NCBI GenBank assembly: GCA_028284385.1
Contig: JANQRT010000022.1
Location: 186,001 to 250,000, forward strand
DNA length: 64,000 bases
Direction: 5' to 3'
DNA from: Opitutaceae bacterium
GTDB taxonomy: Bacteria; Verrucomicrobiota; Verrucomicrobiia; Opitutales; Opitutaceae
Made by a program: the position numbers and the translations under genes. A model generated the notes under the pieces. The model was not told the origin of the DNA and searched no databases. It saw only the letters and a program-made list of their open reading frames with translations. The first letter of the stretch is position 1, and each line of letters opens with the position of its first letter. Shown here one piece after another: positions 1 through 64,000 of this stretch.

Positions 1-340
1 CGAGGTATGCGATAAATCCCCCGATGAAGCCTGTGTCATGGGTGACAACTACAAGCTCGTGATCAATGTTTCGGAGTGTCTTTTGTTTGCCGTAGATCGT
101 GTATTCTTTTTCGTATCGTATTGTCTTTAATTCTTTTGGCGTGACTATCCGGAAGTCAGTTCGGAACGGCTTATCGAAGAGCTCTGCTACTAGCTTGATT
201 TTTTTCGTAGTTCCATTCGGAAGAGTCTGATCTGTTTCAATGTTCCTTAGGACTTCAAGTATCGCATCCTCGTCGATGTCTTTTGCTGTAGCAGATGAAA
301 CCAAGGTGAGGATTAGTAATACTGGAGTTATCCATTTCAT
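1..340 (-). CDS. Secreted protein of unknown function, N-terminal part (likely integron cassette gene)
   Basis: Open frame on the minus strand from an ATG at 340, running off the left edge without a stop. The first 19 residues form a typical signal peptide (MKWITPVLLILTLVSSATA, cleavage likely before KDID), so the product is probably exported. The visible mature part is charged and shows no motif I recognise. The gene starts 22 nt after the stop of the minus-strand gene at 363-830, with an attC-like hairpin spanning that gap. It is clearly more AT-rich than the genes after 1.5 kb. Position, orientation and composition suggest a second gene cassette of the decayed integron (inference). The coding call is good because the frame is open and has a signal peptide; the function is unknown. 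Confidence 0.7.
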   Translation of the reverse strand, partial: MKWITPVLLILTLVSSATAKDIDEDAILEVLRNIETDQTLPNGTTKKIKLVAELFDKPFRTDFRIVTPKELKTIRYEKEYTIYGKQKTLRNIDHELVVVTHDTGFIGGFIAYL

Positions 341-358
341 TTTTGTTGCGAACGCAGA

Positions 359-401
359 GGTCTCACGCGGAGGGGGCGCAGCCCCCGGAGTTGTGAGCAC
401 C
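359..401 (-). repeat. attC-like hairpin between two cassette-like genes
   Basis: Imperfect palindrome: outer arms GGTCTCAC (359-366) and GTGAGCACC (393-401), the latter with one extra base, and an inner stem GGGGGC (372-377) with GCCCCC (381-386). A single extrahelical base in one arm and an unpaired inner spacer are hallmarks of integron attC sites. It contains the stop codon of the upstream gene, as often seen where an attC encodes the cassette protein's last residues. The outer R boxes do not match the canonical RYYYAAC/GTTRRRY consensus well, so the call is tentative. Confidence 0.45.
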
Positions 402-830
402 GACTTGATCTGCAAGTTTTAGTTCAATTTTCGTTAGTTCACTATGCGGAAAAGACCACGACCAATGCTGATCATCGGTTTCTCCGTTTATAAAGTGTGA
501 GTGGTACAAATCCTTCAATGCTTTCGTGATCTTCTGTGAAATAGCCAATCGACTAGAGTGAATCGCTAGAACCATTTCGTTTCGATGATCTTCGATAATC
601 CAACTAGTGATTCCTTCTTCTTCTTGAAATATCCATTTTTCGTATTCAGGTTCTAGTGACCACTCTACGACTTCACGTCGACTGCCACCGAGGAATGCCA
701 GAATGCGATAGGTCAAATGCTGGATTGAGTCACAAGGGGCATCCGAAGCGTGAATCTCATGATTTCCAATGCTGACAGGCAGCCAACCGTGCTCTGGCTT
801 TCCAAACTTCAACTTTGGTATAGGTCTCAT
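363..830 (-). CDS. Hypothetical protein, first cassette-like gene next to the integrase remnant
   Basis: A 155-residue soluble protein with a balanced, natural composition (acidic and aromatic-rich, e.g. GWLPVSIGNHEIHASDAPCD near residue 15). I do not recognise a family; it has no signal peptide, TM segment or obvious catalytic motif. The last ten residues (HNSGGCAPSA) are encoded by the attC-like hairpin, which is characteristic of cassette genes whose reading frame runs into the recombination site. It points away from the integrase remnant at 1105-1467, as expected for the first cassette of an integron. The region is AT-rich compared with the rest of the window. Confidence 0.65.
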   Translation of the reverse strand: MRPIPKLKFGKPEHGWLPVSIGNHEIHASDAPCDSIQHLTYRILAFLGGSRREVVEWSLEPEYEKWIFQEEEGITSWIIEDHRNEMVLAIHSSRLAISQKITKALKDLYHSHFINGETDDQHWSWSFPHSELTKIELKLADQVGAHNSGGCAPSA

Positions 831-847
831 TGTTTCGCAGATCTATA

Positions 848-875
848 AGTATACTTGATTTCTATCAAGTGTACT
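848..875. promoter_or_regulatory. Inverted repeat upstream of the first cassette gene
   Basis: AGTATACTTGAT and ATCAAGTGTACT around a 4-nt loop, 11 of 12 positions paired, ending 18 nt before the ATG of the minus-strand gene at 830. On the minus strand a TTGATA and a TATAGA lie 15 nt apart across it, a possible though short-spaced promoter. It could be an operator or, by position, part of an attI/Pc region; the sequence does not decide. Confidence 0.35.
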
Positions 876-1104
876 AAATTGTTCTTTTATTTCTTAAGTG
901 GTTTGAGAACAAAGAGTTTCGCTTGCTGATCGTCTTAACCATAAATCAGATGTTTCTTGTTAAATTGTCATGCATTTCGGCTTGTCCGGCTGGATGTCAA
1001 TATATGAATCTTTCTCTCAGTTTTATAAATCTCTTTAAGCCAATGGCTTTCCTCTTTCCATCTCCGCCAAGTTTTCGGGCGATTCTTGACATTTCGTCGA
1101 TGGA
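876..1104. other. Intergenic zone between cassettes and integrase remnant (expected attI position)
   Basis: AT-rich stretch with no credible gene. In an integron the attI site and cassette promoter would lie here. A GTTAAAT fitting the R-box consensus GTTRRRY occurs at 959-965, but on the plus strand, the wrong orientation for these cassettes, so I do not call attI. The right end is already similar to the integrase remnant in composition. Confidence 0.4.
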
Positions 1105-1467
1105 AAGGGCCTGAGCGGACGGGAGCGCGAGGCGTTCGAAATCACGCTCTCGTAGTACTTGGGCTATTGCCGCAAGAGAGAATGGGAACCGGTGGGGGAT
1201 CGCAAGACGGGGTGTCACTTCTACAAAGAGGTGGTGGATTCCAGGCGACCAGAGGATTCGCAGAAAAGGCAATGGGCGGCCGCTCTGAGTTGGTTTTTCG
1301 AATTTATAGAGCAAACGGACAAGGCGGGTCAAGAGATGAGAAGGGCGTTGCGGCGACGCCACGTGGCCTATCGCACTGAGGTGTCGTATCTGGCCACAAC
1401 TATGACCTACACCCATGTGCTGAACCATCGAGCTGTTCCCTTAGTTAGTCAGCTCGACGCACTTTAG
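1105..1467 (+). pseudogene. intI: Decayed integron integrase (IntI) with large internal deletion
   Basis: The frame reads LSGREREAFEITLS, then an in-frame TAG at 1153, then YLGYCRKREWEPV, a tryptophan-rich N-terminal extension (QWAAALSWFF) and RRALRRRHVAYRTEVSYL, the SAM-like core-binding start typical of IntI proteins. It then jumps directly to ATTMTYTHVLN, the box II region carrying the nucleophile tyrosine (IntI consensus TTMIYTHVLN). Everything between, roughly 200 residues with the RHR catalytic residues, is missing. So at least one nonsense mutation and one large deletion inactivate it. It is divergent from the two cassette-like genes at 1-830, the standard integron arrangement. What I see is the motif match; family assignment rests on established IntI sequence patterns. 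Confidence 0.8.
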
Positions 1468-1532
1468 AATTGGAGGCTTCGTGGGCCAAAAGAAAATTGA
1501 TTCGCGGCGGCTTCTTGGGTTTTACTGGATAC

Positions 1533-1910
1533 ATGAGCGATAAGCAGAATCCCATTGTGAAGGCGTCGTCGTCGGTGCCGGAAACCGTTGTTCCGGCTGG
1601 AAAGGGGACTAAGTTTCAGGTATTGATCAGCGATCAGGAGGCTCCCCATTTCGCTTTAAGGCGATTCGTCATGGAGCCCGGCGGCGGCATGCCCAACCAC
1701 ACGAACCTGGTGGAGCACGAACAGTATATCCTCAAGGGAGCCGCTCGCGTTGGCATTGGCGATGAAGTTTTCGAAGTGAAGCAGGGAGACGTGGTCTACA
1801 TTCCGCAAGGCTCGCCTCATTGGTACGAAGCGGATGCCGAGCAGGGCTTCGAATTCCTCTGCATTGTGCCGAATCGGGAAGATCGGATCGAGATCGTCGT
1901 CGGCTGCTAG
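1533..1910 (+). CDS. Small cupin-domain protein
   Basis: A 125-residue single-domain cupin. Motif 1 is visible as G-x5-H-x3-EHEQYILKGAARVGIG and motif 2 as GDVVYIPQGSPHWYEA, with the metal-ligand histidines and glutamate in place (H, EHE, H). Such small cupins bind a metal and act as isomerases, dioxygenases or sugar-binding proteins; the substrate cannot be read from the sequence. An upstream in-frame extension to 1470 exists, but the ATG at 1533 precedes the first cupin-like residues and the upstream translation looks non-coding. It is followed at once by a REP pair (1927-1986). It directly follows the integrase remnant, so it may mark the right flank of the integron. Confidence 0.85.
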   Translation: MSDKQNPIVKASSSVPETVVPAGKGTKFQVLISDQEAPHFALRRFVMEPGGGMPNHTNLVEHEQYILKGAARVGIGDEVFEVKQGDVVYIPQGSPHWYEADAEQGFEFLCIVPNREDRIEIVVGC

Positions 1911-1926
1911 TTGAATAACGCTCTTT

Positions 1927-1986
1927 CGGAACTTCTCAGAAGTTCCGCTACAGCTGAATCCGTAGCGGAATCTCTGCAAGATTCCG
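1927..1986. repeat. REP pair (BIME) with GTAG heads
   Basis: Two hairpins in inverted orientation. The first is the perfect palindrome CGGAACTTCT-c-AGAAGTTCCG (1927-1947) followed by CTAC (1948-1951), i.e. a GTAG head on the minus strand. The second is GTAG (1962-1965) followed by CGGAATCT-ctgca-AGATTCCG (1966-1986). A GTAG or GGAG tetranucleotide at the foot of a hairpin is the established recognition feature of REP sequences used by RAYT transposases. Located 16 nt after the cupin stop, so it may also act in termination or mRNA stability. Confidence 0.7.
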
Positions 1987-2110
1987 ACCCAAGTGGGCTG
2001 AGGGGACGTCTATGCGTGGAGGTGAAACCGTTTCGAGCGAAGCGACAAGAGCGGACGCTTAGTGAGCTGGACCTCTTCTGCTACCAGTAGAATTGAAAAA
2101 TCTAAATCAC

Positions 2111-2171
2111 GTTGGGGGAAGCCATCCTGCTCCCGCCTTGGCGGGATCGAGCGACTGAGGGAGCGTTGACC
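2111..2171 (+). repeat. Partial copy of the GxxExxY element right end
   Basis: Reads GTTGGGGGAAGCCATCCTGC, then a hairpin CCCGCC-tt-GGCGGG, then GAGCGTTGACC. The same order of blocks (GTTGGCGAAGCCATCCTGCT, hairpin, AGCGTTGACC) forms the right end of the element at 54163-54708. The hairpin stem differs in sequence but stays paired. No gene remnant or left end is found nearby, so this is a solitary end. Confidence 0.55.
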
Positions 2172-2261
2172 AGAAATTCTCAATTCCGTCTCCCCTTGGA
2201 TTCGACCTAAATACCTCTCCCCATTTGCCGATGTTTTGATGCGGCGACAGCAGTTTAAGCT

Positions 2262-3272
2262 ATGTATCTCGATGCGAAAAGAATAGCGATGGGCATTGCG
2301 GGACTAGCCATTGGAGGAATGGCCTGGTTCATGATGCAGTGGAAGAACGAGACGACGCGAAATCAGATCGAAGCCATCGAAGGGGGAGTGGCCTGGAATG
2401 AAGAGGCCATTGCCGGAGAAATGACTGCTTTCGCGAAGGCCCGAAGCGAGGCATCGGAGCTTTTGCTGCAGGGCGACTACAAAGCCGCTTCGCTCAAGAT
2501 GTATCATGCCTATCCGAAGCTGGAGTCGTATCTAAACGTCCATGGTTATCGCGAGCTCGCGTCAGGCGGAACGGTCAAGGATTGGTTCGAGAAGGAAAAG
2601 GCCGAGATGAACAAAGTTCTGGCCAAGGCTTATCCTGGATTGATTGACGCCGTGTCCACTGGCGATCTCTCCTGGCGAGTCGCTCGCGACTTTTTCAATC
2701 ACTTTCCTTTCGTATTCATAAATGAATACAAGCGAAAATACGCGACCGACAAGGCTGCCATCGCTGAAAGACGACTTTCTCAGGCCAAGGATTGGACCAT
2801 TGTCTATGTTGGCGGATCGATGGGTAGCAGTGGGCCCTATGAAGAGGCGGTCCGCAAAGCTTTGAAGAGCAAGTGGCCAAGCGATTCCCGCCTAAAACTC
2901 GTTTTCGGGGGAACGATGAACAGCAAGGAGAAAAAGGCCGCGGCGTATGTGGCCAGTGTTTATCTTGAAGGCGAGGAAATCGTCTACCAGTTCGAGGACA
3001 AGCATGCCAATCGAGGTAGCGACCGCGCCTTGGAACGCGTCGTGGCGACCCTTGAGATAAAATCGCAGCAAGCTAATGCCAAACGCACGTCGTGGCATGA
3101 CCTCCAGCCAATGAAAGTCCATCATGAGGCTCCGGAGGTGGTCACCTTTCGTTTCGAAAACGATAGGCAGATGGCTGATTTCTCGAGCGTCATTGAAAAA
3201 CAACGGCAGGTCCTGCTCGACAAGTTGAACGCCGAAGTGGTGGAGAAGATTCCCGTTTTCGCCCTGAAGTGA
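2262..3272 (+). CDS. Membrane-anchored protein of unknown function
   Basis: A 336-residue protein with one N-terminal hydrophobic segment (residues 8-27, IAMGIAGLAIGGMAWFMMQW) and no clear cleavage site, so probably a signal anchor with a large extracytoplasmic domain. The rest is charged and mostly helical (EAIAGEMTAFAKARSEASEL; EKEKAEMNKVLAKAYPGLI). I do not recognise a family. The middle region (WTIVYVGGSMGSSGPYEEAV) suggests a compact alpha/beta portion. It is preceded by repeats and followed, after 185 nt, by the lactate permease gene in the same direction; co-transcription is possible but not shown. Codon use and composition match the neighbours. Confidence 0.75.
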   Translation: MYLDAKRIAMGIAGLAIGGMAWFMMQWKNETTRNQIEAIEGGVAWNEEAIAGEMTAFAKARSEASELLLQGDYKAASLKMYHAYPKLESYLNVHGYRELASGGTVKDWFEKEKAEMNKVLAKAYPGLIDAVSTGDLSWRVARDFFNHFPFVFINEYKRKYATDKAAIAERRLSQAKDWTIVYVGGSMGSSGPYEEAVRKALKSKWPSDSRLKLVFGGTMNSKEKKAAAYVASVYLEGEEIVYQFEDKHANRGSDRALERVVATLEIKSQQANAKRTSWHDLQPMKVHHEAPEVVTFRFENDRQMADFSSVIEKQRQVLLDKLNAEVVEKIPVFALK

Positions 3273-3457
3273 TTTGGCAAGCGGCGTTTCTTGACCAGGC
3301 TCTAAGGGTATAGCGGCAACATCCATGGATTTTCCATGCCCGACCCCTTGAGAGGAGTCGGGGTTGGAAAAACAACGCTTGCTAAGAATCTCCGCCCCTT
3401 GTCTTCTGGGATGTCGCCGTCCTTTGGAGACGGTGCCCGACAACCACTCCCCCTTTC

Positions 3458-5242
3458 ATGTCCGATCTACCCCTCGCCGTCCTCTCTCTCATCGCCTTGG
3501 CTCCGATAGCGGTGGTGATGTTCTTCCTTGTTATTCTGCGCTGGCCGGCTAAGAAAGCCATGCCTCTGGCCTATGTGGTGACAGCGGCGCTCGCCTTCCT
3601 CGTTTGGAAAACGCCCGGCCTGCAAATCGCCGCGGCTTCCATTCATGGCGTCGTAACGGCCCTCAATATCCTTTTCATCGTTTTCGGAGCTATCCTGCTT
3701 TTGAATACGCTTAAGGCCTGCGGCGATATTTCGGCTATCCGCCAAGGTTTCGTGGACATCTCTCCAGATCGTCGCGTGCAGGCGATTATCATCGCCTGGC
3801 TGTTCGGCTGCTTTATCGAGGGGGCCGCGGGTTTCGGGGCTCCTGCCGCGATCGCCGCTCCCTTGCTTGTGGCGATCGGCTTTCCAGCCATGGCGTCCGT
3901 TGTCGTTGCTTTGATAATACAAAGCACTCCAGTCTCTTTCGGGGCGGTGGGGACGCCTATTCTGCTGGGAGTGAATACCGGCTTGTCTGGCCAGCCGCAA
4001 GTCATTGCCGTGGTCGAGAGCTTGGGTCTTAATCACGAGCAGTACCTTCACCTTATCGGCGCTACGGTCGCCCTGATCCATGCTATCGTGGGATCGTTCG
4101 TCCCGCTTGTAATGGTGAGCATCATGACGCGGTTCTTCGGGAAGAACAAATCGTTTCGCGAAGGGTTGGAGATCTGGAAATTCGCTCTCTTCGCCGGTCT
4201 GTCCTTTACCATTCCCTACGCGCTAGTGGCTCATTTGCTGGGTCCAGAATTTCCTTCGCTGATTGGCGGACTGGTCGGTCTGTTCATCGTCGTTACGGCT
4301 ACTAAGGCAGGCTGGATGCAGCCCAAAAAGGTTTGGCAGTTTCCCGACGAAAAGGATTGGGAGGAAGAATGGAGCGGCGAGCTCCATGTGGATACCCATG
4401 ATCACGGAAAGGTTTCGCGAGGGGCGTTTCTCAAGGCTTGGTCGCCCTATGTGATCGTAGCTGCTCTCCTGGTCCTCACTCGAACGGTGGATTCCATAAA
4501 GGGTCTGGTGCGAGCCGATGCCGTGACGATCAAGTGGACTAATATTCTGGATACGGGCATCAGCACTTCTTCGCAGCCGCTGTATTTGCCGGGCTTTATC
4601 TTTCTAGTGGCCATCGGCCTGTCCTACCTCATCTTCAAAATGAATGCGGAGATGATCAAGACTTCCTGGAAGGAGTCGATCCATACCATCTTAGGCGCGG
4701 CGAGCGCCCTCCTGTTCGCGGTGCCGATGGTGCAGGTCTTCATCAATTCCCAATCCGATGCTCTTGGCAAAATGCCGATCGTCCTCGCAGATGGCGTCTC
4801 GGTGGTATTCGGTTCGCTGTGGCCGCTGGTCGCGCCGACGATTGGGGCTTTGGGGGCCTTCATTGCCGGTAGCAACACCATTTCCAATATGATGTTCTCG
4901 CTTTTCCAGTTTGGCATGGCGGGAAAAATTGGAGCAACCGAGCACGTCGTGGTGGCCTTGCAAGCGGTGGGTGGAGCGGCTGGAAACATGATTTGCGTTC
5001 ACAATGTCGTCGCCGCTTCGGCTACGGTCGGTCTATTGGGAAAAGAGGGAAGCGTCATTAGGAAAACACTACTGCCGATGGCTTGGTACGCCCTGTTTGC
5101 CGGATCGATCGGTTTGGTTCTGCTACATGGTATCGGACTGAACCTCGGAACGTTTCTGGTAATCGGTTTTGCCTGTCTAATGCTTTGGTTGATTACGCAA
5201 GGCATCCAGGCGGAAAAGACGGCGAGTTCGAGTGGTCAGTAA
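3458..5242 (+). CDS. lldP: L-lactate permease (LctP family)
   Basis: A 594-residue polytopic inner-membrane transporter with about 13 hydrophobic segments. It carries the family signatures: the N-terminal hydrophobic stretch, [19 protein letters not shown], the conserved [19 protein letters not shown] region, and [11 protein letters not shown]. The C-terminal third includes [19 protein letters not shown], typical of LctP proteins that import L-lactate, D-lactate or glycolate with protons. The length fits the family (about 550-600). No lactate dehydrogenase gene is adjacent, so whether lactate or glycolate is the substrate stays open. It converges with glpD (stop 5326). Confidence 0.92.
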
Positions 5243-5325
5243 GCCATTTGCGGAAAATCAACAGATCGTGATGGCGGTCGTTGATCGACGCTTATTCCAC
5301 TTGTGTTGACTTGTAGAACGATCCT

Positions 5326-6885
5326 CTAGGGCAGGAATTCCCTAGCGGTCTGCTTGAACTCCTCAACGGCATTCCTAGCCCAAGTCTCGTCCCGACCTTG
5401 CTCTTTGGCAAGGATGGCGGCGACGGCTGGAGCGGCTTCCATAGCCGCCTTGGCATCCTGAACGAGGATGCGCGTTCGACGGGAAAGCAGGTCCTCGATG
5501 GAGAGAGCCATCTCCTCCCTGATGCCGAATACGATTTCCGCTTTTTTGTAACTAAAGTCTGGATGCAGCTCTTCGTTTAATTCCGCATTGTCGCTGGCCA
5601 GCTTTTGCAGCTTGAGGGCGTCGCTGCCATACATTCGCCAGTTTTCGGGAATGGCTTCCCCATTGGATGAGGCTCCATGCAAGGCGAGGGCCCGAGTCTG
5701 GCATGGTTTAGTCACGAGGCCAGCCACTTCGATTGCCCGGTCGATGGTGTCCTGCCCCATTTTGCGAAAGGTTGTCCATTTGCCGCCAGCTATGGTGATC
5801 AGTCCCGTATTTGAAATCTGGATCGTGTGATCTCGAGAGAGGGCCGCGGTATTGCCACTGCTCTTGGGCGGCTTGACCAATGGACGAAGACCGGCGTAGA
5901 CGCTTCGAATGTCCTTTCGATCGACACCCGTCTCAAGATAGCGTCGCGCGTTTTCCAGTATGAAATCGATTTCCTGATCAAGCGGCTTTGGATTAGGATC
6001 GATCTTATCCATTGGAGTGTCGGTGGTGCCGACTATCACGCTGTCTTTCCAGGGAATGGCGAAAAGCACGCGGCCGTCGCTGGTTTTCGGCACCATGATA
6101 GCGCTGTTGCCTGGAACGAACTTTTTAGGCAAGACGATATGGGCTCCCTGACTGGTTTGAATGATTTCGGGCGAAGCAGGGTCATCCAGCTGTCGTAGGC
6201 TATCGCTGAATACGCCAGTCGCGTTGATGACCGCCTTTGAATGGACACGGACGCTTTCCCCGCTTTCGATATCCGTCGCCTCGATACCCACGATTTTCCC
6301 GTTTTTCTTGATGAAGGCTTCCGCCTTGACGTAGTTGAGAGCGACGCCGCCTTGATCCCAAATAGACTGGGCTAGGGCAATGGTCATACGGGCATCGTCG
6401 AACTGCCCGTCGTAGTAGCGTACGCCTCCACGAAGGTTTTCCGTTTTAAGAGTAGGAATCGCTTCCAGGGCCTCCTGGCGAGAGAGGATGCTCGTCTTTT
6501 CTATGCCCAGCTTTCCCGCAAGGGCATCGTAGAAGGTTAACCCCGTACCGTAATAGAATTTCTCATACCAGTTGTAGCTGGGAATGATAAAGGACTGATC
6601 GTCAAACAGGTGAGGAGCGTTTTGCTTTAATAACCCTCTCTCCTTCAAGGCTCCTCTCACCAGAGAGAGATTCCCTTGCTTAAGATAACGCACGCCGCCG
6701 TGGACTAGCTTGGTGCTACGGCTTGAAGTGCCTTGAGCGAAGTCGGACCTCTCGATCAGCGCGGTTTTAAAGCCGCGAGCGGCCGCATCCAGGGCGCAGC
6801 CAAGACCGGTCGCTCCACCGCCGATGACTAGGATGTCCCAGATCTTCTCGCTGTTCAGTCTGTCTATAGCCGCGGATCGATTCAT
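5326..6885 (-). CDS. glpD: FAD-dependent glycerol-3-phosphate dehydrogenase
   Basis: 519 residues from the ATG at 6885 (a TTG four codons upstream is less likely). The dinucleotide-binding motif GGGATGLG lies at 22-29, followed by TSSRSTKLVHGGVRYLKQG, a signature of GlpD that contacts FAD and substrate. The region GAHIVLPKKFVPG and the motif TIAGGKWTTFRKMG complete the DAO-type fold. The family oxidises sn-glycerol-3-phosphate to dihydroxyacetone phosphate at the membrane and passes electrons to quinone. No glpK, glpF or glpR is adjacent, so it looks like a solitary catabolic or lipid-turnover gene. The C-terminal helical domain is somewhat short. Confidence 0.92.
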   Translation of the reverse strand: MNRSAAIDRLNSEKIWDILVIGGGATGLGCALDAAARGFKTALIERSDFAQGTSSRSTKLVHGGVRYLKQGNLSLVRGALKERGLLKQNAPHLFDDQSFIIPSYNWYEKFYYGTGLTFYDALAGKLGIEKTSILSRQEALEAIPTLKTENLRGGVRYYDGQFDDARMTIALAQSIWDQGGVALNYVKAEAFIKKNGKIVGIEATDIESGESVRVHSKAVINATGVFSDSLRQLDDPASPEIIQTSQGAHIVLPKKFVPGNSAIMVPKTSDGRVLFAIPWKDSVIVGTTDTPMDKIDPNPKPLDQEIDFILENARRYLETGVDRKDIRSVYAGLRPLVKPPKSSGNTAALSRDHTIQISNTGLITIAGGKWTTFRKMGQDTIDRAIEVAGLVTKPCQTRALALHGASSNGEAIPENWRMYGSDALKLQKLASDNAELNEELHPDFSYKKAEIVFGIREEMALSIEDLLSRRTRILVQDAKAAMEAAPAVAAILAKEQGRDETWARNAVEEFKQTAREFLP

Positions 6886-6897
6886 TGGCGGCTGCAA

Positions 6898-7289
6898 CTA
6901 GATCAGAGCCTCCAAAGCGCGACAAGCGTTTCTTGCTCAAGCAATGCCTACTTGTTTCGGCTCGCCGCCAAACGACTGCCTAGCGAAAGAAAAGCGTCCG
7001 GTCGTTGTATTTGGCTCTCAACCGGTTGCTGATCCGAGCCTGAATCCGCGTTCTACGCGTCTGCCAGGAGCTCGACTTCGAATCTCCAAAAACCGGATAC
7101 ATGTAGGATACCGATTTTCTTTCCCCAGTATTTCCCAATTTTCCCATCTCCCTTGTCATGATTGCTAGTTTCTAAAGAGGGATTCTCGGAAAGGTCGATC
7201 ATTAAATTGAGTTGGATTGATTCTGAAGCATTCTGAAGGGCTTTTTACCGGCTTTTAAACCAGAACCGATCCAAGCCTATCCTGGATGC
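6898..7289. other. Intergenic region, nothing recognised
   Basis: A 392-nt gap between glpD (start) and the aldo/keto reductase (stop), both on the minus strand. It must contain the glpD promoter. I see no gene, repeat or terminator with convincing structure. Confidence 0.5.
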
Positions 7290-8309
7290 CTACCAACGAT
7301 ATTCCTGGGGATCGAAGTTGGAAAACTCGCGTTGATAATAGGCGGTCACATGCTCGTCTGGCGGAACGATGGCGTCTATCCGTTTATGCTCTTCTTCGGT
7401 GATCGATATATTCAGCGCTTTCATGTAGGACTCGTATTGTGCCATGGTCCGCGGACCGATGATGGGACTGGTCACTCCTGGCTGATTCAAGACCCAGGCC
7501 GTTGAGAATTCAGCCAAACCCACGCCCTTGGCATCCGCGATCTCTTTTAAAGCGGCGGTGACATTCATGATCCGGTCGTTGCTTCTCATGGGCGTTTTCC
7601 AGTCCGTATCGTTCTCCTTGAATCGAGCGTCTTCAGGAGCGGGCTTGCCGATTTCGTACTTCCCGGAAAGCATGCCGCCGGCGAGAGGAGCGAAGGGGAT
7701 GAGAGCTATTCCGTAGGTCTGGGCCAAAGGGATGAGCTCTCTTTCAACCCGTCGATCCAATAGACTGTAGGGATGCTGTTCGCAAACGAATCGATTGAGT
7801 CCCAATTCTTTGGATACCCAGAGCGATTCCATGAATTTCCATGGGAGAAAGAAGCTAGTGCCGATATAGCGGACTTTGCCGGCTCGAATCAGGTCGTCCA
7901 GAGCCCTGAGCGATTCGTCGATAGCGGTATCCGACCGAGGGCGGTGCAGTTGGTAGAGGTCGATATAGTCGGTCTGCAGCCGCTTCAGGCTGGCATCGCA
8001 CTGCTGAATGATGTGTCTGCGGGAAATTCCCTGCATGTTGGGGTCGTCGTCCGCCATCGGACCATGAACCTTGGTGGCCAGGAAAAGGCGATCGCGCTTG
8101 CCGGTTCGCTTGATGCCTTCGCCAACCACTTCCTCGCTACGTCCACGCGTGTAGACGTTGGCCGTGTCGAAAAAGTTGATACCATCGTCGATCGATTTGG
8201 CGATGATTTCGTAGGAGTCTTCTGGCGACGTCCTGCTGCCGAAATTCATGCAGCCTATGCAAAGCGGGCTGACCTTGACCCCTGTTCTTCCAAAATTTCT
8301 GTATTCCAT
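7290..8309 (-). CDS. Aldo/keto reductase
   Basis: A 339-residue NADPH-dependent oxidoreductase of the YajO/voltage-channel-beta-like AKR group. The N-terminus (MEYRNFGRTGVKVSPLCIG) and the stretch GINFFDTANVYTRGRSEEVV supply the catalytic aspartate and tyrosine; the lysine (FLATKVHG) and histidine (DLYQLHRP) complete the D-Y-K-H tetrad. The C-terminal NADPH-binding segment is SPIIGPRTMAQYE. The family reduces aldehydes and sugars or epimerises glycosidic intermediates; the substrate is not evident. Length is normal. It is a single-gene unit, with a GNAT gene upstream in the same direction. Confidence 0.9.
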   Translation of the reverse strand: MEYRNFGRTGVKVSPLCIGCMNFGSRTSPEDSYEIIAKSIDDGINFFDTANVYTRGRSEEVVGEGIKRTGKRDRLFLATKVHGPMADDDPNMQGISRRHIIQQCDASLKRLQTDYIDLYQLHRPRSDTAIDESLRALDDLIRAGKVRYIGTSFFLPWKFMESLWVSKELGLNRFVCEQHPYSLLDRRVERELIPLAQTYGIALIPFAPLAGGMLSGKYEIGKPAPEDARFKENDTDWKTPMRSNDRIMNVTAALKEIADAKGVGLAEFSTAWVLNQPGVTSPIIGPRTMAQYESYMKALNISITEEEHKRIDAIVPPDEHVTAYYQREFSNFDPQEYRW

Positions 8310-8419
8310 GTCGAGCGAAAGCGTTGTATGAGCTTTTAGGGTATGTAGAAGGCTTTGGGTCGCGTCAAGCTAGGCGCAGAACGATATCCCTCCATCTTTT
8401 GAAGCCGCTTCCGAATATT

Positions 8420-9229
8420 TTATTCGAAGCGTTTCGTGTAGGGGCAGGGCAATGACGCGCCGAATAGCGATCCTGAATTCTCGAAGCCGAGAGAACGATA
8501 CACTTCGTAAGACGGGTTCCCGGTTTCCGCGCAAATGACGATGTTCGGATTGCCCCCTTTTTCGAGGAGGTGATCGATGGCTTTGTAGAGCAGGTTCGAG
8601 CAGATCGCTCTTCTGCGAAAATCGGGATGGGTCTCGACGTCTTGAAATCTGGCGAGCGAGCGATCCGCGTTGAAATAAAGTCCCAGATCGCCGACCAGCT
8701 TTGCCCCGTTGAAGGCTCCCCACCAATCTCCATTTCCTCCTTCGCTAAGTTCTCGAAAGCTTTGGAACTTCCTTTCCAGGAATTCAAGGTAGGCTGGATT
8801 GTCGCCTTCTCCGAAAACCAACAGCTGTAATTCGACGACTGCCTTCCAGTCGGAATCGCTCTCGATGGTTCTTATGTCGATTTCCGCCGAAGTGGGGCGA
8901 GGAACGTTTAGTTTCCCAAGTTCCAACACTCTGTGGTTCGCTATGGAGAATCGGTTTTCCTTGAACGCTTCAATATCGCCTAGTTCGCTGGAATCCCAAC
9001 CAAAGGTCACGTGGTTGAAATCGGGGCCAAATTCGAGATCGAAAGCAGTGAGCCAGGAATTGAAATCCCCGCTTGCGGGAGCAGTCTTATAAAGTAGAAG
9101 ATTGCCCCAATGGTAGGTGGGATTGCTAGGCGTTCGAATTACGTAGTAGTCTTTCTTCTCTTCGATTTGCCCGCTTAGCTGATGGATCATGCACTCCGTG
9201 CGGTACCCTAGATTTTCAATCTCCCTCAT
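8420..9229 (-). CDS. GNAT-family N-acetyltransferase
   Basis: A 269-residue protein with an N-terminal domain (1-125) that includes DFNHVTFGWDSSELGDIEAF and a C-terminal GNAT domain. The acetyl-CoA-binding loop appears as DVETHPDFRRRAICSNLLYK, close to the family pattern V-x-P-x-x-R-x-x-G/A. The end, SYEVYRSLGFENSG, matches GNAT motif B. The first ATG at 9229 has GGGGAA just upstream. Substrate unknown. The two-domain layout recalls GNATs with an extra N-terminal pseudo-GNAT domain. Downstream 110 nt separate it from the aldo/keto reductase. Confidence 0.85.
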   Translation of the reverse strand: MREIENLGYRTECMIHQLSGQIEEKKDYYVIRTPSNPTYHWGNLLLYKTAPASGDFNSWLTAFDLEFGPDFNHVTFGWDSSELGDIEAFKENRFSIANHRVLELGKLNVPRPTSAEIDIRTIESDSDWKAVVELQLLVFGEGDNPAYLEFLERKFQSFRELSEGGNGDWWGAFNGAKLVGDLGLYFNADRSLARFQDVETHPDFRRRAICSNLLYKAIDHLLEKGGNPNIVICAETGNPSYEVYRSLGFENSGSLFGASLPCPYTKRFE

Positions 9230-9436
9230 ACTTTCCCCTTCATTGTGTATCAGCTATTCCACGTCAATAGCAGTGTGGTAACGATAGACAGTGACGATTT
9301 CGTTTTCGTCCCGCGTTTCAAGAATAATGTGACTCCGACTTCCGATAAACGTCGCTAGGAAGGCGCCGCTATGTCTTGGATGTATCCACGTTCTCGATCG
9401 CAATCTTCTCAGCAGGCACTGGAACTTCGAAGACTT

Positions 9437-11491
9437 TCAATTGATTCGATCCAGGGATCTTTCCAATCGGGAGAAAGCGCGGGCTCTACTCTCCGGATCT
9501 TGTATGGACTCCGCCAGTTTTAGAAAGCCGGCCGGGTCCTGTTTGATCTGCCTTTCCTGATGCATGAGATTTTCGATCGTCGCGTTCCGTAGCGAACTAT
9601 CCTTGATGTTCGAAACCCAGTTTAAGGCTCCCTTGCTGTCTAAATGGAGCCAGTCGTTGGTCAAGTTGTTCAGAATCCCCTTGCGGTTTTGAAAGTCGCC
9701 TCCGCTGGCGAAATAGTTCGCTGCGGATTCGATATCCAGGTGAGCCCAGCTGCGAGCAACTGAATAGGCTATGTCCGAGCGTGTCCGCTGTTCAAGGTTG
9801 GTTTGCTGCTCTAGCAGACGAATTGCCGCTTCCGGATCCTGATTGCCAATGCGATTAAACGTTCCCGTTATAATATCGTTTCTGGTCTGCAAATCCTGGA
9901 TGGAATTCGCGTATTCGATGGCCGCATTCGGATCTCCATGGGAAACGAGAGTATCGCCAATCGTTCTTTCGTAAGCGCGGCGGGTTTTCCCTTCGGGAAG
10001 ACTTTGAGCGAAGGCGCTCGCTCCTTCCATGTCCTGCCTTATCCAGGGACCAACCATTTGCTGTATGGCAAGTTCCCGTGTATTCGAATCTTCGTGACTG
10101 GCGGCCCAATCCACCAGTTCGTCGAAGCGATCCATTGGCCAGTTGCTCGCCACTTGCGAAAGAGCTTGCTGCAGGTTGTGCGGATTTTCGATCACTTTCA
10201 AAGCCTCGAGAGCGTCTTCCGGACTATTCTTCGTTTTGGCTCGAATGGCGTTGACCATCACCTTCTCGTACTCGTTTTGAGGAAGGTTCTTCTCCGACCA
10301 ATCCAAAGCGGCGTCCGCGTCTTCCCTGAGCCATCTTTGGGCGACGCGAATCATGATTTGATCTTTGGCGAAGGAGTCGGGCAACTGCTCTGCCAGAGGC
10401 AGGAATTCCTTTCCGAACTGGAATCGACTGGCGATGCGAATCATGTAATCGGAGTCGCCGATGTCGCCAAATTCTCCCTCAATCATGGCGATGGCCTCAT
10501 CGGGATTCGCCTTAAGAGCCTTGCTGAGGGCGTTTCCAACGATCCTTCCGCTAAGATCGTTGAACTCGTCAAACATATGCAGAGACGCTGAAAGAGCCTC
10601 TGCCGGATGATCGTTTGCCCAGCTCGAAATCACATAGCTTATGGCTTGCCCTTGGACTTGAGGGCTATCGATCAGGCTTGCCAGTTCGAGAGCGGTGTTG
10701 GGGTCTTCCTTGGCAAGCTCGCCTAGCATACGTCCCAGATTTCGGTTACGGTTGCCCTCCCAATCTCGATTGGCGATGGCTTCTCTGACTGTTTCTACGG
10801 TCACTTTTCCGAGGGGTTCCCGGCTGGAAAAATCGTATTTGCTTTTCAATAACTCGTTTATAGTCGCGTGCAGATTCGTATCGCCCTGATTTCGGGCTTC
10901 GTTTCGCAGGGCCACGTATCCATTCATCATACTGTAAGGAGATTCGCTAATTCGCTCTAGGAACCGACTCGCCTGATCCAACGACTTCCAGGCCATGGCG
11001 CTGACGATAATGGGAATGGAGCGCTCGATCGCATCGTTGGACGGGCTTTCATTGACGTAGGCAATGATGCCTTCCGGATCCTCATTCGCCCAGCGATACA
11101 ACAGCACATGGAGCACTTCATCCCAAAACTTGTCTCCAGCTTTCAGTATCATTCGATCCGCTACAGTCTTGAAATCCGTTAACGAGATGCGCCCCACTGC
11201 ATCATAGATCGGCAATTGGTCGATGATTGCCAGGGGATGGTCTTTTCTCGCTTCAAGAAGATCGTAGAAAGCCTCGATCGATAGGGTTGATCGCTGTTCC
11301 AGGAATCCGAATACATCGTCGGAAATCCTCTCCAAGTCGTCTTCTTGATCGGTATCGATAGGCAGCGTTAAATAGGAACTTTCCTGCCCTAGTTCTGATA
11401 AGGATAGACCTTTGCCGGTTCTGCTTGTCTGCCAGCCCAGAATGAAGCCGATTCCCGCGAGCGAGGCTACGATCAGAATTGGTAGTTTCAT
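9437..11491 (-). CDS. Exported or membrane-anchored helical-repeat protein
   Basis: 684 residues with an N-terminal hydrophobic segment (KLPILIVASLAGIGFILGW) and then an all-helical repeat array. Units of about 30-40 residues recur with a tryptophan, an acidic-proline pair and a small-residue helix: WANEDPEGIIAYV, WANDHPAEALSASL, WLREDADAALDWSE, WAHLDIESAANYF, WLHLDSKGALNWV. This pattern resembles TPR or HEAT-like scaffolds; no catalytic motif is seen. The start overlaps the stop of the upstream paralogue by 4 nt (ATGA), so the two are translationally coupled. Function unknown; a periplasmic scaffold role is inference. Confidence 0.85.
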   Translation of the reverse strand: MKLPILIVASLAGIGFILGWQTSRTGKGLSLSELGQESSYLTLPIDTDQEDDLERISDDVFGFLEQRSTLSIEAFYDLLEARKDHPLAIIDQLPIYDAVGRISLTDFKTVADRMILKAGDKFWDEVLHVLLYRWANEDPEGIIAYVNESPSNDAIERSIPIIVSAMAWKSLDQASRFLERISESPYSMMNGYVALRNEARNQGDTNLHATINELLKSKYDFSSREPLGKVTVETVREAIANRDWEGNRNRNLGRMLGELAKEDPNTALELASLIDSPQVQGQAISYVISSWANDHPAEALSASLHMFDEFNDLSGRIVGNALSKALKANPDEAIAMIEGEFGDIGDSDYMIRIASRFQFGKEFLPLAEQLPDSFAKDQIMIRVAQRWLREDADAALDWSEKNLPQNEYEKVMVNAIRAKTKNSPEDALEALKVIENPHNLQQALSQVASNWPMDRFDELVDWAASHEDSNTRELAIQQMVGPWIRQDMEGASAFAQSLPEGKTRRAYERTIGDTLVSHGDPNAAIEYANSIQDLQTRNDIITGTFNRIGNQDPEAAIRLLEQQTNLEQRTRSDIAYSVARSWAHLDIESAANYFASGGDFQNRKGILNNLTNDWLHLDSKGALNWVSNIKDSSLRNATIENLMHQERQIKQDPAGFLKLAESIQDPESRARAFSRLERSLDRIN

Positions 11492-13527
11492 GGTCCTGCC
11501 TCGTTTCGCCTTTCCATTTGGCTTCTATATCGACTCAAAGTCGCTTCAGCCTGCTCTCTGGTTTGGGGATCGCCAATCAGGCTAACGAGACTCTGGGTTT
11601 TATCCGGATCGCGCATGGCGAAATTCCAATTACTAGCCAGCGATTTAAGGATGGCGTCTCGATCCTCTGCGCGCTCGAAGGTATCGATTCGAGCGATCAG
11701 AGCTTCAGGGTTTTGGTGGGCCATGTTTTGCGAAATCGAGGTCAGAGCTTTAATTCTAATATCCTGGCTCTCGATTCCTTGGAAATACTCGAGCGTTCCA
11801 TCCAGGTCGTCGGACGACCATTGTCCGGCTATGCTCTGTACGAGATATCCAACGCGTTCGTCATCGTGGAAGATTTCGATGGCGGAACTGATTGCTCCTC
11901 GAGGATCCGATCGAGCCCATTGAGAGAACGCGTTTCGAGCGACGTTCATCGACGCGTTCTTGTCTTCGATCTGAATCGCGTATTCGATGGCTTTAATCGG
12001 GTCGACGCTGCTCAAGCTGTTCCCAATGGCGGACTGGAATTCGTTTTTCATCTCGCCTGGCGGCAAAGCGTCCGCAAAAAGTCGAGCCCCTTCCGAATCG
12101 GTATTCGCCCAATGATGACTAACCGCTTGTAGTCCTGATTCCATGACAGCTCGATCTTCGATTTTCAACGCCCAGTCCACAAACTCCATCAGATTGTTTC
12201 GTCCCCAGGATCGGGCTAGCTGCTGCATGCTGGAGATTTGGAGCTCCTTGGTTTCCAGCCTGTTCCAAAGCGCCATTACTCCCTCGGCGCCTTGGTCGCG
12301 ATAAGCGGAATCCATCATTGTCGGGATATAAGTCTGGACCTCCGAGCTTGGCAGGGAAGTGTTCATCCAATCCAGAGCCCCTTGCCAATCCAGATTCGCC
12401 AGGCGATCGATCTGGTTGCGGATTTTCTGTTCCCTCATCCTCGAGGCGGGGAGTTTTTCGAATTCCGCTACCAGTTGCTTGAGCTGTTCAGATCCAGCTC
12501 TGTGAAAGGACAGGTTGCGCAACACGCCAAGGAAATCTCCCTGACCCATGTTGTTCTTCATCCAGTTAAAGGTTTCGAGGGTTTCTTCGCCACGCGTTCG
12601 GCTGGCCAGCGTTCGCATGGCGTCTTGCATATCGTTTTTCGAGATGGAGCCGGATTCGAAAAGCGTCTTGAAATTCGAAAGACCGTCTACCGGATTCGAC
12701 CAACGCATCGAAGCCAGTCGTTTAAGCGTACGAGATCTTGCCAAGGGATCGGGTATTTGAGCTAGCCAGTCGATCGCCGCTGATGGGTCTTGCCTGAATT
12801 GAGCATTGAGCACGCTGTTAAACTGATTGATATCGGTCCTCCACAACTCGGCCTTCAACGCCTCTTCCATGGTTGTGATCTCCAAATTTCCACTACTGCC
12901 TCGCATTAGAGCATCGAGTCTCGGATCGCCTATGCCTCGAAAGGCTCCAAAGGCTCTTCGCTTGACTTGATCTGGTAGGCGATTGGCGTAGGCGTACGCT
13001 TCTTTGTAGTCCGCTTGAGCCCAGTAGCGAAAGGCTAGCGGGACTAGTGTCATAACCCGTCGGTCGCTCGATCTCGTTTTAAAATAGCTGAAAACCTCTC
13101 TAGGCTCGATGGTTATCCATTTTATGAGGACAATTAGTTTTAGAATGCTCCACTGGCCTCCACTCGAATCGAGCATCTGGTCCAATAGCGACTCGAACTG
13201 ACTGGGAGCGAGCCTATCCACCAACGCGATAGTGTAGTAGTGCGACTTGAAGGTGTCCCGTGTGGCATGGGCCTTGGCAATCAGGTCGAAGCAGGCGTAT
13301 GCGTCTAGCTGATTCGACGCGATTTGCGCTTCATTGTCGGACTCTGGCGATTCGAAGCTTGCTTCAGTCGATTGTTCCAGTGTATCCAGTTTTTGGTCAC
13401 TATCAAAGAAGCGACCAACCGCAAAGCCCGCTGCTACAACAAGAAGGCTTAAGGTCAGGGTATAAATTTTATAACGGCTAGTCTGTATTCCAGTCGACGC
13501 TCTCACACCTCGCACATCATAATCCAC
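11488..13527 (-). CDS. Exported or membrane-anchored helical-repeat protein, paralogue
   Basis: 679 residues, GTG start at 13527. A hydrophobic segment (IYTLTLSLLVVAAGFAVGRF, about residues 21-40) is followed by the same repeat type as its downstream neighbour: YWAQADYKEAYAYAN, FRQDPSAAIDWLAQIPDPLA, LANLDWQGALDWMN, HWANTDSEGARLFADALPPG, QWARSDPRGAISSA. The spacing of W, D/N-P/D and A-x-W is shared, so the pair arose by duplication. First gene of a two-gene operon. Proteins of this style are frequent in Opitutae genomes, often in tandem (established observation of the group; function unassigned). No ECF sigma factor lies next to it here. Confidence 0.85.
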   Translation of the reverse strand: MDYDVRGVRASTGIQTSRYKIYTLTLSLLVVAAGFAVGRFFDSDQKLDTLEQSTEASFESPESDNEAQIASNQLDAYACFDLIAKAHATRDTFKSHYYTIALVDRLAPSQFESLLDQMLDSSGGQWSILKLIVLIKWITIEPREVFSYFKTRSSDRRVMTLVPLAFRYWAQADYKEAYAYANRLPDQVKRRAFGAFRGIGDPRLDALMRGSSGNLEITTMEEALKAELWRTDINQFNSVLNAQFRQDPSAAIDWLAQIPDPLARSRTLKRLASMRWSNPVDGLSNFKTLFESGSISKNDMQDAMRTLASRTRGEETLETFNWMKNNMGQGDFLGVLRNLSFHRAGSEQLKQLVAEFEKLPASRMREQKIRNQIDRLANLDWQGALDWMNTSLPSSEVQTYIPTMMDSAYRDQGAEGVMALWNRLETKELQISSMQQLARSWGRNNLMEFVDWALKIEDRAVMESGLQAVSHHWANTDSEGARLFADALPPGEMKNEFQSAIGNSLSSVDPIKAIEYAIQIEDKNASMNVARNAFSQWARSDPRGAISSAIEIFHDDERVGYLVQSIAGQWSSDDLDGTLEYFQGIESQDIRIKALTSISQNMAHQNPEALIARIDTFERAEDRDAILKSLASNWNFAMRDPDKTQSLVSLIGDPQTREQAEATLSRYRSQMERRNEAGP

Positions 13528-13723
13528 TCACAGTAGTTCCACCGATTGTATGGATGCCGTAGCAGGCCAGATGTTCCAAGCTTTTTTCAGTAGGATAGCC
13601 AACTTTACTAGAGTTTGATATTGACCCTATTTCCCAAGTAACCAATGGACTGGTTTAAACCTGAGGGCGTGCTCTGCGGCGCCGCTTCCAAAAGGTAAGA
13701 ACAATTATTTTGGGAACACTAAG

Positions 13724-14281
13724 ATGGATGAGGATTTGCATTTAAGTTTGGAATCGCTCTATGCAGGACTGGACGAAATCAGAGAGTCGCCAAAAGATAA
13801 AGGCGTCGTTAACCTGGTGTTGCGTCGGCCTTCCAAGGGCGAACGAGAGATTCTGGAAGAAGCTGAAATCGATCTCGAAGAAGGCGTAGTCGGAGATTGC
13901 TGGAAGGAACGAGGGAGTCGAATGACGAAGGATGGATCCGCTCATCCCGAGATGCAGATAGCTGTAGCCAATTCCCGCGCCGTGGCTTTGGTCGCTCAGA
14001 GGGAAGACCGATGGGCCTTGGCGGGCGATCAGCTCTATCTGAATTTCGATATAAGCGAAAGCAATACGCCCGCTGGAACGCGACTGGCCATTGGATCCGC
14101 TGTCCTAGAGGTGACACCCGTTCCGCACAATGGGTGTTCACTGTTCGCCCAACGATTCGGCAATGACGCCATGAAGTTCGTCAATTCGCCTGAAGGCAAG
14201 GAACTGCATCTACGTGGCGTGAACACCAAGGTTGTCCAGCCTGGCCGTATTCGGAATGGCGATACGGTAGAGAAGGTGTAG
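13724..14281 (+). CDS. MOSC-domain protein
   Basis: A 185-residue single-domain MOSC protein. Visible features are the opening SLYAGLDEIRESPKDKGVV, the strand GVVGDCWKERG, an extended sheet region (QLYLNFDISESNTPAGTRLA) and the conserved cysteine in TPVPHNGCSLFAQRFG, the position that in molybdenum cofactor sulfurase-type proteins carries persulfide. The family moves sulfur or assists Moco enzymes such as YiiM and mARC. There is no molybdoenzyme nearby. It is divergent from the helical-repeat operon across a 196-nt gap and is followed by a REP pair. The role is inferred from the fold only. Confidence 0.85.
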   Translation: MDEDLHLSLESLYAGLDEIRESPKDKGVVNLVLRRPSKGEREILEEAEIDLEEGVVGDCWKERGSRMTKDGSAHPEMQIAVANSRAVALVAQREDRWALAGDQLYLNFDISESNTPAGTRLAIGSAVLEVTPVPHNGCSLFAQRFGNDAMKFVNSPEGKELHLRGVNTKVVQPGRIRNGDTVEKV

Positions 14282-14314
14282 GGCATTGTCAGGGTTCGTA
14301 TTCTAGTTGCATTT

Positions 14315-14407
14315 GGTAGGGACGACTGGTTCCGCCTTTGTCTAGGCTGCGGCGTGACGCGTCAGTCGTCCTTCTTTTTTTGGATGACTCAGCGAGTCAT
14401 CCCTACC
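14315..14407. repeat. REP pair (BIME) with GTAG heads
   Basis: Starts GGTAGGGACGACTG and pairs with CAGTCGTCC at 14363-14371, forming the first hairpin with a GTAG foot. After a T-rich spacer comes GGATGACTC-agc-GAGTCATCC followed by CTAC, the second REP in inverted orientation. Two further small palindromes follow (GCCTAC/GTAGGC at about 14415-14439 and GAGGC/GCCTC near 14469-14485), filling the convergent gap between the MOSC gene and the HTH-Clp_N gene. The T run after the first hairpin could serve as a terminator for the MOSC gene. Confidence 0.7.
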
Positions 14408-14495
14408 TGAAGTCGCCTACGGCCTGAGAAGCTGTAGGCGTTCCAAGCCGATATATCGGGATTCAGCGAGAGGCGGCTCTGCCTCGGCTATCGCC

Positions 14496-15146
14496 TTACT
14501 TCATGTATTTGACCTTGGTGAGGCCCTGGTTTTTAAGGAACTCGTAGCCGAAACCTTGCTTGGTCGAGAGCATTCCGAGGACGATGTGTTCGGGGCCAAC
14601 CCAGGTATGTCCAAGTTCTTTGGCTTCGGTGGTGGACTGCTTGAGAGCGAGCGAGGCGTTTTTAGTCAGCTCAAGCGTTTTGGTTCTCATCTCCAGATCG
14701 CGATCCATTTGGGCGATGAGTTCGTCGCGTATTACATTGGGCTCTAGGCCTAGTTCCGAGAAGAGCTTGAAGGCAACCGATTTGGGAGAGTAGAGAACGG
14801 ACAAGAGAATGTGCTCCTGGCCAACGTAGGAGTGGCCGAAATCGATCGCGAATTCACGAGCCTTCACCAGAGCCTGAATAGCGTTGCCAGTGAAATTCTT
14901 CGAATGCGACTTCACCTTGTTGAGCCAGCCTTCCACCCCATCTCTTCGGCCTGCGGTTTGAGACGCGGTTTCCGCCTCCAGAAAGTTCGCCAGCTCCCGT
15001 TCCGATATGAGCCACTTCCTTCCAATCTGAAGGCCGGGTAGGCGACCGTCCTTCAGAAACTTATAAACCGTGTTTTTCTCCAAACCCAGTTTGTCCGCGA
15101 CCCACTCCGGGTCTTTGTAATCAAGAAAGGGCTGCTCTTGGGGCAT
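14496..15146 (-). CDS. Excisionase-type HTH fused to a Clp N-terminal double repeat
   Basis: 216 residues. Residues 10-58 are a helix-turn-helix of the excisionase/MerR-like class (DPEWVADKLGLEKNTVYKFL, then GLQIGRKWLISERELANFL). Residues 85-205 contain two Clp_N repeats, each with the hallmark GHxxVGxEHI (GHSYVGQEHILLSVL and GHTWVGPEHIVLGML), as in the N-domain of ClpA and ClpC. There is no AAA+ ATPase part. In ClpC this domain binds adaptors and substrates, so the protein could be a DNA-binding regulator that interacts with Clp partners or senses the same ligands (inference). Three direct repeats lie just upstream and may be its own operator. Confidence 0.85.
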   Translation of the reverse strand: MPQEQPFLDYKDPEWVADKLGLEKNTVYKFLKDGRLPGLQIGRKWLISERELANFLEAETASQTAGRRDGVEGWLNKVKSHSKNFTGNAIQALVKAREFAIDFGHSYVGQEHILLSVLYSPKSVAFKLFSELGLEPNVIRDELIAQMDRDLEMRTKTLELTKNASLALKQSTTEAKELGHTWVGPEHIVLGMLSTKQGFGYEFLKNQGLTKVKYMK

Positions 15147-15181
15147 GCTCTAGCAAGAGAAGCCGCCCGAGCTTGTGTCAA

Positions 15182-15219
15182 CTAAATAGGCTAAAATGGC
15201 AAAGAATGCCCTAAAGTGG
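15182..15219. promoter_or_regulatory. Three direct repeats CTAAAnnGG, putative operator
   Basis: CTAAATAGG (15182-15190), CTAAAATGG (15191-15199) and CTAAAGTGG (15211-15219). The second and third are exactly 20 nt apart, about two helical turns. They sit 36-73 nt upstream of the HTH-Clp_N start codon; a TTGACA on the minus strand lies between them and the gene (around 15172-15177). The arrangement fits a binding site for an HTH protein at its own promoter (inference). Confidence 0.4.
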
Positions 15220-15276
15220 CTAGCGATTTACAGATTCGATCAGGACCAAGGACGGGAAAGAGGAGGCTTTCTCTCC

Positions 15277-15657
15277 TCAATTGTTTGCTTCCGAATTGAA
15301 GCGATGACACTGGTCGAGCGTCTGCTTGATGTCTTCGAGTCGACAGGGCTTTTCCAGTCTGGCGTGCGAAAGCTGATCCGCTCTTTCTAGCAAGCTCTTC
15401 TCTGCGCAGCCGGATAACACGATTCGCATCAAATCCGGGTATTCATCCTTTGCATACTCCAGAAGACTTAGCCCATTGAAATTGGGCATGCGTAAATCCG
15501 TTACCAGTAGGTCGCAGGCCCATTCATTCAGTACCTGCTTCGCCTCTTCGCCATCTTTAGCCGTCCGCGATTCCCAGCTCTCGTCCGCGTTTTCGAGAAG
15601 GGATTCGAAAATGCTTAGATTGTGTTCTTCATCATCGACAAAAAGGACTTTCGGCAT
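15277..15657 (-). CDS. Single-domain response regulator
   Basis: A 126-residue receiver domain with nothing attached. The acidic pair D8-D9, phospho-acceptor D54 (LLVTDLRMP), S82 (VLSGCAE) and K103 (RLEKPC) are all present, so it should be phosphorylatable. The sequence style (KVLFVDDEEHNLSIFESLLE and the RMPNFNGLSLLEYAK helix) resembles receivers of RpfG-type or hybrid-kinase systems. No histidine kinase or output gene is adjacent, so it is an orphan. It lies between the HTH-Clp_N gene and GH43, on the same strand as both but with gaps of over 130 nt on each side. Confidence 0.9.
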   Translation of the reverse strand: MPKVLFVDDEEHNLSIFESLLENADESWESRTAKDGEEAKQVLNEWACDLLVTDLRMPNFNGLSLLEYAKDEYPDLMRIVLSGCAEKSLLERADQLSHARLEKPCRLEDIKQTLDQCHRFNSEANN

Positions 15658-15793
15658 GGCGGACTAGGAGCATGAGGTTCAACTTTAGGAGACTGCTTTA
15701 GAACGGCTGCCAGCCGCTTGGGTTTACGAGGAAATGCGAACTAATTCCCTCTATCCGTTTGTGCGTAAATCGCGCCCCCCTACCGATTATCTC

Positions 15794-16822
15794 TTACTCG
15801 AAAGGAAGCTCTTCACCTAGTACCAATCGGTCTCCGGCGTCGGAGAGTTCGAAAAAGCGAGCCCTTTCCTCCGAGTTTCGATTGGGCTGATGCAGCGAAA
15901 GCATGAGTTTTCCATCGAAGGTTTTGAAAATCATGCCATGGCCGCCATCCTTCTTGAAAAGCGGTTCCTCGATTTGCTTCCAGGGGCCTTTGATACTTCC
16001 GGATTCCGAATAGGCCATACCAACCGCGTAGCGTTGGATGCCGAAGCTCGACCAGATCATAAGAAGTCGGTCGGCTTTGGTGCGATAGATGAAGGGGCCA
16101 TCGGTCACCCATCCGTGGCTTCGCTCTTCGACCGGTCTGGTTCCCACTTCCCTCAGGCTTCGAGACCAAGAAGCCTCGGTGGCGTAAAAAAGGAGCTCGG
16201 GTTGGGTAACGACGCTGGAAAGATCGGGTGTCAGTTGAACCAAATCCATGCTCCCGTCCACGATTTGCCACCATTCGTGGCAGAAAATCATGTAGGGGAC
16301 ACCGTCTTCTTCCCAAAGGGTGCCGTCCAATGACATCCAGTCCTGCGGCGTATGCGGGACGTTGGAGAAAGGCTTGAAAGGACCATCCGGACCATCCGCC
16401 ACCATGATCTGGGTAGCCCGCTTTATGTTTGGTCTGCGCTTGGGAGGGGTAGGGAGTGGGTTGTTCGAGGCGAAGGTTGCGAACAGGTAGTATTTCCCTT
16501 TGTATTCATGAACTTCCGGAGCCCAGATGGCGTCGGGTCCCCAAAAGCCGTCTGCGGTTTCGTAAACCGTAATCGGATCCTCCCAGCGTTGAAGGTCTTT
16601 GGACCGGTAGGCTCCGACGCCTCTCACTCGCTCCCCGTCTTCTCGGGTGACCATCATCGATGCGTAGATGTAGTAGGTTTTCGAAGGTTCGTGAGCTACT
16701 ACGAATGGATCGCGTATCCGAATTTCGGATCGCTTTCTCAGATTGTCTGAAGACTGATCAGCTAGCGCCATGCAAGGCAGGTTAAGAATGGCGAGGAAGG
16801 CTAGCTGCGAGGGTTTTATCAT
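15794..16822 (-). CDS. Glycoside hydrolase family 43-like, secreted
   Basis: 342 residues from the ATG at 16822, which gives a signal peptide (MIKPSQLAFLAILNLPCMAL, then ADQSS); an upstream ATG at 16882 would add a non-hydrophobic leader. A five-bladed propeller of GH43 type is indicated by IRDPFVVAHEPSKTYYIYAS (catalytic base Asp), FWGPDAIWAPEVHEYKGKYY, SLDGTLWEEDGVPYMIFCHE (general acid Glu) and TDGPFIYRTKADRLLMIWSS. Members cleave arabinan, xylan side chains or galactan. It is near GH42 but separated by an O-methyltransferase gene on the other strand, so there is no polysaccharide-utilisation operon here. Confidence 0.88.
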   Translation of the reverse strand: MIKPSQLAFLAILNLPCMALADQSSDNLRKRSEIRIRDPFVVAHEPSKTYYIYASMMVTREDGERVRGVGAYRSKDLQRWEDPITVYETADGFWGPDAIWAPEVHEYKGKYYLFATFASNNPLPTPPKRRPNIKRATQIMVADGPDGPFKPFSNVPHTPQDWMSLDGTLWEEDGVPYMIFCHEWWQIVDGSMDLVQLTPDLSSVVTQPELLFYATEASWSRSLREVGTRPVEERSHGWVTDGPFIYRTKADRLLMIWSSFGIQRYAVGMAYSESGSIKGPWKQIEEPLFKKDGGHGMIFKTFDGKLMLSLHQPNRNSEERARFFELSDAGDRLVLGEELPFE

Positions 16823-16928
16823 GGTCCTGAATCCGAATGCGCATTCGAAATGCGGGCAAGTGAAATAGTAGTTCGCTTCCAAAAGAAAATGGATTGCGAA
16901 GAATTCGGATTACTCTCCAATAGGCGGC

Positions 16929-17591
16929 ATGGGAAAAGCGATTACCGATACCGATCCTGAACTTTTCAAGTATCTGCTGGATAATTCGCTTCGCGATACC
17001 GATCTCAAAAAACGGCTTCGTGAGGAAACCGCGAATATGCCTGAGGGCGGAATGCAGATCACGCCAGAACAAGGGCAGCTGATGGCTTTGCTGGTAAGAT
17101 TGATCGGCGCCCGCAAGACTCTGGAAGTGGGCACCTTTACCGGCTACAGCGCCCTTTGCGTAGCCGAGGCTCTTCCCGAAGATGGCAAGCTAGTGGCTTG
17201 CGATATCAGCGATGCTTGGACCCGAATCGGCCAATCCTACTGGAAGGAGGCTGGAGTGGAAGGCAAGATAGACTTGCGGATCGGTCCGGCTATCGAAACT
17301 TTGGATACGCTTCTAGAGCAAGGGGAGGCTGGCGCATTCGATTTCGCTTTTCTCGATGCCGATAAAACGGGATACGATGCCTATTACGAAAGGGCCTTGC
17401 AGCTTCTCCGGACTGGGGGACTCGTTGCGGTGGACAATGTGCTGTGGGGCGGTCGTGTTACCGACCCGAATAGTGACGACGAAGACACCTTGGCGATTCG
17501 AGCGCTCAACGAAAAGATACGTGACGACCAACGCGTCGATGCGAGTATGCTAATGGTTGGCGATGGCTTGTATCTGGCTCGGAAGCGCTAG
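16929..17591 (+). CDS. Class I SAM-dependent O-methyltransferase
   Basis: 220 residues of the caffeoyl-CoA O-methyltransferase-like family (Methyltransf_3). Visible motifs are TLEVGTFTGYSALCVAEALP (SAM motif I), LVACDISDAWTRIGQSYW (motif II acidic ribose contact), FAFLDADKTGYDAYYERAL (metal-binding DAD) and VAVDNVLWGGRV (D-N metal ligands). The family methylates catechol-type hydroxyls with Mg2+. Length and motif spacing are typical. It stands alone between GH43 (divergent) and GH42. The natural substrate is unknown. Confidence 0.92.
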   Translation: MGKAITDTDPELFKYLLDNSLRDTDLKKRLREETANMPEGGMQITPEQGQLMALLVRLIGARKTLEVGTFTGYSALCVAEALPEDGKLVACDISDAWTRIGQSYWKEAGVEGKIDLRIGPAIETLDTLLEQGEAGAFDFAFLDADKTGYDAYYERALQLLRTGGLVAVDNVLWGGRVTDPNSDDEDTLAIRALNEKIRDDQRVDASMLMVGDGLYLARKR

Positions 17592-17741
17592 CTTCAACGA
17601 TTGCTCGATCCATTCGATTGTCAAAAGAGTCAGCCAGGTTTCATTCTTTGAACCGACTGTCTTTCAAGGGATTGATTTCTAGGCCTTTTTCTCTGGCCAG
17701 TTGTCAGATGACTTCCTTGATTCTGAGGTCGAAATCCATTT

Positions 17742-19880
17742 ATGAGCCTCGATTCCTCTCCCGCTATTCGCCCTCCTTTTTCATCAACAGGTTACCCCAA
17801 TCCGTTTCCTGATTTTCCATTTGGGGCGGTCTATTTTCGCAAGTCCTACCCGCCCAAAGAGGATTGGGAGCGGGATTACAAAGTGGCGGCTGAGGATGGG
17901 TACACGGTTTTTCGACATTGGTTCATTTGGTCCGCTATCGAAGTTAAGGAAGGCGTGTATGACTGGAGCGACTACGATGCTCAGCTCGACCTAGCGGCTA
18001 AATATGGGATCAAGACGGTGATTGCCGACATGCTTGTCGTCTCTCCTGAATGGCTGGCTCGCCGTTATGAAAATATGCGGAAAATTGATCGAGACGGATC
18101 GGTTATGGACGTCAACATGCACGTGAGTTGCGCGGTGGGCGGCGTCCATCACCTCTCCTTGGACTATCCAGAGATCAAGGAGCGAGCGGGGGCTTTTTTG
18201 ACGGCCATGGTGGAGCGATACAAGGATCATCCTGGCCTAGGCGGCTACGATATCATGAACGAGTGCAACGTCCCGCCTTGCTATGGCGAAGGAACCGCTT
18301 GCAAGTTCAGAGTGTGGTTGAAAGATAAATACGGCGACTTGAAGACATTGGGCGATGCCTGGTTTCGACATAGCATCGGAGAATGGGAAAACATAAAAGC
18401 TCCGACGCACTTAGGAGCCTATCCGGACGTTCTCGATTGGCATGAGTTTCATCTCGATCGCTCCTACGATATGATGCGTTGGCGATTCAATTTGATTCGT
18501 GAACTGGACCCTAGTCATCCGATAACCGCTCACGGTATCGCGAAGACCTTCGATAGGGCCGCTCCGAGCGCGGGCGACGATTGGCGGGCGGCTGCGGAAG
18601 TGGAAAGCTTCGGCTTGACCTGGGGTTCCTGTCGCCATGGAGACGAGCCTTGGAAGCAGTTTCATGCCATGGATCTGGTTAGAGCTGCTTGTCGAGGAAA
18701 GCCATTCTGGCATGCGGAGTCCTACGCAGGTCCGCTTTGGATGGCGAACAACGTCATTGGAAAGCCTCGGAACGAAGGTCGAATCGCGGCTCCTGACGAT
18801 ATTCGTTACTGGCATCTGGCTGCCTACATGGCGGGAGCTAGTGGCTCAATGTACTTAAGGTGGAGGCCGCTCTTGAATGGGCCTTTATTCGGGGCTTTTG
18901 GTCCTTACGATTTGGATGGATCGCGTACCGAGAGATCGGAAATGTCGTCTAAAGTCGCAAAATGGGTGGCGGCTTCCGAGCAAAAAGAGCTTTGGCAAGC
19001 TCGACCCATCAAGGGGGACATTGCCATTGTTTATGTCCCGGAGTCTCAGATTTTCACCTACGCTCTTCGCAATGGCGAAACGGAATTCTACTCGAAGTCG
19101 ATGCAAGGCGCGTATCAAGGTTTCTTTGACAACCATATTCAAGCGGATTGGACGCATATTGACGACCTAGAAGATTATGCGGCTGTTTATTTGCCATTTC
19201 CAGCCATGCTGAAGCAGTCGAGCGCGGATAAGCTCAGACGCTATGTCGAAAATGGAGGCACGCTTATTTCCGAAGGGTGTCCGGGCTATTTTGGCGATGG
19301 CGGTCGCGTTGGTGTCACTCAGCCGAATCTAGGTCTCGATGAAGTCTTCGGGGCGCGCGAAAGCTATGTCGAGTTTACGCCCGATCTCCTGACGGACTTT
19401 GCATTCGAGGCAGATGGCGTGTCTACTTGGGGTGGCCTCTTCTTTCAAGCGTATGAACCGACTTCGGGAGAAGAGAAGGGAAAATATGAAGATGGTCGCA
19501 TTGCAGTGGTGGATCATGCTTTCGGTAAAGGGCGTACTCGTTTATTGGGTACGATGTGTGGATATGGTTATGATTCGCATCCCGATAACCGTAACCCATC
19601 CTTTTGGGCTGAGCTACTGAAATTCGCCTCGATCGAGCCTCATGTCACCTGCAGCGATTCTCGACTACAGGTCCGATTGCACCAAGGCGATTCGGGTGTT
19701 TTCCTCTGGATTGCCAACCCGAGTCGCGAGAATATTGCAGGAACGGTCGAGTTGAATAAACGGTTTGGATCGTTCGACGCTGCTGAAATAAAGTGGGGTG
19801 GCGAGGTTTCCATGGATGATAGCTCTTTCTTCGTCAATGCGCCTGCCAGAGATGTCACCATTGCCAAGCTTGTGAGTTGA
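17742..19880 (+). CDS. GH42-like beta-galactosidase
   Basis: 712 residues, the usual size for GH42. The TIM barrel shows the acid/base in GGYDIMNECN (E174) and the nucleophile in KPFWHAESYAG (E326). N-terminal strands FPFGAVYFRKSYPPKEDW and GYTVFRHWFIWSAIEVKEG match family starts. Residues around 420-560 form the trimerisation domain with a class I glutamine amidotransferase-like fold (VENGGTLISEGCPGYFG). There is no signal peptide, so it is probably cytoplasmic, hydrolysing imported galactosides. A GAGGT sequence precedes the ATG at a suitable distance. Convergent with the ten-gene operon that ends at 19893. Confidence 0.9.
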   Translation: MSLDSSPAIRPPFSSTGYPNPFPDFPFGAVYFRKSYPPKEDWERDYKVAAEDGYTVFRHWFIWSAIEVKEGVYDWSDYDAQLDLAAKYGIKTVIADMLVVSPEWLARRYENMRKIDRDGSVMDVNMHVSCAVGGVHHLSLDYPEIKERAGAFLTAMVERYKDHPGLGGYDIMNECNVPPCYGEGTACKFRVWLKDKYGDLKTLGDAWFRHSIGEWENIKAPTHLGAYPDVLDWHEFHLDRSYDMMRWRFNLIRELDPSHPITAHGIAKTFDRAAPSAGDDWRAAAEVESFGLTWGSCRHGDEPWKQFHAMDLVRAACRGKPFWHAESYAGPLWMANNVIGKPRNEGRIAAPDDIRYWHLAAYMAGASGSMYLRWRPLLNGPLFGAFGPYDLDGSRTERSEMSSKVAKWVAASEQKELWQARPIKGDIAIVYVPESQIFTYALRNGETEFYSKSMQGAYQGFFDNHIQADWTHIDDLEDYAAVYLPFPAMLKQSSADKLRRYVENGGTLISEGCPGYFGDGGRVGVTQPNLGLDEVFGARESYVEFTPDLLTDFAFEADGVSTWGGLFFQAYEPTSGEEKGKYEDGRIAVVDHAFGKGRTRLLGTMCGYGYDSHPDNRNPSFWAELLKFASIEPHVTCSDSRLQVRLHQGDSGVFLWIANPSRENIAGTVELNKRFGSFDAAEIKWGGEVSMDDSSFFVNAPARDVTIAKLVS

Positions 19881-19892
19881 AACATTTCTCTT

Positions 19893-20306
19893 CTACGAGG
19901 AGATTAGAAACACGAGAAGGAAAACGCTTCGCAACGTCCAAAGCCAAGTGCGGACCCAGTTGCTGAAAATGAGCTGCCTTAATGTCCCTGGGTCGTACTT
20001 GGATTGAAGCTTTGCATGCAGTGGAACTTGAACGGCGAAAGTGGAAATCCAAATCAGGACGATTAGCATAAGGCCGAGCGTCACGAGATTGACTTTGAGT
20101 AGCGTAGCCAGAAGATAGATACCCGTAAAAAGCTCCAAGGTCATAATCGGGATTGCTACGTATCCCGTTAGTCTAGCGTGTCGCCTGGCATGCTCTGAGA
20201 ACCAGCGGCGTTCGTAAGCTTCCATGAGAGGATAATGGACGATTTGCACGAACCAAATGAGGCCGGTCATGGCAAAAGTAGACCAAGCATGTATCCAGAG
20301 AGCCAC
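19893..20306 (-). CDS. Four-TM membrane protein of unknown function, last gene of the lipid/photolyase operon
   Basis: 137 residues, GTG start 4 nt after the photolyase stop. Four hydrophobic segments are visible (about 7-24, 50-68, 74-92, 117-135). The first contains TGLIWFVQIVHYPL, a conserved-looking aromatic and histidine motif, and a charged loop follows (EHARRHARLTGYV). Histidines at the membrane face could bind heme or metal (inference). I recognise the type as a small conserved membrane protein found next to photolyase genes, but cannot name a function. Confidence 0.8.
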   Translation of the reverse strand: MALWIHAWSTFAMTGLIWFVQIVHYPLMEAYERRWFSEHARRHARLTGYVAIPIMTLELFTGIYLLATLLKVNLVTLGLMLIVLIWISTFAVQVPLHAKLQSKYDPGTLRQLIFSNWVRTWLWTLRSVFLLVFLISS

Positions 20307-20310
20307 GGCG

Positions 20311-21735
20311 CTATTTCAGTGATCTAAAGGCTGCGAGAGCTTTTTCTCTCGCTTCCGCATGATCTACGATTGGCATCGGGTAGCTTTTTCCCAGTGCGAT
20401 CTTCGCAGCCTCTAAAGTGGAAGTGTCAGCTGTCCATGGACTGAAAAGATGCTTCAAGGACAATTCTTTCAGCTCAGGGACCCAACGTTTTGTGTAGCTT
20501 CCGTTTGGATCGAATTTCTGTCCTTGAGTAATGGGATTGAAGATACGGAAATAGGGAGAGGCGTCCGCTCCACACCCAGCCGTCCATTGCCATCCTTGCG
20601 TATTGTTGGCGAGATCCGCATCTACCAAAGTGTCCCAAAACCACGCCGCTCCGTCCTGCCAAGGCTGGAGCAAGTGTTTGACGAGGAAAGATGCAGTGAT
20701 CATGCGGACTCGATTGTGCATCCAACCCGTTTCCCAAAGCTGGCGCATGCCGGCATCGACAATCGGATATCCCGTTTCGCCTTTCTGCCAGGCTTTTAGA
20801 AAACTCTTGTTGCGGCGCCATGGGAATTCTTGAAACTTAGACCGCAGCGGAAGTTCGGGTGTATCCGGAAAGTGGTAGAGAAGGTGATGGGAAAACTCTC
20901 TCCAGCCGATCTCGGTGAGAAATACCTGAGGGTTTTCCAGATTGAGCAACTTAGCGTCGGCGATCTTCGCGTAGATCTCTCTAGGACCGATTTGCCCGAA
21001 ATGCAGGTAAGGGGAAAGCGAAGAGGTGCCATCGAGATCAGGGCGATTCCGTTTCTCGCTGTAACTTCTCGCCTTCGCTTCAGTAAAACGGTCCAGGAAT
21101 TCGATGGCGCCGCTTCGATTCGGCTTCCAGCGGCAGGAGAACTCCGCATCCCAAGGGATTTCTGGCAGTAATGACCAATCTTCGAGTCGTTCCGAAGCCG
21201 GCCAAGTCCTTGGAGTTTTCAGCGTCTTTAGGCTTGCTTGCTCTGGAGCGCTTATCGGTCTTTGTCTACAATGTTCCCAGTACCGTGTGAAAACCTGAAA
21301 GGGCTTGCCTGCCTTGTTTTGAATCTCGTGCGGCTCGAACAGGAGAGAGGCGTTGAAGCTCTTGGCCGCTATTCCATTTTGCTTGAGATCGGCTTTAATC
21401 CGCTTGTCCCGTTCTACAATCGATGGCTCGTAGCGACGATTCCAATACACATGATCGGCCTTGGATTCGTTGACCAGAGACTTGAGACATTCAAGACTCG
21501 AACCCTTCCTAAGAATCAAACGGGAGCCGAGGGCCTTTAATTCTTTTGCAAGATCAGTGAGAGCATGATGCAGCCACCATCTGCTCGCTCCTCCCGGAAA
21601 AGCAGGACCTTCGCCATTCTCGTCCTGTATGAAAACAGGAATTACAGAGCATTTACGTCTGATGGCTGCAACCATTGCCGGATTGTCTTCAATCCGCAGA
21701 TCCTTGCGAAACCACACGACGGTAGTTCCATCCAT
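20311..21735 (-). CDS. phrB: Deoxyribodipyrimidine photolyase (CPD class I)
   Basis: 474 residues, full length. The N-terminal antenna-binding Rossmann domain starts TTVVWFRKDLRIEDNPAMV. The C-terminal FAD domain shows the signature blocks WMHNRVRMITASFLVKHLL, WFWDTLVDADLANNTQGWQW and FRIFNPITQGQKFDPNG. The asparagine that contacts FAD N5 and the tryptophans for electron transfer are present in these blocks. It repairs cyclobutane pyrimidine dimers using blue light. It is separated from its operon neighbours by 4 nt on both sides, so its expression is tied to the MerR-headed operon. Confidence 0.95.
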   Translation of the reverse strand: MDGTTVVWFRKDLRIEDNPAMVAAIRRKCSVIPVFIQDENGEGPAFPGGASRWWLHHALTDLAKELKALGSRLILRKGSSLECLKSLVNESKADHVYWNRRYEPSIVERDKRIKADLKQNGIAAKSFNASLLFEPHEIQNKAGKPFQVFTRYWEHCRQRPISAPEQASLKTLKTPRTWPASERLEDWSLLPEIPWDAEFSCRWKPNRSGAIEFLDRFTEAKARSYSEKRNRPDLDGTSSLSPYLHFGQIGPREIYAKIADAKLLNLENPQVFLTEIGWREFSHHLLYHFPDTPELPLRSKFQEFPWRRNKSFLKAWQKGETGYPIVDAGMRQLWETGWMHNRVRMITASFLVKHLLQPWQDGAAWFWDTLVDADLANNTQGWQWTAGCGADASPYFRIFNPITQGQKFDPNGSYTKRWVPELKELSLKHLFSPWTADTSTLEAAKIALGKSYPMPIVDHAEAREKALAAFRSLK

Positions 21736-21739
21736 GCCT

Positions 21740-22297
21740 TTATAGAGCTTGGGCTTGTTCTTGCCGTAGAAGCGCTTTGCCTAGCTTGCGAGTCGTCGGA
21801 TGTTCACCAAGCCATATGGCGAAGTAGGCTTTCGCAAAATCGAACCCCTCAATGACGGTCTTCGGATCTCCATTCAATAGCAGTTGAGTCCCTTTTTCAG
21901 GATCGTACGCGAGTGTGTATTTGTCTCCCTTGGACACGTCTTGATAAACGTCATTAATCGTGTTGATTCTCTGGTCAAGGTTCTCAAGCGTTTCATCGGG
22001 GTGCAAGTCTTTCAGAATGTTGTTGGCGCTGTTGATAAGCTGATCGCGTTTGAACGGTCGATGGTAGTGCAGACTCAAGGAGAATTTAAACTCCCCAGGG
22101 AATTGCTCAGCGGAGTATCCTTCCTCCAAGTACAGTACGGCGTCGAAAGCCTTGAAAAGGTTTAGAAATCGGAATGTGGTTTCTCCCGATTTAATCAGTC
22201 GCGTTTGGTCATCGTCAAGGGCGTCTGGAAAGGATGTCTCCGCCCAAGACGGCATGGCGACGAAGCAAAGAAAAAAGGCTGCAAAGACTTTGTTCAT
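21740..22297 (-). CDS. Secreted chalcone-isomerase-like protein
   Basis: 185 residues from the ATG at 22297, which gives a signal peptide (MNKVFAAFFLCFVAMPSWA, then ETSFP). A longer frame to 22579 lies within the desaturase gene and is not used. The mature part has the chalcone-isomerase-like (Chalcone_3) pattern: RFLNLFKAFDAVLYLEEGYS, FSLSLHYHRPFKRDQLINSA, and C-terminal FDFAKAYFAIWLGEHPTTRK. Bacterial members of this fold bind fatty acids or act in the periplasm and lack flavonoid activity. The ATGA overlap with the desaturase stop (22294-22297) indicates coupling. Its place in a lipid-modifying operon suggests lipid binding (inference). Confidence 0.85.
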   Translation of the reverse strand: MNKVFAAFFLCFVAMPSWAETSFPDALDDDQTRLIKSGETTFRFLNLFKAFDAVLYLEEGYSAEQFPGEFKFSLSLHYHRPFKRDQLINSANNILKDLHPDETLENLDQRINTINDVYQDVSKGDKYTLAYDPEKGTQLLLNGDPKTVIEGFDFAKAYFAIWLGEHPTTRKLGKALLRQEQAQAL

Positions 22298-23025
22298 CGA
22301 GAGGTTAGGCTTATGATTCGAATTCGATCGAGTGCCCAGATTGCCGGGTAAAGAATGTCGCATTCGAACCATCGAGTAGCGAAGTTCGCTCGATTCGGAT
22401 AGCGATGGTGGTTGTTTTGAAACGTTTCTCCCAGAAAAAGCAGGTCCCAGAAGAAAGTGTTTTTCGAATGATCCCCTGTAGTGTAGTTGCGATATCCATA
22501 CTTGTGACCACACCAGTTGACGAAGGCTCCATGAATGGGGCCCATCAGGAAGTGGACTGGCAGAAGGGCGCACCACCAAATGGATGGAGCGAAGGCGACG
22601 TAGACCAGGGTGTAAAGTCCTCCGAAGCCTATCCGTACCAAGAGGCTATTTCCCAATCCATCTATAAGAGGCCAGGTATTCAAGTTTTGGACATGTGTCG
22701 AGGTGCTCTGCCTGCGTCCCAGTCGAAAGTCCATATAGACGCGGAAGGTATTGAGCATCATGTTGTAGAGATCCTTGAAGAAATGGGGAGAGTGAGGATC
22801 GTCCTCTGTGTCGCTATGCATATGATGCTCCATGTGAAGCTGGGCGTACGCTTTCGGATGGAGAAACGAGGATCCCTGAGCTAGAAAGGTGAACAAATAG
22901 AAGAACCTTTCCCAGAACGGGCTCATTTTAAACATTCCATGAGACATGTAGCGATGCAGAAAAAAGCTCTGCGCAAAAGCGCTCGCGTACCAATGGACTA
23001 CGAAAAAGGTGAGTATAATGTACAT
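22294..23025 (-). CDS. Fatty acid desaturase, acyl-CoA/acyl-lipid type
   Basis: 243 residues from the ATG at 23025; the longer frame to 23178 overlaps the upstream methyltransferase and looks non-coding. Three histidine boxes are complete: HRYMSH, HMEHHMH and NNHHRYP, binding the di-iron centre. Membrane segments flank them. It should introduce a double bond into a membrane acyl chain with O2. In the furan-fatty-acid pathway of alphaproteobacteria a desaturase works after a Cfa-like methylase, and this operon has both kinds of enzyme (inference from context). Gap of 19 nt to the methyltransferase upstream. Confidence 0.9.
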   Translation of the reverse strand: MYIILTFFVVHWYASAFAQSFFLHRYMSHGMFKMSPFWERFFYLFTFLAQGSSFLHPKAYAQLHMEHHMHSDTEDDPHSPHFFKDLYNMMLNTFRVYMDFRLGRRQSTSTHVQNLNTWPLIDGLGNSLLVRIGFGGLYTLVYVAFAPSIWWCALLPVHFLMGPIHGAFVNWCGHKYGYRNYTTGDHSKNTFFWDLLFLGETFQNNHHRYPNRANFATRWFECDILYPAIWALDRIRIISLTSR

Positions 23026-23044
23026 CGTTCCCTCTTGATTTCTA

Positions 23045-24067
23045 TCAGCCCTCGCGCTTGGCGAAAAGATAATGGGATACTCCCCATTCGCTTCCCTTTT
23101 TGTATCCAAAAAGCTCGGCGCAAGCCAGGAAGAAAAGCCTCCAGCGCCACATCCATTTGTGCGCCACGTCTTCGCCATAGCATTCTTCGAAAACCTTTCT
23201 TATGCTTTCCTCGTTTCGGTTCATGTTCTGCAGCCAAGCCTCGCTCGTCTTCTGATAGTGGACTCCATTCAGTTTCCAGGATTCGATCGCTTCCAGATTT
23301 CGGTTGAAGCTGGGAAGCAAGGAATGGGAGGGCATGATGCCGCCGGTGAAAAAGTGCTTGGCCATCCATTCGTTCTGGTTGGCATCGTCGTACTCGTAGG
23401 CGTATTTGCCATGCGAGAAAACATGAGCGAATAGCTTTCCATCATCTTTCAGCCATGAACTCACGCGCGAAAAGAGGGAATCGTAGTTCCGCATATGCTC
23501 GAGCATTTCGATGGATACGATTCGATCGAATCGTAAGTTTGGATCGAATGTATTCATGTCGGCCGTTATTATGTCGAGATTCACCAGACCACGCTTTCGG
23601 GCCTGCTGCCTGATGAAATCTCCCTGTATTCGAGAATTGGAAACAGACGTTATGGCTGCGTTCGGATAGCGTTTTGCAGCCCAAAGAGAAAACGATCCCC
23701 ATCCGCAACCCATATCGAGGATGTCCATCCCGTCTTTCAAATCCGCTCTCAGTCCAATTTGATTTAGCGAGTGAGATTCGGCTTCAGCTAGGCTGTCGCA
23801 TCCTTCAGGCCAATAGCATGAACTGTACTTGAGTTGAGGTCCCAACACGAGCTGAAAAAATTCGGTTGGCAGCTCATAGTGCTGCTCGTTCGCTTTTGCT
23901 GTATCCTTAGCGATTGGGGCGATGGCCAGGTCACTCAGGAACTTGGTCCGCTCGAGACTGCTCTTGCCAGACTCGAGCGCCAGCTTGCGGCGCAATCGCT
24001 GTCTTATTCCGAAGCGGATTAGCCAGTAGGGAAGTATGCCGTTTTCAGCAAAGCTTATAGCGTTCAT
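23045..24067 (-). CDS. SAM-dependent methyltransferase of the cyclopropane-fatty-acid-synthase family
   Basis: 340 residues. The Cfa-type signature YELPTEFFQLVLGPQLKYSS is followed by SAM motif I DILDMGCGWGSFSLWAAKRY and a later IVSIEMLEHM. The C-terminal part (WLQNMNRNEESIRKVFEECY, then WRWRLFFLACAELFGY) is of the type seen in Cfa relatives that methylate without making a ring, e.g. N-methyltransferase-like members. The N-terminal domain of classical Cfa is shortened. It is the second Cfa homologue in the operon, so the two may act in sequence or on different lipids. Gap to DUF1295 is 21 nt. Confidence 0.88.
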   Translation of the reverse strand: MNAISFAENGILPYWLIRFGIRQRLRRKLALESGKSSLERTKFLSDLAIAPIAKDTAKANEQHYELPTEFFQLVLGPQLKYSSCYWPEGCDSLAEAESHSLNQIGLRADLKDGMDILDMGCGWGSFSLWAAKRYPNAAITSVSNSRIQGDFIRQQARKRGLVNLDIITADMNTFDPNLRFDRIVSIEMLEHMRNYDSLFSRVSSWLKDDGKLFAHVFSHGKYAYEYDDANQNEWMAKHFFTGGIMPSHSLLPSFNRNLEAIESWKLNGVHYQKTSEAWLQNMNRNEESIRKVFEECYGEDVAHKWMWRWRLFFLACAELFGYKKGSEWGVSHYLFAKREG

Positions 24068-24088
24068 TTGTATTCGATTTTCGGATGT

Positions 24089-24883
24089 TCAATTCTTTGA
24101 AGTATGAGTGAACCAGGGGACAAAGGCGCTAGTTTCCTGTTGATAGCGACGGTAGTCGTCTCCTCTTCGTTTTAGAGCCTGCATCTCGGTTGGCGGAATT
24201 CCCGTTACCTTTAGAATGAGGGCTAGCATTACAAGCGGGCTCAGAAGGGTGAGCCAGAACCAGTCGACGCTAATCGCGAATAGAGGAAAACTCCACCAGT
24301 AGAGCCACTCGAAAAAATAGTTGGGATGACGAGAATAGCGCCAGAGTCCCTCCCGGCAGGTTTTTCCCGCATTTTCGGGTCGCGATTTGAAACGCTTCAG
24401 CTGCCTGTCTGCTACCCCTTCGCCGACCAGCGCGATCAGGGCGACGAGTAGGGCAGCCCAGTCCCAAAATGATCCGAATGGAGATTGATTGCGAAGGGCG
24501 ATTAGAAATGCGATGCTTAGAAAGCTATCTGCAAGCGCCTGAAGCTGGAAGAACACGAAAAATTTAAGATTAGCGATACCTCCCCAATGCTTTTTCAGAG
24601 CATGGTAGCGGCTATCGTCCGACTCTCGACCAACCCGCCGATACAGATAAATACCTAGACGTAAGGACCAGGCAACTACAAGAGCTGTTACTATCCATTG
24701 TCGGGTTCCTCGCAAGCTGTTGTCGATAGTCGCGAAGTAGAACAAGGCTAGAAAACCGAGAGCGAAAGTCCAAACTACATCGACTATTCCGGCTTTATTG
24801 ATTTGAATAGCTCTAGCCCATGCGATTGCCATGGCTACGGCAATCGCAATGTATCCAAAAACCAACTGTGATATCAGATCCAT
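24089..24883 (-). CDS. DUF1295 / steroid-5-alpha-reductase-like membrane protein
   Basis: 264 residues, about seven hydrophobic segments. The C-terminal signature GLWRYSRHPNYFFEWLYWWS is diagnostic for the DUF1295/isoprenylcysteine-methyltransferase-like superfamily, where the RHPNY motif binds NADPH or SAM. Members reduce a C=C bond in lipids or methylate. The ATG directly follows the stop of the cfa gene (TAAATG). In this operon a lipid-reductase role is plausible (inference). The same gene type accompanies cfa and DUF1365 genes in many proteobacterial clusters (established pattern). Confidence 0.88.
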   Translation of the reverse strand: MDLISQLVFGYIAIAVAMAIAWARAIQINKAGIVDVVWTFALGFLALFYFATIDNSLRGTRQWIVTALVVAWSLRLGIYLYRRVGRESDDSRYHALKKHWGGIANLKFFVFFQLQALADSFLSIAFLIALRNQSPFGSFWDWAALLVALIALVGEGVADRQLKRFKSRPENAGKTCREGLWRYSRHPNYFFEWLYWWSFPLFAISVDWFWLTLLSPLVMLALILKVTGIPPTEMQALKRRGDDYRRYQQETSAFVPWFTHTSKN

Positions 24884-26173
24884 TTAGAAGCTGGCTGCGG
24901 CCAATGATGGTTTCGATTCTTCTGTCGACCTGTAGGAATGGGATTGGGATGCCTGTTCGTAACGGTAGGTCGTAACGTCGGGCTTGGAAAAAACTATCTG
25001 ACTCACGTTGACATGTCTTTCGAGGAATCCGGCTTCACAGTAGCTCAAGTAGAAATTCCATTTCCGGCGGAAGCTTTCGTCGAAACCAAGTTTCTTTATG
25101 GATGGCCAGTTCTGATTGAATCGCTTCTGCCACATCTCCAAGGTCTTGGCGTAATGAAGCCCAAAGCTCTCCTGATGCATCATCTCGAATGACCCATTCT
25201 CGCTGGCCGATTCGATAAGATGGCTTAACGATGGAAGATGAGCACCGGGAAAGACATGCTTTCGGATGAAATCGACGCGTTGCGTGTACCCAGCATAATG
25301 CGACGTAGGGCAAGTGATGCCTTGTATAGCTATTAGGCAGTCTTCTGTAGCTAGTCGATCGAATTGCTTGAAATAAGCTCCCAGGTAAGCATGGCCCACG
25401 GCTTCGATCATTTCAATCGAAGCAATGCGATCGTACTTTCCTTCCAAGTCTCTGTAATCTGTGAGCAATAATTCGATACGATCCTCGAGACCTTCTTTCG
25501 CAATTCTTTGTTTCGCGAATTCGTACTGCCTACGAGAAATAGTCGTGGCGGTGACACGGCAGCCGTATTCTGTTGCCACATGCGTCGAAAAGCCTCCCCA
25601 TCCGCAGCCGACTTCGAGCAAATGGTTGTCTTCCGAAAGGTCTAGCTTATGGCAGAGACGGTCGTATTTCTCGATTTGGGCTTCATGTAGTCCCATCTGC
25701 TGGTTGGCGAAGTAAGCCGATGAGTAGGTCATGCTGGAATCAAGGAAAGCGGCGTAGAATTCGTTGCCCAAATCGTAGTGAGCCGCAATGTTGCGACGAC
25801 TTCCGGCATTCGAATTCCTGTTCGTGAAGTGCTTTATCCGTTCAATCCCCAGCAGAATGCGCTTTGCGGCTTGAGCGAACACGTTTTCCGCATTCGAACC
25901 AAAGTACCCCTTGTTGGCAATTAGCCAGCGTATTAGTCCAGTTAGGTCATTGGTATCCCATTGTCCGTCGAAATAGCTTTCTCCCAGACCTATATCGTTC
26001 TTGAGTATGATATCCTTGAATACGCTATTCTGAAAAATATTCAGATGGATTTCGTGGTCCGAAATTGTACTGCCGAAGCCTTCGCTCCGACCGTCGGGAA
26101 GCGCTATGACGAGACGACCCTTCTTGGCTTTTCTAAAAGCGCCAAGCAACGCCTTTTTATATGTTGAGTTCAT
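24884..26173 (-). CDS. cfa: Cyclopropane-fatty-acyl-phospholipid synthase
   Basis: 429 residues, full length. The N-terminal lipid-binding domain (1-130) precedes HYDLGNEFYAAFLDSSMTYS, the family signature, then SAM motif I LLEVGCGWGGFSTHVA and the acid IASIEMIEAVGHAYLGAYF. The C-terminal stretch (FEMMHQESFGLHYAKTLEMW) carries active-site residues for bicarbonate binding. The enzyme adds a methylene group to unsaturated acyl chains of membrane phospholipids. Its start overlaps the DUF1365 gene end by 17 nt. With a second Cfa-like gene and a desaturase downstream, the product could be further modified. Confidence 0.93.
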   Translation of the reverse strand: MNSTYKKALLGAFRKAKKGRLVIALPDGRSEGFGSTISDHEIHLNIFQNSVFKDIILKNDIGLGESYFDGQWDTNDLTGLIRWLIANKGYFGSNAENVFAQAAKRILLGIERIKHFTNRNSNAGSRRNIAAHYDLGNEFYAAFLDSSMTYSSAYFANQQMGLHEAQIEKYDRLCHKLDLSEDNHLLEVGCGWGGFSTHVATEYGCRVTATTISRRQYEFAKQRIAKEGLEDRIELLLTDYRDLEGKYDRIASIEMIEAVGHAYLGAYFKQFDRLATEDCLIAIQGITCPTSHYAGYTQRVDFIRKHVFPGAHLPSLSHLIESASENGSFEMMHQESFGLHYAKTLEMWQKRFNQNWPSIKKLGFDESFRRKWNFYLSYCEAGFLERHVNVSQIVFSKPDVTTYRYEQASQSHSYRSTEESKPSLAAASF

Positions 26174-26990
26174 TTTTAAGCTGGCGATCGGTTAGCGTCC
26201 TGAATTGATGGTGACGTTTTTGTATATAAATTCGTTTGTCTGTCTGCAGCTCTGGGTTGGCCGCTTTTGGTCTTACCCGCAACCCCTTGAAGTAAAGCAA
26301 AAGGGCCTGCCAATGAATGCCTAGAACGATCTGGAGTGTGATTAGCGGAAATCGGCAGGTATACTTCAGCAGGTTCCAGTCGGTTAGTTCGCGTTCCTCT
26401 CCGACAAGAGAGCTAAAGAAATAGGTCTCGCCATCTTTCGACTGGTTTATGGAAATGGCAAGTTTCCGACTTGGCTCTCTTAAGCTGAAATCGAATTCCG
26501 TATCCAGATCGCTATAGGGTGAAACATAGAATTCCTTAGCTAGCTTTTCCTCGAATTGATCGTCTTGGAAATCTTTCGCTTTGATGAGGTACAGCTTCTG
26601 CTCGTTAAATGTATTGGCTACTTCGGCTACCGCGCAGATGGGCTGATCATCCTTTGAGCGTATGAAATAGAAGGATACGGGATTAAAGACATGTCCAAAG
26701 GTCCGGAGGTGCGTAACCAACGTGATTTTCCCTGGAGTCTCTGAAACTCCCTGACTACTCAGGTAGGCTTTGAGATTGGACTTAATGTCTTCCTTCCCTT
26801 CCTTCCAATGATCGTCGTCGGAAAACGAGTAAACGTTGGGTCGATTTCTGCTGATCAGCTTCAGCTTGCTGGCAACTTCGTCCAGTTCATCCAGGTCCAG
26901 CGCGAACATGAAAATGCGATAGGAAAACGCGTGTTTTCTCGGACGTATCCGATTATGAACCACCTTGCAGCTATACAGTCGCGAATTCAT
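26157..26990 (-). CDS. DUF1365 family protein
   Basis: 277 residues. The opening LYSCKVVHNRIRPRKHAFSY and the region LVTHLRTFGHVFNPVSFYF (with the conserved FNPVSFY) identify DUF1365. The C-terminal half includes EFYVSPYSDLDTEFDFSL and a final helix GIHWQALLLYFKGLRV. The biochemical role is not established; the gene is almost always beside an FAD amine-oxidase-like gene and a cfa gene, as here. The start overlaps the end of the upstream oxidoreductase gene by 20 nt and its stop lies inside the cfa start region. Confidence 0.92.
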   Translation of the reverse strand: MNSRLYSCKVVHNRIRPRKHAFSYRIFMFALDLDELDEVASKLKLISRNRPNVYSFSDDDHWKEGKEDIKSNLKAYLSSQGVSETPGKITLVTHLRTFGHVFNPVSFYFIRSKDDQPICAVAEVANTFNEQKLYLIKAKDFQDDQFEEKLAKEFYVSPYSDLDTEFDFSLREPSRKLAISINQSKDGETYFFSSLVGEERELTDWNLLKYTCRFPLITLQIVLGIHWQALLLYFKGLRVRPKAANPELQTDKRIYIQKRHHQFRTLTDRQLKNELNI

Positions 26991-28272
26991 GAGGGGTTCT
27001 TTTCTTGCCTATGAGCTGTTTGGCTACGGCCAAAGCGGATGTTAAAGCGTCTTCGTGGAAGCCGTATTTGAAATAGCTTCCGCAGAAATAGACGGGTCCC
27101 TCTCTGTTAAGCTTGGGAAGGCTTGGTTGGACGGATATGGCAGCCGTGTTGAAACGCGGATGTTCGTAGACATGTTTCCAATGGACTTTAGATTCATCAA
27201 TGTCTCCTTGGTAATCGACACTTACAAAGTAGTTCCGCCTTTCGGAAACTTTCTGCAAATTGTTCATCCAGTAGTGAGTGGAAGCCGTTGCATTTCCCGA
27301 GCGAGTCTTGTCGTACCTGAAATTCCATGACGACCACGCTTTTCGGTTGCGAGGCATTACCGACGCATCCGAGTGAAGAACTACTGGATTGGTGTTGTAT
27401 CTGAACTTGCCCAACAATCCCTGTTCCAAAGCAGTTGGATTTTCCAATATTGCCAGAGCTTGGTCGGCATGAGTCGCCACAACCACCGCATCGAAGCTCT
27501 CTGATCGTCCCAGTGCATCAATTACAATAGCTTTGTCTCCTTGGCGACTAACCGATCTAACGCCGGAATTTAAAGCTACCCGATGCTTAAGATGGCTGAT
27601 TATCTTATCTCTATACTCCCTGCTTCCTCCTTGGACCGTCTTCCACTGGAGCTGTATGCCGATTCCGAGGAGGAGGTGGTTTTTCATAAACCTGAGCAGA
27701 GTGGCTGCTGGGTACTCTCTTATGCCTTGAGGGGGCGTAGACCAAATCGCTGCAGCCATTGGAAGAACGAATTTTTCCGCGAACGAATTGGAGAAACCAT
27801 GCTGGGCCAGAAATTCGCCAATCGTCAGGGATATGTTTTCCTCATTCTCGAGAAATCGATTCGCCACCTTAAAGTAGCGAACAATTTCCTTGAGGAGCAA
27901 CCAATGGAACGGGTTGGCGATGTTCTTTCGCTGGGCGAAAAAAGTCGAAAAGCTCGAACAGGAGAATTCCAGGTTTTCCACCCGATTTTGCACGCCAAAC
28001 GACATCGATGTATCCATCGTTTGCACGCGTAGTTCTTTGAATAGATTTACGAGATTTGGATACGTCTTCTCGTTGTACACCATGAAGCCCGTGTCAATGG
28101 GAATGTTTCTCCCATCTTCATCCACATTGACGGTGTTCGTATGGCCTCCAACATAGTCGTTTTTCTCATACACGCTGATATCGTAATCGTGACGAGCATA
28201 CCACGCGGCAGCCATGCCAGCGATGCCAGTGCCTATGATTGCGAGTTTCGGCCTGTTTTCGGTCTTTCTCAA
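26971..28272 (-). CDS. NAD(P)/FAD-dependent amine-oxidase-like oxidoreductase
   Basis: 433 residues from a TTG at 28272 whose bases overlap the merR stop (TTGA). A longer frame reaching 28416 lies wholly in merR and is rejected. The FAD-binding fingerprint LAIIGTGIAGMAAAWYARHD with the acidic E of SVYEKNDYVGGHTNTVNVDE is clear, and SFDAVVVATHADQALAIL and the C-terminal GPVYFCGSYFKYGFHEDAL complete the fold. It is the partner of DUF1365 and Cfa in known clusters; the reaction is not established but oxidation or reduction of an acyl chain is plausible (inference). Confidence 0.9.
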   Translation of the reverse strand: MRKTENRPKLAIIGTGIAGMAAAWYARHDYDISVYEKNDYVGGHTNTVNVDEDGRNIPIDTGFMVYNEKTYPNLVNLFKELRVQTMDTSMSFGVQNRVENLEFSCSSFSTFFAQRKNIANPFHWLLLKEIVRYFKVANRFLENEENISLTIGEFLAQHGFSNSFAEKFVLPMAAAIWSTPPQGIREYPAATLLRFMKNHLLLGIGIQLQWKTVQGGSREYRDKIISHLKHRVALNSGVRSVSRQGDKAIVIDALGRSESFDAVVVATHADQALAILENPTALEQGLLGKFRYNTNPVVLHSDASVMPRNRKAWSSWNFRYDKTRSGNATASTHYWMNNLQKVSERRNYFVSVDYQGDIDESKVHWKHVYEHPRFNTAAISVQPSLPKLNREGPVYFCGSYFKYGFHEDALTSALAVAKQLIGKKRTPHEFATV

Positions 28273-29225
28273 GTCAGAGTTTCCTTCTCTGGAATTTCCA
28301 AGTTGTCCCGTTCGCAAAGGTACAGGAGAGCGTTTTCCACAATCGAGCGAGCTTTGCCGATTTCGTAGCCCAGGTGGGCATGTATCTCCGCATCCGTTGG
28401 GGACTCGATTTCGCACCTGCGACAGTAGTTCTCGAAAGATGCCAAGCTAGCCACGAGAGCTGATATATGGTGTGGGCATTCGCATTTTATGTTCGGATTT
28501 CGTGAAGCTATTAAGGTTAGCTGCCTGTCTGAAAACATGCGCTTCGGAGCGTTGCCCGTGATCGTATCGTCATCTAGATTGAACGGTTCGGTCTGGTGGC
28601 TTGCATTGGCAATAGCCGCGACAATGTAATGCTCCAAGACTTCTTTGGGGGTAGGCCATCGAATCAGGAAGTATCCGGCTTCTGAAAACTGTTTGATCAA
28701 ATCTCGTGGAGCGAAATCGTAAATGATCGCGATTGGCGTATCCGGGTATTCGTGGCGCGTTAGGCTCACACGTCGTCTTGTCTCCACCGCGTTGTTGTCC
28801 ATCGTAATGACGATGAGGTCATATTTACCTTCCTCGTTCGGACCGTATTTGAAACGCTGTGACAGTGAAGCCAACCAGTCCCTAGCTTGTTTTCCTTCGG
28901 TGTGGATATGGAGTTCGCCTCTCGTCTCGTGCGCCGCCGTGGTCTGCCCGCTCTGGTATTCCAACAGGCGTTTGCGAAGGTCTTCTAGATTTAGTCGAGA
29001 TAGGGCGCTGATAGCATCGCCTTGGTCAGTAAGTTTCTTCATCAGAGCCAGTTGCTCTACTTGATCTTGCGAATACCTCCTTCGGCCTGAGTCGGATCGA
29101 TTGGCGGCTCGAATAAAGCCTCTTCTTTCCCATGTTCGAATGGTATGGGGTGATAGACCTGTTATTTTCGAGACGGCTCCTACTTCAAAATAGGACTTTT
29201 CTGGTTGTTCAATAGTGTCGAGCAT
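28269..29225 (-). CDS. MerR-family regulator with Cys/His-rich C-terminal domain
   Basis: 318 residues. Residues 11-80 are a MerR HTH (YFEVGAVSKITGLSPHTIRT, then WERRGFI, RRRYSQDQVEQLALMKKL). Residues 115-200 look like a Rossmann-type sensor resembling the position of the cobalamin domain in LitR/CarH (YDLIVITMDNN, TPIAIIYDFAPRDLI), but the D-x-H-x-x-G cobalamin motif is missing. The end carries C248, C250, H252, H253, C268, C271 and H282/H284, a potential metal site. It heads a ten-gene operon containing photolyase and lipid enzymes and overlaps the next gene by 4 nt. Likely the operon's own regulator through the palindrome at 29258-29279. Confidence 0.9.
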   Translation of the reverse strand: MLDTIEQPEKSYFEVGAVSKITGLSPHTIRTWERRGFIRAANRSDSGRRRYSQDQVEQLALMKKLTDQGDAISALSRLNLEDLRKRLLEYQSGQTTAAHETRGELHIHTEGKQARDWLASLSQRFKYGPNEEGKYDLIVITMDNNAVETRRRVSLTRHEYPDTPIAIIYDFAPRDLIKQFSEAGYFLIRWPTPKEVLEHYIVAAIANASHQTEPFNLDDDTITGNAPKRMFSDRQLTLIASRNPNIKCECPHHISALVASLASFENYCRRCEIESPTDAEIHAHLGYEIGKARSIVENALLYLCERDNLEIPEKETLT

Positions 29226-29257
29226 CGGTTTTGAATTTAATTATCGATCAATGTATA

Positions 29258-29279
29258 GGTTCAGAACTGAAATTGAACC
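29258..29279. promoter_or_regulatory. Palindrome GGTTCA-N10-TGAACC, putative MerR operator
   Basis: Perfect 6-bp arms separated by 10 nt, 33 nt upstream of the merR start. On the minus strand it is followed directly by TATACAT, a -10-like hexamer, so the palindrome would lie between -35 and -10 or cover -35, as in MerR-type promoters. The surrounding 29226-29490 is AT-rich and also contains the promoter of the divergent sulfatase. Confidence 0.5.
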
Positions 29280-29490
29280 TTAAACGAACATGTATTAATT
29301 CATAAAATGATTCATTAACGATTCGTTTAGGACTTTTCCAATGGGCTGGAGACAAGCTTTTGAGTTATTAATTTGCTTTCGATTGGCGGTTTTCGGCCAG
29401 GCGCCGTGCGGCTCAATGCGTCATTCCCAAATTTTCTTTGACAGTGTAACGTATCAATTAGGCAATTAACCCTTCTTTCCGGCATCGCTC

Positions 29491-30891
29491 ATGAAACGAC
29501 TCGCTTCCCTCTTTAAATGGCTGGCTCCCTTGCTATTCGCTCTCAATAGCCTGTCTGCCGCTGACAAGCCGAACGTTCTCTTCCTCGTTGTGGACGACAT
29601 GAACGACTATCCGCTCTTGGGCAACTATCCCAACGTGAAGGCGCCGGCTCTACAGCAGTTTTCGCAAAAGGCTGTTACTTTTGAACACGGTTACTGCGCC
29701 GCTCCCATTTGCGTTCCATCACGCACGGCGACGTTTAGCGGAAAGAATCCTTGGAGTACCGGTTCTTATTACAACCAGCCTACCACTTGGCCTCACGAGC
29801 AGATGCGGGGAATCGAATCGATTCCCGAGTGCTTCAAACGGAATGGCTACACGACATTCGGGGCGGGGAAGCTTTTTCATCAGGGGCCAAGTAAAGAACG
29901 CATGGAAGCCATGTGGGACGACTATTCGTATTATGGCGGCGGCTTTGGCCCTTTTCCGGAGGAGGACGAGCAGGTCATCGGTTCCAAGTTTTTCTCCTAC
30001 AAGGCTTGGACTGGTTCTGATGATGAATTTCCGGATACGCGTAATACCGATGCCGCGATCGATTTTCTCAACGCTTCTCACCACGAGCCGTTTTTTCTCG
30101 CCCTAGGCCTTTATCGGCCTCACTGCCCATGGACCGCTCCAAAACGTTTTTTCGACTTGTATAAAAGCCGTTTGCCAAAACCTCCTGGCCGGATCCGTGA
30201 CGACCTGGATGACGCGCAACCCATGGGAATCGAATTCGCTCAAGTTGGCGATAGGCTAAAGAAGATCGAAGAGAAAAGGGCTTACATGGATTTTCTGCGC
30301 GGCTATCTGGCTTCCGTCAGTTTCGCGGACTGGAACATCGGAAGAGTTCTAGAAGCTCTTTGGTCTAGTCCCCATGCGGATAATACAATCGTCGTTCTGT
30401 GGTCGGATCATGGATACCACTTTGGAGAAAAAGACCATGTCGGGAAGGCCACTCTTTGGGAGCAGGCTACACGTTCGTTAATTATGATTCACGCTCCGGG
30501 ACTGAGCGCCGATGGGGAACGTTGTGAAAAGCCCGTTAGTCTTGTCGATATCTATCCGACTTTAGTTGAACTCTGCTCTCTTGAAGAACCCGCCCAAAGG
30601 CTGGATGGCGTTGATCTGAGTCCATTGATTCAAAAGCCGTCTAGGAAAAAGTGGAAGCGGCCTGTCGTCATTTCTCACGGTCCCGGAAGCGCCGCTGTCA
30701 GGACTGAGCAGTATCGATATATTCGCTACGCTGATGGAACTGAGGAGCTGTTCGATCATGTTACGGATAGGTACGAATTTTTCAACCTGGCTGATCTTGC
30801 GGTTTATTCAAAGGTCAAGCGTAGGCTATCAAAGCATTTCCCGGACAAGTGGGCTCCTGAAATAAAAAACGAAGGAGCGAGACTTTGGTGA
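29491..30891 (+). CDS. Secreted sulfatase, iduronate-2-sulfatase-like
   Basis: 466 residues. A signal peptide (MKRLASLFKWLAPLLFALNS, then LSAADKP) is followed by PNVLFLVVDDMNDYPLLG with the metal-binding DD pair. The catalytic signature is CVPSRTA, with C74 as the residue converted to formylglycine. Later blocks NTIVVLWSDHGYHFGEKDHV and KATLWEQATRSLIMI are typical of the iduronate-sulfatase-like branch (family S1). It removes sulfate esters from algal or animal polysaccharides. No maturase gene is visible here. The C-terminal part (RYIRYADGTEELFDH) is complete. Confidence 0.93.
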   Translation: MKRLASLFKWLAPLLFALNSLSAADKPNVLFLVVDDMNDYPLLGNYPNVKAPALQQFSQKAVTFEHGYCAAPICVPSRTATFSGKNPWSTGSYYNQPTTWPHEQMRGIESIPECFKRNGYTTFGAGKLFHQGPSKERMEAMWDDYSYYGGGFGPFPEEDEQVIGSKFFSYKAWTGSDDEFPDTRNTDAAIDFLNASHHEPFFLALGLYRPHCPWTAPKRFFDLYKSRLPKPPGRIRDDLDDAQPMGIEFAQVGDRLKKIEEKRAYMDFLRGYLASVSFADWNIGRVLEALWSSPHADNTIVVLWSDHGYHFGEKDHVGKATLWEQATRSLIMIHAPGLSADGERCEKPVSLVDIYPTLVELCSLEEPAQRLDGVDLSPLIQKPSRKKWKRPVVISHGPGSAAVRTEQYRYIRYADGTEELFDHVTDRYEFFNLADLAVYSKVKRRLSKHFPDKWAPEIKNEGARLW

Positions 30892-30920
30892 TTCTCTTGC
30901 CGATCTGAGCTTCGCCAAAA

Positions 30921-30947
30921 AAGCGACGCTCTATTCAAGCGTCGCTT
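30921..30947. terminator. Bidirectional terminator hairpin
   Basis: AAGCGACGCT (30921-30930) and AGCGTCGCTT (30938-30947), a perfect 10-bp stem with a 7-nt loop, in the convergent gap between the sulfatase (stop 30891) and the TonB-like gene (stop 30974). An A run flanks the left arm, providing a U tract for the minus-strand transcript. Confidence 0.75.
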
Positions 30948-30973
30948 CAGGTTGCAAATGGTGTTTTAGGACT

Positions 30974-31747
30974 TCAATTGGTGGCAAACTCGTTGTCGTT
31001 ATTGAAGAAGAAGGGTTGAGCGAGTTGAATGACAACCGGCCGGCCATTAGCCTTTGGCTTTTCGAATTTCCATTGAGTCAAGGCGTCCTGCGTGGCGACC
31101 AGAGCTCGAACGTCGATGTTAGGATCCGCTTTGCTCAAGGCTGCCATGCGCACGTCTCCCGACGTGTCCACAAAGAAGCTGAAGACCGCTTTTTTCCCTT
31201 TCGCTGATTCGAGTATACCTTCGGGAATTGCAGGTGTTGACGATTGCAGCACCTGTGGAAAACGGTCGAGATCATCGACTTCCGCTAGCTTATATTTATG
31301 GCGTAGAGCAGTGCTTCCCTGGTTGAAGACATTTTCGAAAAGACCCGATGAGAGGTTGAACTCGATTAGGGCTCCTTCGGCTTGAAAGTTCACCTCAACG
31401 CCACGGACGATTGAAATCGGTTTTCCGTTCCATTTGGGTGGCGTGAAGTCCCAAGTTTCAATTACGTACTCGACCGCTCTAGCAAAATCCCTGTGGCTAG
31501 AATAAACGACGAGATAATCCCTTAGCTCGCCGTGATGATCGATTTCCACAATAAGATTAACCTTTCCTTCCGTATAGCCGCTTTGGATCAGCTTATGGGG
31601 AAATATGGGTTTCTGACCAACGATTATGTTAGTTTCTATTTCTTGGATTTCCGCTTCGTGAGCGTATTCGGCCGTCGCCCAATTGGCCATCAATCCAGCG
31701 GTGATGATTGCCAGCGTCCGCCTCGTTTTCGTAACCGTGTTTTTCAT
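30974..31747 (-). CDS. TonB-family C-terminal-domain protein, secreted
   Basis: 257 residues from the ATG at 31747: AGGAGG lies 7 nt upstream of this ATG but only 1 nt from an alternative ATG at 31753, so the ribosome binding site decides for the inner start. A signal peptide follows (TKTRRTLAIITAGLMANWAT). Two TonB-C-like modules are seen: PIFPHKLIQSGYTEGKVNLI with WDFTPPKWNGKP, and AVFSFFVDTSGDVRMAALSK with WKFEKPKANGRPVVIQL. There is no N-terminal TM anchor of classical TonB, so it is a periplasmic TonB-like protein. Single-gene unit next to the sulfatase terminator. Confidence 0.85.
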   Translation of the reverse strand: MKNTVTKTRRTLAIITAGLMANWATAEYAHEAEIQEIETNIIVGQKPIFPHKLIQSGYTEGKVNLIVEIDHHGELRDYLVVYSSHRDFARAVEYVIETWDFTPPKWNGKPISIVRGVEVNFQAEGALIEFNLSSGLFENVFNQGSTALRHKYKLAEVDDLDRFPQVLQSSTPAIPEGILESAKGKKAVFSFFVDTSGDVRMAALSKADPNIDVRALVATQDALTQWKFEKPKANGRPVVIQLAQPFFFNNDNEFATN

Positions 31748-31753
31748 CTTCAT

Positions 31754-32059
31754 TCCTCCTGCCTATTCAAACTCGATTTTGCCTGAGCAAAATTATCTTT
31801 CCTACATCCTTATAAACCTAATCGGGATGACATACTTCACAGTTTAGCTCGATTGGACTCCAAATCAAGCACGCTTTCGTTTCGTAAGTTAACTGGACTA
31901 AGACGTGCTGCTTTGGGATAGGGTACGCTACCTACGATTCGAAAAACTGGACCTGGCTCTTCAAAGCTTGTCGTTGCCAAGAGCGGATTTCGAGATGGGG
32001 GCGGTTGTCTCAAAACACTGATAATGCGGCGTCTTGATTCCCGCCGCCGCTGGCTCCAC
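31754..32059. other. Intergenic region between the VanZ gene and the TonB-like gene
   Basis: About 306 nt. The left end contains the strong AGGAGG ribosome binding site of the TonB-like gene and must hold its promoter. The right part carries a minus-strand frame overlapping the vanZ end that I do not accept as a gene. No terminator with a clear stem was found. Confidence 0.5.
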
Positions 32060-33106
32060 TCATCTTTGCCAGATAAGTCCTGCGATAATCGCCAATCCGC
32101 CACCCGCCGTATTGCATAGCAGATCTAGCAGACTTGAGTCCCTTGTTGGCAGAAAGACTTGACCTAACTCGATTAGGGTACTCATGGCCGCGCACGCAAT
32201 CAGTGTTGCCATTGCCACTACGCCTTTGTTTAATTTTAATTTTCTCAGAATAATATAAAAGCAGAGACCTATGGGCATGAAACCGATTACATTGATAATC
32301 ACGTCGCTCAAATTTGATACAAGTTTTCGGTGATCACTATTGAATCCTAATATCCTTTCTCTGAATACGGGTTTGAAATTTTCCGGAATGGCTAGCTCAT
32401 GGGTCGCTGGCGACTTCTCTGTTAGGCGTTCCGACGAGAACTGATAATCAACGACAGGATTTATTGATCGATCTCCTAGCTGTTTGGGGCTTACAGCCTG
32501 ATCGAAGATCGCGATTCGTTTCATTGCGCCATGCCAAGGGCTAGTGCCCTGAGCGTTGTTGCCGATTATCATTTTCCCCGAAAACGATCCGTTCGAATCG
32601 ACAAGGTGAAAATCCTTTCTCTCCATCATCAACTCGCCATTTTTAAAGTAAGAGGTCCCATTCGATCCAGAAACTATCAGAAGGGAAACCGGTTGACTGA
32701 CAAACAAGCAATCTCCAAGACCTCTTTCTTGGTAGGGTCTATCCTTCGGAGTAGCTGATCTCCTACTTCTAATAGCCAGGTGGTTAAGCCATTGAGCCAT
32801 AATGAGAGGCGGCTGTTTTTCATTGTCGTCAATCATTAGAATCATCCCCAATCCGCTTGGGACCTTATGGGACTCCACCTCGAAAAATATGCTTATTTCT
32901 TCCCAGCCGGTGAAATCGACTTCCTCTTTCGCAGAGGCGATGCCTCGTCTATGCGATTCGTGCTTAATGCTGGATTGATTGAAGAAAAGCTTTCCTGTAT
33001 CCAAATCGTGATACACGTCGTTTTCGCTGATGAAATTGAATGGCTTTAAGCCAAACCAAATTGTGACGATGAAAACGGCTGAAAAAACGATTCTGAACGG
33101 ACTCAT
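32060..33106 (-). CDS. VanZ-like membrane protein with a LamG-like central domain
   Basis: 348 residues. An N-terminal TM segment (RIVFSAVFIVTIWFGL) precedes an extracytoplasmic beta-rich domain, residues about 55-230, resembling a concanavalin/LamG fold (FTGWEEISIFFEVESHKVPS; GSFSGKMIIGNNAQGTSPWH; MKRIAIFDQAVSPKQL). The C-terminal 110 residues are the VanZ domain with TM helices (DVIINVIGFMPIGLCFYIIL; TLIELGQVFLPTRDSSLLDL, then CNTAGGGLAIIAGLIW). The LamG-type insertion between TM1 and the VanZ core is unusual in textbook VanZ proteins. Last gene of the rsmI-ppx operon; the function is unknown. Confidence 0.85.
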   Translation of the reverse strand: MSPFRIVFSAVFIVTIWFGLKPFNFISENDVYHDLDTGKLFFNQSSIKHESHRRGIASAKEEVDFTGWEEISIFFEVESHKVPSGLGMILMIDDNEKQPPLIMAQWLNHLAIRSRRSATPKDRPYQERGLGDCLFVSQPVSLLIVSGSNGTSYFKNGELMMERKDFHLVDSNGSFSGKMIIGNNAQGTSPWHGAMKRIAIFDQAVSPKQLGDRSINPVVDYQFSSERLTEKSPATHELAIPENFKPVFRERILGFNSDHRKLVSNLSDVIINVIGFMPIGLCFYIILRKLKLNKGVVAMATLIACAAMSTLIELGQVFLPTRDSSLLDLLCNTAGGGLAIIAGLIWQR

Positions 33107-33153
33107 TCCTGGGAAGATCGGATTCGAGGCAAGCGTCGCCTGAATTGCTCAGA

Positions 33154-33624
33154 CTATTTTAAATGCAAGTATTCGACGTCCTTTACGTTTTTCGCCCACT
33201 CGATATCCCAAGGGACAAACCCAAGCTTTTCGAAAAGTTTTTTTACTGCCGTATTCTTTTCATGGTGACTCGTAGCAATCGTTTCCACTTCCGGATGCAG
33301 CCTTAGCCTTCGAATCAACTCGAGCGCGGTTGCTTCACCATAACCTTTTCTTTGGAAACGATGATCTATGTAGAGACTCAGAATAAAGCCCAACCCGATC
33401 TCGATCTGATACATGGCAAATCCTATCATTGGCTGCTTTGGAGGAGCCCAACCGCGTTGAGACCCATCGTAAACGCAAAAGGGATGCAGGTTGGGATCCA
33501 CATAGGCATCTGCCAGGCTCTTGTAGATATTCGTAACCATGTGGCCCTGGTCGGACTTGACCTTCAAGTTTAGGCATTCCTTATAGTTCGCTTTACTAAT
33601 GGGCCGGAGGTTTACGGATGTCAT
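33154..33624 (-). CDS. GNAT-family N-acetyltransferase
   Basis: 156 residues. The start (VNLRPISKANYKECLNLKV) and the acetyl-CoA-binding block LSLYIDHRFQRKGYGEATAL (pattern R-x-x-G-x-G/A) are typical. The C-terminal KLFEKLGFVPWD matches motif B. It resembles spermidine/spermine-type acetyltransferases (DTHFK/PaiA-like sequence AMYQIEIG and GDGSQRGW region); the substrate is not certain. Fourth-from-last unit of a minus-strand operon, 47 nt upstream of vanZ and 40 nt downstream of ppx. Confidence 0.88.
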   Translation of the reverse strand: MTSVNLRPISKANYKECLNLKVKSDQGHMVTNIYKSLADAYVDPNLHPFCVYDGSQRGWAPPKQPMIGFAMYQIEIGLGFILSLYIDHRFQRKGYGEATALELIRRLRLHPEVETIATSHHEKNTAVKKLFEKLGFVPWDIEWAKNVKDVEYLHLK

Positions 33625-33664
33625 GGTTTAGTGGATATGTTTTGAGTGTTATTCCTAGCTGAAG

Positions 33665-34594
33665 CTAGGAGTACTCGTCTAGCAATGTCTTTGCAAGGCC
33701 GTAGCGAAGGTTGTACTTTGAGATGAATAGGCGTTGGGATTGTAGGAAATCTAACGACGTTTTGATGATGGTAGAAGCGGTTGGAAAAACGTCTGCTCTT
33801 GCTTCGGGAATGTTCAACGACTGGATACGTCTAGGCAAGTCTGCTTCGCAAATCTCTTGATGCAATCCTGCCAAAGTTTGCTCATCAGGTTCGCGGGTTT
33901 TCAATAATCGAGAGATGATATTGGCCGTTCCTCCGGTCAGAACCAATGTTTCGGCTAGCTCGAACTCTATTTCTTGGCCGCTCTCCTCCAACGCCTGATT
34001 AACGTATCGAGCGATTTTCGCTTGTTCCCCTTGATCGAGAGGCGCGGAACGGTCGACGACGAATTTCGATGCCAAGCGTACGCATCCCAAAGCTAGACTT
34101 TGAGCTGAGACGGAGTGACCATTGCTAAATTGGACAAGCTCGAGCGAGCCGCCTCCTAAGTCGATCAAAGTGTAGTCGCGAATAGATGACATTTTCGGAT
34201 CGCATTGAATTCCGTGGCCAATCAAATCCGCTTCCTGCTCGCCTGAAAGAATTTCCAAATCGATTTCGGCGATTTCTCTCACCCTCGTTATGAGGTCCTC
34301 TTTATTGTCTGCCTCTCGCGCGGCGCTCGTCGCTACCGCCTTTGTAGCAACGGGACTGTAGGTTTTTGCAATTCGGCATAGTCGTAGAATAGCTTCCGCC
34401 CCCATTTGTATCGCTATCTTTTCTATGATGGGAGGGGAACCTGTAATTCCCTCCCCAATACGAACTTCTTCCGCTTGATAACAGAGCGACTCTACTGGTT
34501 CCTTCGTCCCTCTTCGAGCTACCAGAAGCTTGATGGAATTACTGCCGACATCTATAATCGCTACGCAAGGCGATTCCAATTCGCTAGAGTTCAT
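33665..34594 (-). CDS. ppx: Ppx/GppA-type exopolyphosphatase
   Basis: 309 residues from the ATG at 34594, which overlaps the rsmI end by 11 nt; a TTG at 34609 is possible. The phosphate-binding loop AIIDVGSNSIKLLVAR, the second loop YTLIDLGGGSLELVQFSNGH and the SAAREADN region define the ASKHA fold of Ppx/GppA. The enzyme removes terminal phosphates from polyphosphate or pppGpp. It lacks the C-terminal HD domain of E. coli Ppx, giving the short form (about 300 residues) common in many phyla. Confidence 0.92.
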   Translation of the reverse strand: MNSSELESPCVAIIDVGSNSIKLLVARRGTKEPVESLCYQAEEVRIGEGITGSPPIIEKIAIQMGAEAILRLCRIAKTYSPVATKAVATSAAREADNKEDLITRVREIAEIDLEILSGEQEADLIGHGIQCDPKMSSIRDYTLIDLGGGSLELVQFSNGHSVSAQSLALGCVRLASKFVVDRSAPLDQGEQAKIARYVNQALEESGQEIEFELAETLVLTGGTANIISRLLKTREPDEQTLAGLHQEICEADLPRRIQSLNIPEARADVFPTASTIIKTSLDFLQSQRLFISKYNLRYGLAKTLLDEYS

Positions 34595-35300
34595 ACGTTT
34601 CCGGAGCAATGATAACGACGAATTCGCCTTTTTTACTGGAACGGGAAAGGCGATCGACGACTTCGCCTATCGGGCCCGTGATAATCGTTTCGAATTTCTT
34701 AGTAAGTTCGCGACCTACGCATACCTGTCGACTGCTTCCCAGAATCGTTAAAATGTCATCCAGCATCTTTTCGATTCGATGACAGGATTCGTATAATATT
34801 ATTGAATACTCGAAAGCCTTCTTTTCTTGAAGAAAGCGCTGGCGAGCCGATTTTTTAGGAGGAAGAAATCCTACGAAGAGGAAGCCGTTCGAGGGCAAAC
34901 CGCTTACACTCAATAAAGCGGTAGCCGCCGTTGGCCCTGGGATAGGGGATACGGGGATGCCTTGCCGACGGCATTCTCGCACCAGTCGAAAACCCGGATC
35001 GCTGATGCAGGGGGTGCCTGCGTCGGAAACCAGCCCGACGGATTCGCCACCTAGAAGCCGAGCTACGATCCCTGCCGAAGACTCCTTTTCATTTCGTTCA
35101 TGGTGGGAGACGAGCTTGTTTTTTAAGCCCAGTTTAAGAAGCAAGGCTCCTGTAGTCCTCGTATCCTCACAGGCGATGAGATCGACTTTCTCAAGGATGG
35201 ACCGGGCTCGCTCCGAAATGTCTGAAAGATTCCCGATCGGGGTGGCTACCACGTAAAGACAACCAGGCGCAGGAGTGAGAGATGAATTCCCACCTGCCAT
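34584..35300 (-). CDS. rsmI: 16S rRNA (cytidine-1402-2'-O)-methyltransferase
   Basis: 238 residues of the tetrapyrrole-methylase fold. Visible blocks are GCLYVVATPIGNLSDISERA, LIACEDTRTTGALL, VGLVSDAGTPCISDPGFRLV and SGLPSNGFLFVGFLPPK, all RsmI signatures. It methylates the ribose of C1402 in the decoding centre. The usual C-terminal extension is short here: the protein ends after EFVVIIAPETYEL, which leaves out the last helical module of E. coli RsmI. Its end overlaps ppx. Confidence 0.94.
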   Translation of the reverse strand: MAGGNSSLTPAPGCLYVVATPIGNLSDISERARSILEKVDLIACEDTRTTGALLLKLGLKNKLVSHHERNEKESSAGIVARLLGGESVGLVSDAGTPCISDPGFRLVRECRRQGIPVSPIPGPTAATALLSVSGLPSNGFLFVGFLPPKKSARQRFLQEKKAFEYSIILYESCHRIEKMLDDILTILGSSRQVCVGRELTKKFETIITGPIGEVVDRLSRSSKKGEFVVIIAPETYEL

Positions 35301-35337
35301 ATTTTAAAAGGTTTTCCAGGCCGCGAAACAGCCGACG

Positions 35338-35490
35338 TTACATGGTTCCGCCTAAGCCAGGGACGCCGCCTTCCCAATCTTTGGGGCGGCTCCAAGGTAT
35401 GGTCGATTCATCCACATCCGCGCAACCTGTGAAAAGGAAGGTAAGGGTCAGAAAGGATAAAAGGATAACGAGAGAAATGATCTTTTTCAT
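35338..35490 (-). CDS. Small lipoprotein, 50 residues
   Basis: Start ATG at 35490, stop TAA at 35338. The product begins MKKIISLVILLSFLTLTFLF, then TGC, a clear lipobox (L-F-T-G-C with Cys23), giving a 28-residue mature lipoprotein with the tail CADVDESTIPWSRPKDWEGG and ending VPGLGGTM. It sits between the coiled-coil gene (39 nt away) and rsmI (37 nt) on the same strand, within the operon. Tryptophan-, proline- and glycine-rich short lipoproteins of this style occur in Opitutae; the role is unknown, perhaps an envelope anchor. Confidence 0.75.
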   Translation of the reverse strand: MKKIISLVILLSFLTLTFLFTGCADVDESTIPWSRPKDWEGGVPGLGGTM

Positions 35491-35529
35491 CTGTGTTGCT
35501 GGTTTGATTCAAATACTTAGGCGAGAGGT

Positions 35530-36282
35530 TTAGTTGCTGGTGACGATATCTCCCGCCATTGGATCCTTAGACAAGGACTCTGGCAAAATATGGGCGATGC
35601 TCAAGTTTTCCTTTACCTCCGTAACCTGTAATTGCGCGATTTGTTCGCCTCCACGCCGAATATTCAGTCCGTGGGAGAGACGAATTCCCGAATTGTATCC
35701 CATGTTGACGACGACGAACGAAGATTGAGGTCCCACTGTTAGGATTTTGCCTTTCAAATTAGCGGGGGCGGTTTTGACATTCGTCTCCTGGGATGCGGTT
35801 GATCCTGGAAATGATCGTTGAGAGTCGCGAAGTCTAAGAATCTCCGCCTCCATTTTCGAGATCTCGTTTTGGTATTGGGCTACTTCGCTCACGTCGACCG
35901 TCGTCGCCCTTATCTCGACAATCCGTTTATTTAGATCGGCTATAGTGCTTTGCAGGTTCTCTTCCTTCTGTATCCGCTGGTCCAGTTCATCGCTAAACCG
36001 TCGCGTTTCTCGTTTGAGTTGATTCGAGCGAGCGGTCAGGACTGCATTATTGGATCTCGCTTCCTCGAGCTCCTTCTCTTTTTCGGCGACCGACTTTTCC
36101 AGCGCCTCGCTACGAGTTAACAGCGATTGGGATTCCGCTTTCTGGGCCTGAAGCGAGCTCTGCAGATTCGAAAGGCGGCCTTCCAGATCTTGTTTATTTC
36201 CTTCCGTGAGGAAATAGAAGATGCCTGATAGTACGGCTCCAAGAACAGCTATTATATAGAGGAGCGTATTCGTCATTTTCAT
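35530..36282 (-). CDS. Membrane-anchored coiled-coil protein
   Basis: About 250 residues from the ATG at 36282 (a further ATG at 36276 is also possible; the TTG at 36288 is unlikely). One TM segment (LLYIIAVLGAVLSGIFYFL) is followed by a long coiled coil to about residue 160 with heptads of L and E (EALEKSVAEKEKELEEARSN). The C-terminal 80 residues form a small globular domain (GKILTVGPQSSFVVVNMGYN, then a KENLSIAHILPES stretch) of the kind seen in flagellar-assembly-like T3 or murein-hydrolase-activator proteins. First gene of the operon; function unknown. Confidence 0.8.
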   Translation of the reverse strand: MKMTNTLLYIIAVLGAVLSGIFYFLTEGNKQDLEGRLSNLQSSLQAQKAESQSLLTRSEALEKSVAEKEKELEEARSNNAVLTARSNQLKRETRRFSDELDQRIQKEENLQSTIADLNKRIVEIRATTVDVSEVAQYQNEISKMEAEILRLRDSQRSFPGSTASQETNVKTAPANLKGKILTVGPQSSFVVVNMGYNSGIRLSHGLNIRRGGEQIAQLQVTEVKENLSIAHILPESLSKDPMAGDIVTSN

Positions 36283-36288
36283 AGCCAA

Positions 36289-36627
36289 AACTGATTAGCT
36301 CTAGGTGGGAGAGTGAAAAGAATGTTAATACTTTCTCAATTTGCAAAGGATATTATCCGTTATCTGCCACTTCCAGGGTTCGCCGATGCCATTTCCAGGT
36401 CTTTTGATTTTTTACAAAAAATGTCGCTTTTTTCTAATAGAAGGCGACAGACCTTACCGGAACATTACCCCTAATCTTACGTATTAGTCAGTTTGCAAGT
36501 GATTGAAGCTGATAGTCTTAATTGGTGAACTTAAACAGCGATAAAAAGTCGATAAATCAAAGGTAGAGGCCAGGCTGCAAATCATTAAATTTGACAGGCT
36601 GAAAACCCAATCGCCACCGTTATTTAC
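36289..36627. other. Intergenic region upstream of the RAYT-like gene
   Basis: About 339 nt, AT-rich. It contains one hairpin (TGTCGC 36422-36427 with GCGACA 36444-36449, with TTCT/AGAA inside), possibly a terminator since T and A runs flank it. It separates divergent transcription units and so holds promoters for the coiled-coil operon and the RAYT-like gene. No gene is visible. Confidence 0.5.
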
Positions 36628-37602
36628 ATGGCACGTCAACCTAGACTTCAATTCTCGGGCGCCCATTACCTCATTTTCAATCGGGGCGACGATGGTAGGC
36701 GCATATTCATGCAGCACGATGGAGCGGAGCTTTTCCAGGAAGCCCTCGCTGAGGCCTGTCGCCGGAATGGATGGCGCCTCTTTGCATATGCGGTCCTTAA
36801 GAACCGCTATTATCTCGTTATTGAAACTCCGAAAGGGAACCTAACGGAGGGCATGCAGTGGCTGCAAAGCGCCTTCAGCAACCGACTTAATTTGAGACGC
36901 CGTTCTAGTGGCCACATTTTTAGCGGCCGCTACAAGGCTCAACTCGTTGAACCTAACCACCATTTGCTCAATGCCGTGGATTTCGTTCATATGAGTCCCG
37001 TTCGCTTGAACCTTTGCGAATGGAACAACATGGATTCCTACAGCAGTTTTAGCTACTCCCAGTATGCCCATCGCGGACCGATGCGGAGCTCTTTGATCTG
37101 CGAACCATGGCTAAAGCATTTAGGCGTCTTTTACGAAGATCCCGCTCGCGTTTGGCCGATGTACCGCAATCACTTGATCAACGTTCAGGAAAGTATGGAC
37201 AAGCAAGGGATGACTGCCCGCAAGTTTCTATCTGGCTGGGTGATTGGCTCGAAAGACTACAAGAAGCAGATGGTCGCCAAGCTGAAAGAGGGCAGCCAAA
37301 TAAAGGATTGGGGCGGCAGTTCCATGAGAGAGATAAACGAGCTGGAATGGGAGTCCCTTCTCGAGAAGTGCCTGGATCGCCTTAGCAAGAGCTCTGACGA
37401 TGTTTCTGGCGATCGCAAGTCGGCCGGCTGGAAGATCGCCATTGCCGCCTATCTTAAAAACCATACCAGCGTATCCAATCCTTGGATTGGCAAGAATTTG
37501 AATATGGGAGCTCCCGCGGCTGTTAGTCGATACGTTGGGACTTACTTGAGAAGCAACGGGAAGGAAGATCCTTCCTACGTGTCGCTCGCTGGCGTGGAAT
37601 AG
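36628..37602 (+). CDS. RAYT/Y1-transposase-like protein lacking catalytic residues
   Basis: 324 residues. The N-terminal 170 residues follow the REP-associated tyrosine transposase pattern: MARQPRLQFSGAHYLIFNRG, WRLFAYAVLKNRYYLVIETP, NLTEGMQWLQSAFSNRLNLR, GHIFSGRYKAQLVE and VDFVHMSPVRLNL. At the HUH position active members have N-H-Y-H; here it is N-R-Y-Y, so both catalytic histidines are gone. The catalytic tyrosine of the Y-x-x-x-x-N helix is replaced by phenylalanine (SAFSNRLN). The C-terminal 150 residues are helical, with an HTH-like end (LKNHTSVSNPWIGKNL, then VSRYVGTYL) as in the DnaA-like or Y1-linked tail. Intact frame suggests a maintained, non-transposing DNA-binding protein (inference). 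Confidence 0.85.
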   Translation: MARQPRLQFSGAHYLIFNRGDDGRRIFMQHDGAELFQEALAEACRRNGWRLFAYAVLKNRYYLVIETPKGNLTEGMQWLQSAFSNRLNLRRRSSGHIFSGRYKAQLVEPNHHLLNAVDFVHMSPVRLNLCEWNNMDSYSSFSYSQYAHRGPMRSSLICEPWLKHLGVFYEDPARVWPMYRNHLINVQESMDKQGMTARKFLSGWVIGSKDYKKQMVAKLKEGSQIKDWGGSSMREINELEWESLLEKCLDRLSKSSDDVSGDRKSAGWKIAIAAYLKNHTSVSNPWIGKNLNMGAPAAVSRYVGTYLRSNGKEDPSYVSLAGVE

Positions 37603-37629
37603 CCAATTTCAGGTACACGTTATTCGTTG

Positions 37630-37663
37630 AAAACCGGCTCTCTCTTCGAGAGGCCGGTTTTTC
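37630..37663. terminator. Strong bidirectional terminator
   Basis: AAAACCGGC-TCTCTC-ttc-GAGAG-GCCGGTTTTT: a near-perfect GC-rich stem with A and T runs on the two sides, in the convergent gap between the RAYT-like gene (stop 37602) and pgi (stop 37666). Confidence 0.9.
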
Positions 37664-37665
37664 CG

Positions 37666-39243
37666 TTATCGAATGCCGAACTTCGCTTCATGCCAAAGAC
37701 CGTCATCAGATCTTTGGATCCCGCCCTTATTGTTTGCCGCCATGTGATTGGCCAGCTTGTAGACCAGTTCGGCATTTTCCGGCTCGCCAATCGCCTTCGC
37801 TAATTCGGGCGCGCTGAAAAATTCGCTTTCATTTTCGGCAAGTTTCTCCGCAATCTTGCGACACACTTCAATGGCAGTCCCAGCGGCTTTCTTGCCAGCT
37901 TCCACTCCAGGTTGGTGATAGGCGTTAATGTTAACCAGGGTCGCATAGTAGCCGACTGCTCTCTCGTAGAGAGCGATGAGCTGGCCTACTGAAGTGGGGC
38001 TTACCTCTTGCGTTGTGATGGTAATCGAAGGACGACTGTTTTCGCTTAAGGCTTCTCTTGTGCCTAGCAGAAAGCCTTGCAAAAAGTCTCCAGAAGTGAT
38101 GCCCGATTCGACTTCAATCGATTCCGAGCTGCGATCTTTCAAAACTTCAATGAAGGTAACGAAGAAATTGGATACGCCTTCTCTGAGCTGCTGCACGTAG
38201 GCGTGCTGGTCAGTCGAGCCTTTGTTTCCGTAAACGGCGATTCCTTGATTTACCGTCTTCCCATCTAGGTCGAATTCCTTGCCCAAGGATTCCATAATCA
38301 GTTGCTGAAGATAACGGGAGAAAAGCAAGAAGCGGTCCTTGTAGGGTAGAACGACCATGTCCTTCTCGCCCTTCTCGTTTGTCGCGTACAGCCACGCCAG
38401 AGCAAGCAGGGCTGCTGGATTATCGGTTATCTTACTCACTCGCGTTTGGCGATCCATAGAGCGCGCCCCAGACAGAAGTTGATCAATGTCAATTCCTTGC
38501 AATGCTGCCGGAACCAGACCCACTGTAGCCAAAACACTGGTACGACCGCCAACCCAATCCCACATAGGGAATCGTTCCAGCCAGCCTTCCGCTTCCGCTA
38601 CTTTGTCAAGCTTGCTGCCATCGCCGGTAATGGCTACTGCATGCTTGGCGAAATCGAGTCCTGATTTCCGGTAAGCCTCTTGAGCTTCTAGCATTCCATT
38701 ACGAGTTTCGGCAGTGCCTCCGGACTTCGAAATGACAATGGCTAGCGTGGAGCCAAGTTTATCCTTAAGCCCATCTAGAACAAGATCCATTCCGTCGGGA
38801 TCCGTGTTGTCGAAAAAATGGATACAAGCCTTGTCTAGTGACGGAGAGCCTAGAGCGTGAGCGACGAATTGGGGACCCAAGGCCGAACCGCCAATGCCAA
38901 TAACAAGAACATGAGCGAATTTTCCACCGGCGCCTTGAAGTTCTCCACTATGAACAGACGCGGCGAACGACTTGACGCGAGCGACCGTTGCTTCGATTTC
39001 GTTTCGAATCTCTTCGTTTGGAGCCAGTGAGGCGTCGCGAAGCCAGTAGTGACCGACCATCCGGTTTTCGTCTGGATTGGCAATCGAGCCTTTTTCCAGC
39101 TCGTCCATGGCGGAAAAGGCTTCATTGAATCGATTGCCCATCGAATCGATGTAGTCCTCTGGCAAGCCAAGCCTGCTTAAGTCGAGGTCTAGTGAAACTT
39201 CAGGAAAGCTGAAGCAGTTTTTGGTAAATGATTCCCAGGACAT
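37666..39243 (-). CDS. pgi: Glucose-6-phosphate isomerase
   Basis: 525 residues of the SIS-fold isomerase family. Diagnostic blocks are [60 protein letters not shown] and, in the C-terminal part, [13 protein letters not shown] (active-site histidine/lysine region). It interconverts glucose-6-phosphate and fructose-6-phosphate in glycolysis. The length and order are those of the bacterial type that is closer to the cyanobacterial/Bacteroidetes form than to E. coli Pgi. Located 20 nt downstream of ilvD on the same strand, so probably co-transcribed. Confidence 0.94.
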
Positions 39244-39263
39244 TTTAGGTAATTAAAATTTTG

Positions 39264-40961
39264 CTACAAGTTCTTGTCGGTTACGGCTCCTTCCGAAGCG
39301 GAGGAGACCAGCTTGGCGTACTTTCCGAGCACGCCACGTTTTTCTCCGGCGCCTTTTGGCGTATAGGCATCCATTCGCGTCTTGTATTCATCTTCTGGAA
39401 TATTGAGCGAGATGGAATTCTTAACCGCGTCGATTTCGATTTCGTCGCCGTCGCGGACAATGCCAATAGGACCGCCAACGGCGGCCTCGGGAGTAATGTG
39501 GCCCACGTCGAAACCGTGGCTGCCTCCTGAAAACCTCCCGTCTGTAATAAGAGCGACATCGTTAATAAGTCCCTTTCCAGCAACCGCTGAAGTAGGGGAG
39601 AGCATCTCTCGCATTCCCGGTCCGCCGACAGGTCCTTCGTTGCGGATCACCACAATGTCGCTTTTGCCAATGTCGCCTCGCAGGATTCCTTGCAGAGCTT
39701 CTTCTTCACCCTCGTATACTTTTGCTGTACCCTTAAAATGGAGACCTTCTTTTCCAGTAATCTTTCCAACCGCCCCACCGGGCGCCAGATTTCCCCTGAG
39801 AATGCGCAAATGACTGGTTTCCTTTAAAGGTTTGTCCCAAGGCTGGATGATGTCCTGATCGTCTGAATACGGCTTAACGTCTGCTAGGTTTTCCGCGATG
39901 GTTTTTCCGGTTACCGTCAGGCAGTCGCCGTGCAGCAGTCCTCGATCAAGCAGCATTTTCATCATCGGTTGAATGCCGCCAATGCGAATGAGATGCGACA
40001 TGTGGTATTTGCCGAACGGCTTGACGTCGCTCAGCAATGGTATCCGTTCGCCAAGTCTTTCGAAGTCGTCGATCGACAGATCGACCTCCGCGCAGTGGGC
40101 GATGGCCAGCAGGTGAAGAATGATGTTCGTCGAGCCGCCTAGCGCGATGCAGGTCGTGATTGCATTTTCAAATGCCTCCTTGGTCAGGATGTCACGCGGC
40201 TTGATGTTTTGCTCGACCAATTGGCAGACGGCTTTCCCTGCATTTTCGCAATCCGTCCTCTTGTCCTGACTGACCGCCAGCTGTGAACTGCTTCCGGGCA
40301 AGCTCAAGCCGAGTACCTCGATAGCGCTGGCCATAGAGTTAGCAGTGTACATGCCGCCGCAAGATCCAGGCCCTGGCAAGGCGCAGGATTCTATCTGTTT
40401 TAGCTCGGCGTCATCGATATCGCCTCTAGCGTGTTTTCCCACTGCTTCAAATACGCTTACAATGTCTACTGGCTTATCTTTATGGATACCGGGTAGAATG
40501 CTTCCTCCATAAACGAAGACCGCTGGGCGATTGAGGCGGGCGATAGCCATCATACATCCAGGCATGTTCTTGTCGCATCCTCCAATGGCTACCAAGCCAT
40601 CCATGCCCTCGCCTGCAATGACGGTTTCAATACTGTCCGCTATCACTTCTCGCGACACGAGGCTGTAGCGCATGCCTTTGGTGCCCATGCTAATGCCGTC
40701 CGAAATGGTGATGGTGCTGAAATTGACCGGCTTGCCACCTCCTTCATTCGCTCCTTTGGTCGCGTGCTCCGCTAGTTCGTCGATGTGCACGTTGCAGGGA
40801 GTTAGATCGCTTCCTGTAGACGCGATTCCGATTTGGGGCTTTTTAAAATCTTCGTCCTCGAAGCCTACCGCTCTCAACATGGAGCGAGCAGGAGCTCGGT
40901 CATTGCCATCGACGACAATGGACGAATAAGGACGTTGGTGGTTTTTGGATGAGGAACTCAA
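39264..40961 (-). CDS. ilvD: Dihydroxy-acid dehydratase
   Basis: 565 residues from a TTG at 40961; there is no in-frame ATG near the expected start. Family signatures are complete: [40 protein letters not shown] and [20 protein letters not shown] with the three cysteines that hold the [2Fe-2S] cluster, and [20 protein letters not shown] near the end. It dehydrates 2,3-dihydroxy acids in valine, leucine and isoleucine synthesis. An ilv operon is not present; pgi follows it by 20 nt, an unusual pairing. Confidence 0.95.
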
Positions 40962-41147
40962 AATTTGCGTTGGTTAATGTTTGCATTGCGCTTTCGCATC
41001 ATGCCATTAGCTCGAATGCACGATCCAAAAGCCCGCCAAAAGAGACCCTTTACATCAAAGGAATCATTTGCGATCAAGTTATACTTTGTCGAAATCACTC
41101 TCCTCTTTCCGGCGATCTTAGGTCGCTCTTTTTAAAACCCGTACGAT

Positions 41148-41966
41148 ATGGCATTCAGTCTTGATAGAGTCTTGAGAGCGCTTCTTTTCGGAGCGTCCGG
41201 CCCACTGAGCGTTAAGGATATTCAACGCGTCTTCACCAAGTATCACGAAGAGGGCGAGCAGATCGAATTCGAGGAAGAAGACGAAGAAGAGGAAGAGGAG
41301 GGCAGTGTCGAGCAGCCTTTCCTGGAGGCCGATGGCATGCCGACAACCGAAGTGCCATCGCTCGTCACAGCCACTCAAATTCGCGAGGCTTTCGACCGAA
41401 TTGCTGCCCAGCTTGAAGAAAAGGACGAGGTCTATCGTCTCGTCGAGCGCCACAATGGTTTCCAGCTGGTTTCCTCTCCAAAGGTGGGAGTCTGGGTAAG
41501 GCTTCTTCGAAATGAGCCGCGGCCTGTTAAGTTGACCCAATCGGCTCTCGAGACCCTAGCTGTCATTGCCTACCGCCAGCCAGTGGTGAGAGCCGAAGTG
41601 GAGAAGATTCGTGGGGTTTCCATAGACAGCGCCTTGAGTCGTTTGCTCGAGCGCGATTTCGTTAAGATCGTTGGGCGAGCCGACCTTCCCGGCAGGCCTA
41701 TCCAATATGGCACTACTGACGAGTTTTTGGAATTCGTGGGTGTTCGCTCGATTGAAGAGCTGCCTGCGTCCGATGTGCTTTCGCCGAGACAGATCGACGA
41801 ATGGCTTCATGAGGTGACGAATCAACGAGAAGTCACGGAGAAAGACATGGGTCTACCCGAGGGCGAAAAATCTGACGATGAAGAGAATGGCGACGAGGAC
41901 GCCCTTCTGCCTTCGAGCGAGGAGTTGGAAGCCAAGGACGAGCCCGTTAAAGAGGAGGTTGGTTGA
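41148..41966 (+). CDS. scpB: Segregation and condensation protein B
   Basis: 272 residues. Two winged helices: the N-terminal one (DRVLRALLFGASGPLSVKDI) and the second (LKLTQSALETLAVIAYRQPV region and VSIDSALSRLLERDFVKIVG, then GRPIQYGTTDEFLEFVGVRS), which is the ScpB hallmark. ScpB associates with ScpA and SMC in chromosome condensation. Unusual are an acidic insertion within the first winged helix (about residues 38-52, nearly all E and D) and an acidic C-terminal tail. scpA is not in the window. The stop is 2 nt before the pheA ATG. Confidence 0.92.
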   Translation: MAFSLDRVLRALLFGASGPLSVKDIQRVFTKYHEEGEQIEFEEEDEEEEEEGSVEQPFLEADGMPTTEVPSLVTATQIREAFDRIAAQLEEKDEVYRLVERHNGFQLVSSPKVGVWVRLLRNEPRPVKLTQSALETLAVIAYRQPVVRAEVEKIRGVSIDSALSRLLERDFVKIVGRADLPGRPIQYGTTDEFLEFVGVRSIEELPASDVLSPRQIDEWLHEVTNQREVTEKDMGLPEGEKSDDEENGDEDALLPSSEELEAKDEPVKEEVG

Positions 41967-41968
41967 GC

Positions 41969-43030
41969 ATGGAACTGGATCCTCTTAGGAAGCGCATCGA
42001 TGAGATCGATGAACAAATCCTTTCTCTTCTCAACGAGCGGGTTAAGTGCGCGGCGGAGATTGGCCGCATCAAGCGTGAGAATGGAGCTCCGATCTACGTC
42101 GCCAGTCGCGAAGAGGCTGTTTTGAAGAAGCTTGCCAAGCAAAATCAGGGCCCGCTGGATGATCAGGCTCTTCGAGCGATTTACCGAGAAGTTATGTCGG
42201 CGGCCATCGCTTTGGAAAAGCCGATGACTATCGCTTATCTGGGACCCGAGGCCACCTTCACTCACCAGGCGGCAATCAACAAATTCGGGGCGAGTATCGA
42301 ATATCTGGCTACACCCGCTATTCCGGATGTCTTTCACACGGTTGCTAAAGGCGAAGCGGACTACGGGGTCATTCCGATCGAAAATTCCACTGAGGGGGCG
42401 GTCTCTCACTCGATGGACATGTTCATCGAATCCGATCTCAAAATATGCGCCCAGATCTATCTGACGATTAAACAGAATTTGATATCCCAGTCTCCGCTGG
42501 AAGAGATTAAACGCGTGTATTCAAAAGATCAGGCTATTGCCCAGTCGCGCGATTGGCTGCATGCCCATCTTTCTTGGGCATCACTCCACAATTGCGACAG
42601 CACTACCCATGCGGTTAAGCTTGCTAAAGAAGACCCCTCTTGCGCGGCTATCGCTAGTGATGTGGCTGCCGATATGTACGACGTTCCTGTAGTTGCGGAA
42701 AATATACAGGACCGTTCGGATAACACGACTCGCTTTTTGGTGATTGGCAAGCAGTCTAGTGGCTACACGCCAGGTGTAGAATTTAAAAGCAGCTTTCTCG
42801 TCTCCATCAATGACGCGGTTGGGGCCTTGGAGAACGCTCTCTCCGTTTTCTCCAAGCGTCATCGAAACTTGAGCAAGATCGAGTCGCGTCCCAGTGGCAA
42901 GGCAGCCTGGGAGTACTGCTTTTTCATCGATTCCCATGGCCACATCGAAGAAGAGGAGATGGCCGAAGCTTTCAACGAGCTAAAGGACAACTGTTCTTTC
43001 GTGAAATGGCTCGGCAGCTATCCGGCCTGA
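41969..43030 (+). CDS. pheA: Bifunctional chorismate mutase / prephenate dehydratase
   Basis: 353 residues from the ATG at 41969; a TTG two codons earlier overlaps scpB. An AGGAGG lies 11 nt upstream. Residues 1-85 are a chorismate mutase of the AroQ class (LDPLRKRIDEIDEQILSLLN and VASREEAVLKKLAKQN). The dehydratase starts MTIAYLGPEATFTHQAAINK and contains TEGAVSHSMDMFIESDLKI and the DNTTRFLVIGKQ substrate motif. The C-terminal ACT domain (GALENALSVFSKRHRNLSKI, ESRPSGKAAWEY) gives phenylalanine feedback. It performs the last committed steps to phenylpyruvate. Confidence 0.95.
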   Translation: MELDPLRKRIDEIDEQILSLLNERVKCAAEIGRIKRENGAPIYVASREEAVLKKLAKQNQGPLDDQALRAIYREVMSAAIALEKPMTIAYLGPEATFTHQAAINKFGASIEYLATPAIPDVFHTVAKGEADYGVIPIENSTEGAVSHSMDMFIESDLKICAQIYLTIKQNLISQSPLEEIKRVYSKDQAIAQSRDWLHAHLSWASLHNCDSTTHAVKLAKEDPSCAAIASDVAADMYDVPVVAENIQDRSDNTTRFLVIGKQSSGYTPGVEFKSSFLVSINDAVGALENALSVFSKRHRNLSKIESRPSGKAAWEYCFFIDSHGHIEEEEMAEAFNELKDNCSFVKWLGSYPA

Positions 43031-43033
43031 TAA

Positions 43034-43101
43034 TCTTCTTCTCCTTCTGCATCCTTTCTCTTTATCTCCTCTCGATATGAGGAAGTAGAAGGAGAAGAAG
43101 A
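43034..43101. terminator. Long inverted repeat between convergent pheA and lpdA
   Basis: TCTTCTTCTCCTTCT (43034-43048) pairs perfectly with AGAAGGAGAAGAAGA (43087-43101), a 15-bp purine/pyrimidine stem around a 38-nt loop, followed by A5. It is centred in the convergent gap. The stem is homopurine on one strand, unlike a classical GC-rich terminator. Confidence 0.55.
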
Positions 43102-43136
43102 AAAAATTCTACCGAATACTTATACCCAATACCGGT

Positions 43137-44540
43137 CTAAAGCGAATGTATCGCCGATTTGCTTACGGCGAGTCCTGCTTCTTTAACGGATTCGGATAGA
43201 GTGGGGTGGGCGTGGACTGTTCTGGCTAGATCCTCTGCACTGCCGCCATATTCCATGTGAGTTACCACCTCGGATATTAATTCCGAGGCGTTTTTGGATA
43301 CGATTTGAGCACCTAGAATCTTATCTGTTTTCGAGCAGGCGATAACCTTGACTATTCCATGAGTAGCGTCGGTAGCGAGCGCTCTTCCGTTGGCGGTTAG
43401 TGGAAATTTTCCTACGTTAACTGGGATTCCCTTTTCCTTTGCTTGAACTTCAGTCAACCCCACGCTCGATGCTTCCGGTTCCGTGTAGATCACATTTGGA
43501 ATGACGTCGTAATTCACATGGCCGGCCTTGCCTGCGATCAGTTCCGCGACGGCAACCCCTTCCTCTTCCGCCTTGTGGGCTAGCATGGGACCAGCGACAA
43601 TGTCGCCAATGGCGAAAATCCCGTTGGCTGTTGTTTTGAAATGCTGGTCGATTACGACGCGCCCTTTGTCATCCCTATCCACTCCAGCTGTTTCGAGTCC
43701 TAGTCCTTCTGTGAAGGGGCGTCGTCCTACCGCAACCAACACTTTATCTGCCGGAATCTGAATTTCCTTGCCGTCTTTTTCGGCTACGACGGTGAGCTTT
43801 CCATTACTTTCGAGAGCGCCCGTCACTTTCGCATTTGTGTGGAAATTCATTCCTTGCTGCTTGAATGTACGCTCTAGAAGTTTGGATACATCGTCATCGA
43901 AACCCGCTGCAATCTTCGGGAGAAATTCAACGAAGGTGACCTTGCTGCCGTATCGACTCCATACCGAGCCTAACTCAAGGCCGATGGCCCCGGCTCCGAT
44001 CACCACTAACTTCTCGGGAACCGTATCGAAAGCAATGGCCTCGTCGCTGGTGACGATACGTTCATCCTGGGGCAGGAAATCCAGGCTTATAGCTTCCGAG
44101 CCGGTCGCTAGCACAATGTTCTTAGCCTGGATGATTTTCTCGTCTGTTTCACCCTTGATCGAAATGCGGTTGTCGCCTTGGAGTTCGCCGAATCCGTCGA
44201 AACGCTCTATGCCACGCTTCTTGGTCAGAATGTCGATGCCTCCCGTCAGTTGAGCTACTACCTTTTCCTTCTTCTTCATCACTGTATCCAGATTTAAGGA
44301 TACATTTTCTATTTCTATTCCGCTGGAGACGGCATCATTTCGGGCGAAAGCGAAATGCTCGCTCATATGCAGTAAAGCCTTGCTCGGAATGCAGCCAATG
44401 TTGAGGCAAGTGCCGCCCAGAGCTTTTCGTTTTTCGATAAGGGCGGTTTTCAACCCTAGTTGAGCAGCTCTAATAGCAGCAACGTATCCGCCAGGACCTG
44501 CCCCAATGATAGCGATGTCGAATTCAGTTTCTTGTGACAT
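43137..44540 (-). CDS. lpdA: Dihydrolipoyl dehydrogenase (E3)
   Basis: 467 residues. FAD fingerprint [20 protein letters not shown], redox disulfide C45-C50 in [23 protein letters not shown]-binding [20 protein letters not shown], and the C-terminal catalytic [14 protein letters not shown] with the His-Glu pair. It reoxidises the dihydrolipoyl arm of 2-oxoacid dehydrogenases. It is the last gene after sucA and sucB, so it is presumably dedicated to the 2-oxoglutarate complex; gap to sucB is 99 nt. Confidence 0.96.
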
Positions 44541-44639
44541 GAAATTATCTCTTTTCTATGAAGCGCTCGGATTCCAGTAAGATAGCAAAGATGCTAGATC
44601 CACCTTCTTCAAGCCCTCCGCGTCCTTCGTTCGCGAAAT

Positions 44640-45857
44640 TCAAATCTCTAATAGCAGCCTGGTTGGGTCTTCGAGAGCTTCTTTTATTTTGACTAGAAAG
44701 GTAACGGCCTCTTTGCCATCAACAATGCGATGGTCGTATGAAAGGGCTAAATACATCATGGGGCGAATAACGACCTCCCCTTTTACAGCCACAGGACGAT
44801 CCTGGATCGCGTGCATACCTAGGATGGCGCTTTGTGGGGCATTGAGAATGGGTGTAGATAGCATCGATCCAAAAATGCCTCCGTTGGTTATGGTGAAAAC
44901 GCCTCCTTGCAGATCGGAGAGCTCGATCTTGCCCTCCCTCGCTTTCTTGGCGTAATTGAGAATCTGCATTTCGATTTCGGCTAGGCTTTGGCTATCGCAG
45001 TCTCTAGCAACTGGAACAAGCAGTCCTTTTTCCGTGGATACCGCTATCCCAATGTCGTAATAATGATTTTGCACCAACTCATCCCCATCTAGCTGGGCAT
45101 TGATGGCTGGTACCTCCTTTAAGGCATGGACCGCAGCCTTAACGAAAAACGACATGAAGCCTAGTTTCACTCCGTGCTTTTCAACGAACTTCTCCTGATG
45201 CTTCGCCCTCAGGGCCTTTATTTCGGATAAATCGACTTCGTTGAAAGTCGTGAGCATGGCGGCTTCTTGTTGAGCCATTACCAGCCGCTCCGCGATTTTC
45301 TGCCTCATAGGAGACAGTCGCTTGCGCGTTGATCGATGAGATGGATCCGGCTTCGGAGCGGTTTTACTGGTTGCTGCTGTATCCGCAGTCTGCTTACTTT
45401 TCTTTTCTAAAGCTTCAAGCATATCGCCCTTGGTGACGCGACCCGCTTTCCCAGTTCCATCCACAGTAGCAGGATCCAGGCTGGATTCGCTAGCGATTCG
45501 TCTCACCGACGGGGAGATGGCTTCGCTCTGCTTCTGGGGCTGCTGCTCCTCTTCAATGGCGGCAGCCTCCTTCTCGCTTTCAGACACGGTTTTCGTTTCG
45601 ATTGGTTCCTCTGGAGCTGCAGCCGTCTCATCAATCTCGGCGATCACCTGCCCGATTTCAACTTCATCCCCTTCGCTAGCTTTCAGGGATATTTGACCAT
45701 CTAGTTCTGCGAGACCCTCGGAGGTGATTTTATCGGTCTCCAGTTCGTAGACGATCTGGTCCTTCTTGACGAAATCGCCGTCCTGAACATGCCAGGCTGC
45801 AATAATGCCGCTGGTTATGGATTCGCCCAGCGATGGGACTTTAACTTCCGTGGCCAT
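44640..45857 (-). CDS. sucB: Dihydrolipoamide succinyltransferase (E2 of 2-oxoglutarate dehydrogenase)
   Basis: 405 residues. Residues 1-76 are the lipoyl domain with K43 in the [12 protein letters not shown] motif. A linker rich in E and Q (about 85-110) leads to the peripheral subunit-binding domain ([20 protein letters not shown], then [13 protein letters not shown]). The catalytic domain ends with [20 protein letters not shown], containing the active-site H and D. It transfers succinyl groups to CoA. It lies between sucA (52 nt) and lpdA on the same strand, forming a complete complex operon. Confidence 0.96.
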
Positions 45858-45909
45858 TGATTTTGAAATGATCTCTCGTTGCTTAAATTATCTGTTCTCT
45901 TATGCGAGC

Positions 45910-48642
45910 TTAGAGTGAAAACGCTTCATGTAGAAATGTTTCCAGCTCGCTTTTGTGTAGCGAAATAGTGCCTACAGCAGTACTTGCGCTGCTGTCTCGA
46001 CCGGCGTAGTGGATAGGTAAATCGAAAAGCTTTTTCAGCTTTGGAGCCATAAAGCTCCAGGCTCCCATGTTTTGCGATTCCTCCTGGCACCATATCAGGG
46101 TCTGGGCTTTCTCGTAGCGATCGACTATTTTCTTCAGCTCGTCTTCGTGTAGCGGATACAATTGCTCGATTCTGATGACAACCGTATCCGTTCTTTGGTT
46201 GAGTTCCCGATAGTCGACTAAGTCGTAGTACACCTTTCCCGAGCAAATGATCACTCGCTTGATGTCTTTCGGATCGAGCCCCGCTTCGTCTATGATTTCT
46301 CTGAATGAGCCGTCTGAAAAGTCTTCCCATGGCGAAACTGCCTTCTTGTGCCTCAACAACGATTTGGGAGCCATAATGATCAAAGGCTTGCGGAAATCGC
46401 GCTTCATCTGGCGACGCAGGACATGGAAATATTGGCTCGGCGTTGTCATGTTGCATACTTGTATGTTGTCTTCCGCGCAATTCTGTAGAAACCGTTCTAG
46501 GCGAGCCGAAGAGTGCTCTGGGCCTTGGCCTTCGTATCCGTGCGGCAACAACATGACGAGCCCGCTTACTCGTCCCCACTTCGATTCGCTGGAGGTAATG
46601 AATTGGTCGATGATCACTTGGGCTCCGTTAACGAAATCTCCGAATTGGGCTTCCCAAATGCAAAGCATCCGGGGGTAGTCCAGCGAGTAGCCGAAATCGA
46701 ATCCCAGTACGCCAGCCTCCGAAAGTAGCGAATTATAAACGCAAAATCTTGCCTGGTCTTCGGCAAGATTTAGAAGCGGGACGTGGCGGTCGTTGTCTTC
46801 GTAATCGTGGATAACGGTATGTCGCTGGCTAAACGTTCCGCGTTCGCTATCCTGACCAGACAGTCGAACTGGAGTGCCTTCTATCAATAGGGTTCCGAAA
46901 GCCAACGCCTCGCCCAACGCCCAATCGACCGGAGTCTTTTCTTCGAAGGCTTTTCTTCGTTGTTCGAGAAAACGCTTGATTTTGCGGTTCGCCGAAATGA
47001 AGTCAGGAAGCTCAGTTAGTCCTTCGACAACTGTCCTCAATTTTTCGATACTAGCCCCCGTTTCAATGGGCTCGAACGAATATTTCGGCTGGAAGATAGC
47101 AGTCGAACCCGCAAAGGAAGCTCTGCTGGGAGCTTTACCGATAGCTCCTTGTTTGACGCGTTGCAGAGAGTTTTCCAGAGACGTTTCGTACTCCTCCTTT
47201 ATGGCGTCCACCCCATCTTCGCTGATCGTTCCTTCCGCGATCAACTGTTTCGAGAGCAGCGAACTTGCTGGAGGATGTTTGGCGATCCTCTCGTAGAGAT
47301 GCGGATTGGTGAACATCGGCTCATCGCTTTCATTATGGCCGTGCTTGCGATAGCAATACATGTCGATGACGACATCTCTTTGGAACTGCTGACGAAATTC
47401 GATGGCCAGCATGGTCACGAAAACCACCGCCAAAGGATCGTCGCCGTTTACATGGAAAATAGGCGAGTCGATCATTTTGGCGATATCCGTGCAATATCGG
47501 GAAGATCTGGCTTCATTGGGCGTGGTCGTAAATCCGATCTGATTGTTCACCACGATGTGCAAAGTACCTCCCGTTCTGTATCCAGGAAGTTGGGAAAAAT
47601 TCAAGACCTCCGAAACCATACCCTGACCGGCAAAGGCGGCATCGCCGTGCACTAGAATTGGCAGTACTTTCTTGCGTTCCCTGTCGTTCAAGATGCGCTG
47701 TCGGGCTCTTGCCTTGCCTTGCACCACTGGATTTACCGCTTCCAAGTGGCTGGGGTTGGAAGCGAGTCTGATTTCGACGTAATGCCCTTCCTTGGTCTCT
47801 ATGACTTTCTCGTATCCAAGATGATACTTCACGTCGCCATCACCTGCTACCGTATTGGGAACGTAATTGTCGCCGAACTCCTCGAATATGAAGTCGTAGG
47901 ATTTCTTGAGAGTGTTGGCCAGGACATTGAGTCGGCCTCTGTGGGCCATGCCCATCACTACCTCCTTGATGCCCAGGCGGCCGCAATGCTCAAGCGCGTT
48001 ATCGAGGCAGGGAATGAGCGTTTCCCCGCCTTCTAGTGAAAACCGCTTTTGTCCTGGATAGCGGGTGTGCAAAAAGCGTTCGAAGGTTTCCGCCGCGAAA
48101 AGCTTGCGCAAAACACGCAGCTTGATTTTACCCGAAAGATCGGTTTCTCCTTGTAAAGGCTCGATCTTCTGCTGAATCCATCGGCGAATTTCCGTATTCT
48201 GAATGTGGATATATTCGTATCCTATAGAGCCGCAGTAAGTTTTCTTCAAAGCGCCTATCAGCTCGCCCAGCTTAATAGAGCCGCCGTCAAGAAAGTGACC
48301 CGATGCGAAAACCTTTTCCAAATCGCTTGCATGCAGACCGAACTCTTCGATGGCCAATTCTGGATTGGAGGGTGGGGGATCGGAAAGCGGGTCCAGATTA
48401 GCTTCGGTGTGACCGAGGCTGCGGTAGGCGTAGATCAGACTCGAGACATTCATTTGCCCGGAGGCCAGTTGACTGTCGTCTGACTTTGCCTTTCCCCGTC
48501 GTCGAGGCGCCATGCTTAAGGCCAGTTCGAAGCCTTCAAAGAAAGCCTGCCAATTGTCGTCGACCGAGGCCGGATCGATCTTCCACTTCTCGTAGTTGTG
48601 GTCGATCAAGTCCGCGTTAGAACGCGTTGCTAAGGTTACCAT
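45910..48642 (-). CDS. sucA: 2-oxoglutarate dehydrogenase E1 component
   Basis: 910 residues, full length. Thiamine-diphosphate sites are seen in [20 protein letters not shown] and [40 protein letters not shown] and [20 protein letters not shown] are E1o signatures. The C-terminal transketolase-like domain includes [20 protein letters not shown]. The N-terminal extension that contacts E2 is present ([20 protein letters not shown]). First gene of the sucA-sucB-lpdA operon, giving decarboxylation of 2-oxoglutarate in the TCA cycle. Confidence 0.97.
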
Positions 48643-48888
48643 TTTGAGCGTATGGTGAAAATGCCATGGGAAAATTGAAGCTGTGATGGCCTCCTCTTTC
48701 GTTTCCTAGGATTTGGCTTCTCACGAAATCTCAGTATTAGTGATAATTATTATGGTCGTTAACTTTGCATAGTGGCGGAGTAAAGCAAATGCCGCCTCTT
48801 GACGGCCTGATTAAACCCTTTTTTAATAAACTTCAGTATTCCTTGCTTTACCCATTCCTCGACCTATTCATTAACATAAAATACGTTA

Positions 48889-49140
48889 ATGAAAACAATT
48901 AACGAACAACTCAAAGATGCGCTTATTTCCTTGGAGGAAGGCATAAGCAAATCTGATGCAACGGCCATAACTTCGAACCTCGGTTTCTTGGATCAGGCAT
49001 TGAAAAACCACAAAGCGGAGATCGATTCCGAGTTGAAGCACTACCTCAAGCGCCGCAGCTATCAAAAGGCTCTGATGTATCTACAGGGACAAGGCGATAT
49101 CCCCAAAGGAGCCTGCCAGGGCCGCAAGGACTTTTCCTAA
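48889..49140 (+). CDS. Small conserved hypothetical protein
   Basis: 83 residues, helical and soluble. The order is a coiled N-terminus (MKTINEQLKDALISLEEGIS), a middle DQALKNHKAEIDSELKHYL and a basic C-terminus (KRRSYQKALMYLQGQGDIPK, GACQGRKDFS). I do not recognise a family; its size, even codon use and clean start suggest a real gene. It is followed, after a palindrome, by the SUI1-family gene on the same strand, 86 nt away. It is separated from the divergent sucA by 246 nt of AT-rich promoter DNA. Confidence 0.65.
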   Translation: MKTINEQLKDALISLEEGISKSDATAITSNLGFLDQALKNHKAEIDSELKHYLKRRSYQKALMYLQGQGDIPKGACQGRKDFS

Positions 49141-49169
49141 AGCTCACCGAAACTTTCAACCCACTGTGG

Positions 49170-49190
49170 CGGCATGTCTAGGACATGCCG
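49170..49190. terminator. Perfect palindrome without U tract
   Basis: CGGCATGTC-tag-GACATGCCG, a perfect 9-bp stem with a 3-nt loop, 30 nt after the stop of the 83-residue gene and 37 nt before the SUI1-family start. No T run follows, so it could be an attenuator or mRNA-stability hairpin instead of a terminator. Confidence 0.5.
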
Positions 49191-49226
49191 ACTGACAAAG
49201 CCTAATTTCCTAAACCTCTTCATCAG

Positions 49227-49625
49227 GTGTCTAAAAAGAACAGAAAACTGGATACAACCGATTCATCGGAGCCCTTGTCCAATAACCCCTTTACAGGCCT
49301 GGATCTCGGTCCTCTCCCCGTGGCCAAGCAAGATTCTTCTTCTCGATCTCCTTCTTCCTCTGCGTCCTCTAAGCCCAAATCCCGTGGCCGACTGGACGTG
49401 ATTCGCCAACGCTCGGGAGGCGGAGGCGGTTGGTCTACCGTGGTGACTGGCTTCAAGGGCATCTCCCAGGAGGAGAAGAACGACATAAAAAAACGGATAC
49501 AAAAACGCTGCGGAGTAGGTGGAGCTATTAAGTCCGGCAATATCGAGATTCAAGGCGACAAGCGGGAAGAGGTGAAAGCGGTCCTGGAAGCTGCTGGTTT
49601 CAAAGTGGTGTTTGCCGGCGGTTAA
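49227..49625 (+). CDS. SUI1/YciH-family translation initiation factor-like protein
   Basis: 132 residues from a GTG at 49227. The first 50 residues are low-complexity (S, P, K rich, likely disordered). The C-terminal 75 residues are a SUI1 domain: VIRQRSGGGGGWSTVVTGFK, then the KRIQKRCGVGGAIKSGNIEI block and QGDKREEVKAVLEAAGFKVV, matching bacterial YciH and archaeal aIF1. The family checks start-codon selection. Its role in bacteria is not settled. It comes 160 nt before the polymerase fusion on the same strand. Confidence 0.92.
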   Translation: MSKKNRKLDTTDSSEPLSNNPFTGLDLGPLPVAKQDSSSRSPSSSASSKPKSRGRLDVIRQRSGGGGGWSTVVTGFKGISQEEKNDIKKRIQKRCGVGGAIKSGNIEIQGDKREEVKAVLEAAGFKVVFAGG

Positions 49626-49785
49626 ATTATTCCTTCGTATTTGTGACCTATCATTCTAATTGGAGATATTAGGTCGTTTCGATAGTGACTTACTAATAGG
49701 TCTGCGTTTGTCTGAGGGTTTCTGATAATTTCGTTCCCTTTTGGACTACTCGAATGGGCAACGCTTCTGGGGAGAAGGATAATCG

Positions 49786-52700
49786 ATGATCATACATCTG
49801 GATGCGGACGCGTTCTACGCGTCGGTAGAACAGGCTGCCGACCCGTGGCTGCGGGGAAAGCCGATCGCGGTCGGCGGGGAGCGGCGTGGCGTCATTACCA
49901 GCGCTAGCTACGAGGCTCGAGCGATGGGAGTCTATACGCCGATGCCCACTATGCGAGCTAGGAAATTGTGTCCCAAGTTGATTATCGTTCCGGGCAATTT
50001 CGAGCTGTACGAGCAGTTCTCCCGCTTCATGTTTTCCTACGCCTACGACTTCACGCCACTGGTGGAGAAAACGTCGGTGGACGAGGGCTACTTCGATCTT
50101 ACCCCCAACCGGCAGAAGCAGGCGGCGGATGTGGCCCAAACGCTGCGCAAGGCGATCTATGATTCGCTTAGACTCCCAGTGTCCGAAGGCATCGCTTCCA
50201 ACAAATTGGTTTCGCAAGTCGCCTCCAAGCTCCGCAAACCCAATGGCCTGGTGGAAGTGCGGCAGGGAGAGGAGCGATCCTTTCTGCAGCCCTTGCCGGT
50301 CAAGTGGCTGCCCGGTGTGGGGCCGAAGCTCAATACCGAGCTCAACGCGGCGGGTTTTCGTGAGATTGGTCAACTGGCTCTTACGCCGCCGGACGAATTA
50401 GCCCTTTTCGCCGGTTCCTTCGCTCCGCGTCTGGCTCAATTCGCTCGAGGCGAGGATGAACGACTGGTCGATCCCGGTCACGAAGAGGCTAAGTCCTACG
50501 GGCATCAGGAGACTTTTGATGAGGACACAACGAATCGGGCCTTTGTCTTGGCTAAGCTGCGGCAGACGGCAGACGGACTCATGGTCAAGGTTCGCAGCGA
50601 TGCCAAGAGCATCCGTACTGTGTCGCTAAAAATTCGATACAATGACATGGATGAAACGCAGCGAAGCTACAGCTTTCGCGAGCCGACCGATCTGGAAAGC
50701 GATATCTATTCGCTTTTGCCGACGCTTCTGAAGCAAGCCTGGGAGCGACGGGTGAGTTTGCGGCTGGTCGCTCTGCGTTTTTCCAATATCTACCAAGCCT
50801 TGCCGCAGGAATTCGATTTCCAAATGCCGGAGCTGAATCGTGGAGCCCGTCAACGCCTTTCCAGTGCGGTAGACACTCTGCAGCGCAAAGGCCTGCCCAT
50901 CATGCATGGCCACGATTTCTGGCTCAAGCGATACGATGAGAATCGTCGCGAAAAGGAAAAAAGCAAGGCGAAGCGGCGTATCCGAAAAGCGATGATAATG
51001 GGTAGGGAGGCTTGTCCTCAAGCTTCCGCGCCAAAAATGAATACGGAGGCTTGGGGACAAGCCTCCCTACCTGCTCCAAAAAATATGAATGGGCTAATGG
51101 CCGCTGAAGCCTCTGTTCCTTACACAGTGAAGTCCAAGAAGAAAGCCGTGCATAGCGATCGGATGGGAGAGGCGAAGACCACAATATTGAGTCAGCGAAC
51201 TAAGCGGAACCAAGCCGGATTCTTTCCTCTCAACATTAAGAGCTGTTTTAGCTTCAACGATTCGCTGCTGACGCCTGAACGGATTGTTGAGCTAGCTGCG
51301 CATTATAATTATGAATACATTGCCATAACGGATCCGAATTTACATGGAGCGGTGGCTTTGGCCCAAGCAGCTAATGAGGCGGGCGTGAAGTCGATTGTCG
51401 GAGCGGAGCTGGCTATCCAGAAGGAGACAAATGGGCTTCCACTTAAAGTGAATGCCTACGTGGAAAATATCGAGGGCTACGAGAACTTGTGTCGGATGCT
51501 TTCTGAAGAGGGGCTCACCCATGCGTTTTACCAAGATCATCTGAATGGCCTCTATACGATTCCAATGAATGGAGAAGCGACGTTGTCGTTTCCGGAAATC
51601 CGATACGAGCGACATGTAGATCGGCATAAGTACGAGATCTTGCAGAGCATGAGAACGCTCTCCTTGGCGGGGCAGTCTCATCCGGATAAGCGTCAAGGCG
51701 ATTTTCATTTTCTGGCGCCGAGCGAGATGAAGGAAAGGTTGAAGGGGGAGGATTTGCGGGTGTTGCACGAAATCGCGGATCGCTGCGAATTCGTCTATCA
51801 GTTTGGCGGCAAGCTACAGTATCCGCCTTATCGACCCAGGGACAACAGTACGCCTCGAGAATTTCTAGCCAAGTTGACGTGGAAAGGCTTCGAAAAACTC
51901 TACGGCAAGAGAAGGCCTTTTCGAGGAAAGTATTCGAATATCAAGGGCAGAATCCAGGAGGAGTTGGATATTATTGGCGAAGTGGACTACGAGGAGTATT
52001 TTCTGGTGGTTTGGGATCTGGTGGAAGACTGTCGAAAGAAGGGTTGGGAATGGGTGATGCGTGGGAGCGCGGGTGATTCGCTGGTTTGCTATTGTCTGGG
52101 CTTTAGCGACTTCGAGCCGGTACGTTTCGAACTGTATTCGCAGCGTTTTCTCAATCGGGAGCGTATGAGTCTCAACAAGCTGCCCGATATCGATCTCGAT
52201 TTCGCTTATGACCAACGGGATCAGGTGATGCAGCATATGCTTACGAAGTACGGTTCGGAACACGCGGCTTTGGTGGGAGGCTTCAGCATGTATCGCCAGC
52301 GTTCAGCCATTGCCGAAATTGCTAAAACCTTAGGCGTATCGGAATGGCAGATACGTCGCTTTACTAAGCATATGCCTAGTAGCGGCAACTTTTCCGAGAT
52401 CAAAAAGAGCATTGTTGGGCGAGTGGAGTGTCGCGATCTTCCGGTTAGCGAAGAACCCTACAAGACGGCTATCGAGCTGGCGGTCATGCTGGACGGCTTG
52501 CCGCGACACCCGAAGGCTCACCCTTGCGGCGTCGTCCTCTCTGGGCTGCCGATCAAGGGACTAGTCCCTTTGTTTCAAACGGCCAAGGGCTATCCGGCGA
52601 CCCAAATGGACATGGATGGAGTGGAGGATTTGGGATTAGTCAAATTCGACATTCTTGGTCAAGCGGGTTTGGCTGTCATGCGCGATGCGGCTGAGCTGGT

Positions 52701-54186
52701 CGGCGACAAGAAAGCCAAGGGGGCGACCGGTAGCGACATGGAGCCGTGGGAGGATTCGAAGGTTTGGGGAATGATCCGCTCTGGCAGGGCTCGTGGCGTT
52801 CACCACATCGAGAGCCCGGCCATGACCTCGCTGTGCAGCATGTGTGGCGTGGATAGGATAGATGTTCTGATCGCTATCGTTTCGGTAGTCCGTCCGGGAG
52901 CAGCCAACCAGCTGCGCAAACTTGAGTTCTCGCGACGCTGTCAAGGATTGTCAGAGACGGAATATGTGCACAAATCGCTCGAAGGCATCATGAAAACGAC
53001 TTTTGGCGTGATGGCCTACGAGGAGCATGTACTGGAAATCTGCGAAGCTTTCGCGGCCATTTCTCCAGGAAAATCGGATGAATTGAGGCGAGCCTTGGCT
53101 AAGGAAAATCAAGAGAGCGTGGACAGGTTTTTCCCCATTTTCGAGCTTTACGCCAAAAAGTCGTCTAGAACGACTGAAGAGATAGCTAAGGTATGGGATC
53201 TTTTGACGGGATTTTTTGGATACGCTTTTTGTCGCTCTCACAGTACAGCCTATGCAATGCAGGCCTACAAAGCGGCTTGGTTCAAGATGCATCATCCAGC
53301 GGCTTTCATGTCGCAAGTGCTCACGCATGGAAAAGGTTTTTATTCGCGTTTCTTCTATACCTTGGAGTGTCGGCGTCTGAGATTGGAACTTTGCAGTCCT
53401 TGTGTGAATGCGTCACGACGCGAGCAGTTTATATTGGCATCTGAAAAATCGATACGAGTGCCGCTAAGTCAGATCATGGGGTTGACGACGAAAACCCTGG
53501 ATCGTTGGGAAGACGAGCAGGCGAAAGGCGCGTTTACAACGCTGAGCGATTTTCACTTTCGGGTGATGGCTGAAGCGGAGGAAGTTCTGCTACTGATTCG
53601 AGCTGGGGCGTTTGATGGTTTAGGACAGTCGCGTACCAGTCTGTTCTGGGAGGCTCGAAGATTGTTTCGCTGGTCGGATCATCGAGGGGGGAGTTGGCTT
53701 TTCCGATCATCGGACGAGATGGCAAGAGCTTTGCCGGACCATTTGGAGGAACCTGGTTTGCAGGAGCGATTGTCTGACGAGATGGAGCTTTTTGGATACA
53801 CCATTACGAAGCATCCACTGGATTTGCATCCGGATATCGATTGGAGTGTCTATACGCGAATCAGCGATTTGATGCAGTATGTCGGGAAAAAGGTCCGCGT
53901 GTGTGGATTCGTGGTGCAAACGCGCTTGCACAATCAAATCAATGGGGAGCCGATGAAGTTTTTGTCGATCGCCGACTACTGGGGGATCACCGAAACGGAA
54001 ATGTTTTCCGAGGCGTATAAGAAATACGGCGACGTTACAGTTCGCTATCCTGTTTTAGAAGCAGTGGGAAAGGTTGTGCAGTTCGAAAACGGTCTAAGCT
54101 GCACGCTACAGATAGATAAAATCTGTAAGCCGAAGAAGAAGGAAGTAGCGTTAGAATTCGAATCAACGCTTGCTGTACTCGCTTGA
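49786..54186 (+). CDS. Y-family DNA polymerase fused to a C-family (DnaE) DNA polymerase
   Basis: 1466 residues in one open frame. Residues 1-385 are a complete Pol IV/DinB: HLDADAFYASVE with D6 and D8, TSVDEGYFDL with D99 and E100, an HhH motif (WLPGVGPKLNTEL) and a little-finger domain. A basic linker (385-475) follows, residues 406-429 being encoded by a REP pair. Residues 476-1466 are DnaE-like: a PHP-like start with its HxHS motif lost (PLNIKSCFS), then PDIDLDF (D801, D803) and FDILG (D955) as the catalytic aspartates, HhH and OB domains. Both polymerase sites are intact. No imuA or imuB is adjacent. The frame has no stop, and codon use is like its neighbours, apart from the linker. Likely a translesion enzyme (inference). 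Confidence 0.93.
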   Translation: MIIHLDADAFYASVEQAADPWLRGKPIAVGGERRGVITSASYEARAMGVYTPMPTMRARKLCPKLIIVPGNFELYEQFSRFMFSYAYDFTPLVEKTSVDEGYFDLTPNRQKQAADVAQTLRKAIYDSLRLPVSEGIASNKLVSQVASKLRKPNGLVEVRQGEERSFLQPLPVKWLPGVGPKLNTELNAAGFREIGQLALTPPDELALFAGSFAPRLAQFARGEDERLVDPGHEEAKSYGHQETFDEDTTNRAFVLAKLRQTADGLMVKVRSDAKSIRTVSLKIRYNDMDETQRSYSFREPTDLESDIYSLLPTLLKQAWERRVSLRLVALRFSNIYQALPQEFDFQMPELNRGARQRLSSAVDTLQRKGLPIMHGHDFWLKRYDENRREKEKSKAKRRIRKAMIMGREACPQASAPKMNTEAWGQASLPAPKNMNGLMAAEASVPYTVKSKKKAVHSDRMGEAKTTILSQRTKRNQAGFFPLNIKSCFSFNDSLLTPERIVELAAHYNYEYIAITDPNLHGAVALAQAANEAGVKSIVGAELAIQKETNGLPLKVNAYVENIEGYENLCRMLSEEGLTHAFYQDHLNGLYTIPMNGEATLSFPEIRYERHVDRHKYEILQSMRTLSLAGQSHPDKRQGDFHFLAPSEMKERLKGEDLRVLHEIADRCEFVYQFGGKLQYPPYRPRDNSTPREFLAKLTWKGFEKLYGKRRPFRGKYSNIKGRIQEELDIIGEVDYEEYFLVVWDLVEDCRKKGWEWVMRGSAGDSLVCYCLGFSDFEPVRFELYSQRFLNRERMSLNKLPDIDLDFAYDQRDQVMQHMLTKYGSEHAALVGGFSMYRQRSAIAEIAKTLGVSEWQIRRFTKHMPSSGNFSEIKKSIVGRVECRDLPVSEEPYKTAIELAVMLDGLPRHPKAHPCGVVLSGLPIKGLVPLFQTAKGYPATQMDMDGVEDLGLVKFDILGQAGLAVMRDAAELVGDKKAKGATGSDMEPWEDSKVWGMIRSGRARGVHHIESPAMTSLCSMCGVDRIDVLIAIVSVVRPGAANQLRKLEFSRRCQGLSETEYVHKSLEGIMKTTFGVMAYEEHVLEICEAFAAISPGKSDELRRALAKENQESVDRFFPIFELYAKKSSRTTEEIAKVWDLLTGFFGYAFCRSHSTAYAMQAYKAAWFKMHHPAAFMSQVLTHGKGFYSRFFYTLECRRLRLELCSPCVNASRREQFILASEKSIRVPLSQIMGLTTKTLDRWEDEQAKGAFTTLSDFHFRVMAEAEEVLLLIRAGAFDGLGQSRTSLFWEARRLFRWSDHRGGSWLFRSSDEMARALPDHLEEPGLQERLSDEMELFGYTITKHPLDLHPDIDWSVYTRISDLMQYVGKKVRVCGFVVQTRLHNQINGEPMKFLSIADYWGITETEMFSEAYKKYGDVTVRYPVLEAVGKVVQFENGLSCTLQIDKICKPKKKEVALEFESTLAVLA
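51001..51071. repeat. REP pair (BIME) inside the polymerase-fusion gene
   Basis: GGTAGGGAGGCTTG and CAAGCTTCCG form one hairpin with a GTAG foot; the mirrored CGGAGGCTTG and CAAGCCTCCCTACC form the second with CTAC. The two 28-nt arms match at 26 of 28 positions when one is reversed. It is 71 nt long and keeps the frame, encoding residues 406-429 of the fusion protein (GREACPQASAPKMN and EAWGQASLPA) in the linker between the two polymerases. It is the same class of element as those at 1927-1986 and 14315-14407. Confidence 0.8.
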
Positions 54187-54708
54187 TCCCGCTTTGCGGG
54201 AACAGGATATCCTTCTGCGAAGGATAGCAGGATGGCTCAATTCAGGATTGAAGTATTCAAGTGTTGGAGCTGAGTTAGGTTTATGGCATCCACAAAAAAT
54301 CTTACGGATATTGTTATCAAGTCCTGCTACGAGGTTCATAATGAACTTGGGATTGGTTTTTCAGAGAAGGTATATGAGAACTCATTACTGATAGCTTTAC
54401 AGGAAAATGGTCTGGATGCAGTTGCTCAATTGCCTTTGAAAGTCTATTTCAGAAACCGGATTGTTGGCGAATATCTTGCTGATCTTGTTATAAACGAATC
54501 TATCATTTTAGAGTTAAAAGCCCTTAAGGCTTTGGCTGGAGAACATCAGGCTCAACTGATTAATTATCTCAAAGCCACTAATATAAATACTGGGTTGCTT
54601 ATCAATTTTGGAAAGCCGGGATTAGAAATTAAGCGGCAGTACAATAAATAAGATCCTGTTGGCGAAGCCATCCTGCTGTCGCGAATGCGACATCAAGCGA
54701 AGCGTTGA
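54163..54708 (+). mobile_element. Palindromic element carrying a GxxExxY gene (putative mobile unit)
   Basis: A 546-nt unit with inverted ends. Left: TCAACGCTT, CGCTTGAT, hairpin CCCGC/GCGGG, AACAGGAT, hairpin ATCCTT/AAGGAT, AGCAGGATGGC. Right, in mirrored order: ATCCTGTT, GGC-gaa-GCC, GCCATCCTGCT, hairpin GTCGC/GCGAC, ATCAAGCG, AAGCGTTGA. The gene lies between. The left end overlaps the last codons and stop of the polymerase-fusion gene; the right end finishes 9 nt before the rsmG stop. The unit therefore fills the convergent gap. An internally deleted inverted copy occurs at 56031-56249, and a single end at 2111-2171. It is AT-rich inside. No target duplication was seen. Confidence 0.7.
54283..54651 (+). 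CDS. GxxExxY protein, PD-(D/E)XK nuclease-like
   Basis: 122 residues. The name-giving motif is GFSEKVY (G25, E28, Y31) within HNELGIGFSEKVYENSLLIA. The core has GEYLADLVINESIILELKAL with D67 and E77-L-K79, the D...ExK arrangement of the PD-(D/E)XK superfamily; GEHQAQLINYLKATN with Q and Y residues follows. Family members (Pfam PDDEXK_3) are small and often found in intervening sequences of rRNA genes and scattered in environmental genomes; the function is not established. Here the gene is framed by the inverted ends of a palindromic element. Base composition is distinctly AT-rich, consistent with recent arrival. Confidence 0.9.
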   Translation: MASTKNLTDIVIKSCYEVHNELGIGFSEKVYENSLLIALQENGLDAVAQLPLKVYFRNRIVGEYLADLVINESIILELKALKALAGEHQAQLINYLKATNINTGLLINFGKPGLEIKRQYNK

Positions 54709-54716
54709 CCCTTAAA

Positions 54717-55355
54717 TCACTTCTTCACAGGAATGTGGATGACGTGTTTTTCCTGGAATTCGTTTTCTTTGAAGAAATTCTGGATAGGGTAGATTGTAGG
54801 CTTTTCTTTGATACTTGCGAATTCTTCAGATAAATCACCGCCTTTGAGGTAGAGTACGCCGTTGGGAATTTCATTGTACGAAGAACGTTTCACTTTCTTT
54901 TGTATCCAATCCATGAATTTAGGGAGCTGGGTGACGGCTCTGGCGACGATGAAATCGAATTGGCGATCGACGTTCTCCGCTCGGGTCTGCTCAGCTGTAG
55001 TGTTTTGCAGGTTAAGTTTCTCTATGCAGTCTTGCACAACCTTGACTTTCTTTCCGATGGAATCGATGAGATGCAAGCGGCAATCAGGATAGAGAATGGC
55101 AAGGGGAATACCTGGAAAGCCGCCTCCTGTGCCCACGTCAAGGATACTCGTTTTGGATGTGAATTGGATAACTTTGGCGATGGCTAGAGAATGGAGAATG
55201 TGGCGCAAAGGCAGATTTTCGATATCGGTTCGAGCGATGAGATTTATCTTCTGATTCCAGTCGATGATAAGTTCTGTGAAACCGACGAGCTTTTGGCGTT
55301 GTTCGGGAGAGAGTTCAGGAAAACAATCGAATACAATCTGAAGATCGGCCGGCAT
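54717..55355 (-). CDS. rsmG: 16S rRNA (guanine-527-N7)-methyltransferase
   Basis: 212 residues. The N-terminal helices contain LSPEQRQKLVGFTELIIDWN, then INLIARTDIENLPLRHILHS, and SAM motif I ILDVGTGGGFPGIPLAILYP, all RsmG signatures. A later FIVARAVTQLPKFMDWI corresponds to the substrate region. It methylates G527 in the 530 loop. The stop at 54717 lies 9 nt from the right end of the GxxExxY element. Divergent from tag, with a short shared promoter region. Confidence 0.94.
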   Translation of the reverse strand: MPADLQIVFDCFPELSPEQRQKLVGFTELIIDWNQKINLIARTDIENLPLRHILHSLAIAKVIQFTSKTSILDVGTGGGFPGIPLAILYPDCRLHLIDSIGKKVKVVQDCIEKLNLQNTTAEQTRAENVDRQFDFIVARAVTQLPKFMDWIQKKVKRSSYNEIPNGVLYLKGGDLSEEFASIKEKPTIYPIQNFFKENEFQEKHVIHIPVKK

Positions 55356-55437
55356 TGGTGACGGGTATTCGGGATTGATGCGCGTTTGGCAAGAGGGAAG
55401 CGTTGACCAATTAAATTCAAGCGTTTCAAATTTTCCT

Positions 55438-56016
55438 ATGAGTTCTGACGATTTGCCTAGATGCGCGTGGCCGATGGATGATCCTTTGATGATCGAATAT
55501 CATGACAAAGAGTGGGGCGTTCCGGTGCATGATGATCGAAAGTGGTTCGAGTTCATCGTGCTAGACGCTTTTCAGGCAGGACTGTCCTGGCGAACGGTGC
55601 TGCATAAACGTGAAGCGTTTCGAAAAGTCTTTCATAATTTCGAACCTGAGAAAGTAGCCAAGATGTCTGAGAAAGAACTCGAGCAAGCTCGACAAAATCC
55701 AGCCATCATTCGCAATCGCCTGAAAATCTGGGGATCGGTTAAGAATGCCAAAGCCTTTCTCAGCCTACAGGAACGTCATGGATCGTTTAATACGTTTATT
55801 TGGTCATTTACCGAAGGAAAGACTATTAACAACAAATGCAAAACAGTGGATGATATTCCGGCCTCGACGCCGTTATCGGACGAGATCAGCAAAGCTCTGA
55901 AGAAGGAAGGTATGACCTTTGTGGGCACGACGATTTGCTATGCTTTTCTTCAAGCAGGTGGAATAGTGAATGATCATCTGGTAAGCTGCTTTAGGCATAA
56001 GGAATGCGGGAGTTAA
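55438..56016 (+). CDS. tag: DNA-3-methyladenine glycosylase I
   Basis: 192 residues from the ATG at 55438; an upstream frame start at 55375 overlaps the rsmG leader and lacks family residues. The start CAWPMDDPLMIEYHDKEWGV carries the zinc-ligand Cys and His; the active-site and base-recognition region is FEFIVLDAFQAGLSWRTVLH. The C-terminal IVNDHLVSCFRHKECG supplies the other zinc ligands (H and C). The enzyme excises 3-methyladenine from alkylated DNA. It lies between the two copies of the GxxExxY element. Confidence 0.95.
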   Translation: MSSDDLPRCAWPMDDPLMIEYHDKEWGVPVHDDRKWFEFIVLDAFQAGLSWRTVLHKREAFRKVFHNFEPEKVAKMSEKELEQARQNPAIIRNRLKIWGSVKNAKAFLSLQERHGSFNTFIWSFTEGKTINNKCKTVDDIPASTPLSDEISKALKKEGMTFVGTTICYAFLQAGGIVNDHLVSCFRHKECGS

Positions 56017-56030
56017 TGAATAGATTTGGG

Positions 56031-56249
56031 TCAACGCTTCGCTTGATGCCGCATACGCGACAGCAGGATGGCTTCGCCAACAGGATTTTATTTATTGTAC
56101 TGTCGCTTAAATTTTCTTGAGATTCCATAAACCAAACTCAACTCCAACACTTGAATGCTTCAATCCCAAATTGGAACATCCTGTTGTTCTTCGCAGAAGG
56201 ATATCCTGTTCCCGCTAGTGCGGCATCAAGCGAGCGCAGCGAGTTTTGA
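56031..56249 (-). mobile_element. Internally deleted inverted copy of the GxxExxY element (MITE-like)
   Basis: Read on the minus strand, this 219-nt unit starts TCAAAACTCGCTGCGCTCGC, then has a CCGC/GCGG hairpin, GGGAACAGGATATCCTTCTG, a gene-start remnant TTGGTTTATGGAATCT, and then jumps to the gene-end remnant AAGCGACAGTACAATAAATA, followed by ATCCTGTTGGCGAAGCCATC, a GTCGC/GCGGC hairpin and AAGCGTTGACCC. It thus keeps both ends of the element at 54163-54708 but lacks about 330 nt of the gene. It fills the convergent gap between tag and the COG2509 gene, abutting the latter's stop codon. Confidence 0.75.
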
Positions 56250-56250
56250 C

Positions 56251-57837
56251 TTATTCACCCTCGCAAGCGGCTTCGGCGCAGCGGAGGCCGTCGAGGGCGG
56301 CTGATACGATGCCTCCGGCATAGCCGGCTCCTTCGCCGCAAGGAAAAAGACCTTTCAATTGGGGATGTTGCAGGCTGGCTTCCTCGCGAGGGATCCGGAT
56401 GGGTGAGCTAGTGCGGGTTTCGAAGCCAATGAGGCAGGCCTCATTGGCTATATAGTCCGGCATTGTTTTTCCAAAATGCAGGAGACCGGCTTTCATTCGA
56501 TCGGCGATGCTCGATGGAAGCAGTTCATGTAGTGGAGCACTGGATATGCCGGGAAAATAGCTTGTTTTTGGCAGGTCTGGTGAAAGTCGATTTTCTAGAA
56601 AGTCGACAACGCGTTGAGCTGGAGCCTTTTGCTTGCCGCCGCCGGTTCGAGAAGCGATTTGCTCGAGAGATTTCTGATAGGCAATACCTGCTAGAACGCC
56701 GTGCTCTTTGGCGAGTTTTTCCGTATCCGAACTTTCGATAGTTACAACCAAGCCGCTGTTGGCGAAGGGCGAATCACGTCTGGCAAGAGACATGCCGTTG
56801 ACTACGACTTCATCGTTTTCGGTAGCCGCTGGAACGATAAATCCTCCTGGGCACATGCAAAAGGAGTAAACGCCACGATTTTCAATGGTTGTGGCGAGTT
56901 GGTAGCTGGCGGCAGGTAGAACACGCGGTCTTTCCGCGTCTCTAGAAAGATGATACTGAATGCTGTCAATCAGAGGTTGCGGGTGCTCGATGCGAACTCC
57001 CATGGCAAAGGTCTTCGGTTCAAGGAGCAGGTTTTCAGCATGCAGCAGTTTGAAAATGTCGCGAGCGCTATGACCTGTGGCAAGAACTACGGCATCTCCG
57101 ATGTATTCATCTCCGGATACGGTGGCCACGCCTTTGAGATTGGAGCCATTTGGGCTTCGGAGAAGGCGACTGACTCGACTTTCGAAATGGACTTCGCCTC
57201 TTGCGTCGAGAATGGATTGTCTCATCGCCTTCACTACATTCGGGAGGAGATTGGAGCCAATGTGAGGGTGGGCCTCGGTTAGAATTTGTCGTGGAGCCCC
57301 ATGAGCCACGAGTGTTTCGTAGACGTATCGGACGGATCCACGTTTGGTAGCTCTTGTGTAGAGTTTTCCGTCGGAGAAGGTGCCGGCCCCTCCCTCTCCA
57401 AAGCAATAATTGGAGTCTTCGATGACACGGCCTTCCCTTAAAATGGGAGCCAGATCAAATCGTCGTCGACTTGCGTCTTTTCCTCTTTCGAGAATGATGG
57501 GCTTCCAGCCAAGCTCTATTGCTTTCAGGGCGGCAAACATCCCTGCTGGACCACAACCGACGATTACCAGCGTTTTCGCGTTTCTAGGTACTTTGGGAAA
57601 ATTCGGTTCCAGTTTTGGCTCTGGGGGGAGACTGCCATCTAGAGAAGCCTCGAGACTTAGACCGATTTTTATGATTTTTCGTCGCGCATCGATTGATCGC
57701 TTAAGTAGACGTATTTCACCGATGCGGCTTAATTCGACTCCGAGCTTTCGCGCGACTGCTTTGCGCCACTTCGCTTCGTCGTCCGCCTCTTCTAGAGGCA
57801 GTGAAATGTTTACCTTGTGGATCGCCGTGTCGCCCAT
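56251..57837 (-). CDS. COG2509-type FAD-dependent oxidoreductase
   Basis: 528 residues. A short N-terminal segment (residues 1-75) that is not FAD-binding and looks like the Rhs-type leader of this family is followed by the fingerprint TLVIVGCGPAGMFAALKAIE with the acidic E (IILERGKD) and GEGGAGTFSDGKLYTRATKR, a strong family signature. VVLATGHSARDIFKLLHAEN and C-terminal LFPCGEGAGYAGGIVSAALD complete it. Members are uncharacterised NAD(P)/FAD-dependent dehydrogenases related to BFD-type enzymes. It is a single-gene unit, downstream neighbour of the MacB-like pair. Function unknown. Confidence 0.92.
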   Translation of the reverse strand: MGDTAIHKVNISLPLEEADDEAKWRKAVARKLGVELSRIGEIRLLKRSIDARRKIIKIGLSLEASLDGSLPPEPKLEPNFPKVPRNAKTLVIVGCGPAGMFAALKAIELGWKPIILERGKDASRRRFDLAPILREGRVIEDSNYCFGEGGAGTFSDGKLYTRATKRGSVRYVYETLVAHGAPRQILTEAHPHIGSNLLPNVVKAMRQSILDARGEVHFESRVSRLLRSPNGSNLKGVATVSGDEYIGDAVVLATGHSARDIFKLLHAENLLLEPKTFAMGVRIEHPQPLIDSIQYHLSRDAERPRVLPAASYQLATTIENRGVYSFCMCPGGFIVPAATENDEVVVNGMSLARRDSPFANSGLVVTIESSDTEKLAKEHGVLAGIAYQKSLEQIASRTGGGKQKAPAQRVVDFLENRLSPDLPKTSYFPGISSAPLHELLPSSIADRMKAGLLHFGKTMPDYIANEACLIGFETRTSSPIRIPREEASLQHPQLKGLFPCGEGAGYAGGIVSAALDGLRCAEAACEGE

Positions 57838-57932
57838 GAGAATAAGCGACTCTTGATGGTGGAATTATTCCCTTAGGTCGAGCCGGATTTTCAGGGTCCG
57901 GAAATGATGGATAGAGCGATTTCTTCGATCCT

Positions 57933-60386
57933 CTATTCGGTTCGCAAGGCCTGTATGGGATCGATTTTAGAGGTTCTCAGGGCCGGTATTCCCGAAGCCA
58001 GAAAATTGAAGAAGAGTATCACGATAACGGTTACAAAATAGATAAATGCTGGGTAGGTGAAATTGCCCATATCGAGAGTGCCTTTTAGAAAATTACTAAT
58101 AGCGTGCCCCAACAAGACTCCGAGAAGAAGACTTATGCCGACTTGCAGATAGTTTTGCTGCAAGACCATCCGAGCGATGCGATTGCCGTTTGCCCCTAGG
58201 GCCATGCGGATCCCGAATTCCCGTTTCTTTTGCCGAGCCGACAAGCTAATCACGGCGTAGAGCCCTACGCTTGCCTTGAACAGGGCCACAAGCCCGAAGA
58301 TTCCGAACATGCGCGTGACGATATTCAAACCTGCCTGGCCAATATCCATCACTTCCTCCATGGTGCGGAACGGACTTTGGGGCGCTAGGACAGGCGAGAG
58401 CATTCGTATTTCGTTTCTGGCTACAGGAATCCATCGATGTGGATCTCCTTTACCCGTGATCATGACGCTCATGCCACGGGAAATTCTCTGGGCGAAGGGT
58501 AGGAAGATCTCCGCTATTTCACTACGTGGCGTCCCGGGTAGTGGACTCGCTCTTAAATCGGGTACCACTCCCACAACGGTAACCCAACCATATTCATTAA
58601 AGCCGTTTCCTTTGATGAGTATTCTTTTTCCTAGAGCCGACTCCTGAGGAAAAAAGCTTTGGTCGAACGACTTGTTGACGAGGCAAACTTTCTGAGTATC
58701 TGCGGTGTCAGTGAGCTGAAAGGCTCTTCCTTCCAGTAATTCAAGCTTGAATACGTCCATGAAGCCATCGGTTATGGCATTTATCATGGTGAGGGGTCGC
58801 GCGTCATCACGATCTTGGTCATAAACGATACCTTCGATTTCAAAACGTCGCCGCATCGCTCCCATTCCATTGAAAGCCGTGGTGAAGCCAATAGCGTCGA
58901 TACCATCTTGGCCGTCGAGGTTTCGCTTCAGATTATCATAGAATTGTTTGACGTCCGAATTTTCCGGGAAGCCTCCTCCGGCATTCAACTGAATTCTCGC
59001 GGTGAGTATGCGTTCAGGCTCGTATGGCAAGGGACGATTCGTGATGTAGTGGGTAATCAAGATCATCGACAGCGCGGTAAGGAGCAAGGCGCCGGACAAG
59101 GCAATTTGAAAAGAGGTCAGAAGCTTGCTCAGCTTTCCGATGAATAGGCTCGAAGAGGTTCTCGAGTCGTCTTTCAATATATCGAAATTATCGATACGCG
59201 AGGCTCTCAATGCTGGAATGATGCTTGATACGAGTGTGGCTAGAATAGCGGCTCCTAGGACAAAGCTGACTACTTTGATGTCGAAATTCAAGTGCCACCA
59301 GTAGGGGAGATTGTTGTCGATCAGCATTTGCCACATCCAGTCGCAGCCCCATCGCGCGATAAGCAGTCCGAACAGCGATCCGACAATCGATATCATAAAA
59401 CCGTCGAGGACAACCTGTCCTAAAAGCTGTTTTCGAGAGGCGCCAACGGCATTGCGGATGGCAAGCTCATGCAAACGTCTCGAAGCTCGAGCCATAATCA
59501 AGTTGGAAACATTGGCGCAGGAAATGAGAAGAACAAGGAACGCGCAGAAGAGCATCAGGTAGAGAATTTGAACTGAGTCCCGTCCCAGCACTTCGTCGTT
59601 GTAGGTTTTGAAATCGATCCTTGTCTTGTCGGCGTTGGTGTCGGGAAACGAGGTGGCAATCCTCTCGCTGATGGTGTTTAGTTCGGTTTGCGCTTGGTCT
59701 AGCGAGTAACCACTTCTTAAATACCCAATGACTTCGAGGTAAGGCGAGCGGTTGCGATCCCTTCCTATGGATTCCGGCCATTCGGTAGGGAGCCACATGT
59801 CTTGCCTTTCGGGAAAAGCGAATCCAAGTGGCATGATACCTACGATGGTATGGGCATCGCCGTTTATGAGAACTTGTTTTCCAATGACATCCGTATTGCC
59901 GCCCAATTGTTCCTGCCAAAGGAAATGGGAGATGATTGCAACACGATCGGCTCCTTCGGCCACGTCCTCTTTGGTGAATCCGCGTCCCAGCTGTGGCGGC
60001 ATATTCAGCGCGTCAAAGAAATTGTAGGACACTCGAGCCCCGTCGTATCGATCAGGAAACACCTCGCTGTTGGGGACGGCAAAGGAAGGGCGGTTGGTGT
60101 TGTATCCAATTAGATGTTCGAAGGTCTTACTCTCTTCCCGAAAAATCTTGTAGTCATGAACGCTGATCGCCTCTACGCGCATTCGAACGCCTTCAATCCT
60201 TTCCCATTCCAGATGGTAGAGGGTCTCCTTTTTGGACAAACCGACGTCGCTCCACATGAAGCCGTTTACCAAGGTAAACATCATTACAACCAAGCCTAGG
60301 CCTACCGACATGACTGAAATGGCCATTAGACTTGAGCTTGGATTCTTTTTAAATAGGCGGAAGTTGAATTTGAGGTCCCTGATCAT
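57933..60386 (-). CDS. MacB-like/FtsX-type ABC transporter permease
   Basis: 817 residues of the long two-module type (ADOP-like). The N-terminal TM helix (LMAISVMSVGLGLVVMMFTL) precedes a periplasmic MacB_PCD domain, then an FtsX module with TMs (ILYLMLFCAFLVLLISCANV), RASRRLHELAIRNAVGASRK, a second periplasmic domain and a second FtsX module ending SLSARQKKREFGIRMALGAN and ASGIPALRTSKIDPIQALRT. Such permeases work with one ATPase in efflux or lipoprotein/mechanotransmission systems. It is 39 nt downstream of the ATPase gene, so they form a two-gene operon. No MFP gene is nearby. Confidence 0.92.
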   Translation of the reverse strand: MIRDLKFNFRLFKKNPSSSLMAISVMSVGLGLVVMMFTLVNGFMWSDVGLSKKETLYHLEWERIEGVRMRVEAISVHDYKIFREESKTFEHLIGYNTNRPSFAVPNSEVFPDRYDGARVSYNFFDALNMPPQLGRGFTKEDVAEGADRVAIISHFLWQEQLGGNTDVIGKQVLINGDAHTIVGIMPLGFAFPERQDMWLPTEWPESIGRDRNRSPYLEVIGYLRSGYSLDQAQTELNTISERIATSFPDTNADKTRIDFKTYNDEVLGRDSVQILYLMLFCAFLVLLISCANVSNLIMARASRRLHELAIRNAVGASRKQLLGQVVLDGFMISIVGSLFGLLIARWGCDWMWQMLIDNNLPYWWHLNFDIKVVSFVLGAAILATLVSSIIPALRASRIDNFDILKDDSRTSSSLFIGKLSKLLTSFQIALSGALLLTALSMILITHYITNRPLPYEPERILTARIQLNAGGGFPENSDVKQFYDNLKRNLDGQDGIDAIGFTTAFNGMGAMRRRFEIEGIVYDQDRDDARPLTMINAITDGFMDVFKLELLEGRAFQLTDTADTQKVCLVNKSFDQSFFPQESALGKRILIKGNGFNEYGWVTVVGVVPDLRASPLPGTPRSEIAEIFLPFAQRISRGMSVMITGKGDPHRWIPVARNEIRMLSPVLAPQSPFRTMEEVMDIGQAGLNIVTRMFGIFGLVALFKASVGLYAVISLSARQKKREFGIRMALGANGNRIARMVLQQNYLQVGISLLLGVLLGHAISNFLKGTLDMGNFTYPAFIYFVTVIVILFFNFLASGIPALRTSKIDPIQALRTE

Positions 60387-60425
60387 TTTTAGAGAGAGAA
60401 GTGTGGTGAAAGGGTTTGAGGGGAT

Positions 60426-61172
60426 TTATTGTTCGTTTGCAGTATCGCTTATGACTCGACCGTCGAAGAGCTGGATTACTCGCGAAGCGAAACTGTTATG
60501 GCGTTCATCGTGGGTGACCATGCAGATGGTAGCTCCTGCCTGATGTAGTTGAGAAAGCATTTCCATCACATGCTCTCCGTTTTTCGAATCGAGATTTCCC
60601 GTCGGCTCGTCTGCCAAAAGGATTCGTGGACTTCCTGCCAAGGCTCGAGCGACGGCGACGCGTTGTTGTTGTCCGCCTGAAAGCTGACTGGGCAAGTGCT
60701 TGAGCCTGTGAGCCATCTGGGTCTTTTCAAGCGCTTCCAAAACGCGCTGATCACGTTCCTTTTTGGGCATGCCACGGTAGACGAGCGGCAGCTCGACATT
60801 CTCCTGGACCGAGAGATCTCCGATCAGGTTGAAGCTCTGAAAGATGAAGCCGACTTCTCGATTTCGAATACGAGCCCGATCATTTGCTCCAATGTCTTCA
60901 ACGGATTGGCCATTCAGTCTGTAGGCTCCTGCCGTAGGCTGATCCAGCAGTCCGATGATTGAGAGAAGAGTCGATTTTCCGCAGCCCGAAGGTCCTGCTA
61001 TAGAGACGAATTCGCCTTCTCCTATCGTCAAGTAGACACCCGTGAGGGCGCGTGTTTCAATTTCGTCGGTAAGAAAGGTTTTCTCGATACCTTCCATGGC
61101 GATTACGTCGCGTGTCGACGTGTCGCTCCGATTTTCCTGTAGCAGATCTATCGTTCCTGTCATGATTCCCAT
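60426..61172 (-). CDS. MacB/LolD-like ABC transporter ATPase
   Basis: 248 residues. Walker [10 protein letters not shown] (60-68), signature LSGGQQQR, Walker [13 protein letters not shown] and the H-loop MVTHD are intact. The insertion around [20 protein letters not shown] is that of the MacB/LolD/FtsE subfamily. An N-terminal tail of about 20 residues precedes the core. It energises the large permease encoded next to it. The next gene upstream (fused sugar transporter) ends 205 nt away. Confidence 0.94.
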
Positions 61173-61377
61173 TCTTTTTGAAATCCGGTGCGGAGGAGTC
61201 CGCCGGAATTCGTTCCTATGTCATTGCTTTTGGAAACGGGATTTGGATTACCGCGAAGTCCCTACGATTGTAAGGCCAGTAAACCTAGTCCGCTCCCTGA
61301 TTTACACTACAAATTCCTTCCGCCAAAGGTTGCGCTTTTTTTCACTAGGCTAGAAAAAATCTGCTATAGACGGGGGG

Positions 61378-63672
61378 TCACCACTGTTCCGCTACGCGGC
61401 TCTCGTCATTCACGGACGTTTCATAGTAATAGTGAGAGCAGGGTATGAAGATGTCCTTGGGAATTTCTTCTCCTTCGAGGTACTTGATAAAAGCCTCCAC
61501 GGTTCCGAGGGCCATTTTGGCAGGAAATTGCTGAGGGCTATCGTAGAGTTTCTTTTCGAATACCGCCTGTTTGCCCGCAGGCGAGGCATCGAACCCTATG
61601 ATAGTTATCTGATCGAGTTTTCCGGCTTTGGTTGCGGCCGCGTGGGCTCCGAGAGCTGAGGGATCGTTGATCGCGAAAATGCCAACGATGTTCGGATGAG
61701 CTTGAAGCAGGTCGGTTGCTACGGCGTATCCATCATTTCGATTCCCTTTGCCGGAAAGCTCGGTGACTATCTTGAGCTTGCTATTGTTTTCCTTGAGGTA
61801 GTCTTTGAATCCGTCCGCTCGATAGATGCATGACGTCACCTCGGGGTAGGAAAGGATGGCGATTTCGCCGCGATCTCCTGTCGCTTCCATCATGCTTTTC
61901 GCCGCGAGCAAGCCTCCTTGATAGTTATCGCTACCAATGTGAGAGACCAGAAGCGCATTGGCCTCTTCGTCAGTCACTTGAATGTCGAATGTGAATACAG
62001 GAATACCCACTTCGGCCGCCTTTTTCACGCCTTCGCCTGCCGCTCTTGAGTTAGCTGGATTGAGAAAAATGGCGTCGTAGCCTTGAGCGGCAAAATCGGC
62101 GAGTTGATTGTTTTGTTTGGCGGCATCCATCTCGCCACTTAAAGCCACAAACTCGTATCCATATTTCTCTGCTTCCTCTGACATGACGTTGGCGATTAGC
62201 TTGAAGAAGGGATTAGTGAGGTCCATGCAGGTCATCCCGATTTTCCCTTTGCTTTCGCTTTTTCCAAAGGCGGGCGTAAAGATAACTGCTAAAATGAGGA
62301 GAGCGGCTCCTGAGCCCGCTATGGCAAATTTGGCGAATTGAGGATTGCGAGCTATCGCTTTACGAGATGAGTCGGAACTACGTAGTTTGTCCAGCAATAC
62401 GGCTACTAGAATCACGCCACCCAGTACTACTTGTTGCGTGTAGCTCTCAATGCCCAGGAGGTTCATTCCGTTCTGAAGCACGGATATGATGAAAGCTCCA
62501 ATCAAAGTACCGAGAATACGACCAGTGCCACCGGAGAGACTGGTTCCGCCGACCACGACCGCGGCGATCACGTAGAGTTCGTACATCACTCCCATGTTGG
62601 GAGCGCCGGTGTTGATTTGAGATACCTGGATGGCTCCTCCCAAGCCAGCTGCAAGTCCGCTTACGACATAGACGAATGGAATGACGAAACCTATAGGCAC
62701 GCCAGACAGTCGAGACGCCTCTTCATTCCCTCCCACCGCGTAGATGTATCGCCCCATGCGAGTGTAGCTCATGAAAATATGGGCAATCGCGTAGAGAACG
62801 ACCAACAGTATCACTGTATTGGGTACGCCGAGTAATTTTCCTTGGCCCAGCCAGGTCAGGCCTTTGGGCACTTGGTAGATCGAGAAGCCTCCGGTGATTA
62901 GAAAAGAGAGACCCCTGGCCATCATCATGATGCCAAGCGTCGTGATAAAGGGAGCCACCTTAAACCGATGCACGATCCATCCGCCAAATCCTCCGATCAA
63001 ACCACAGGCCAAAATGCCAACCAGAAACCCAAGCCAAACCGCGCTAGCCCCCGCTTCCAAACCTCCCATTCCTTTCATGATGCTCGTTCCGATGACGGCG
63101 GAAAGGGCGATGAGGCTGCCGACCGATAGGTCGATGCCCCCAGTCATGATCACCATCGTCATGCCGATGGCGATGATGGCGATTACTACGATTCGGTCGA
63201 CGATGGCCAGGAGATTGGACTTCTTAAGAAAGTCTGGCCAAACATAGGATTCAGGTACAAGGATTTTCGCATCATTAAACTTTGGATACCTATCTTCTAT
63301 TTGACTTATGATTCTCCATTTGAGCAGAGATCTGGTAGTAGCCATTACCTGTAGCGGTTCATCCTCCGCATGCAGTACATCTAAGGCTCTTCTGAGATCT
63401 AGAGGTTTTCCTATAATCGTTTTCGTGTTGGAGTAGCCATTTTCAAGTAGCGATTCGGACAAGCTGCTAGCGAAGTCTTCAGATTCGGTGTTGGCTGCCC
63501 CCGCCACGAAAATCATAGCTTCCTTATCGTACTTTGTCGTAATGGCTTCTTGGATTTCTCGTACCGCTGCATCGCCCGACGCCGTTTGCTCGTTTAGAGT
63601 CAGCACGCTAAAAAGCGCGCAAAGTCCAATCAGAACAAAGACGATTCCGTAGTTTTCTAAGGCTTTTTTCAT
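61378..63672 (-). CDS. Sugar ABC transporter: permease fused to its substrate-binding protein
   Basis: 764 residues. TM1 (9-25) is followed by about 120 extra extracytoplasmic residues (30-150) of unknown fold. Then comes an RbsC-type permease (158-430) with AIGMTMVIMTGGIDLSVGSL, APFITTLGIMMMARGLSFLI and YVIAAVVVGGTSLSGGTGRI. A further TM (449-467, SGAALLILAVIFTPAF) tethers a complete periplasmic binding protein (476-764) starting GKIGMTCMDLTNPFFKLIAN and containing AIFLNPANSRAAGEGVKKAA, SHIGSDNYQGGLLAA and GIFAINDPSALGAHAAATKA. Binding protein sequence is of the ribose/galactose class. The ATPase gene precedes it by 42 nt. A tethered receptor is uncommon for this family. Confidence 0.93.
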   Translation of the reverse strand: MKKALENYGIVFVLIGLCALFSVLTLNEQTASGDAAVREIQEAITTKYDKEAMIFVAGAANTESEDFASSLSESLLENGYSNTKTIIGKPLDLRRALDVLHAEDEPLQVMATTRSLLKWRIISQIEDRYPKFNDAKILVPESYVWPDFLKKSNLLAIVDRIVVIAIIAIGMTMVIMTGGIDLSVGSLIALSAVIGTSIMKGMGGLEAGASAVWLGFLVGILACGLIGGFGGWIVHRFKVAPFITTLGIMMMARGLSFLITGGFSIYQVPKGLTWLGQGKLLGVPNTVILLVVLYAIAHIFMSYTRMGRYIYAVGGNEEASRLSGVPIGFVIPFVYVVSGLAAGLGGAIQVSQINTGAPNMGVMYELYVIAAVVVGGTSLSGGTGRILGTLIGAFIISVLQNGMNLLGIESYTQQVVLGGVILVAVLLDKLRSSDSSRKAIARNPQFAKFAIAGSGAALLILAVIFTPAFGKSESKGKIGMTCMDLTNPFFKLIANVMSEEAEKYGYEFVALSGEMDAAKQNNQLADFAAQGYDAIFLNPANSRAAGEGVKKAAEVGIPVFTFDIQVTDEEANALLVSHIGSDNYQGGLLAAKSMMEATGDRGEIAILSYPEVTSCIYRADGFKDYLKENNSKLKIVTELSGKGNRNDGYAVATDLLQAHPNIVGIFAINDPSALGAHAAATKAGKLDQITIIGFDASPAGKQAVFEKKLYDSPQQFPAKMALGTVEAFIKYLEGEEIPKDIFIPCSHYYYETSVNDESRVAEQW

Positions 63673-63714
63673 GATATGAATTGTATCATAAATTTCGTTA
63701 CTGAACTTAAATGA

Positions 63715-64000
63715 TCAACTTACCGCTATCGAAAGAACCTGTTCTTGAGTTGCCTTGCCAGTATCGTCTATTTCGCCTTTAATTCTTCCTTGGCCCATGG
63801 CGAAGATCCGGTCGCACATTCCTAGGATTTCGGGAAGCTCGCTGCTGACGAGAATGATGGCTTTCCCTTCTTCCGCCAATCGATTGATAAGAAGATAGAT
63901 CTCGTACTTCGCTCCAACATCGATGCCACGAGTCGGTTCGTTGAAGATGATGATATCCGCGTCGCGAGCGAGCCACTTGGCCAGCACGACTTTCTGTTGG
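63715..64000 (-). CDS. Sugar ABC transporter ATPase, C-terminal part
   Basis: The frame runs off the right edge of the window; only the last 94 residues are visible. They include [20 protein letters not shown] (end of the signature motif and Walker B), [20 protein letters not shown] (D-loop), [20 protein letters not shown] (H-loop region with E/S) and a short C-terminal tail ([13 protein letters not shown]). This is the RbsA/MglA/XylG type. It is followed 42 nt later by the fused permease-binding protein, so it is its energy subunit and the operon begins beyond the window. Confidence 0.93.

Follow-up and report, generated by a model that had tools for sequence, protein, structure and literature searches.

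Sedentary chromosomal integrons have already been described from Verrucomicrobiota (PMC8618304). The locus studied here resembles them in the divergent arrangement of integrase gene (intI) and cassette array, the attI site between the two, attC sites of about 70 bp and small, mostly unknown cassette genes, but its intI is a pseudogene with an intact paralogue on a different contig, and the core of its first cassette is GAT/ATC. In the integrons of Xanthomonas, stop codons and large deletions have inactivated intI, and the cassette array has outlived it (PMC12444791). Our locus likewise lost its intI through a stop codon and a large deletion and retained its array; unlike in Xanthomonas, a second, intact integrase is encoded in the same genome and could act in trans. 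Clusters of attC sites lacking an integron integrase are termed CALINs (PMC9024848, PMC8618304). With more than the required two attC sites and no functional intI next to them the locus falls under this term, but unlike a CALIN it keeps a recognisable intI fossil and an attI site, and these are direct evidence that CALINs can arise as proposed, by loss of intI. The locus shows the passage from integrase loss to CALIN under way, with a working relative still present in the genome. With respect to the crossover point, the conserved bases of attC have been described as limited to AAC and GTT (PMC2727003), and the AAC triplet has been called universal to attI sites (PMC4792948). Secondary sites of IntI1 use GWT or GNT triplets (PMC4618277, PMC10127599), where the second base is reported to be only loosely constrained and cleavage to occur at G^AT (PMC10127599). 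A GAT triplet is also taken as the crossover point in our first cassette, but whereas the IntI1 secondary sites are recipient or off-target sites, this GAT belongs to the cassette's own attC core and is matched by ATC in the R'' box.

The window, i.e. the whole stretch of 64,000 nucleotides that was analysed, corresponds to C11:186001-250000 in a 72-contig, 5.39-Mb draft genome. Judged from its sequence, the region at window positions 1-1467 is very probably the end, next to attI, of a sedentary chromosomal integron with an integrase gene that is now a pseudogene (Table 1). This reading is supported by the intI fossil, the homologous attI, the co-oriented attC array and a paralogous integron that is still intact on another contig of the genome, C68. 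The locus is classed as the remains of an integron because its intI copy fails the cut-off of TIGR02249. A sequence-only reading had proposed a decayed integrase divergent from two AT-rich genes, with an attC-like hairpin encoding the C-terminus of the first gene and further cassettes beyond the left edge. This layout held throughout: two minus-strand genes were found at 363-830 and 2-340, the GC content is 0.445 in window 1-842 versus 0.543 in 1470-5300, and the attC site at 347-413 holds the end of the first open reading frame with its stop at 363. The two checks that had been named beforehand were run as well; the plus-strand remnant at 1110-1467 matches IntI, and seven more attC sites lie upstream of the window. 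A search against Rfam gave no match anywhere in the window. No empty orthologous site that would date the insertion was found in the same-genus genome G001, where the upstream genes are conserved and the downstream context differs.

Table 1. Features of the integron remnant in the window and the intact integrase gene on contig C68 (window positions unless a locus is given).
Feature	Position	Strand	Details
Cassette 2, partial in window	1..352	-	extends left to C11:185824
attC of cassette 1	347..413	-	R'' GCAGATC 407-413, R' GTTCGCA 347-353; covariance models R1, R2
Cassette 1, 490 bp	353..842	-	gene 363-830, 155 aa, ends within its own attC
Start box of cassette 1, G^ATCTGC	837..843	-	perfect complement of own R'' GCAGATC
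attI and intI upstream region	843..1109	+	216/268 columns identical to C68 counterpart
intI pseudogene, N-terminal part	1110..1394	+	260/285 nt identical to C68 intI
In-frame TAG stop in intI pseudogene	1153..1155	+	
IntI C-terminal tail (TTMTYTHVLN...LDAL, stop)	1395..1467	+	joined after loss of ~268 codons
C68 intI	L015:8737-9939		400 aa; TIGR02249, 387 bits (cut-off 265)

The intI copy of the window carries three kinds of lesion. A start-codon deletion has removed 48 bp at 1109/1110, an in-frame TAG interrupts the remaining N-terminal part, and a deletion of about 268 codons lets the reading frame jump from residue 109 to residue 378 (C68 numbering), so that the translation across the junction reads ...RRALRRRHVAYRTEVSYLA|TTMTYTHVLN... 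and most catalytic residues are gone. With the start codon lost, a TAG inside and residues 109 and 378 joined, the gene product cannot be a recombinase. A BLAST comparison of window 1-2200 with the C68 integron showed a single long match, which aligned window 843-1394 with attI and the intI 5' end of C68 (79% identity over ~600 columns, E 2e-159). The short tail gave a weak match of 16 bits to positions 291-315 of TIGR02249 (cut-off 265). Its divergence is much greater than that of the N-terminal part, with 43 of 74 aligned columns identical to C68 intI as compared to 260 of 285 positions. For this reason it is plausible that two different intI genes were joined, the deletion having fused a C68-like N-terminal part to the C-terminal end of a more diverged intI. 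We consider such a chimera and a single decayed gene about equally probable. The uneven identity to one and the same C68 gene and the lasting resemblance of the tail to an IntI C-terminus speak for two sources; on the other side, uneven divergence within one pseudogene could give the same pattern, no donor gene was identified, and at about 70 nt the tail is too short to be placed.

The integrase gene on C68, by comparison, is intact. With the Xer models its product does not reach the cut-offs, and the nearest relative in the PDB is IntI4 (2a3v, E 4e-73). It contains the motifs GLRISE and HALRHSFATH as well as the GH and Y motifs, which in tyrosine recombinases bear the catalytic residues; they are located from positions 214, 347 and 370 onwards. 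Related integrases were found in Verrucomicrobiota, Opitutia included, and in some other phyla. The protein has about 88 extra residues ahead of the usual IntI start, and this extension is matched wholly or in part by many related integrases of Verrucomicrobiota and other phyla. The roles of attI, attC and the C68 integrase, including recombination catalysed by IntI, are putative. Distally, the C68 array contains a VapB antitoxin gene paired with a PIN-domain gene (L015:3872-4422); pairs of this kind are usual integron cargo.

At both loci the homology of the attI regions begins exactly where the first cassette starts (window 843). The window thus holds an attI that adjoins intI and has the first cassette inserted in it, as expected of an integron. 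Beside the attI crossover we noticed a palindrome, AGTATACTTGAT..ATCAAGTGTACT, at window 848-875 with a 12-bp stem, which is partly conserved in C68 and is possibly a site for the integrase or a regulator. A sigma-70 promoter was sought in attI and not found. Cassettes would have been captured at this attI by IntI working on the folded bottom strand of attC, and would be read in the direction away from intI.

The attC sites were identified with two covariance models, since a scan by regular expression and folding proved too noisy and was replaced. Model R1 was built from 13 sites (five from C68 and eight from other genomes; 43 double-change cells in its alignment versus 18 in shuffles), and R2 from 21 sites that all came from other genomes. 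The attC of cassette 1 was the sole R1 match in the 64-kb window (25.5 bits, E 0.00037) and scored 24.9 bits with R2, which was trained on other genomes only. Its plain folding energy is unremarkable (z -1.4), and the call therefore rests on attC architecture and not on stability. Unfiltered scoring of C11:180001-190000 revealed eight attC sites, all on the minus strand, within about 4 kb (C11:182334-186413). Such a site is an imperfect palindrome that can fold and has R''/R' and L''/L' boxes; the eight lie in the same orientation and delimit cassettes of 455-803 bp. The best of the eight is that of cassette 2 (R2, 40.3 bits, E 2.5e-7 in 191 kb), and the weakest two, at 12.1 and 11.2 bits, are not significant alone. 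Neither the gene of cassette 1 (363-830) nor that of cassette 2 had a match in Pfam; the latter starts with ATG at 340, and its product begins with MKWITPVLLILTLVSSATA, which looks like a signal peptide. The cassette genes on C11 are mostly without known family, and two encode GNAT acetyltransferases. Just past the eighth attC site we observed genes for an alpha/beta hydrolase and a DUF5069 protein (L012:846-2331), which may be older cassettes. Farther on, the short segment C11:181353-181418 matches an attC site on contig C27, which suggests that the array continues there.

When a cassette is circular, its outer stem is made up of its first bases and the R'' box of the attC that belongs to it. 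Consistent with a mobile circle, the start box of cassette 1 complements its own R'' at 7 of 7 positions, and it does so although three positions in each box are off consensus; among random 7-mers of the region such a complement arises by chance in about 7e-5 of draws. The core is GAT/ATC and not the GTT/AAC that marks the usual crossover triplet. In the first seven cassettes of C68 the R'' box matches its own start at 7, 7, 7, 7, 6, 7 and 7 of 7 positions, while the same boxes match the next start at 6, 6, 5, 4, 5, 5 and 1. On C11, cassette 1 reaches 7/7 and cassette 2 reaches 6/7, and the complementarity is mostly lost in deeper cassettes, which fits young cassettes beside attI and old, eroding ones farther off. 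The first attC is a non-canonical GAT/ATC site and not a decayed one, and it is the deeper C11 sites that are more degenerate.

We then surveyed the cores of model-defined attC sites in the arrays of 14 genomes that belong to the window's family and of the Opitutia contig L029. Among 258 distinct sites the R'' triplet was AAC in 233 and ATC in 21, and any other triplet occurred at most once. Start and own R'' were coupled as GTT/AAC in 186 cases and as GAT/ATC in 12 (all 7/7), and crossed combinations at 6/7 or better were absent; shuffled pairings of starts and R'' boxes reached 7/7 in 9%. Sites with ATC were found in G001, G005, G019, G020, G072, L029 (with boxes such as GATCGGC and GCCGATC) and the window's own genome; this minority class recurs in other genera. 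If anything ATC sites are under-counted, because the training set of the attC model contained only AAC/GTT sites. We discarded a hairpin scan that looked permissively for ATC cores; it gave equally many hits for control triplets (ATC 180/1024; ACC 156/882; AGC 214/1123), and the GAT/ATC claim therefore rests on the model-defined sites. It is likely that Opitutia integrons contain a second natural class of cassettes, with a GAT triplet and an ATC inverse core, that uses the same integrases and attI, that the rule for attC is G^WT plus pairing, and that standard attC models under-count such sites. IntI would then accept G^WT as long as the R'' and R' boxes pair. Such cassettes are informative on what IntI actually recognises at the crossover, and their naturally compensated boxes offer a ready test of pairing versus sequence. 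In the open-access literature we found no report of natural attC cassettes with a GAT core, also when degenerate-core spellings (GATRRRY, GWTRRRY) were included. The integron remnant itself is of a known kind, and the compensated GAT/ATC class is the part for which we found no precedent.

The sequence-only reading had also stated that the array would be frozen with its integrase dead. This went too far, since the intact paralogous integrase on C68 could act in trans on the C11 attC sites, and a frozen array is only one option. In its strict form, with nothing acting in trans, the attC sites eroding relics and the boxes of cassette 1 mere mutations, we regard a frozen array as rather unlikely. 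It would agree with the R1 scores of the C11 sites, which reach at most 29.9 bits as compared to 50-57 for C68 (where five are training sites) and up to 44.5 for a cluster on C21 (not used in training), and with the complementarity that is gone in the deep cassettes. Against it stand the intact IntI in the genome, the perfect self-complementarity of cassette 1 over 7 bases despite three off-consensus positions per box, the recurrence of the GAT/ATC class in other genera and the statement that a functional IntI is able to mobilise CALINs in trans (PMC12444791). After the death of its own integrase, the array could change only through the C68 integrase in trans, and such mobilisation is testable here because the genome retains this working relative. 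That the locus is no integron at all and combines a fragment of an unrelated tyrosine recombinase with chance hairpins is extremely improbable, for although the remnant by itself reached only 19.6 bits with PF13495 (below the Pfam cut-off of 27) and the hairpin is not exceptional in folding energy, this reading is contradicted by the ordered array of attC sites on C11 and by the homology to the complete integron that the genome carries on C68.

Further attC-like sites occur elsewhere in the genome, in clusters of 3-7 on contigs C21 (L073), C34 (L074), C27 (L075), C38 (L076), C13 (L077 and L078) and C69 (L079). No integrase remnant was found at these seven clusters, and they are probably CALINs, some of whose single sites are weak. 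A DNA-level search for cassette genes shared between the C11, C68 and CALIN arrays gave the attI/intI part as the sole long match; the remaining matches were short and mostly at attC sites. Within the family, attC hits at E <= 0.001 were obtained in 27 of 61 sampled genomes, and G019 alone had at least 59 attC hits over several contigs (L124-L128, L088). In another genome five attC sites repeat with equal scores 4,903 bp apart (L134, G020:C1:1427000-1436000), apparently a tandem duplication of part of the array.
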